Of a stretch of 34,601 bases of DNA, positions 1 through 34,601 are shown in pieces. This DNA is from Geodermatophilaceae bacterium (GTDB lineage Bacteria; Actinomycetota; Actinomycetes; Mycobacteriales; Geodermatophilaceae), in assembly GCA_013695685.1 (NCBI GenBank), contig JACCZY010000201.1, positions 1 through 34,601 on the forward strand. The letters run 5' to 3'. The position numbers and the translations under genes are program-made. Numbering within the stretch: the first letter of the stretch is position 1; the number at the start of each line of letters is the position of its first letter. The notes below the pieces were generated by a model, which searched no databases, had not been told where the DNA came from, and saw only the letters and a program-made list of their open reading frames with translations.

Positions 1-909
1 GTACCGCTCGACGGCGGCCACCCGGGCCGCCTTGCCGGCCAGCCGCGCTGCCTCGGGGTCGGCGATGAACCGGCGTACGGCGGCGTGCAGCCGCTCGGGC
101 CGCACGGAGACGCACCCGGCCTCCGGCGGGACCGCGTCCACCGCCTCGGTCGTAGCGAGGGCGACCACCGGCATGCCGAGATGCATCGCCTCCAGCAGTG
201 ACAGGCCGAGCGAGGTCCATCGCATCGGATGGACGTAGACCCGGCGGGCGGCGAGCAGGCGGTGCATCCGGTCCTGCCTGACATCCTCGTGCAGGGTGAC
301 CCGTGCCGGGTCGAGGTGGTACGCCTCGTGCAGCCCGTCGAGGCGCATCCCGAAGACGTCCAGGGGTGCCGCGTCGGACAGCCCGCCGAGCAGGTCGGTG
401 CCGGTGACCCGGTGCCGGCGGATCGGCTCGTTGACCACGACGGCTGCCCGCGGCAGCTCACCGGTCCACTGCTCGCCCGGATCGACGATCCCGTGCTCGA
501 TGACCTGGACCGGAGCCTGTCCGTTGTCCCAGAACAGGGAGTTGAAGTGGGTGACGTGCGCGACCGGGATGTCGCTGCGATCGGCCATCGGGTGCCTCGT
601 GGACGGCACGTCGCCCTTCGGTGTGTTGTGCTCCAGGTACACGGCCGGGACATCCACGCCCGGCCGGCGCCCCAGCCAACGCCGGACGAGGTCGGCCTCG
701 TGCGGGCGCTGCAGGACGACCAGGTCGATCGGCTCGTCGTGCAGGTTCTCGGCCGGCACCTCGCGCACGTTCGGCGGCCAGTTCCAACTCGCGGCCCGAC
801 CTCGTCCGTCGGGACCGCGGTCGGCGGTCAGCGGGAGAACGTAGTGGTGCCTGCCCTGGACGAACGACGTCGTCCACGAGCCGTGCACGTGCCACAGCAG
901 GATCCTCAC
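1..909 (-). CDS. Glycosyltransferase family 4-like protein (3' end truncated by window edge)
   Basis: Minus-strand frame open from GTG at 909 to the window edge: VRILLWHVHGSWTTSFVQGRHHYVLPLT...HEDVRQDRMHRLLAARRVYVHPMRWTSLGLSLLEAMHLGMPVVALATTEAVD; GT4-like 'GLSLLEAMHLGMPVVAL' donor-site motif. GTGA overlap with the upstream gene stop (906-908). Not listed in the ORF track because it runs off the edge. Confidence 0.85.
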   Translation of the reverse strand, partial: MRILLWHVHGSWTTSFVQGRHHYVLPLTADRGPDGRGRAASWNWPPNVREVPAENLHDEPIDLVVLQRPHEADLVRRWLGRRPGVDVPAVYLEHNTPKGDVPSTRHPMADRSDIPVAHVTHFNSLFWDNGQAPVQVIEHGIVDPGEQWTGELPRAAVVVNEPIRRHRVTGTDLLGGLSDAAPLDVFGMRLDGLHEAYHLDPARVTLHEDVRQDRMHRLLAARRVYVHPMRWTSLGLSLLEAMHLGMPVVALATTEAVDAVPPEAGCVSVRPERLHAAVRRFIADPEAARLAGKAARVAAVERY

Positions 910-1919
910 GCCGGATCACCGGCCAGCTTGCCGACCGCGGCGACGACATCCTGGGCGGTCACCGAGCTCAGGCAGGGATGCCCCGGAACCGGGCACACTC
1001 GCGCCCGCGTGCCGGCGCACGCCGCGTCCTGATCGCCGAGCAGCACATGCTCCACGCCGTACGGCGCCCAGCGGATCGCCGGCACGACCGGAGCGAACAA
1101 CGACACGACCGGGGTCCCGACGGCGGCGGCGAGGTGCGCCGGTCCGGTGTTGCCGACCACCACGGCGGCCGCCCCGGCCAGCACGGCCGCCATCTTCGCC
1201 AGGGTCGTGGCGCCACCGAGGTCGATACCGCGGCGACCGGCCACCTGCCGGGTGAGGGTGCGCTCCGACGGTCCACCGGTGACGGCAACCCGCCAACCGG
1301 CGTCGCTCAGCGCGTCGACCGCCGCGGCGCAGCGTTCGGCCGGCCAGGCGCGGGCGGGGACGGACGCGCCTGGGTGCAGCACGACGTAGGGGCCGTCGGG
1401 TTCCAGCGGGGATGGCGGCAACGGCCGGCGTACGGCGAGCCGCCCGTCGTCACCATCGGGCAGGTCGTACCCGGCGGCACGGGCAAGGGACAGCGCCCGC
1501 TCCGGCTCGGGCTGGTCGTCAGTGCTCTGGTGGCGTACGTCGAGAAGCGAGCCCGGGTAGTCCGAACTGATCGCGGCGATCCGGGGGACCCCGGCCAGCC
1601 GGAGCAGCAGCGCCAGCGGCAACGGCGACTGGTGGAACGAGGTGAGGATCAGCGCCTCGTCCATGGCCTGCTCCGCGATCGTGTCGACGAGCCGCCGGGT
1701 GTCCTCGAGGGTGACCGGCGGCGGCTCGGCGACGATCCACGGGCAGCGCCAGGTCAGGACCCGGGTGACGCCCGGCAACAGACCGGCCGCGTCGGCGCCG
1801 TGCGGCCCGGCCAGCAGGACCACTTCGTCGGCGCCGGCCGCCACCGCGCGAACCGCGGGACCGGCCAGCAGGACGTCTCCGGCGTTGTCCAGCCGGGCGA
1901 CAAGCACGGTGCGGGTCAC
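906..1919 (-). CDS. Glycosyltransferase family 9 (ADP-heptose:LPS heptosyltransferase-like)
   Basis: VTRTVLVARLDNAGDVLLAGPAVRAVAA... VVLHPGASVPARAWPAERCAAAVDAL... GNTGPAHLAAAVGTPVVSLFAPVVPAIRWAPYG; typical GT9 motifs. The ORF track start (2036) is upstream; GTG 1919 fits the conserved N-terminus. Confidence 0.88.
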   Translation of the reverse strand: MTRTVLVARLDNAGDVLLAGPAVRAVAAGADEVVLLAGPHGADAAGLLPGVTRVLTWRCPWIVAEPPPVTLEDTRRLVDTIAEQAMDEALILTSFHQSPLPLALLLRLAGVPRIAAISSDYPGSLLDVRHQSTDDQPEPERALSLARAAGYDLPDGDDGRLAVRRPLPPSPLEPDGPYVVLHPGASVPARAWPAERCAAAVDALSDAGWRVAVTGGPSERTLTRQVAGRRGIDLGGATTLAKMAAVLAGAAAVVVGNTGPAHLAAAVGTPVVSLFAPVVPAIRWAPYGVEHVLLGDQDAACAGTRARVCPVPGHPCLSSVTAQDVVAAVGKLAGDPA

Positions 1920-1953
1920 CGTGCCGCCTCGCTGCCCTGGCGGGCTGATCGCG

Positions 1954-3426
1954 TCACCAGCCAGCTCCAAGCAGTACGTCGGCGGCTTCGCGCAGGTCCC
2001 GGACCGTGCGTGGGGCAGCGGCAACTTCCTCGGCACGGGTCCGGGCGGTAGGCACCAGCAGGGCGGCGGCCCCGGCTGACAACGCTGCCTGTACGTCGGA
2101 GCCGATGTCGCCCACGACGACGCACCGCTCCGGCCGGACGTCCAGCTGCTGACAGGCCCGATGGATCATGCCGGACGCCGGCTTGCGGCAGGCGCAGCCG
2201 TGCTCGGGCCCGTGCGGGCAGAACTCCCAGGTGCCGAACTCGCCGAGGAGGTGGCTGATCCGGGCGTTCACCGCCATCACGTCGTCAGTGGTGAGCAGCC
2301 CCCGGGCGACGCCGGACTGGTTGCTGACGACGCCGAGGCGTACCCCCGCGTCCCGGAGCCGGTCGCACGTCTCCCGAGCGTGCGGCATCAGCTCGACCCG
2401 GTCCGGGTCGCCGTTGTACGGGATGTCGACGACCAGCGTCCCGTCCCGGTCGAAGAGCACCAGCTCCGGAAGCCCCCGCCAGGCTGGCGCCTTCCGATGC
2501 CGGACCGCACCTCGCAGCGTGTGCCACGTCGCCGCGAACGGAACGGCGATGCTGGTCAGCGCCATCGTGATGACCTCGTCGCGGGTGCGCGGCCCGGGCC
2601 GCAGCCGGGCGGCGAGTAGCTCGCCGATGCCTGCGGCGGTGACGGCGGCAGCCACCGCTGCGGGCCGCGGTCGCCGCAGCACCGCGCAGACGAGCGCGGT
2701 CAGTGCGGAACCGGTGATGGCCGCGTGCCGCCGGCGGCGACCCTGGGGCGCACCGGTCAGCTGCCGCCAGTCCGGGCCGTGCAGCCGGCGCATGAGCATG
2801 TCGTCGGCGTTCCCCGCCTGCTGCCGCGCGCTGACCCACCGATCCGCGGGGCGCACCGGGTGGGTGGTGCGGCGTCGGGCCACGACGAGGCGGCCGTGCT
2901 GCTGCACCCGGAGCGCGAGATCGGCGTCCTCGCGGAAGGCCCGCGGGAACCGCTCGTCGAAGCCGCCTACCGCCGCGAGCGCGTCTCGGCGGTAGGCCAT
3001 GTCGGCGGTGATCCAGCGCGACGTCGCCAGTCCGGCGGTGCCGCGCTCCCAGTCGCTGGGCCGCCGGTCCGTCGGCAACGGCACCCGCAGCCTCGCCTGG
3101 CTACCGGCCACGTCGTTCGGCAGCCCGGTCAGGTCCGCGCGCAGCGCCTCCCACCAGTCGAAGTCCGGGAGAACGTCGTCGTCCAGGAACGCGACCCACT
3201 CGCTGGTGGCGTGGCGCCAGCCGACGTTGCGCGCGGCGGCCGGCCCGCGGCCGTGGCTGCGCAGCACGCGGACCTTGTGGCCAGCCACATCAAGGGGTGA
3301 GCCGCCGGGACGGTCGTCCACGACGATCACCTCGTCGGCGCGTGGCCCGGTCGCCTGGTCCAGCCGGGTGAGCAGAGCCGACAAGGTGGGCCTGCCGACG
3401 GTGGGGATGACGACCGTGCAACTCAT
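1954..3426 (-). CDS. Bifunctional GT2 glycosyltransferase / HAD-IIIA phosphatase (heptose-1,7-bisphosphate phosphatase-like) fusion
   Basis: MSCTVVIPTVGRPTLSALLTRLDQ...VAFLDDDVLPDFDWWEALRADL (GT2), then LVLFDRDGTLVVDIPYNGDPDRVELMPHARE...CPHGPEHGCACRKPASGMIHRA...VVVGDIGSDVQAALSAGA (GmhB/HisB-N-like HAD). ATGA overlap with the upstream carbamoyltransferase stop at 3423. Confidence 0.87.
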   Translation of the reverse strand: MSCTVVIPTVGRPTLSALLTRLDQATGPRADEVIVVDDRPGGSPLDVAGHKVRVLRSHGRGPAAARNVGWRHATSEWVAFLDDDVLPDFDWWEALRADLTGLPNDVAGSQARLRVPLPTDRRPSDWERGTAGLATSRWITADMAYRRDALAAVGGFDERFPRAFREDADLALRVQQHGRLVVARRRTTHPVRPADRWVSARQQAGNADDMLMRRLHGPDWRQLTGAPQGRRRRHAAITGSALTALVCAVLRRPRPAAVAAAVTAAGIGELLAARLRPGPRTRDEVITMALTSIAVPFAATWHTLRGAVRHRKAPAWRGLPELVLFDRDGTLVVDIPYNGDPDRVELMPHARETCDRLRDAGVRLGVVSNQSGVARGLLTTDDVMAVNARISHLLGEFGTWEFCPHGPEHGCACRKPASGMIHRACQQLDVRPERCVVVGDIGSDVQAALSAGAAALLVPTARTRAEEVAAAPRTVRDLREAADVLLGAGW

Positions 3427-5075
3427 GCCGGATCGCCGTGCCGACCCGCGCATCGGCGTACGACGAACGGTCCGATGGCCAGCAGGTCGACCGGGGCGGA
3501 CCCGAAGCATTCGAGGGCGTCGCGGGGATCGTCGACCATCGGGCGACCGACTGTGTTGAGGCTGGTGTTGACCACGACCGGGAGGCCGGTCCGGTCGGCG
3601 AAGCGCTCCAGCATCCGGGCGACCAGCGGCTCCTTGCTGCGGTCGACCGACTGGATTCGCGCTGTACCGTCGACGTGGACGACGGCGGGGATCCGCTCGC
3701 GCCACTCCGGCGCGACGTCGTGCACGAAGAGCATGTACGGCGAATCCAGCGGTCCGCGGCTGAAGATCTCGCTGGCGCGCTCGGCCAGAACCATCGGTGC
3801 CACCGGCCGGAACTGCTCGCGGCCCTTGACGTCGTTGAGCCGTTCCAGGTTCCCGGCGTACCCGGGATGTGCGAGCAGCGACCGGTGACCGAGCGCTCGG
3901 GGACCGTACTCGCTGCGGCCCTGGAACCAGGCGACCACGCCGTTCGCGGCGAGGCAGGCGGCGACGGCGTCGGCGACGTCGCGGGGACGCTCGAAGGCGA
4001 CTGCCGCGGTGGTCAGCCACGCCTCGATCTCCTCGTCGGTCCAGCCCCGCCCGAGGTCGGCACCGGGCATCGGCTGGATCCGGTCGCCGTCGGCGGCGGC
4101 GACGTGCAGCGCGCCGCCGAGCGCCGTACCGGCGTCCCCGGCGGCCGGCTGCACCCAGACCTGCTCGAACGGGGACTCCACGGCGATCCGGGTGTTCGCC
4201 ACGCAGTTGAGTGCGACTCCGCCGGCGAGGGTGAGCGCGCGGTCGCCGGTCTGCCCGTGCAGCCAGCCCGCGAGTTCGAGCAGCACCTCCTCCAGGCGCA
4301 GCTGCACGCTGGCGGCAAGGTCGGCGTGGTCCTGGGTCCACTGCTCACCCTTGCCCAGGCGCTTGACCAGGCTGCTCCAGTCGATCGGCTGGGTGCGGAA
4401 CCCGCCGTTTCCGGTGGTGTAGACGGCCTCACGCAGTTCGGGAAGGAAGGTCGGACGGCCATATGAGGCCATCGCCATGACCTTGAACTCGTCGGAACTG
4501 CGCAGGAACCCGAGATGCTCGGTCACGTCCTCGTAGACCAGGCCAAGGGAGTGCGGCAGCTCCTGGCTGGCCAGGATCTGCAGCTCGCCGTCGTCGTACC
4601 GGCCGGCGAGGTGGCTGACCGCCTCACCTCTGCCGTCCAGGACGAGCACGCTGGAGGAGCGGTACGGCGCCGCGAGCCCGGCCGAGGCGGCGTGCGCGAC
4701 GTGGTGCGGTACGAAGCGCACGGTGGCCGGGTCCAGGCCGGGCAGTGCGGTGGCGAGAAAGCCGGGCGCCTTGGCGGCGTACATCAGCCTGAGGTGGTCC
4801 CACGGGTCGTCGAGCCTCATCTCGGCTGCCGGGCGGGCGAGGGCAGGGTCGAACGAGTACGCGACGGCGTCCAACTCGGAGGAGTCCAGGCCGGCGTGCG
4901 CGAGGCACCAGGCGGCGGCCTGCTCGGGCAGTTCCCACGCGCTGAAGGGGACCGGGCGCTTGCCATGCTTGCGCCGGCTGAACCGTTCCTCCTCCGCGGC
5001 GGCCACGACCTCACCGTCGACGACCAGCGCCGCCGCGGGGTCGTGAAAGATCGCGTTGATCCCAAGCACCCGCAT
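3423..5075 (-). CDS. Carbamoyltransferase, NodU/CmcH (TobZ-like) family
   Basis: MRVLGINAIFHDPAAALVVDGEVVAAAEEERFSRRKHGKRPVPFSAWELPEQAAAWCL...GGVALNCVANTRI...FQGRSEYGPRALGHRSLLAHP; hallmark NodU/CmcH motifs. Start ATG at 5075. Confidence 0.95.
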   Translation of the reverse strand: MRVLGINAIFHDPAAALVVDGEVVAAAEEERFSRRKHGKRPVPFSAWELPEQAAAWCLAHAGLDSSELDAVAYSFDPALARPAAEMRLDDPWDHLRLMYAAKAPGFLATALPGLDPATVRFVPHHVAHAASAGLAAPYRSSSVLVLDGRGEAVSHLAGRYDDGELQILASQELPHSLGLVYEDVTEHLGFLRSSDEFKVMAMASYGRPTFLPELREAVYTTGNGGFRTQPIDWSSLVKRLGKGEQWTQDHADLAASVQLRLEEVLLELAGWLHGQTGDRALTLAGGVALNCVANTRIAVESPFEQVWVQPAAGDAGTALGGALHVAAADGDRIQPMPGADLGRGWTDEEIEAWLTTAAVAFERPRDVADAVAACLAANGVVAWFQGRSEYGPRALGHRSLLAHPGYAGNLERLNDVKGREQFRPVAPMVLAERASEIFSRGPLDSPYMLFVHDVAPEWRERIPAVVHVDGTARIQSVDRSKEPLVARMLERFADRTGLPVVVNTSLNTVGRPMVDDPRDALECFGSAPVDLLAIGPFVVRRCAGRHGDPA

Positions 5076-5262
5076 CGACACGCCCCTCGACATCGCATCT
5101 GTGGCCAAGGCCGTCGTACGGCCCGGAGAGAAGATGCCCTGGGGAAGCGCTTCGAAACGCTTCTCGGCAGAACCGCTTCTCCAGCCTACCCCTCGTAGCT
5201 GCCCCAGGAGCCCCGCCAGCCTCACCCGTCCCGCCAGCCCCACCCCTCCCACCTTGCCGGAC

Positions 5263-5327
5263 GATCATGGAGTTCCGGGAAGACAAACCGGGCAAACGGC
5301 CGTCAAACTGTCCGGATCTTCATGATC
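5263..5327. repeat. Imperfect palindromic intergenic element (MITE/REP-like or bidirectional terminator)
   Basis: Arms GATCATGGAGTTCCGG (5263-5278) and CCGGATCTTCATGATC (5312-5327): 14 of 16 positions complementary, about 33-nt interior. Confidence 0.55.
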
Positions 5328-5353
5328 GCGGGGCGGGGGCCGTGCCAGCCTCC

Positions 5354-6703
5354 TTAGGCGGGGGCGGTGCCGGTCTCCCCCAGGCGGGCGAGCAGCAGGC
5401 TCTCGGCCAGGCAGCAGCGGCCGAACATACCCAGGTGCAGGCTCTCGTTCGGGCCGTGCGCGCGGGTGTCCGGATCCTCGACGCCGGTGATCAGGATCTC
5501 CGCGTCGGGCAGCAACTCGGCGAACGCGGCGATGAAAGGGATGGACCCGCCGACACCGATGTCGACGGCCTCGGTTCCCCAGGCCTGCTCGAAGGCCCAG
5601 TGCGCCGCGTCGTACGCCCGGCCCGACGTCGCTGCCGTGTACGGCGATGCGGTCCCTTTCGCGGTGACCGTCACCCGGGCGCCCCACGGCGCGTTCGACT
5701 CCAGGTGCGCGATCAGTGCCGCCTGCGCACGGATCACGTCGTCGCCGGGGGCCACCCGCAGGCTGATCGCGGCCCGCGCCGCCGGGAGCAGCGTCGGGGA
5801 GGCGTCGGCCACGGTCGGCGCGTCGATGCCGATGACCGTCACCGCCGGCCTGGACCACAGCCTGTCGGTCAGCGAGCCGCTGCCGATCAGGTGTACGCCG
5901 TCGAGCACGCCGGCATCGGCACGCAGCTGACCCTCGGTGAGTTCCGGCGCGGCCGACGTACCGGCGACAAGCCCTCGTACGGCGACGTTGCCCTCGACGT
6001 CGTGCAGCGTTGCCAGCAGGCGGCACAGCGAGGTGAGCGCATCGGGGACCGCCCCGCCGTACATCCCGCTGTGGACCGCGTGATCCAGCGTGCGGACCTC
6101 GACGGTGACGTGGTTGCCGCCGCGCAACGACGTCGTCAGCGCCGGTACGTCGACCGTCCAGTTCGTCGAGTCGGCGAGGATCACGACGTCAGCGGCCAAC
6201 CGCTGCGCGTACGTGGTCAGGAACTGGCGCAGGGTGGGGGAGCCGATTTCCTCCTCGCCCTCGATCAGCACGACGACACCCACCGGCAGTTCGTCACCGA
6301 GAGCCCGCAACGCGGCGAGGTGCAGGGCGATCCCGGCCTTGTCGTCGGAGGCGCCGCGGCCGAACAGCCGCCCCTCCCGTTCCTCGGGTGCGAACGGGTC
6401 GCTCGCCCAGTCCGACCTCGCGCCGACGGGTTGTACGTCGTGGTGCGCGTACAGCAACACGGTGGGTGCTCCGGGTGGCGCCGGTCGACGGCCGACGACG
6501 GCGGGCTGCCCGCCGTCCACAGTGAGGATCTCGACGTCGCTGAGGCCCGCAGCGCGCAGCAGCGTCGCGACCAACTCGGCGCTCGCGGCCATGTGCTGAC
6601 CAGCGGCGGGGTCGGCCGAGACCGACGGGATCCGCACCATCCGTTCCAGGTCGGCTCGCACCGACGGCATCACCTTGGCAACCGACTCGCGCACGGACTC
6701 CAT
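5354..6703 (-). CDS. M20/M25/M40 family metallo-peptidase (dipeptidase-like)
   Basis: MESVRESVAKVMPSVRADLERMVRIPSVSADPAAG...VLLYAHHDVQPVG...LFGRGASDDKAGIALHLAALRAL...VLIEGEEEIGSP; canonical M20 metal-site motifs. Confidence 0.95.
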   Translation of the reverse strand: MESVRESVAKVMPSVRADLERMVRIPSVSADPAAGQHMAASAELVATLLRAAGLSDVEILTVDGGQPAVVGRRPAPPGAPTVLLYAHHDVQPVGARSDWASDPFAPEEREGRLFGRGASDDKAGIALHLAALRALGDELPVGVVVLIEGEEEIGSPTLRQFLTTYAQRLAADVVILADSTNWTVDVPALTTSLRGGNHVTVEVRTLDHAVHSGMYGGAVPDALTSLCRLLATLHDVEGNVAVRGLVAGTSAAPELTEGQLRADAGVLDGVHLIGSGSLTDRLWSRPAVTVIGIDAPTVADASPTLLPAARAAISLRVAPGDDVIRAQAALIAHLESNAPWGARVTVTAKGTASPYTAATSGRAYDAAHWAFEQAWGTEAVDIGVGGSIPFIAAFAELLPDAEILITGVEDPDTRAHGPNESLHLGMFGRCCLAESLLLARLGETGTAPA

Positions 6704-6734
6704 GGGACTGGACGTTACCCAAGCGGCCGTGGCC

Positions 6735-7952
6735 TCAGCCGGCGTAGAGCTGCAGCTCCGAGGCGAAGCGGTCGGCGACGTCGATGGTCCGGGACAGCTC
6801 GTACTCGCGGATTATTATCATGCCGTCGGAGATCAGCGTCGCCCGCCAGTCCCGGCGGTGGGCGCCCACGGGCAGCAGATCGAGTGCGGCGACGGAGCCG
6901 CCGCATTCGGACAGGAGCCGGTCCAGCCCGTCGTGGCGGGTGATGCAGCCGGAGCCAATGGCGCGCTTGAAGATGCTCGCCGCGTTGTAGCGCCGGTCCA
7001 GCTTCTGCGAGATGCGCCCGTCGACGACCGCCTCAGCCCAGCCGGTGAACAGGTCGGCGTCGGTCACGTAGTTCATCAGGTCGACGGTGCGGCCGCCGGG
7101 CGGCCTGGCGCCGATCTCACCGAAGACCACCTCACCATCGGCCTTGTTGTACCACTCCATGTGCGTGAAGCCGTCCCGGAATCCGAGAGCATCGATCACC
7201 GCCGCTCCGAGCGCCCGGCCGCCGGCAAGGTCCGGCACGGACAGGTCGCGCAGAGCGATCGTGATCGGGCTGATCCACTCGTGCGAGTGCGCCTGTAGCG
7301 GCCGCGGCCGGTACCAGCAGATGTTCTCGAACAGGATCTGCCCGTCGGCGCAGACCGTGTCATACGTGAACTCCTCGGCCTCGATGAACTCCTCGACGCT
7401 GACCCGACGTACGTGCCGCAGCATGGGCAGGACGTCGTTCAACTCACCGACGGAGTCCACCCGGTAGGTGTCCGCCGACCCCGCCCCGTCGATCGGCTTC
7501 ACGATAAGCGGGAAGCCGATCCGCTCGGCTGCCGCCCAGACCCCGGCCACCGTCCCGGTGCTCTCGTGCCGCGGTGTCCGCAGGCCGGCTCGGTCCAGGA
7601 CCGTCTTCATCAGCTCCTTGTCCCGGAACGGCTCAGTCTGGGCCCGGTTGAGGCCTGGCAGCCCGAACTCCTCGCGCAGTCGCGCCGCGAGCATCATGTA
7701 CGGCTCCCACAGGCACTCGATCTGGTCGATCCGCACGTGCCGGCTCAACTCGTGCGCCGTGTGCAGGACCGCGGCCTCGTCGGCCAGCGACTCCACGTGC
7801 ACATGATGAGCCAGCGCCTCGCGGGCTGTGGCGGGCAGCGCGGAGGCCGGCTGGTCACCGAGCCCGATCACAGTTGCGCCGACCGCTGCCAGACCGCGGG
7901 TGAAGAAGGACATCTCCGCCGGGAACCCCGGCGACACCATGAGGACGTTCAT
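6735..7952 (-). CDS. ATP-grasp domain ligase (paralogue 1)
   Basis: MNVLMVSPGFPAEMSFFTRGLAAVGATVIGLGDQP...FRDKELMKTVLDRAGLRTPRH...GFPLIVKPIDGAGSADTYRVDS...VSVEEFIEAEEFTYDTV...FTHMEWYNKADGEVVFGEIGARPPGG; ATP-grasp fold motifs. Start ATG at 7952. Confidence 0.92.
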   Translation of the reverse strand: MNVLMVSPGFPAEMSFFTRGLAAVGATVIGLGDQPASALPATAREALAHHVHVESLADEAAVLHTAHELSRHVRIDQIECLWEPYMMLAARLREEFGLPGLNRAQTEPFRDKELMKTVLDRAGLRTPRHESTGTVAGVWAAAERIGFPLIVKPIDGAGSADTYRVDSVGELNDVLPMLRHVRRVSVEEFIEAEEFTYDTVCADGQILFENICWYRPRPLQAHSHEWISPITIALRDLSVPDLAGGRALGAAVIDALGFRDGFTHMEWYNKADGEVVFGEIGARPPGGRTVDLMNYVTDADLFTGWAEAVVDGRISQKLDRRYNAASIFKRAIGSGCITRHDGLDRLLSECGGSVAALDLLPVGAHRRDWRATLISDGMIIIREYELSRTIDVADRFASELQLYAG

Positions 7953-7968
7953 CGCTGACCCTCCCACC

Positions 7969-8038
7969 ACTTTGCCTGTCGGCCGGCCGCGAGCGGGTTC
8001 GAAATGTCCGTTCTGCGGGGCCACCCGACAGGCAAAGT
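7969..8038. repeat. Inverted repeat element between two ATP-grasp genes
   Basis: Perfect 14-nt inverted repeat ACTTTGCCTGTCGG (7969-7982) / CCGACAGGCAAAGT (8025-8038), 42-nt spacer, inside the 100-bp intergenic space. Confidence 0.75.
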
Positions 8039-8052
8039 CGCGGTGTGGGCGG

Positions 8053-9273
8053 TCATTCCAGCTCCACCCGTACGCCGTTGATCAGCCGCCGCAGCGCCTG
8101 GGTCACGACCGGGGTCTCGGCATGGCGGACCGTCACGAACCCGTCGCCCTCGTAGATCCCGGACGACATCCGTCCCGGCTGCGGCAGGCTGGCGTCGACG
8201 ATCAGCGGCCCGATCTCGCGCTGCACTTCGGCCAGCCCGTGTACGGCGGTGATCCGGCCGCTGCCCTGGCCACGCAGGAACGCCGTACCCACAGCCCATC
8301 TGCGCGACGGCGGATCGAAGCTGCCGTACACCTGCAGCTGCGCCCACGCGCTGTACAGATCGAAGTCGTGAGCGAGGTTCAGCATCGACGAGATCTGGGC
8401 GCCGGGAGGGCGGACGGCCACCTCGGAGATCGCGACCGACCCGTCCGGGCGGCGGAACCACTCCAGGTGCGTGAACCCGGTCCGCAGCCCCAGGGCGCGC
8501 AACGCCTGCGGAACGACGGCCCGTACGCCGTCGTACTCCGGGCCGTCGATGTGCCGGGGAAAGAGCACCAGCCACTGGATCCACGGGTTGCGCAGGACTT
8601 CAAGTGGCGTCGGAATGTAGTTGGAGATCGAGTGCCAGACGAGTTCGCCGTCCACGAGGACGCTGTCGAAGGACCCCTCGTCTCCGGTGAGGAACTCCTC
8701 CATCATCGCTACCCGATCCGGGGCAGGCGGGGCGGTCGACAGCCAGACCCGCAGTTCGTCGGCGTCGTCGAGGCGGAACGTGCTCTTCGCGCCGGCGCCG
8801 GCCGGCGGCTTGACCACGATCGGGAAGCCGACCTCGGAGGCGAAGCCGTACGCCGCCTCCGCCGAGTCGGCGAGCCGATGTCTGGCGCACGGCACCCCGG
8901 CGGCCCGCCACACCGACTTCATCTGCGCCTTGTCCCGGAAGTTGTGTGCAGTGCCGACGTCCATGCCGTCGATGCCGAGGTGCTCGCGCACCTGGGCGAG
9001 CTGCACCTGAAGCTGCTCGAGTACGCCGATCACCCGGCGTACCGGCCCGAGCTGACCGGACAGACCCCGGACCGCGTCGACGATCTGACCGGCGTCGAGC
9101 CCGTCGTCGATCCGCCAGTGACCGATCAGCTGATTTCGTAGTGGGGCGGGCACCTGCTCCAGTGGTTCGCACGTCACCAGGGCGAGCTGCACGCCCGGCA
9201 GCCGCGCGGCCGCCTCGACGAAGCGCCTCGTCGTCTCGAGCAGGTACGGCGCGACGAACGCAACCACCGCCAT
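8053..9273 (-). CDS. ATP-grasp domain ligase (paralogue 2)
   Basis: MAVVAFVAPYLLETTRRFVEAAARLPGVQLALVTCEPLEQ...FRDKAQMKSVWRAAGVPCARH...GFPIVVKPPAGAGAKSTFRLDD...VAMMEEFLTGDEGSFDSVLVDGE...FTHLEWFRRPDGSVAISEVAVRPPGAQ. Confidence 0.92.
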   Translation of the reverse strand: MAVVAFVAPYLLETTRRFVEAAARLPGVQLALVTCEPLEQVPAPLRNQLIGHWRIDDGLDAGQIVDAVRGLSGQLGPVRRVIGVLEQLQVQLAQVREHLGIDGMDVGTAHNFRDKAQMKSVWRAAGVPCARHRLADSAEAAYGFASEVGFPIVVKPPAGAGAKSTFRLDDADELRVWLSTAPPAPDRVAMMEEFLTGDEGSFDSVLVDGELVWHSISNYIPTPLEVLRNPWIQWLVLFPRHIDGPEYDGVRAVVPQALRALGLRTGFTHLEWFRRPDGSVAISEVAVRPPGAQISSMLNLAHDFDLYSAWAQLQVYGSFDPPSRRWAVGTAFLRGQGSGRITAVHGLAEVQREIGPLIVDASLPQPGRMSSGIYEGDGFVTVRHAETPVVTQALRRLINGVRVELE

Positions 9274-9306
9274 GATCGCGGGACTCTACCGCTGCTGACG
9301 ACTGAA

Positions 9307-9370
9307 TGATCACATCGGGGATGTTGTTGCGGTTTGGCCCAATTCGGCAACCACAACCCCGAGATGATCA
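9307..9370. repeat. Imperfect palindromic element in the divergent promoter region
   Basis: Left arm TGATCACATCGGGGATGTTGTTGCG (9307-9331) vs reverse complement of right arm GGCAACCACAACCCCGAGATGATCA (9346-9370): 20 of 25 positions match. Confidence 0.65.
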
Positions 9371-9392
9371 CCGGTGCGAAGCCGATAGGCGC

Positions 9393-9413
9393 TGCCTGGA
9401 TAGCATCCAGGCA
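9393..9413. promoter_or_regulatory. Perfect palindrome, candidate operator upstream of ATP-grasp 3
   Basis: TGCCTGGAT-AGC-ATCCAGGCA, 9-nt perfect arms, 3-nt spacer, 40 bp upstream of the ATG at 9454. Confidence 0.45.
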
Positions 9414-9453
9414 TGGTGGGGACCCCGCCCCGCTCCCGGCCGGAGCGGGTCAG

Positions 9454-10677
9454 ATGAACGTCGTACTTGTCGAGCCGTTCTTCCCGTCCAACCAGCGCCA
9501 GTTCGCGGGCGCACTCGCCGAGGTGGGCGGCACCGTCATCGGCGTCGGCGAGACCCCCCTGTACGGGCTCGACGACCAGCTTAAGGACTGGCTCACCCAC
9601 TACGAGCAGGTGTCGTCGGTGACCAACGTCGAGGCGATGACCCACATCGTGCGCTCGATCCAGGACAAGGTGTGGGTGGACCGGCTCGAGGCGACCGTGG
9701 AGGCACACACGACGGCCGCGGCCAAGGTGCGCGAATCGTGCGGAATCCCCGGTACGTCGGTGCGTACGGCGTGGCTGTGCCGGGACAAGCCGTCGATGAA
9801 GCAGGCGCTGCGCGAGGTCGGCGTACCGACTGCCGCCTCGACCGCCGCCGGGACCGCCGCGGAGGCGCACGCCTTCGCCGAGCAGGTCGGCTTCCCCCTG
9901 ATCCTCAAGCCGCGCAGCGGCGCCGGCGCTGCGGACACGATGCGGGTCGACGACGACGCCCAGCTCAACCGGGCACTGCTGGGCTACGGACGGCAGGGCG
10001 TCGGGTCGATCGCGGTGGAGGAGTTCGTCGAGGGCCACGAGGGCTTCTACGACACCCTCGCCGTCGATGGTCAGGTGGCGCTGGACTTCGTCTCGCACTA
10101 CTACCCGAACGTCCTGGAGGCGATGCGCACCCGGTGGATCTCCCCGCAGTTCGTCTGCACCAACCGGGTCGAAACGGTCCCGGAGTACGGCGAACTGCGC
10201 GACATGGGGCGACGGGTCATCGCCGCCCTCGGCATCGGTACGTCGGCCACCCACATGGAGTGGTTCTTCGGCCCGAAGGGCCTCAAGTTCTCCGAGATAG
10301 GCTGCCGGCCACCGGGCGTCGGCGCGTGGGACCTGTACTCGGCCGGCAACGACGTCGACCTCTACCGCGAGTGGGCCAACGCGATAGTGCACGGGCACGT
10401 CGGCGCCGCCCCGTCCCGGCGCTTCGCCACGGGCATCGTCGCGCTGCGGCCGGAGGCCGACGGGCGGATCCAGGGCTACAGCGGAGTCGAGGAGCTGCAG
10501 CAGCAGTTCAGTGACTGGGTGATCGACGCGCACCTGCCGAGCGTGAACTCGCCGACCCAGCCGGTCGAAGCCGGCTACATGGCCAACGCCTACGTGCGGA
10601 TGCGCCACCCTGACTACGACACGCTGCGCGGGATGCTCGACACGGTGGGACGCACCCTGCACGTGCACGCGGCGTGA
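9454..10677 (+). CDS. ATP-grasp domain ligase (paralogue 3)
   Basis: MNVVLVEPFFPSNQRQFAGALAEVGGTVIGVGETPLYGLDDQLKDWL...CRDKPSMKQALREVGVPTAAS...GFPLILKPRSGAGAADTMRVDDD...IAVEEFVEGHEGFYDTLAVDGQ...ATHMEWFFGPKGLKFSEIGCRPPG. Internal start at 9454 chosen by alignment with paralogue 1 and upstream GGAG. Confidence 0.92.
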   Translation: MNVVLVEPFFPSNQRQFAGALAEVGGTVIGVGETPLYGLDDQLKDWLTHYEQVSSVTNVEAMTHIVRSIQDKVWVDRLEATVEAHTTAAAKVRESCGIPGTSVRTAWLCRDKPSMKQALREVGVPTAASTAAGTAAEAHAFAEQVGFPLILKPRSGAGAADTMRVDDDAQLNRALLGYGRQGVGSIAVEEFVEGHEGFYDTLAVDGQVALDFVSHYYPNVLEAMRTRWISPQFVCTNRVETVPEYGELRDMGRRVIAALGIGTSATHMEWFFGPKGLKFSEIGCRPPGVGAWDLYSAGNDVDLYREWANAIVHGHVGAAPSRRFATGIVALRPEADGRIQGYSGVEELQQQFSDWVIDAHLPSVNSPTQPVEAGYMANAYVRMRHPDYDTLRGMLDTVGRTLHVHAA

Positions 10678-11603
10678 CGTTCCCGGTCGTGCTGTTGGGG
10701 CCGCAACGCACGCCCACACTCGACATGGTGGTGCAGTCGATGGACCTCAACGGCCGGTTCGCCACGATCACCGCCGGCTGGCTGGAGCGTGAACCCGACG
10801 ACGAGGAACTCGACGACCAGCTCGACGGGCGCGGTGTCAACCTTTCGCTGTACGCCCGCTGGCTCGACGTACAGGAACGCGACCCGGAATTCGCCGCAGC
10901 CGAGCGCCGGCTGCGCGCCGTACTCGACGAAGTGCAGGAGCTGTACCTCCTGCGACTCGACCACGGACTCGCTGCGGTGCACGACGTCCGACGCGGCGGG
11001 GAACCCGGTCCGCTGCACGCCGCCGCGGTGACCGAGGCGATCGACGCGGTCCGCGCCCTCGACGAGCAGCACCTGGCGCGGATCAACGACGTACACAACG
11101 AGTTCTACGAGCTGTGGCCGCCGCACGAGCGCCCGGTGATCGCCCATCACCGGGCAGAGGTCGCGCGGCTGCTGGAGGACGCGGCTGCCCTGATCGTCAC
11201 CGGCGGCCACGTCGGTGTCCTCGTGAACGCCATGCACCTGTTCAACGTGTCGGCATCCCTCGGCACGCCGGTGATCGCCTGGTCCGCCGGCGCGATGGCA
11301 CTGACCGACCGGATCGTGCTCTTCCACGACCGCTCGGTCCGCGGGCCCAGCAATCCCGAGGTGTACGGGCGCGGGCTCAGCCTGCTGCGAGACGTCGTAC
11401 CGCTGCCGCACGCCAGCGCTCGCCTGCTGCTCGAGGATGCCGACCGGATGTCGGTGTTCGCCCGCCGGTTCGTACCGGCTCGCTGTGTGCTGCTGGAGGC
11501 GGGTACCCGGGTGGACACCGGCAGCGGTGGTTCCTGTCCGGTCGGCACCCGAGTGCTGGCCGAGGACGGCCGGGTCGCGGTTCTGGAAGCCGCATCAGCG
11601 TGA
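10674..11603 (+). CDS. Type-1 glutamine-amidotransferase-like / peptidase S51-like (cyanophycinase-fold) protein
   Basis: MTFPVVLLGPQRTPTLDMVVQSMDLNGRFATITAGWLERE...ALIVTGGHVGVLVNAMHLFNVSASLGTPVIAWSAGAMALTDRIVLFHD; GGH and nucleophile-elbow-like WSAGAMAL resemble S51/type-1 GATase-like proteins. ATGA-type overlap with ATP-grasp 3. Confidence 0.72.
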   Translation: MTFPVVLLGPQRTPTLDMVVQSMDLNGRFATITAGWLEREPDDEELDDQLDGRGVNLSLYARWLDVQERDPEFAAAERRLRAVLDEVQELYLLRLDHGLAAVHDVRRGGEPGPLHAAAVTEAIDAVRALDEQHLARINDVHNEFYELWPPHERPVIAHHRAEVARLLEDAAALIVTGGHVGVLVNAMHLFNVSASLGTPVIAWSAGAMALTDRIVLFHDRSVRGPSNPEVYGRGLSLLRDVVPLPHASARLLLEDADRMSVFARRFVPARCVLLEAGTRVDTGSGGSCPVGTRVLAEDGRVAVLEAASA

Positions 11604-12760
11604 GCGGGCCGACGTTCGGCCGCAAGCTCGCCATCAACCGGCTGCGCGAGCGCCGGTCGCTCGACGGTGCAGCCATCGACCGCTTTCTGGCCCGGCACGA
11701 CGTCCCCATCGTCGAGGGATCTCGGTGCACGTTCGTCCACCGCGGTGAGGCCGACGAGGTTCAGCTCATCCATCGAACCGTCGGCCTGCCCGAACAGCTC
11801 CCGATGGCGCGGATCGGGGGTACCGACCTCTGGTACGTCGTGGTCGAGCTGCCGGAGGGCTCCCGGTTCGAGTACCAGCTGGAAGTCGCCATCGACGGGC
11901 GCCGGGATCGCTTCAACGACCCGCTGAACCAGCGGCTGGCCCACAGTCCGATGGGCAGCACGTCGGTGTGCTATGCCCGCGGCTACCACATACCGGAATG
12001 GACCCAGCCGCATCCGGAGGCGCGGCCCGGAGAACTGCTGGACCTCGTCGTACCGAGCCGGGCGCTGCGCCGGGACACCGACGTCGCGCTGTACCTTCCA
12101 GCGCGGTTCCGGCGCTCTGCCCGCTACCCGCTGCTCGTCGTCCATGACGGCGGTGACTTCCTGCACTACGCGTCGATGAGAACGGTTCTGGACAACCTCA
12201 TTCACCGCCTGGATGTCGCCGAGACGATCGTCGCGTTCGTCAACCCTGCGGACCGCCTGGTCGAGTACGCCAACTCCGCGGCGCACGCCCGATACCTGAC
12301 AACCGAGCTCGTGCCCTCCCTGGAAGCGGACTTCCCGCTTCTCGGGACCCGGGCTGGCCGCTGCCTGATGGGGTCGAGCTTCGGGGCGGTTGCGGCGTTG
12401 TCGGCGGCGTACCGGTATCCGGCGTTCTGCGCCTCGCTGATCCTGCAGTCGGGTTCCTTCGTCTTCACCGACATCGGCAACGACCACGGCGGGGGACCGG
12501 TCTTCGAGCCGGTGGTGCGTTTCGTGAACCGGTACCGTGCCACCGCGCGTCGAGTCGCCGACCGCATCTTCAGCAGCTGCGGGGTCTACGAGCCGCTGAT
12601 CATCCCCAACCGCTCGATGGTGCACACGTTCGAGAGTGCGGGAATGGCCGTCCGGTACGTCGAGGCCCGGGACGGGCATAGCTGGGAGAACTGGCGGGAC
12701 CGCCTGCAGGAAGGGTTGTCATGGATCTATCCCGGACCACAGAAGTACTTCTATGAGTAA
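11600..12760 (+). CDS. Enterochelin-esterase (Fes)-like alpha/beta hydrolase with N-terminal E-set-like domain
   Basis: VSGPTFGRKLAINRLRERRSLDGAAIDRFLARHDVPIVEGSRCTFVHRGEADEVQLIHRTVGLPEQLPMARIGGTDLWYVVVELPEGSRFEYQLEV...YPLLVVHDGGDFLHY...GRCLMGSSFGAVAALSAAYRYPAFCASLILQSGSF; GSSFG nucleophile elbow. GTG overlaps the previous stop. Confidence 0.82.
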   Translation: MSGPTFGRKLAINRLRERRSLDGAAIDRFLARHDVPIVEGSRCTFVHRGEADEVQLIHRTVGLPEQLPMARIGGTDLWYVVVELPEGSRFEYQLEVAIDGRRDRFNDPLNQRLAHSPMGSTSVCYARGYHIPEWTQPHPEARPGELLDLVVPSRALRRDTDVALYLPARFRRSARYPLLVVHDGGDFLHYASMRTVLDNLIHRLDVAETIVAFVNPADRLVEYANSAAHARYLTTELVPSLEADFPLLGTRAGRCLMGSSFGAVAALSAAYRYPAFCASLILQSGSFVFTDIGNDHGGGPVFEPVVRFVNRYRATARRVADRIFSSCGVYEPLIIPNRSMVHTFESAGMAVRYVEARDGHSWENWRDRLQEGLSWIYPGPQKYFYE

Positions 12761-13490
12761 CGGCGTGAAGGCATCCGAGCGCTGGTACTCCGACCGGCTG
12801 CAGACCGAGATCAACCTGGTGCGCTGGGGGACGTTCGGCCGTCCGGTGCTGGTCTTCCCGACCGCCGGCGGGGACGCCGAGGAGATCGAGCGGCACGGCC
12901 TGGTCGACGCCTGCGGACAGCTGCTCGCCGACGGTCGGGTGAAGCTGTACTCCGTCGACAGCGTGGCCGGCCGGGCGATGATGACCAAGCCCGGGTCGCC
13001 GCAGCACCGGCTGTGGCTGCTCAACCAGTTCCACGAGTGTGTACGCCGGGAGATCGTCCCCGCGGTCCACGCCGACCTCGGCGGTCAGGAGCAGGGCATC
13101 ATCGCCAGCGGGGCGTCGATCGGCGCGTTCAACGCCGTGGCCGTCCTGTGCCGGTACCCCGACGTCTTCGCCGCCGCGATCGGATTGAGCGGCAGCTACA
13201 CGATCGAACGCTTCTACGACCGGCCATGGACGAAGGATCTGTACTTTTCCGCGCCGCTGCAGTTCCTGCCCGGCCTCGAGGGCTGGCAGCTGGACCTGCT
13301 CCGTCAACGGTTCGCCCTGCTCGCCTCCGGTGCGGGTCAGTGGGAGAACGTCGGGGAGTCCTGGGCCATGGCGGGTGCGCTCGGCGCCAAGGGGATCCCC
13401 AACCGCGTGGACAACTGGGGTCCCCAGTGGGACCACCAGTGGCCGACGTGGTGGCGGATGCTGCCGCAGTACCTCGACGAACTCGCCTGA
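12753..13490 (+). CDS. Esterase family protein (alpha/beta hydrolase, EstA/Ag85-like fold)
   Basis: MSNGVKASERWYSDRLQTEINLVRWGTFGRPVLVFPTAGGDAEEIERHGLVDACGQLLADGRVKLYSVDSVAG...GIIASGASIGAFNAVAVLCRYPDVFAAAIGLSGSY; GASIGA nucleophile elbow. 8-bp overlap with the previous CDS. Confidence 0.82.
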   Translation: MSNGVKASERWYSDRLQTEINLVRWGTFGRPVLVFPTAGGDAEEIERHGLVDACGQLLADGRVKLYSVDSVAGRAMMTKPGSPQHRLWLLNQFHECVRREIVPAVHADLGGQEQGIIASGASIGAFNAVAVLCRYPDVFAAAIGLSGSYTIERFYDRPWTKDLYFSAPLQFLPGLEGWQLDLLRQRFALLASGAGQWENVGESWAMAGALGAKGIPNRVDNWGPQWDHQWPTWWRMLPQYLDELA

Positions 13491-13493
13491 GAG

Positions 13494-14534
13494 ATGTTCG
13501 GCCGGCTCCCGATCATCGCAGCGCCCATGGCCGGCGGGCCCTCGACGCCGGAGCTGGTGGTTGCGGTGGGCGAAGCCGGCGCACTGGGCTTCCTGGCCGG
13601 CGGGTACCTCACGGCGGACGAACTGGATCACCGGCTGACCGAGGTGGAGCGGCGCAGCGCCTCGCCGTACGGCGTGAACGTGTTCCTCCCCTCGCCCCGG
13701 ACGGTCGACCTCGCTGCCGCCGCCGCCTACCGGCACCGGCTGGAGTCGCAGGCGGCCGCGGCCGGCGTGGAGTTGGGGGAGCTGCGCTGGGATGACGACG
13801 GATGGGCGGCGAAACTCGACGTCGTCTGCGCGCACCGGCCGGCTGCGGTCAGCTTTACGTTCGCCAACCCGCCCATGGACGTGTGCGATCGGGTGCGCTC
13901 GGAGACCGGTGGCTCGGTGATAGCGACCGTGACGTCCGCGGCCGAGGCGGTGGCCGCGGTCGCCGCGGACGCGCTGTGTGTCCAGGGCGCCGAGGCCGGT
14001 GCCCACCGCGGCGTGTGGCGGGATGACCCCACGTCACCGGAGGGCGGACCGAGTATGCCGCTGCTCCGGTTGCTCGCCGACGTACGGGACGTCACCAGAC
14101 TTCCGCTCATCGCCACCGGCGGCATGATGACCGGAGCCGGCATCCAGGAAGCACTGGACGCCGGAGCGGTGGCCGCCCAGCTGGGGACGGCGTTCCTGTG
14201 CTGCCCGGAGGCGGGAACGTCTGCCACGCATCGCCGGGCGCTGCTCGACCGTCGGTTCACCGAGACCGTCGTGACCCGGGCCTTCACCGGCCGCCCCGCT
14301 CGCGGGCTGGCGAACCGGTTCACCCGGGAGCACACCGCGCAGGCTCCGGCGGCGTACCCGGAGGTCCACTACCTGACGCGGCCATTGCGGCAGGCCGCAG
14401 CAGCGGCTGGGGATGCCGATGCGGTGCACCTGTGGGCCGGGACGGGCTGGCAGTCGGTCACCGAGGAACCGGCGGCCGACCTCGTCACGCGGCTGGAGCG
14501 CGAGCGGCGGGCAGCGCGCCTCGCGCCGTCGTAG
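13494..14534 (+). CDS. Nitronate monooxygenase (2-nitropropane dioxygenase-like)
   Basis: MFGRLPIIAAPMAGGPSTPELVVAVGEAGALGFLAGGYLTADEL...DALCVQGAEAGAHRGVW...LIATGGMMTGAGIQEALDAGAVAAQLGTAFL; NMO motifs. Confidence 0.95.
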   Translation: MFGRLPIIAAPMAGGPSTPELVVAVGEAGALGFLAGGYLTADELDHRLTEVERRSASPYGVNVFLPSPRTVDLAAAAAYRHRLESQAAAAGVELGELRWDDDGWAAKLDVVCAHRPAAVSFTFANPPMDVCDRVRSETGGSVIATVTSAAEAVAAVAADALCVQGAEAGAHRGVWRDDPTSPEGGPSMPLLRLLADVRDVTRLPLIATGGMMTGAGIQEALDAGAVAAQLGTAFLCCPEAGTSATHRRALLDRRFTETVVTRAFTGRPARGLANRFTREHTAQAPAAYPEVHYLTRPLRQAAAAAGDADAVHLWAGTGWQSVTEEPAADLVTRLERERRAARLAPS

Positions 14535-14601
14535 CGCCGGCTGCGCGAGGGTCGCCGGTCCGCTACACCATCATCGGATGCGCTTACGGCCGTGCTGATA
14601 C

Positions 14602-15681
14602 CTACGGCGTCACGATCACCACGTCACCGGCGGGGCCGAAGACGCCTGTGGTCGCGTAGATCGTTCCGTCTGACGTGATCTCGACGGCACCCGGTGCGAA
14701 GACGTCGACCACCGGAGCGACGACGCCGTTGCTGATCGAGCTGATCTTGTTGGCGAAGAGCTCGGCGACGTAGATCGTTCCGTCGTCGGCGACGGCCAGG
14801 TCGACCGCACCGGAGAAGCCCCGGGTAACCAGGCTGACGTCGCCGTTCTCCGGGTTGACCCGGTACACCGAGCCGTAGCCGGGCAGTTCCGGTCCGCCGG
14901 GCAGCGCGCTGACGTACCACTGACCGTCCGGACCGACCTCGACGTCGGTGGGAACCGGCTCGGAGGTGTAGTTCCTACCCACCGTGCACAGCGGCAACCC
15001 GAGCTGACGGAAGTTGCCGAAGGTGATCCGCTGGGGGATCGGCGGCAGCACGGCGACTGTCGAGGTCCGCCCAAGGTCCACCCGCACGATGCTGTTGCCG
15101 GCCGCGTCGGCAACGGCGAAGCTGAACGGCCCGAGCGTGGCGACCTTGTAGGGGTTGGACTCGACGATTCCGGAGTAGGGCAGGAGTTCGGGCGGGAGTT
15201 TCGCCTCGCACCCGGCCGGCAATTTCTCGAAGCCGTAGGTCTCCCCACCGTCAGGGTTGGTCGCCTCCTCGTGGTCCTGCAGCGAGGCCAGCGTGTTGGT
15301 GGCCCCGTTGGGACGAACCTCGACGAGCGTGGTGTCCTCCGGCGGACCGTTCGGGTCCTCCGGGAAGATCGACAGCGTCATGACGACGCGTCCGGCGAAG
15401 CTGATGGCGACACCGTTGGGTGAGCTGCCCTCGGCCTGGTAGAGCGCCGTGCGGTATCCGTTCGGCAGCACGCGTGTGAGCCGCCCGGCAAACGACTCGG
15501 CAACGTAGATGGCCCCGTTGTCGGTCACAGCCAGGCCAAGCGGCCCGATGAGTCCTGAGACTATGGGGTCCGATACGGACCCCGACGCTGTCTGTGCACT
15601 CGCCGGCGTGGCCATCATCACGGCCATCCCGAGCGCACCTGCCGTGGCGACTACCCTGCGCCACGGCCTCGTTCCGCTCAT
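14602..15681 (-). CDS. Secreted ScyD/ScyE-family (NHL/beta-propeller-like) protein
   Basis: MSGTRPWRRVVATAGALGMAVMMATPASAQTASGS signal peptide, then repeated VSGLIGPLGLAVTDNGAIYVAESFAGRLTRV / VPTDVEVGPDGQWYVSALPG / AVDLAVADDGTIYVAELFANKISSI. Confidence 0.88.
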   Translation of the reverse strand: MSGTRPWRRVVATAGALGMAVMMATPASAQTASGSVSDPIVSGLIGPLGLAVTDNGAIYVAESFAGRLTRVLPNGYRTALYQAEGSSPNGVAISFAGRVVMTLSIFPEDPNGPPEDTTLVEVRPNGATNTLASLQDHEEATNPDGGETYGFEKLPAGCEAKLPPELLPYSGIVESNPYKVATLGPFSFAVADAAGNSIVRVDLGRTSTVAVLPPIPQRITFGNFRQLGLPLCTVGRNYTSEPVPTDVEVGPDGQWYVSALPGGPELPGYGSVYRVNPENGDVSLVTRGFSGAVDLAVADDGTIYVAELFANKISSISNGVVAPVVDVFAPGAVEITSDGTIYATTGVFGPAGDVVIVTP

Positions 15682-15814
15682 AGAGTTCCTCCCTCCACGC
15701 CCCTGATCGTTCGACCAGGATGGACGCACCCTAGGGACTGCGAGCGGTGATCGCCACCGTCGAGGCCTCACCTCTTCCGGGGATGGCACCGGCTCCTGAG
15801 CTAGCTTCGGCACC

Positions 15815-16747
15815 GTGACAGACCAACCGCCCATCGCAGACGACATCGAGCACGCCGCCGAGCGCATCCACGGGCGGGTCCGCGTCACTCCGATCATCGA
15901 CACCGGAGGCGCCGACGACCTCGTCGACGCCCCGGTCGTGCTCAAGCTGGAGCTGCTGCAGCACACCGGGTCCTTCAAGGTGCGTGGCGCGTACAACCGG
16001 GTGCTCTCGGCCGGGTCGCCGCCGCTGCTGGTAGCCGCATCCGGAGGCAACCACGGACTCGCCGTCGCCTACGTCGCGCATCGGCTCGGGCTGCGGGCGG
16101 AGATCTTCGTTCCGACCACCGCGCCGGCGGTCAAGATCGGCGGCATCCGTCTGCTCGACGCGGACGTGACGCTGGTAGGGACGTCGTACGCCGAGGCGCT
16201 GGCCGCGAGCCTGGAACGGGCGCAGCGGTCCGGGGCGCTGATGGTGCCTGCCTACGACTGCGCCGAGGTGGTGGCCGGTCAGGGCACTGTCGGTCGTGAG
16301 CTCGAGCAGCAGGCTCCCGCCGTCGAGACGATCCTGGTGGCCACCGGTGGCGGCGGGTTGATCGGCGGCATCGCGGCCTGGTGGTCCGGCCGGGCGCGGA
16401 TCGTGTCGGTGGAACCGTACGGCGCGCCGACTTTGCACGCCGCACTTGCCGCGGGCGAGCCGGTCGACGTGGAGGTCGACAGCGTTGCCGCCGATTCGTT
16501 GGGGGCCCGCCGGGTCGGTGGGCCGGGCTTCGCCGCCGCTGTGCAGGCCGGCGTGGTACCGGTGCTGGTGAGCGACGACGACATCCGTCGTACGCGCAGG
16601 TTGCTGTGGACCCGGCTGCGGATCGCCGCCGAACCCGGCGGTGCCACCGCCCTCGCCGGCCTGGTGTCCGGCGTCTACCGCCCGGAGCCGGGGGAGCGGG
16701 TGGCGGTGGTGGTCTGCGGCGGCAACGCGTCCCCCGCGGACCTGTAG
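15815..16747 (+). CDS. Threonine/serine dehydratase-like PLP-dependent enzyme (fold type II)
   Basis: VTDQPPIADDIEHAAERIHGRVRVTPIIDTGG...LKLELLQHTGSFKVRGAYNRVL (PLP Lys motif), ASGGNHGLAVAYVAHRLG, VATGGGGLIGGIAAW. Confidence 0.93.
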   Translation: MTDQPPIADDIEHAAERIHGRVRVTPIIDTGGADDLVDAPVVLKLELLQHTGSFKVRGAYNRVLSAGSPPLLVAASGGNHGLAVAYVAHRLGLRAEIFVPTTAPAVKIGGIRLLDADVTLVGTSYAEALAASLERAQRSGALMVPAYDCAEVVAGQGTVGRELEQQAPAVETILVATGGGGLIGGIAAWWSGRARIVSVEPYGAPTLHAALAAGEPVDVEVDSVAADSLGARRVGGPGFAAAVQAGVVPVLVSDDDIRRTRRLLWTRLRIAAEPGGATALAGLVSGVYRPEPGERVAVVVCGGNASPADL

Positions 16748-17313
16748 CCGGGGTCGTGCTCTCGTGCCCAGTCCTCCCGCGTCAGTGCATATTCCACATC
16801 GCCTTGGTCATCGCCGTCGATCGGGTACGGCCAGTCCTGGTGGAACGTCCGGGCGAGGGTGAGACCCGACTTCTCCATCACCCGCCGCGACGCCGTGTGC
16901 ACGACCATCGCCTCGGCGACGACCCGGCGTACGCCGAACTCGAGGAAGCCTTTGCGGATCAGGGCCCGGCTTCCCTCGGCGGCGTAACCCTTACCCCAGG
17001 ACGACTTCCGCAGTCGATAGCCCAGCTCCGGTTCGTCCTCGGGATGGCCGTCAGCGGGGCGGAAGTGGAACCAGCCGAGGAAGTCTCCGGTGGACCTCTC
17101 GATCGCAGCCCAGAATCCGTACCCGGGATAGCGGTCGTAGTAGGACAGGAATGCCGGCAGCGTCTCGTTCTCGATCGCCTCGCGCGACGTGGTGAGGCCG
17201 CCGGTGATGAACTGCATGACCTCGGGGTCGCCGTCGAGGTCGACCAGATTGTCCACGTCATCCGCGGTGAACTCGCGCAGCAGCAGCCGCTCGGTCTCCA
17301 GGAAGATGCGCAT
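16675..17313 (-). CDS. GNAT family N-acetyltransferase (RimJ/RimL-like)
   Basis: MRIFLETERLLLREFTADDVDNLVDLDGDPEVMQFITGG...ELGYRLRKSSWGKGYAAEGSRALIRKGFLEFGVRRVVAEAMVVHTASRRVMEKSGL. C-terminus overlaps the 3' end of the convergent dehydratase gene. Confidence 0.93.
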   Translation of the reverse strand: MRIFLETERLLLREFTADDVDNLVDLDGDPEVMQFITGGLTTSREAIENETLPAFLSYYDRYPGYGFWAAIERSTGDFLGWFHFRPADGHPEDEPELGYRLRKSSWGKGYAAEGSRALIRKGFLEFGVRRVVAEAMVVHTASRRVMEKSGLTLARTFHQDWPYPIDGDDQGDVEYALTREDWAREHDPGYRSAGDALPPQTTTATRSPGSGR

Positions 17314-17363
17314 ACGGCAGATCCTGTCACGACGGCCGCGCCGGCTCTGCGAGGATCGACCGC

Positions 17364-18215
17364 ATGCTGCATGGCCTCGTCACGTTCCTCACGGACTACT
17401 CGGTCGCGCCGCCCGAGCTTGCCCGGGCCGCCGAGGACGAGGGGTTCGAGTCGCTGTTCGTGACCGAGCACACCCACATCCCGGCGGTACGTGAGACGCC
17501 GTGGCCGGGTGGCGCGGACCTGCCCCGCGAGTACTCGCACACCTTCGATCCGTTCGTCGCGCTCGCCGGTGCAGCCGCGGTCACCACCACGCTCAAGCTC
17601 GGCACCGGCGTCTGCCTGGTCGCCCAGCACGACCCGATCGTGCTAGCCAAGCAGGTCGCCAGCCTCGACCATCTCTGCGGTGGCCGGTTCCTGCTCGGTG
17701 TCGGCGCCGGCTGGAACCGCGAGGAGATGCGCAACCACGGCGTCGATCCCACCGTGCGATTCCGGATGATGCGTGAGCACGTCGAGGCCATGCGCGAGAT
17801 CTGGTCGCAGGACGAGGCGTCGTACGCCGGGAAGCACGTGACCTTCGAGCGGATCTGGTCGTGGCCCAAACCGGTGCAGCGACCCGGCCCGCCGGTGTTG
17901 ATCGGCGGAAGCGGCCCGAAGGTCATCGATCGGGTGCTCGCCTACGGCGACGGGTGGGCACCTATCAGCCGGCAGACCGGCAACCTCCAGGACATAGCCG
18001 ATCGGATCGTCGAGCTACGGCAGCGGGCCGCGGCGGCCGGCCGCGACCACATCCCGGTGACCGTGTACGGCGGGTCCACCAAGCCCGACACGCTGGACCG
18101 CCTCGCTGCGATGGGTGTCGACCGCCTCCTGCACGTGCTCCCGACCCTCCCGCGAGACGAGGCGCTGCAGCGCGTCGCGGTGACTGCACGGCTCCTGCAT
18201 GCCGCGGCTGACTGA
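17364..18215 (+). CDS. LLM class F420-dependent oxidoreductase
   Basis: MLHGLVTFLTDYSVAPPELARAAEDEGFESLFVTEHTHIPA...LKLGTGVCLVAQHDPIVLAKQVASLDHLCGGRFLLGVGAGWNREEMRNHG. Confidence 0.95.
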   Translation: MLHGLVTFLTDYSVAPPELARAAEDEGFESLFVTEHTHIPAVRETPWPGGADLPREYSHTFDPFVALAGAAAVTTTLKLGTGVCLVAQHDPIVLAKQVASLDHLCGGRFLLGVGAGWNREEMRNHGVDPTVRFRMMREHVEAMREIWSQDEASYAGKHVTFERIWSWPKPVQRPGPPVLIGGSGPKVIDRVLAYGDGWAPISRQTGNLQDIADRIVELRQRAAAAGRDHIPVTVYGGSTKPDTLDRLAAMGVDRLLHVLPTLPRDEALQRVAVTARLLHAAAD

Positions 18216-18627
18216 CCCGGGCGACCTTGCAGCGAGGGTCGCCAGCGCGCGTGTTGGCCGGTTGGCGACGATCCGTCCCGACGGATCACCCCGGCTGGTG
18301 CCGATCACGTTCGTCGTGGTGGACGGGCTCGTCTGCTCGGCCGTCGAGACCATCAAACCCAAGACGTCGACGCGGCTGGCGCGCCTGGACGATGTCCGCC
18401 GCGATCCGCGCGTCGCCATCCTGGTCGACCGGTACGACGAGGATTGGGAACGGCTCTGGTGGGTCCGCATCGACGGCGCGGCGGCGATTCGCGAGGAGTT
18501 CCCCGCGGCGGTGACGGCGCTGCGGGCGAAGTACCCGAGGTATGCAACCGCCGAACTCGACGGGCCAGTCCTCGTGGTCACCCCGTCGGCGTGGACCGGC
18601 TGGTCGGCGACGGCGGCATCCCCGTGA
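18199..18627 (+). CDS. PPOX-class F420-dependent oxidoreductase (TIGR03668-like)
   Basis: MPRLTDPGDLAARVASARVGRLATIRPDGSPRLVPITFVVVDGLVCSAVETIKPKTSTRLARLDDVRRDPRVAILVDRYDEDWERLWWVRIDG; overlaps the end of the LLM gene. Confidence 0.9.
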   Translation: MPRLTDPGDLAARVASARVGRLATIRPDGSPRLVPITFVVVDGLVCSAVETIKPKTSTRLARLDDVRRDPRVAILVDRYDEDWERLWWVRIDGAAAIREEFPAAVTALRAKYPRYATAELDGPVLVVTPSAWTGWSATAASP

Positions 18628-18708
18628 GGGCGGCTCGGCCGGCCCCGACGGCATCCCGTGAGGACGGCTTGGCCAGCGCCGACCGTTCGCGCAGATATGG
18701 CGTCATTG

Positions 18709-18744
18709 GATGCGGTTTCGGCCACGAGCCGACCGAAGCCGCAT
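18709..18744. repeat. Imperfect inverted repeat / hairpin
   Basis: TTGGATGCGGTTTCGG ... CCGAAGCCGCATCCGA separated by CCACGAGCCGA-type loop; 14 of 16 positions Watson-Crick complementary. Confidence 0.5.
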
Positions 18745-18823
18745 CCGATCATGCGGATTTCGCCGCAGCGGCGACCGACACCCGGCTGCGGCCACCCCGG
18801 CATCCCTCTGTGAGAATTGCCGT

Positions 18824-19597
18824 ATGAGCATTCCCGGGGGTACGCCGATGCTGCGGGTCGAGGAGCGAGCCGGCGTCGCGGTGGTCGAGCTACGCCATGG
18901 CAAGGTCAACGCGCAGGATCTCGAGCTGCTCCTGCTGCTCGCCGACACCATGGACGGGCTCACCGACGCAGCCGTGGTCCTCACCGGCGCCGGATCGAGC
19001 TTCTCCGCCGGCGTCGACCTGCGCCGGGTAGTCACCGGCGACGACGAGCACATCGACGAGTTCCTCACCGCGCTCAGCCGCGCCCTCCTCGCGGTCTTCC
19101 GGCACCCGCGTCCGGTCGTGGCAGCTGTCAACGGTCACGCAATCGCCGGCGGCTGTGTGCTGGCGGCCGCGGCGGACGTCCGGCTGATGTCCGCCGGGTC
19201 GATCGGGCTGACCGAACTGCGGGTCGGCGTCCCGTTCCCGACCGCCGCTATCGAGATCGTCCGGTACGCCGTCGGTTCGACCGCCCATCCACTCGCGCTC
19301 TTCGCCCAGTTGCACGACCCGCAGGAGGCGCAGGCGATGGGCCTCATCCACGGCGTCTGCGAACCCGAACGGCTGCTCGACGAGGCGGTGGACCGGGCCA
19401 CCCGGCTGGCCGCGGTCGCCCCTGCGACGTTCGCCCTGACGAAGCGGCAGCTGCACGCTCCTGCCGAGGCGCGCATCGCTGAGCGCACGGGACGCGAGGA
19501 CGCCGAGGTGCGCCGGCTGTGGAAGGACGCGGACGCCCGTGCGGCAATCAGCGCCTTCCTGGCCGGTCTGGATAGCTCAGCAGCCCGCCGTAGCTGA
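18824..19597 (+). CDS. Enoyl-CoA hydratase/isomerase family protein
   Basis: MSIPGGTPMLRVEERAGVAVVELRHGKVNAQDLELLLLLADTM...AAVVLTGAGSSFSAGVDLRRVV...RPVVAAVNGHAIAGGCVLAAAADVRLMSAGSIGLTELRVGVPFP; crotonase fold motifs. Confidence 0.93.
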   Translation: MSIPGGTPMLRVEERAGVAVVELRHGKVNAQDLELLLLLADTMDGLTDAAVVLTGAGSSFSAGVDLRRVVTGDDEHIDEFLTALSRALLAVFRHPRPVVAAVNGHAIAGGCVLAAAADVRLMSAGSIGLTELRVGVPFPTAAIEIVRYAVGSTAHPLALFAQLHDPQEAQAMGLIHGVCEPERLLDEAVDRATRLAAVAPATFALTKRQLHAPAEARIAERTGREDAEVRRLWKDADARAAISAFLAGLDSSAARRS

Positions 19598-19633
19598 CAG
19601 AGAAGCGAGTTTCCGGTCCGATAGCCTGCAGTC

Positions 19634-19791
19634 GTGTCCGGCGACATCTACAAGGGGGCCGCTGGCCGCCAGGAGAGCCAGGGGGGGCCGCCAGGCTGCC
19701 CGCGGCGCGCGTTGTCACCGTTGCCGGAGCCGGGCACCTGCTCCCCCATGAGCAGCCTGAACTGGTCCTGACCGCCGTTGGGACTGCCTGA
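19634..19791 (+). pseudogene. Alpha/beta hydrolase remnant (C-terminal fragment, frame-shifted relative to a candidate GTG start)
   Basis: One frame reads GEPGGAARLPAARVVTVAGAGHLLPHEQPELVLTAVGTA* (stop 19789-19791), a typical alpha/beta hydrolase C-terminus with the catalytic-His GAGH motif. No upstream hydrolase body exists. A GTG-initiated peptide VSGDIYKGAAGRQE... at 19634 is in another frame. Confidence 0.6.
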
Positions 19792-19859
19792 GCCGGGTTG
19801 ACACCCGGCCGGCCGCGGAGCAGGTTGACCGCACCAGCCACTAAACGGAGGAGCAACAC

Positions 19860-20078
19860 ATGGCGGAGAGCGTGTACCGGGTCACCGAACTGGTCGGGAC
19901 GAGCAGCGAGTCGTGGGAGAAGGCAGCCAGCGCCGCCGTCGCCACGGCCGGCCGGACCATCCGTGACCTGCGCATCGCCGAGGTGGTCGAGTTGGACATG
20001 CAGATCGAGGACGGTCACGTTCTCGCCTACCGCGCGCGCCTGAAGATCTCGTTCAAGTATGAGAATCAGGGCGAGTAA
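19860..20078 (+). CDS. Dodecin family protein
   Basis: MAESVYRVTELVGTSSESWEKAASAAVATAGRTIRDLRIAEVVELDMQIEDGHVLAYRARLKISFKYENQGE; size and motif match dodecin. Upstream GGAGGAG ribosome-binding site. Confidence 0.92.
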   Translation: MAESVYRVTELVGTSSESWEKAASAAVATAGRTIRDLRIAEVVELDMQIEDGHVLAYRARLKISFKYENQGE

Positions 20079-20714
20079 CTGACCGATCCGCCCTCTCCGG
20101 CCGACCCGCTCGACCGGCTGCGGCCGAGCGAGCTGTTCTCCGACCGTGTGCTCACGGTGCCCAACCTGCTCAGCTTCGCCCGGTTGCTCGGCGTACCGCT
20201 GTTCCTCTGGTTCCTGCTCGGCCCGCGCTGGGATGTCGCTGCGATAGCGATCCTGGTGGTTGCCGGCGTCACCGACTACCTCGACGGAATGTTGGCGCGC
20301 CGGCTCGGGCAGACCAGCAAGTTGGGTGCGCTGCTCGACCCGTTGGCCGACCGGTTGTACATCATCAGCACGCTGGTCGCCTTCGTCGTCCGCGACGTGA
20401 TCCCCCTGTGGCTGGCGGCGCTCATCCTCGGCCGCGACGTGATCCTGGGGTTGTGCCTGCCGGTGCTCCGCCATTACCGCTATCCGCCGCTGCAGGTGCA
20501 CTACCTGGGTAAGGCTGCCACGTTCAACCTCCTGTACGCCTTCCCGCTGCTGCTCATCGCCGTCGGGGACGGCCCGGTCGCCGCGCTCGCCCAGCCGATC
20601 GGGTACGCGTTCGCGGCTTGGGGGGTCGGGCTGTACCTGTGGTCCGGAGTCCTGTACCTGCTGCAGGTCAGGCAGCTCGTCGGGGTCGCCCGGCGGGAGG
20701 CGCGAAACGGGTAG
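20079..20714 (+). CDS. CDP-alcohol phosphatidyltransferase family protein (PgsA2-like)
   Basis: DYLDGMLARRLGQTSKLGALLDPLADRLY matches the DG-AR-G-D-D signature. Frame is open from CTG 20079; the first conventional start (GTG) is 20148, so the start is uncertain. Confidence 0.88.
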   Translation: MTDPPSPADPLDRLRPSELFSDRVLTVPNLLSFARLLGVPLFLWFLLGPRWDVAAIAILVVAGVTDYLDGMLARRLGQTSKLGALLDPLADRLYIISTLVAFVVRDVIPLWLAALILGRDVILGLCLPVLRHYRYPPLQVHYLGKAATFNLLYAFPLLLIAVGDGPVAALAQPIGYAFAAWGVGLYLWSGVLYLLQVRQLVGVARREARNG

Positions 20715-20786
20715 CCTCGCTGTCCCGGTGACGTTTGCGGCGATGTGCCAGGTGTGACCAGACCGGGAAGGAGGTCCGGGTAGGCG

Positions 20787-21680
20787 ATGAGCAGTCACCG
20801 GCCGAGGATCGCCTCCACGACGTCGGGGATGCTGTCGTCCCTGCTGGAGGACGCCCTCGACCCCGCGTACGCCGAAGCAGCGGCTCGACGCGGTGACGCA
20901 GGTGAGCGAGATGACCGGAAGCGGTCGCAGACGCTGTCTCTGATGATCGGTGGCCTGCTCGTCGCGGGCCTCCTGCTGGGAATCGCCTACACAGACACCC
21001 GGGCCGAGGCTCCGGGCAGCGAACGGGCGCGGCTGGCTCTACTGGCCGACGTGCAGCGTGATTCCGCGCGCACCGCAGAATTGCAGGAGCGGCTGGAGCA
21101 GCTGCGCGCCGAGGTGGCTGACGCCGTCGACGCTGGCCTGGTCGTCACCGAGGAAGGTCGAGCGCAATCGGAGCTGGTGCAACGGTTGGAGGCCGCAACC
21201 GGCGTACTGGCCGTCGAAGGCCCGGGGCTCGTCGTCACGATGTCCGATGCCCCTCCGGAGGAGTCGGTGGACCCGGTTTCCGGTGAGCCCGTCGAGGTCG
21301 TTCCAGAAGCCGGCTTGGTGCTGGACATCGACCTACAGGTGGTCGTGAACGCGTTGTGGGCGGCCGGCGCCGAGGCGATCGCGGTCGACGGGCGGCGCCT
21401 AGCACCGACCAGCTCGATCCGGACCGCGGGAGAGGCGATCCTGGTCGACTTCCAGCCGGTCAGCAGCCCGTATGTCGTCGAGGCTGTCGGCAACCCGGAT
21501 CTGCTCGTCCCCCGCTTCGCCGGCTCGGAGACCGCCGGCCGCTACGACGCCTATCGGCAGCTGTACGGCATCGGATTCGACCTCGCCCGGGCCGAGCAGA
21601 TGTCGCTCGCGGCGGCCACCGACTACGACCTGCGCTACGCCGAGAACACCGCGACGCCGACCGCCGGGCCGACGAAGTGA
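20787..21680 (+). CDS. DUF881 family protein
   Basis: Single TM (MIGGLLVAGLLLGIAY), coiled coil, then VEGPGLVVTMSDAPPEES...LVLDIDLQVVVNALWAAGAEAIAVDGRRLAPTSSIRTAGEAILVDFQPVSSPYVVEAVG; typical DUF881. Confidence 0.93.
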   Translation: MSSHRPRIASTTSGMLSSLLEDALDPAYAEAAARRGDAGERDDRKRSQTLSLMIGGLLVAGLLLGIAYTDTRAEAPGSERARLALLADVQRDSARTAELQERLEQLRAEVADAVDAGLVVTEEGRAQSELVQRLEAATGVLAVEGPGLVVTMSDAPPEESVDPVSGEPVEVVPEAGLVLDIDLQVVVNALWAAGAEAIAVDGRRLAPTSSIRTAGEAILVDFQPVSSPYVVEAVGNPDLLVPRFAGSETAGRYDAYRQLYGIGFDLARAEQMSLAAATDYDLRYAENTATPTAGPTK

Positions 21681-22009
21681 TCCCGGCCTTCGCCCTCGCC
21701 CTCGGGATAGTGCTCGGCCTCATCCTCGATCCCACGGTGCCCCTGTGGCTGCAGCCCTACCTCCCGATTGCCGTCGTCGCCGCCTTGGACTCGGTCTTCG
21801 GCGGAGTTCGCGCCCGCCTCGACGGCATCTTCGAGGCCAAGGTGTTCGTCGTGTCCTTCGTGTCGAACGTTCTCGTCGCCGCTCTCATCGTCTTCCTCGG
21901 CGACCAGCTCGGTGTCGGCGCACAGCTGTCGACCGCGGTTGTCGTGGTCCTCGGCATCCGCATCTTCGGCAACGCGGCTGCGATCCGAAGGCATGTGTTC
22001 CGTGCCTGA
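21677..22009 (+). CDS. Small basic protein (DUF1290, Sbp-like membrane protein)
   Basis: VIPAFALALGIVLGLILDPTVPLWLQPYLPIAVVAALDSVFGGVRARLDGIFEAKVFVVSFVSNVLVAALIVFLGDQLGVG; GTGA overlap with DUF881; flanked by DUF881 genes. Confidence 0.93.
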   Translation: MIPAFALALGIVLGLILDPTVPLWLQPYLPIAVVAALDSVFGGVRARLDGIFEAKVFVVSFVSNVLVAALIVFLGDQLGVGAQLSTAVVVVLGIRIFGNAAAIRRHVFRA

Positions 22010-22736
22010 CCAGCCACTCGATCCGGAGCCCGAGGTCACAGCGCCCCGGACCAGTCGCCGCCGGGCCAGCCTGCTCATCGGCGTCCTGTGCCTCCTGCTC
22101 GGCTTCGCCCTCGCGGTGCAGGTGCGGACCACCTCGGCGGACAGCGGACTGGGATCGGCCCGGCAGGAGGACCTGGTGCGCATCCTCGATGACCTGTCCG
22201 CGCGGGAGGACCGGCTGCGCCAGGACATCGCCGGCCAGGAGGAGATCCGCGACCGGCTGGCAACCGGCGGCAACCAGGCCGACACCGCGCTGGCGGAGGC
22301 TCGGCTGCGGCAGCAGCAGCTGGCGATCCTGGCCGGAACCGTCGTGGCGCAAGGGCCGGGCATCGAGCTCACGGTTTCCGACCCGGGCGACGGGGTGGGG
22401 CCGGAGGTCCTCCTGGATGCCATCCAGGAGCTGCGGGCGGCCGGCGCTGAGGCCATCCAGATCGGCGACGTCCGGATCGGCGTGTCCACGGCGGTGACCG
22501 GGAATCCGGGGTCGCTCGTCATCGACGGAACGTCGCTGTCGGCGCCGTACCGGATCGTGGTCATCGGCGATCCACCGACCCTGGAGACGGCATTGAACAT
22601 TCCCGGCGGCGTCGTCAACACCGTCAGCCGGGCAGGTGGTCAGACGCGGATCGAGCAGCGCGAGCAGGTGACGGTCAGCGCCTTGCGGGTCCTCGAGCCG
22701 CCTGAATACGCTCAGCCGGCTCCGGAGAACGACTGA
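21993..22736 (+). CDS. DUF881 family protein (second copy)
   Basis: VPDQPLDPEPEVTAPRTSRRRASLLIGVLCLLLGFALAVQVRTTS...VVAQGPGIELTVSDPGDGVGPEVLLDAIQELRAAGAEAIQIGDVRIGVSTAVTG. Start ATG 21993 or GTG 22002. Confidence 0.92.
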   Translation: MCSVPDQPLDPEPEVTAPRTSRRRASLLIGVLCLLLGFALAVQVRTTSADSGLGSARQEDLVRILDDLSAREDRLRQDIAGQEEIRDRLATGGNQADTALAEARLRQQQLAILAGTVVAQGPGIELTVSDPGDGVGPEVLLDAIQELRAAGAEAIQIGDVRIGVSTAVTGNPGSLVIDGTSLSAPYRIVVIGDPPTLETALNIPGGVVNTVSRAGGQTRIEQREQVTVSALRVLEPPEYAQPAPEND

Positions 22737-22770
22737 CCCGACGCGGAGTAAGCCGACAGAAGGGGCCACC

Positions 22771-23157
22771 ATGATCCCAGCCGACCGCAGGTACACCGCC
22801 GCGCACGAGTGGGCGCAACCGACCGGCAACGGAAGCGTGCTGCGGATCGGCATCACCGAATACGCCCAGGAGAACCTCGGCGACATCGTCTACGTGTCCC
22901 TGCCCGAGGTCGGCCAGCGGCTTGAGGCCGGCCAGAGCTTCGGTGAGGTGGAGTCCACCAAGAGCGTGTCCGACCTCTACGCGCCGGTTGCGGGGACGGT
23001 CACCGCATGCAACGAGGCTCTCTCCGCCAACCCCGAACTGGTCAACACCGACCCCTTCGGCGAGGGCTGGATGGTGGAGATCGAGGCCGCGGACGCCACG
23101 GCTGTCGAGGGTTTGTTGGACGCCGGGGCGTACGGCGACGGGCTCGGCTCAGCCTGA
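22771..23157 (+). CDS. gcvH: Glycine cleavage system H protein
   Basis: MIPADRRYTAAHEWAQ...GITEYAQENLGDIVYVSLPEVGQRLEAGQSFGEVESTKSVSDLYAPVAGTV; lipoyl-Lys motif ESTKSVSDLYAP. Confidence 0.97.
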   Translation: MIPADRRYTAAHEWAQPTGNGSVLRIGITEYAQENLGDIVYVSLPEVGQRLEAGQSFGEVESTKSVSDLYAPVAGTVTACNEALSANPELVNTDPFGEGWMVEIEAADATAVEGLLDAGAYGDGLGSA

Positions 23158-23230
23158 TTCGGATGGGCCAGCGCGCTCACCCTCTAGTGCCGATTGACCC
23201 TTGTCGTCTCGCGTGGCTAGTGTCGCGATC

Positions 23231-23767
23231 GTGTATTGCAGCCGGTGTGGCCACCAGAATCCCGTTGACGCGCACTTCTGTTCCAACTGTGGTCAGTCGC
23301 TGACACCGACCGCAGAGCCGCGCTCCTCCGGGGAGACCACCAAGGTCATCCCGAGGGTCGGCGCGGAGGAGACGGGAGACATTCCGGAGGCGCCGGATGA
23401 CAGCCCCGCCGCGCACGCCGGGGCCGTCGAGTCATTGCCTTCGGGTTCCGCGCTACTGGTGGTCAAACGAGGCCCGAACGCCGGCAGCCGCTTCCTGCTC
23501 GATCAGGACGTGACCACAGCCGGGCGGCACCCGGACAGCGACATCTTCCTCGACGACGTCACCGTCTCCCGCCGGCATGTGGAGTTCCGGCGTGAGGGCA
23601 GCGGCTTCTCGGTACACGATGTCGGCAGCCTCAACGGCACCTACGTCAACCGCGAGCCCATCGATTCCGCCTCGCTCGGTGGCGGCGACGAGGTGCAGAT
23701 CGGCAAGTTCCGCCTCACCTACCTGACCGCCGCTCGGTCGGGGGCCGAGGAAGCCGCCCAGGGATGA
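23231..23767 (+). CDS. garA: FHA domain protein with N-terminal zinc ribbon (GarA-like)
   Basis: VYCSRCGHQNPVDAHFCSNCGQSL zinc ribbon, ETTKVIP motif, then FHA: ALLVVKRGPNAGSRFLLDQDVTTAGRHPDSDIFLDDVTVSRRHVEFRREGSGFSVHDVGSLNGTYVNREPID. The track start at 23201 is TTG; GTG 23231 preferred. Confidence 0.88.
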   Translation: MYCSRCGHQNPVDAHFCSNCGQSLTPTAEPRSSGETTKVIPRVGAEETGDIPEAPDDSPAAHAGAVESLPSGSALLVVKRGPNAGSRFLLDQDVTTAGRHPDSDIFLDDVTVSRRHVEFRREGSGFSVHDVGSLNGTYVNREPIDSASLGGGDEVQIGKFRLTYLTAARSGAEEAAQG

Positions 23768-23801
23768 GCCTGGCGGCACGGCGTACGGGGGAGCCGGGCC
23801 G

Positions 23802-24530
23802 ATGACGATGTCGGCTCGATCGTTCATGAGCATCGGTGAGGTGCTCGGCCAGCTGCGTCCGGAATTTCCGGATGTGACGATTTCCAAGCTGCGCTTCCTG
23901 GAGTCGAAGGGGGTGATCCAGCCGGAGCGCACATCCTCGGGCTACCGTCAGTTCTCCCGCGACGACGTGAGCCGCCTGCGCTACGTCTTGGCCGCCCAGC
24001 GTGACCATTACCTGCCGCTGAAGGTGATCAAGGAGCACCTGGACGCCATCGACCGCGGATTGGAGCCGAGCACCTCGTCCGCGTCAGCGCCGCGAGTGCC
24101 GCGAGGGCTGAGCCTGGCAGGCGGTCTGCCGGGCCCGGAGGACTTCCTCCGGGCGCCCAGCGACATCAGGCTGTCCCGCGGCGAACTGCTCACCGCCTCC
24201 GGTCTGGCCGAGGACCAGCTGGCGCAGTTGGAGCAGTACGGACTGGTCACAGCCCGCGGCGGGTTCTACGAGGCCGAGGCGCTGATCATCGCCAAGACTG
24301 TGCAGGAGATGAGCCGCTTCGGCATCGAGGCGCGGCATCTGCGCGGTTTCCGCAGTGCGGCGGACCGGGAGATCGGGCTCGTCGAGCAGGTGATCACCCC
24401 GATCGCCCGCCAGCGCGGTCCGGAGGCTGCGGCCCGCGCCGACGAGACCGCCCGGGAACTGTCGGCACTGTCTGTGCGTCTGCACGCGACCCTCGTCAAG
24501 GCGGGCCTGCGCAGCCAGATCGGTAACTGA
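23802..24530 (+). CDS. ftsR: MerR family transcriptional regulator (FtsR / Rv1828-like)
   Basis: SFMSIGEVLGQLRPEFPDVTISKLRFLESKGVIQPERTSSGYRQFSRDDVSRLRYVLAAQRDHYLPLKVIKEHLDAIDRGL; position directly after garA. Confidence 0.88.
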   Translation: MTMSARSFMSIGEVLGQLRPEFPDVTISKLRFLESKGVIQPERTSSGYRQFSRDDVSRLRYVLAAQRDHYLPLKVIKEHLDAIDRGLEPSTSSASAPRVPRGLSLAGGLPGPEDFLRAPSDIRLSRGELLTASGLAEDQLAQLEQYGLVTARGGFYEAEALIIAKTVQEMSRFGIEARHLRGFRSAADREIGLVEQVITPIARQRGPEAAARADETARELSALSVRLHATLVKAGLRSQIGN

Positions 24531-24660
24531 ACTCGGCGCGTTGTGGGCTTGTCCCCTCATCCGCTAGCGGCGGCCGTGTACGTTTGGAGCAGCCACATTC
24601 CTGGTACCGCAGAGGCCGCCAGCCACGCCGCCCGATCACCAGCGTTGAGGAGGCCGTGAC

Positions 24661-25134
24661 GTGCATGAACTTCGGGTAGTCGGCGTCCGAGTGGAACTGC
24701 CGGCCAATCAGCCCATCGTGTTGCTCAAGGAGACCGAGGGCGAGCGGTACCTGCCGATCTGGATCGGTGCCGTCGAGGCCGCCGCGATCGCCTTCGAGCA
24801 ACAGGGCGTCCACCCGACCCGGCCGATGACGCACGACCTGCTCCGGGACGTGATAGCGGCCCTCGGAGGCACCCTGGAGGCCGTCCACATCACCGAGCTC
24901 AAGGACGGCTTGTACCTCGCCGACATGGTATTCGCCGGCTCGACCACGGTGAGCGCCCGGCCGTCGGATGCCATCGCGGTGGCACTGCGGGTGGGTACGC
25001 CGATCTACGTCGAGGACAGTGTGCTCGACGAGGTCGGGATCACGATCCCCGACGAGGACGAGAACGAGGTGGAGAAGTTCCGGGAGTTCCTGGATCAGAT
25101 CTCGCCGGAGGACTTTGCCAGCGGCCAGCAGTAA
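24661..25134 (+). CDS. Bifunctional nuclease family protein (DUF151)
   Basis: VHELRVVGVRVELPANQPIVLLKETEGERYLPIWIGAVEAAAIAFEQQGVHPTRPMTHDLLRDVIAALGGTLEAVHITELKDGLYLADMVF; DUF151 motif. Confidence 0.93.
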   Translation: MHELRVVGVRVELPANQPIVLLKETEGERYLPIWIGAVEAAAIAFEQQGVHPTRPMTHDLLRDVIAALGGTLEAVHITELKDGLYLADMVFAGSTTVSARPSDAIAVALRVGTPIYVEDSVLDEVGITIPDEDENEVEKFREFLDQISPEDFASGQQ

Positions 25135-25141
25135 CACCCCG

Positions 25142-25164
25142 AACCTCAACTTGAGGTTGAGGTT
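25142..25164. promoter_or_regulatory. MerR-type operator (inverted repeat)
   Basis: AACCTCAAC-TTGAG-GTTGAGGTT: perfect 9-nt arms. Overlapping second palindrome CCTCAA-C-TTGAGG followed by a directly repeated TTGAGG. Located upstream of the second merR gene. Confidence 0.75.
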
Positions 25165-25293
25165 TGCGACACGCCGGTCCACGCCGTTGACATTGCCGCT
25201 GCCTGATCCCTACCGTCGAATTACCACGGTGTCACTCCGGCGACTCGACCGCTGTGAGCCCTCCGCTGGTTCGAGTTTCCGGAGGGACGAATC

Positions 25294-25872
25294 GTGACCG
25301 ACGACGTGACGGCAGACAGCGCGCCGACCGAGGTGGCGGAGCACACCCAGGAAGCGCTGTTCTCCGCCGCTTCGCCCGACGACGATCGGGTCGGCTACCG
25401 CGGAACCGTCGCCTCCTCGGCCGCAGGGATCACCTACCGTCAACTGGACTATTGGGCGCGGACCAAGCTGGTGGAGCCCAGCATCCGCGGCGCCGCCGGA
25501 TCTGGGAGCCAGCGGCTGTACTCCTTCCGGGACATCCTGGTGCTCAAGGTCGTCAAGCGGCTGCTGAACACCGGGGTCTCGCTGCAGAACATCCGCACCG
25601 CCGTAGAGCACCTGCGCGCACGGGGCAGCCAGGACCTGGCCAGGATCACGCTGCTCTCCGATGGCACGACGGTCTACGAATGCACATCGGCCGAGGAGAT
25701 CGTGGATCTGCTGCAGGGCGGCCAAGGCGTCTTCGGGATCGCGGTGGGCGGGGCGTGGAAGGAACTCACCGGCTCACTCGCGCAGATGCCCGCCGAGCGG
25801 GCGGACGGCCCGGCCGATCTGGGTGCTGCCGACGAACTGGCCGCCCGGCGACGCCGTCGTACGTCGGCCTGA
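25294..25872 (+). CDS. MerR family transcriptional regulator (Rv1830/McdR-like)
   Basis: VTDDVTADSAPTEVAEHTQEALFSAASPDDDRVGYRGTVASSAAGITYRQLDYWARTKLVEPSIRGAAGSGSQRLYSFRDILVLKVVKRLLNTGVSLQNIRTAVEHLR; synteny after DUF151. Confidence 0.9.
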   Translation: MTDDVTADSAPTEVAEHTQEALFSAASPDDDRVGYRGTVASSAAGITYRQLDYWARTKLVEPSIRGAAGSGSQRLYSFRDILVLKVVKRLLNTGVSLQNIRTAVEHLRARGSQDLARITLLSDGTTVYECTSAEEIVDLLQGGQGVFGIAVGGAWKELTGSLAQMPAERADGPADLGAADELAARRRRRTSA

Positions 25873-25890
25873 GGGTCGCCTCTTCCATGA

Positions 25891-26823
25891 TCATGAAACC
25901 TGGAGCCGGGCCCCCCAGGTGGTGCTGACCGACTCGCCAGGTTCGAGGCGCAGCAGGCCCTCCCCGGTCTGAAAGGCGTTCGGCGGACAGGTCATGGGTT
26001 CGGCCCCCAGCCCACGCCGGCGCCGCTCGGGAGCCAGCGTGTCGGCGGTGAAGATCTCGACGATCGGGTATCGCTCGTCGACCCAGAGCTCGGCGGTGCG
26101 CCCGTCACTGCCCGTCAACCGAACCCAGGCGAGGCCCTCATCATCGCGGGCGAGATCGGCGAAGGCTGAGTCGACCTCGAGGTCGGCGATCTGGCGGCCG
26201 GCGCGAAAGTCAAACGGCGTACCCGCCACGGATGCTGTGCCGGTGGGGAGTTGGCGCTCGGCGTCGGTGACGATGCGGGTGGCCGCCGGTAGTTCCAACG
26301 TGCACTCATCGATCAATCCGGTGCCTGGGGACAGGTAGGGATGCTGACCGCAGCCATACGGACATGCGGTGTCGCCGATGTTCGTGGTGCTGGTCCGAAC
26401 GGTCAGGCCCGCGTCGGACAGTGAGTAGTGCACCTGCACGTCCAGCGCGAACGGGTACCCCTTGCGTGGATGCAACCTGGTGATCATGGTGACCCGGTCG
26501 GAGCTGTGGGCCACGGCCCGCCAGGGACGCCACAGCAGGAAGCCGTGGATCGCGTTGTGCTTGGCCGGTTCGGTGAGCGCGACCTGGTAGTCGGTGCCGG
26601 CGAAGGTATAGCGGCCGTCCGCCAATCGGTTCGGCCAGGGTACGAGTGGTGCTCCATGGGCGCCGTCACACATCGCATCCAGTTCATACGGGTGCAGGAC
26701 GGGCCGGTCGCCGACACTGTAGGCGCGGATACCGCCGCCCACTTCGACGATCGTGGCCCGGTGTTCCCCGGCGGCGATCTCGAACTGCTCGCCCGACGGT
26801 GGAATGGTCATGGCGATGTTCAT
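25891..26823 (-). CDS. Aldose 1-epimerase family protein
   Basis: [28 protein letters not shown]...[45 protein letters not shown]...[10 protein letters not shown]...[24 protein letters not shown]. Confidence 0.95.
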
Positions 26824-26879
26824 ACCCGCGCCGGTCCACGGCGTACACCCATGTCGGTGTAGTCTGACCGGGCTGACGA

Positions 26880-26985
26880 TGCCGCGCGGGAGAGTCCGCC
26901 ACTGCCAGTGGTGCGCGCCGAAGGGGCAACACCCCGGAACCTCTCAGGCCAACGGACCGCGCGGAGCAGGCAACTCTGGACGTGA
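26880..26985 (+). ncRNA. Glycine riboswitch upstream of gcvP
   Basis: Conserved aptamer blocks in order: GCGCGGGAGAGTCC ... GCGCCGAAGGGGCAACACCCCGGAACCTCTCAGGCCAACGGACCGCGC ... GCAACTCTGGA; sits 5' of gcvP. Confidence 0.93.
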
Positions 26986-27058
26986 GCGGACAGAGGGGAC
27001 GGGCGCTCGGACATCCCCGAGCGCCGCAGCCGTCAGCCGTCCCAGGAGGCCACCGCCG

Positions 27059-29941
<2,883 letters not shown>

Positions 29942-29947
29942 TAGCGA

Positions 29948-30006
29948 TCAGCCGCCTGATGGTGGTTCAGGCGGCTGATGGTTCAGGCGGCTGATGGTTC
30001 AGGCGG
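29948..30006. repeat. Hairpin plus short tandem repeat downstream of gcvP
   Basis: ATCAGCCGCCTGA / TCAGGCGGCTGAT perfect 13-nt inverted repeat. The 3' arm unit GGTTCAGGCGGCTGAT occurs twice in tandem, plus a partial third copy GGTTCAGGCGGC. Confidence 0.75.
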
Positions 30007-30196
30007 CGCGGTGGGTGCGCGCGGGGCGCCGGGAGGCGATGACGCTGCGGTCGGGCAGTATCTCGCCGTTGTCGTCGAAGAGGACGACCCCGTTGCACAG
30101 CAGGGACCAGCCCTGCTCAGGATGGCTGGAGACGACGTGGGCGGCGTCGCGGTCAGGACTGTCGGCGGTCGGACAGCCCGGGTGGTGCGAGCACAT
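29999..30196 (-). CDS. DUF5999 family protein
   Basis: MCSHHPGCPTADSPDRDAAHVVSSHPEQGWSLLCNGVVLFDDNGEILPDRSVIASRRPARTHRAA; recognisable small actinobacterial Cys/His-containing family. Confidence 0.82.
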   Translation of the reverse strand: MCSHHPGCPTADSPDRDAAHVVSSHPEQGWSLLCNGVVLFDDNGEILPDRSVIASRRPARTHRAA

Positions 30197-30375
30197 CGTG
30201 ATCTTCTCTCTGGTCTAGCCGGTGCATGCGGTCCACGGAGTGTGGTCCGCGACACAGTGTGACTGATGTGGCGCCTGATCGTCCACGAATTGGCAACGAC
30301 ACTCTGCTGAGAATATCGGCAGGATGTTGTCAATTCCTGACCGCTATGCCTTCGACGGTACGCCGTCGCACCGGA

Positions 30376-30873
30376 TCAGGTCCGGCCCTGCCGCTCCTGC
30401 GCCTGGTGCAGCCGCGGGGCGTAGGGGAGCCAGTCGGCGAGCAGATGCGGCAGGCCGTCCTCGGTGAGCATCGCGATGACCGCGGGATCGTCGTCGACTA
30501 CCAGCGCGATGCGGTGGGTCCGCCGCAGTTGGCGCAGGTGGTCGCGCTTGGCCTGCCGGGCGGGGCGGTGATCCCGGTCGGCGCGCATGAGCAGGGGCCG
30601 GTCGGGCATGCCGTGGCGAAGCAGCCACTTCTCGGTGACCGCCCGGTTGCGCTCGGGCCGGCCGGTGAGCCAGCACAGGGCATGTCCGGCCGGCAGTTCG
30701 GTCACCAGCTCTACACCCTCCGCCAGCGGCGGGTCCTCGGCGGAGGCGGCGAAGAAGTCGTCCCACCGCCGCGGACGCCGGTCGAGCAGATGCAGCCGGT
30801 GACTCACGTCGGCGACGACGCCGTCGATGTCGACGACGATCAGCGGCAGGTCCGGATCGGGCAGCTCGGGCAC
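30376..30873 (-). CDS. HAD-superfamily phosphatase (polynucleotide-kinase 3'-phosphatase-like domain)
   Basis: MPELPDPDLPLIVVDIDGVVADVSHRLHLLDRRPRRWDDFFAASAEDPPLAEGVELVTELPAGHALCWLTGRPERNRAVTEKWLLRHGM; HAD DxDG motif and PseT-like WLTGRPE. Confidence 0.82.
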   Translation of the reverse strand: MPELPDPDLPLIVVDIDGVVADVSHRLHLLDRRPRRWDDFFAASAEDPPLAEGVELVTELPAGHALCWLTGRPERNRAVTEKWLLRHGMPDRPLLMRADRDHRPARQAKRDHLRQLRRTHRIALVVDDDPAVIAMLTEDGLPHLLADWLPYAPRLHQAQERQGRT

Positions 30874-30924
30874 GTCTGGACGCTACCTGCGTAGGGGACC
30901 GAGCCGCTCCGTAGGCTGGCAGCG

Positions 30925-31545
30925 GTGACCTACCGGCTGGGCAAGCTGCTGCTCGGGCTGCTGCTGTTCGCGCTGGGCGTCACGATGACCGTCCAGGCGG
31001 AGCTGGGCCTGGCGCCGTGGGACGTGCTGCACTCGGCGGTCAGCCAGCTGACCGGTCTCGGGTTCGGCACCGCATCGGTGATCACCAGCGTCGGGGTGCT
31101 GCTGCTTGCGATGGCTCTCGGTACCCGGCCCGGCGTAGGCACCGTGCTGAACACGCTGCTGATCGGGGCGGTGATTGAGGCGCTGCTGCGGATCGGCTTC
31201 GCCGGCTCCGCCGACCAGTGGCCGTGGGTCGCCCGGCTGCTGCTGCTCGTGGGCGGCCTGGCGGTGATCGGTGTGGGCAGCGCGTTGTATATCGGCGCGC
31301 ACCTGGGTTCGGGGCCCCGGGACAGCCTGATGATCGCCGTGCACCGGCGGCTTCGAGCACCGATCTTCCTGGCTCGCACGCTGACCGAGGGCACGGCCTT
31401 TGCCCTCGGTTGGCTACTGGGTGGAGCCGTCGGGATCGGAACCGTCGTGTCGGTGCTGCTGATTGGGCCGATGGTCCAACTCGGCTTCCGGCTGCTGCGG
31501 CAGACACCCTTGCGCCCGGAGCAGAAAATTCAGCGGACCGCATGA
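30925..31545 (+). CDS. YczE/YyaS/YitT-family integral membrane protein
   Basis: VTYRLGKLLLGLLLFALGVTMTVQAELGLAPWDVLHSAVSQLTGLGFGTASVITSVGVLLLAMALGTRPGVGTVLNTLLIGAVIE...; multiple TMs and the GLxPWDVLH motif. Confidence 0.92.
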   Translation: MTYRLGKLLLGLLLFALGVTMTVQAELGLAPWDVLHSAVSQLTGLGFGTASVITSVGVLLLAMALGTRPGVGTVLNTLLIGAVIEALLRIGFAGSADQWPWVARLLLLVGGLAVIGVGSALYIGAHLGSGPRDSLMIAVHRRLRAPIFLARTLTEGTAFALGWLLGGAVGIGTVVSVLLIGPMVQLGFRLLRQTPLRPEQKIQRTA

Positions 31546-31559
31546 TCGTCGCGGGCCGG

Positions 31560-31726
31560 CTACACGGTGAGGTGCAACCGGTATCGGCCCACGGCGCGAT
31601 CGACCACATCGCCTCCAGCAGGCGGTCGGGATCGGCCGCGTCGTTCTCCACGTCATACAGCTCGGGATCGTCGGCCGCCTGACTCGGGTGTACGCCGGGC
31701 AACCACGGGTGGGCCGATGCGCGCAT
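31560..31726 (-). pseudogene. Truncated SAM-dependent methyltransferase N-terminal remnant
   Basis: MRASAHPWLPGVHPSQAADDPELYDVENDAADPDRLLEAMWSIAPWAD then loss of similarity. Resembles the N-terminus of class I methyltransferases just before the LDLGCGTG motif; no body before the convergent membrane-protein gene. Confidence 0.5.
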
Positions 31727-31752
31727 GCCTGCTCCTTCAAGGGCGCCGCACG

Positions 31753-31791
31753 CCAGAACGCCCGGACGGGCGAGCCGTCCGGGCGTTCTGG
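31753..31791. terminator. Strong hairpin, likely terminator downstream of the cold-shock gene
   Basis: CCAGAACGCCCGGACGG-GCGAG-CCGTCCGGGCGTTCTGG, 17-nt perfect arms, 5-nt loop, 45 bp past the csp stop codon (minus strand). Confidence 0.8.
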
Positions 31792-31835
31792 TGATGTGTT
31801 ACACGACCCGCAAACGGATCAGTGCGAAAGGCCGA

Positions 31836-32039
31836 TCAGACGGGGTGGACCTTCTCCGCCTGCGGGCCCTTCTGGCCCTGTGTGACCTCGAACTCGACGC
31901 GCTGTCCCTCGTCGAGACTGCGGTAGCCGTCGGCCTCGATGGCCGAGTAGTGAACGAAGACGTCGGCGCCGCCGCCGTCAACAGAGATGAAGCCGAAACC
32001 CTTTTCGGCGTTGAACCACTTCACGGTGCCTTGTGCCAC
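31836..32039 (-). CDS. Cold-shock protein (CspA family)
   Basis: [67 protein letters not shown]; canonical CSD. AAGGAG ribosome-binding site upstream of GTG 32039. Confidence 0.95.
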
Positions 32040-32261
32040 TTGTCTTGCTCCTTGCATGAACTGTGTTGTCGGAGGCCACGGTCGCGGCCTCCGGGCCGAC
32101 TCGCCGGCCCGTCCCTCGGCCCGGTGTCACCGGGAGAAAGCGGATTCCGCGCTGAAGTTCCGCGCACGCATGACACGATCAGGGAACGACGACCGGGGTG
32201 AACGTTAGCACCTGTGGGCGCTTCAGGCACAGCACCTGTGATCCAGTCGGCGTGTGTCGAG

Positions 32262-33161
32262 CTACCCGATGTGTACCTCTACGACGTCGAACGTCACGAC
32301 CCGCTGGAACCCCGCCGCCGAGCAGGTGAGCCGCGGCACCGGATCGCTCGACCTCGCCCGCACCGTGACGACGACCTCCCCGCGGGGATGGTCGAAGGCG
32401 ACCCGCCAGGTGTCCTTCGCCGGGTGCTGCACGTCCGACGGCGGCAGCGCCGTCAGCCCCATGTCATCGACGGCGCCGCGGGCATGGTGCTGCGCTGCCT
32501 GGACGGCCATCCGCAGCGCGGAGCGGCCGCGGAGCAGGTCCAGCACCACCCGGCCCTCCTCGTGGGCGGCGACCAGCCCGGGCACGTCGGCCGGTGTCAC
32601 CGTGCCGTAGTACAGACCGTGGGGGAGTACGACGACGTTCGCGGCGAACCGGTCGCCGCCGGTATGCGAGCACTCCCACGCCTGCCCGGGGCGCAGAGCG
32701 GCGAGGGCGGCCGCCACCGGGCGGCCGCGGATCGCGCAGCAGGCGTCGTGGCGGGCGTGCGTGCACACCAGGTACGCCGGAGTGCTCGCCCGTCGCCCGG
32801 CCGAGCCGTCCAGCGGGATGTCGACGAGCTGCCGGTCGCTGCCGTACTCACCCCACCAGATCCGTTCCCGGCCGAGCCGGGAATCGACGTACGCCCATTG
32901 CCGGCTCTCGGCCGCCACAGCGCGCCCGGGCTTGCGGATCAGCATGGCCCGTACGCCGGCTTCGCGGCATCGGCGGTCCACGTCGCGCGCGACGTCGGGA
33001 TCGAGCGGTGAGGACAGTACGGCGTCGCGGCCCCACGGGCCGGGCTGCTCGATCAGCAACCACCGAGCCACCGGCGCCGCCGTTCCGTGGCGCTGGTCGC
33101 CGCGGGCCAGGGAGAGCGGAGCACATCGGGTCGTAGCAGTGAGCGGTTGCGGGCCGGTCAT
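32262..33161 (-). CDS. Sucrase/ferredoxin-like family protein
   Basis: CAPLSLARGDQRHGTAAPVARWLLIEQPGPWGRDAVLSSPLDPDV...YLVCTHARHDACCAIRGRPVAAALAALRPGQAWECSHTGGDRFAANVVVLPHGLYYGTV; CxxH...CC...ECSHTGGDRFAAN. Confidence 0.92.
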   Translation of the reverse strand: MTGPQPLTATTRCAPLSLARGDQRHGTAAPVARWLLIEQPGPWGRDAVLSSPLDPDVARDVDRRCREAGVRAMLIRKPGRAVAAESRQWAYVDSRLGRERIWWGEYGSDRQLVDIPLDGSAGRRASTPAYLVCTHARHDACCAIRGRPVAAALAALRPGQAWECSHTGGDRFAANVVVLPHGLYYGTVTPADVPGLVAAHEEGRVVLDLLRGRSALRMAVQAAQHHARGAVDDMGLTALPPSDVQHPAKDTWRVAFDHPRGEVVVTVRARSSDPVPRLTCSAAGFQRVVTFDVVEVHIG

Positions 33162-34441
33162 CCCAGTACGTGGGTCGGCTCGGCGGGTTCACGGTCCCCA
33201 GGCGGCTGTTGCCCAAGGGGCTGGTCGGCGACAACCAAGCCCTCGTGCAGCAGCCGACGGGCCACCAGCAGCTGCTCATCCACGCCGAGGTCGGGCAGCT
33301 CCGAGACCAGCACGGGCGGTCCGGCCAGGGCGCGAGCGACGGCGGGGCCGGTGCCGGCGGGAAAGACAACTGTCCGGTTCGTTACGGCGATCGTCACCCG
33401 GTCCGGCCCGACCTGCACCGTGTGGCGCAGATGGGCGCGCCGACGGATCGAGGTGGCAGCAGTGAGCTGGGCGGCGGCGGCGACCTGGGCGATGGGGGAG
33501 AGGGGCGCCGGCCGGGTCGCGGACCAGAGCTGACGGCGGACCCGGTCGGCGGCTCTCGCGGTGTCGAAGCCGGCGAGAGCTGCACTGAGTCGCTCCACGG
33601 TGGCGCTGATCTCGACGTCCATGCTTGCCGCGTCGCTGGCATCGACCCCGAAGGGCAGTGACCGGCGCAGGGCAGGGTCGTCGGCGGCCTGCTCCAGCAG
33701 CGCCTCGACGAACGCGTATCGGGTCATCGTGTGGACGCCCACTGTCAGATGGCCGGACACCTCGCCCTGGGCGACGGCAGAGTGCAGCCAGCCGCGAGGC
33801 AGGTAGAGGGCGTCGCCGGGCTTGAGCACCGCATCGATCTGCGGCGGCCCCTCGGCGGCGCCGGCGACGTCGGTACGCCGGTCTGTCCACGGCTGGGTTC
33901 GCAGCGGATCGGTCAGCACCGGCGGATGGATCATCCACCGTTTAGTGCCCGCGAGCTGCAGCACGAAGACGTCGTGGACGTCGTAGTGGGCGGAAAAGCC
34001 CTGCGACTGCGCAGGTGTGACGTAGGCGTTGATCTGCACAGGGTGACCGAGGTCGCTGACCAGCGCTGCGGCGAAATCGATCAGCGGCGGCCAGAGCCGG
34101 TGCAATCCCTGCAGGACGAGCGTGGCGCCGTCGGCGAACAACTCCAGCACCCGGTCGTCGCTGACCTGATCCGCGATCTGGGCCCCGGCCCCGCCGGAGC
34201 CGGTGAACCGGGCCGCGGCCACGACCTCGCCGTTCTTGGCGATCCGCAGGAACGGTGTCCGCAGGCCGCGCCGGCTGACCAGTTCGTCCACGTCATCGAG
34301 GGTCAGCAGATCCTCGAATCCGCCCGGCAGCTCGGCCGAGGGGGACAGCAGGGGGCGGCGGGACCAGTAGTCGGCAGCGAACTGCTCGGGCAGCAGGCCG
34401 ATGCACCGACGAAGCGCCGGGTGGGCGGCTGCGCCGCCCAC
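33158..34441 (-). CDS. Cupin/JmjC domain protein (ribosomal-oxygenase-like)
   Basis: LLPEQFAADYWSRRPLLSPSAELPGGFEDLLTLDDVDELVSRRGLRTPFLRIAKNGE...FSAHYDVHDVFVLQLAGTKRWMIHPP...LKPGDALYLPRGWLHSAVAQGEVSGHLTVGVH; Fe(II)-binding HYD...H pattern. ATGA-type overlap with the sucrase/ferredoxin gene. Confidence 0.93.
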   Translation of the reverse strand: MGGAAAHPALRRCIGLLPEQFAADYWSRRPLLSPSAELPGGFEDLLTLDDVDELVSRRGLRTPFLRIAKNGEVVAAARFTGSGGAGAQIADQVSDDRVLELFADGATLVLQGLHRLWPPLIDFAAALVSDLGHPVQINAYVTPAQSQGFSAHYDVHDVFVLQLAGTKRWMIHPPVLTDPLRTQPWTDRRTDVAGAAEGPPQIDAVLKPGDALYLPRGWLHSAVAQGEVSGHLTVGVHTMTRYAFVEALLEQAADDPALRRSLPFGVDASDAASMDVEISATVERLSAALAGFDTARAADRVRRQLWSATRPAPLSPIAQVAAAAQLTAATSIRRRAHLRHTVQVGPDRVTIAVTNRTVVFPAGTGPAVARALAGPPVLVSELPDLGVDEQLLVARRLLHEGLVVADQPLGQQPPGDREPAEPTHVLG

Positions 34442-34467
34442 CCAGCCTGTACCCGTCTGCGGCTGGC

Positions 34468-34601
34468 TCAGGCCGAACCGTCCGCCCCGCCGTCGGCGCC
34501 ACCGTCAGCGCCGCCGTCGCTCACTCCGGGGGTGCCGCCGGCACCGCCGTCGGCCGGTCCCTGGGAGCCACCGTCGGCGCCGCCGTCCTCAACCCCTGGG
34601 G
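34468..34601 (-). CDS. C-terminal end of a Gly/Asp-rich protein (truncated by window edge)
   Basis: Minus-strand frame: PGVEDGGADGGSQGPADGGAGGTPGVSDGGADGGADGGADGSA*; stop at 34468-34470. Low complexity, coding status inferred. Confidence 0.55.
   Translation of the reverse strand, partial: PGVEDGGADGGSQGPADGGAGGTPGVSDGGADGGADGGADGSA

Follow-up and report, generated by a model that had tools for sequence, protein, structure and literature searches.

A cross-phylum cassette of ATP-grasp ligases, an S51-like protein and two esterases: a candidate NRPS-independent pathway, possibly glucan-linked

Known amide-ligase systems and the layout of the locus

The NAGGN osmolyte system combines an ATP-grasp ligase, an amidotransferase and a peptidase to make a small peptide solute; unlike the cassette described here, it has a single ligase and no esterases. 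The L-amino-acid ligases (4wd3, BL00235, BacD) are single-domain ATP-grasp proteins of ≈ 400 aa that work either alone or two together in small pathways to dipeptides. More generally, linked amide ligases and peptidases have reportedly been predicted to make small metabolites, an arrangement of the same general kind as ours. The title of a survey of ATP-grasp/peptidase neighbourhoods (Iyer et al. 2009) is cited in PMC8939145. Linked ATP-grasp ligases and peptidases are a known general kind; the exact gene set studied here was not described in the literature that we searched, most subscription papers and the 2009 amidoligase survey being outside the reach of that search.

The DNA analysed (the window) is a 34,601-nt contig, JACCZY010000201.1, of a Geodermatophilaceae bacterium. 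The cassette occupies positions 5354-13490 and has the following features, the last of which was found by a genome search and lies on another contig:

5354-6703, minus strand: M20 dipeptidase-like gene, a lineage-specific accessory outside the core
6735-7952, minus strand: AG2, ATP-grasp ligase, 405 aa; core; own cross-phylum clade of 56 (support 1.0)
8053-9273, minus strand: AG1, ATP-grasp ligase, 406 aa; core; own clade of 52 (support 1.0)
9274-9453, no strand: divergent intergenic region of 180 bases between AG1 and AG3, presumed site of both promoters
9454-10677, plus strand: AG3, ATP-grasp ligase, 407 aa; core; own clade of 69 (support 0.96)
10674-11603, plus strand: S51-like protein, 309 aa, carrying a helical insertion; core; neighbour of Est1
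11600-12760, plus strand: Est1, Fes/CE1-like esterase; core; conservation of 97% or more at the GxSxG Ser, the Asp and the His
12753-13490, plus strand: Est2, divergent esterase, 245 aa; core; conservation of 97% or more at the GxSxG Ser and one His
Contig C109, 4048-5271, same genome: AG4, divergent ATP-grasp protein

With refined starts, this is the gene order originally predicted (AG2, AG1 and M20 in the minus arm; AG3, S51-like, Est1 and Est2 in the plus arm). The overlapping start and stop codons that had been noted in the plus arm are present at all three of its junctions: the S51-like start overlaps the AG3 stop via GTGA, the Est1 start overlaps the S51-like stop in the same way (GTGA), and the ATG of Est2 lies 8 bases inside the 3' end of Est1. 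In the same-genus genome L018, ≈ 2.5 kb (5704-8216) with a 528-codon frame separates AG1 from AG3, where the window has 180 bases.

The M20 gene is of the PRK07907 type (615.8 bits; cut-off 300). Its identity and its place beside the ligases agree with the prediction that made it a cassette member; its presence in 7 of 17 actinobacterial loci and in none of the other loci places it outside the core. It is adjoined by a NodU/CmcH-type carbamoyltransferase gene (window 3423-5093, minus strand), which is kept in a same-genus genome (L018/L067) and does not belong to the wider cassette. The M20 peptidase, the carbamoyltransferase and NMO were rejected as core parts because none recurs outside actinobacterial lineages, and no single extra gene stood out in the gaps of the actinobacterial loci. 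Positions 1-4341 of the window (minus strand) encode GT4 and a heptosyltransferase (GT9), with upstream frames resembling a GmhB-like phosphatase and GT2; this stretch looks like a separate glycan island.

The accessory genes differ elsewhere. GCS2-type ligases and HutG-like and AstE-like amidohydrolases join the cassette mainly in Myxococcota, where the GCS2-type ligases carry CBS domains. The M20, HutG-like and AstE-like families each include zinc deacylases of N-acyl amino acids, so one may speculate that the cassettes have an N-deacylation step in common. A defence system was ruled out, since no core protein matched PADLOC.

Predicted ligases and hydrolases of the core

When AG1 was compared with the whole genome, it matched AG3 (E 1.4e-59) and AG2 (E 4.6e-53) over most of their length, and the next best match reached only 5.5e-6. 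Judged by sequence, AG1-AG3 are thus true ATP-grasp paralogues related beyond chance, as had been proposed. The three motifs said to be shared occur in all of them, with a slight departure in the AG2 signature, which reads FTHMEWY...GEIGARPPG (Y replaces F and G replaces S). Pfam and NCBIfam assign AG1-AG3 only broadly to the ATP-grasp enzymes, and no NCBIfam model reached its cut-off. A profile comparison with the PDB, which covered AG1 and AG3, gave the L-amino-acid ligase 4wd3 as the top match of both (E 1.7e-30 and 1.8e-24, respectively). Purine and biotin carboxylase enzymes, with which the ligases might have grouped, scored well below L-amino-acid ligases (NCBIfam for all; PDB for AG1 and AG3), and this identity was discarded. 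K153, E191, E269, E282 and R286 of AG1 (trimmed numbering) and their AG2 and AG3 equivalents are at least 97% conserved; from general knowledge of the fold, we take them to be the ATP- and metal-binding Lys, Glu and Arg residues. AG1-AG3 are predicted carboxylate-amine ligases of the L-amino-acid ligase group. AG1 and AG3 resemble the described members of that group in size and single-domain build; the cassette differs from their pathways in that four ligase clades stand beside esterases and an S51-like protein, and in that none of the ligases reaches a curated NCBIfam cut-off.

The fourth clade, AG4, came from clustering of neighbouring frames, in which this divergent ATP-grasp family appeared in 24 of the 30 loci found with the S51-like protein. 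The three ligases of the original prediction are real, but the core has four. The predicted model of AG4 (pLDDT 81.8) has a fold like D-Ala-D-Ala ligase (Ddl) and ArgX, and in the window's genome a GCS2-type ligase lies ≈ 4 kb from it. Just before AG4 on contig C109 (L054:2974-4035, plus strand), radical-SAM-like pieces occupy two overlapping frames, which look like an assembly frameshift or a decayed gene.

AG1-AG4 are all single ATP-grasp proteins of 405-413 aa with conserved ATP-grasp residues. A phylogeny of the paralogues, as had been proposed, was built with FastTree from 267 ligases; AG1, AG2, AG3 and AG4 were each monophyletic (supports 1.0, 1.0, 0.96 and 1.0), the ligases having been sorted into the four groups by best profile beforehand, which favours monophyly. 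The clades cross phyla and have long stems. Since each ligase forms its own clade spanning phyla, all four would appear to have separate, old jobs. Second copies of AG1 and/or AG2 lie close to the cassette in two Myxococcota-group loci (L034 and L036), which suggests product variants.

The S51-like protein scored 18.3 bits against Pfam S51, under the cut-off of 23.9. Its assignment to S51, doubtful by that score, is upheld by the fold: all 15 best PDB matches of the predicted model (pLDDT 90.4) are S51 enzymes (cyanophycinase, peptidase E), with probability 1.00. The WSAGA nucleophile region of these enzymes is found in most S51-like members. The family differs from them by a long inserted helical region, by its Pfam score and by a catalytic Ser and His that are not universal. 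Both residues are present in the window's protein. The nucleophile Ser is replaced by A, G or T in 10 of 98 members, with the gene still beside Est1, and at the position equivalent to His-246 another residue stands in 21 members of the Myxococcota group and in all 8 of the Gammaproteobacteria group. The Ser-less proteins may be pseudo-enzymes or use a different mechanism. Because of these replacements, the hydrolase role first given to the S51-like protein cannot be assumed, even though the S51 fold agrees with it. Set against the conserved ligase residues, this variability makes the four ligases look indispensable and distinct; S51-type hydrolysis does not look so.

Both predicted esterases exceed the Pfam Esterase cut-off of 22 bits, Est1 clearly (69 bits) and Est2 barely (23.8 bits). 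The nearest relatives of Est1 are enterochelin esterase (Fes) and CE1 carbohydrate esterases, the latter with glucan-binding-type N-domains. Est1 is, however, far under the Fes equivalog cut-off (80.6 versus 222 bits) and by that score is not an equivalog of the enterobactin-utilisation enzyme Fes; the cassette contains no siderophore genes. Fusions between core families were limited to one S51-Est1 read-through frame (L124) and one doubled S51 match (L140).

Joint inheritance of the core genes

Querying named genomes with the S51-like protein alone gave 30 loci under record titles such as Geodermatophilaceae, Nocardiopsis, Myxococcales, Polyangia, Woeseiaceae and Planctomycetota, and AG1, AG2, AG3, Est1 and Est2 were found around most of them. 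The group names used here are taken from such titles. Locus counts are conditional throughout because the loci were picked by S51 or AG4, and related genomes are not independent. Among loci having both partners, the S51-like gene and Est1 are same-strand neighbours in 94 of 95, and so are Est2 and AG4 in 60 of 67. Where the cassette is split within a genome, the halves are typically AG4-Est2-AG1 and AG2-AG3-S51-Est1.

The association extends to whole genomes. Full-length AG4 was present in 15 of 16 genomes with the S51-like protein; all 20 genomes with full AG4 and no S51 gene beside it carried one elsewhere (E 1.7e-73 or better), and none of 20 AG4-less genomes had S51 at 1e-10. Mirror-tree correlations (r 0.38-0.86; 0 of 200 permutations) agree with joint inheritance, but we give them little weight because shared organism ancestry yields the same signal. 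AG1-AG4, the S51-like protein and both esterases form one inherited unit in at least four phyla, with members in Actinomycetota, Myxococcota, Planctomycetota and Gammaproteobacteria; the homologues of the window's cassette do co-occur across genomes, as the original prediction required. A distant relative of AG4 (E ≈ 1e-106 to 1e-114) occurs in two planctomycete-group loci, L149 and L150 (genomes G1143 and G1179), with only a distant S51 elsewhere; these loci are possibly a sister system.

The frequency of the cassette varies widely. AG4 was found in 79 of 284 genomes of the phylum to which the Polyangia genome of L021 belongs (E 1e-160 or better) and in 33 of 249 genomes of the phylum of the Planctomycetota genome of L028 (1e-140 or better). 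In the class of the L031 genome it was found in 1 of 321, namely the query genome itself. The S51-like protein was present in 6 of 398 Actinomycetota genomes, the window's genome among them.

That these genes are chance neighbours without joint function is very improbable: the flanking carbamoyltransferase, NMO and M20 genes do vary outside the genus, but the odds that a 20-kb window includes a particular single-copy gene by chance are only ≈ 0.4%, and both the cross-phylum co-occurrence and the genome-level correlation contradict this explanation.

A candidate pathway and its alternatives

Retention of the set in at least four very different bacterial groups makes a specific peptide-like product, perhaps sugar-linked, very probable. 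We estimate at roughly 60% the probability that the cassette encodes a multi-step, NRPS-free pathway assembling a defined peptide-like molecule and, likewise, that the two operons in the window are the principal ones of this pathway, for which we found no earlier description. In its favour are the cross-phylum co-occurrence and gene order, the genome-level pairing of AG4 with S51, the four ligase clades, the conserved ligase and esterase residues, the nearest solved relatives (L-amino-acid ligases for AG1 and AG3, Ddl/ArgX for AG4) and the gene overlaps. Each ligase would activate a carboxylate as an acyl phosphate and join it to a different acceptor, so that the four together could build a defined molecule of several such bonds. 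Est1 and Est2, judging from their esterase families, may cut or transfer an ester intermediate; they are the sole pointer to the ester-linked parts that had been proposed for the product. The S51-like protein, encoded beside Est1, may bind or trim an intermediate held by an amide link. The product or its anchor probably receives glucose from a dedicated GT5 in Myxococcota, Planctomycetota and Gammaproteobacteria; in the window's lineage, which lacks GT5, the glucose step would be omitted or performed by another transferase. The differences between phyla in the neighbours GT5, GCS2, HutG, AstE and M20 count against this pathway, as do the absence of the Ser from 10 of 98 S51-like proteins and the sorting of the ligases by profile ahead of the tree.

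The GT5 genes bear on the strongest alternative. Outside Actinomycetota the cassette often comes with its own glycogen-synthase-like GT5 glucosyltransferase and a GCS2-type ligase. We found GT5 genes in 38 cassette loci. Those linked to the cassette, among them copies that adjoin AG3 where the cassette is split, group in a single clade of 40 (support 0.89). Other GT5s sampled from these genomes, several of them located with GlgC or GlgB, fall outside it. By the ADP-glucose-type glgA model, the cassette GT5 scores as a member, and in 27 of the 36 loci that have AG3 and GT5 the two are same-strand neighbours. About 10 planctomycete-group loci have GlgC, GH57 or debranching genes nearby, and in the actinobacterial locus L058 the full set (GlgC, GlgA, GlgB and GH57) is interleaved with the cassette. 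As a pattern in the genomes of three phyla, the link to glucan is real; its chemical side is putative.

Taken together with the resemblance of Est1 to carbohydrate esterases with glucan-binding-type N-domains, these observations favour modification of an alpha-glucan or glucoside, in which a ligase-built amino-acid or peptide group would be put on a glycogen-like glucan or on a GT5-made primer and the esterases would edit ester-linked groups. Even so, we hold it to be the less probable account: GT5 is absent from the window's genome, which has a GlgM-type synthase on another contig, and the GT5s of L058 and L119 fall outside the cassette clade. Attachment to a glucan or glucoside is, tentatively, the leading special case of the peptide-like pathway. 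In its full form, a multi-phylum pathway with four or five amide ligases and its own glycogen-synthase paralogue, making a glucosylated or alpha-glucan-linked peptide-like molecule, is a possibility at the same low level.

If the ligases made an amino-acid storage polymer that the S51-like protein broke down, the system would be analogous to that of cyanophycin, whose synthesis also uses ATP-grasp ligases. The match of the S51 fold to cyanophycinase and the glycogen genes near some loci fit such a polymer; the S51 Ser and His that are not universally conserved do not, nor do the four single-domain ligases, which lack the two-ligase architecture of CphA. The polymer is unlikely: four ligases, each conserved in its own right, fit a defined product better than a repeat. 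The original proposal of synthesis and turnover of a non-ribosomal peptide-like metabolite or storage polymer thus stands as to the co-inherited ligase/hydrolase system, with the polymer as its weaker half. A cyanophycin system proper was ruled out: CphA, with its ATP-grasp and Mur-ligase domains, is missing, and the NCBIfam cyanophycin synthetase model scored ≈ 30 against a cut-off of 850.

We consider it equally improbable that the ligases have a protein, carrier or precursor peptide as their target, in the manner of ArgX with LysW or of graspetide synthetases with their peptides. The AG4 model does match ArgX as well as Ddl, and successive action of the ligases on a single carrier would likewise account for the conservation of all four. 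AG1 and AG3, however, are most like free amino-acid ligases, and neighbouring frames of at least 80-100 codons included no conserved short gene that might be a graspetide-type precursor.

The preferred pathway to a defined peptide-like product would matter beyond this genome. AG4 occurs in more than a quarter of the sampled genomes of the Polyangia-record phylum (79/284) and in about one-eighth of those of the Planctomycetota-record phylum (33/249), so that a conserved metabolite may be going unnoticed. Since the candidate enzymes are given by the cassette itself, which is small enough to be expressed in a laboratory host, its product can be tested for directly. The presence of a glycogen-synthase paralogue dedicated to the cassette hints at an unexpected junction of amide-bond chemistry and glucan metabolism; if the glucan-linked reading were true, it would represent a class of bacterial glycoconjugate or reserve compound as yet undescribed.
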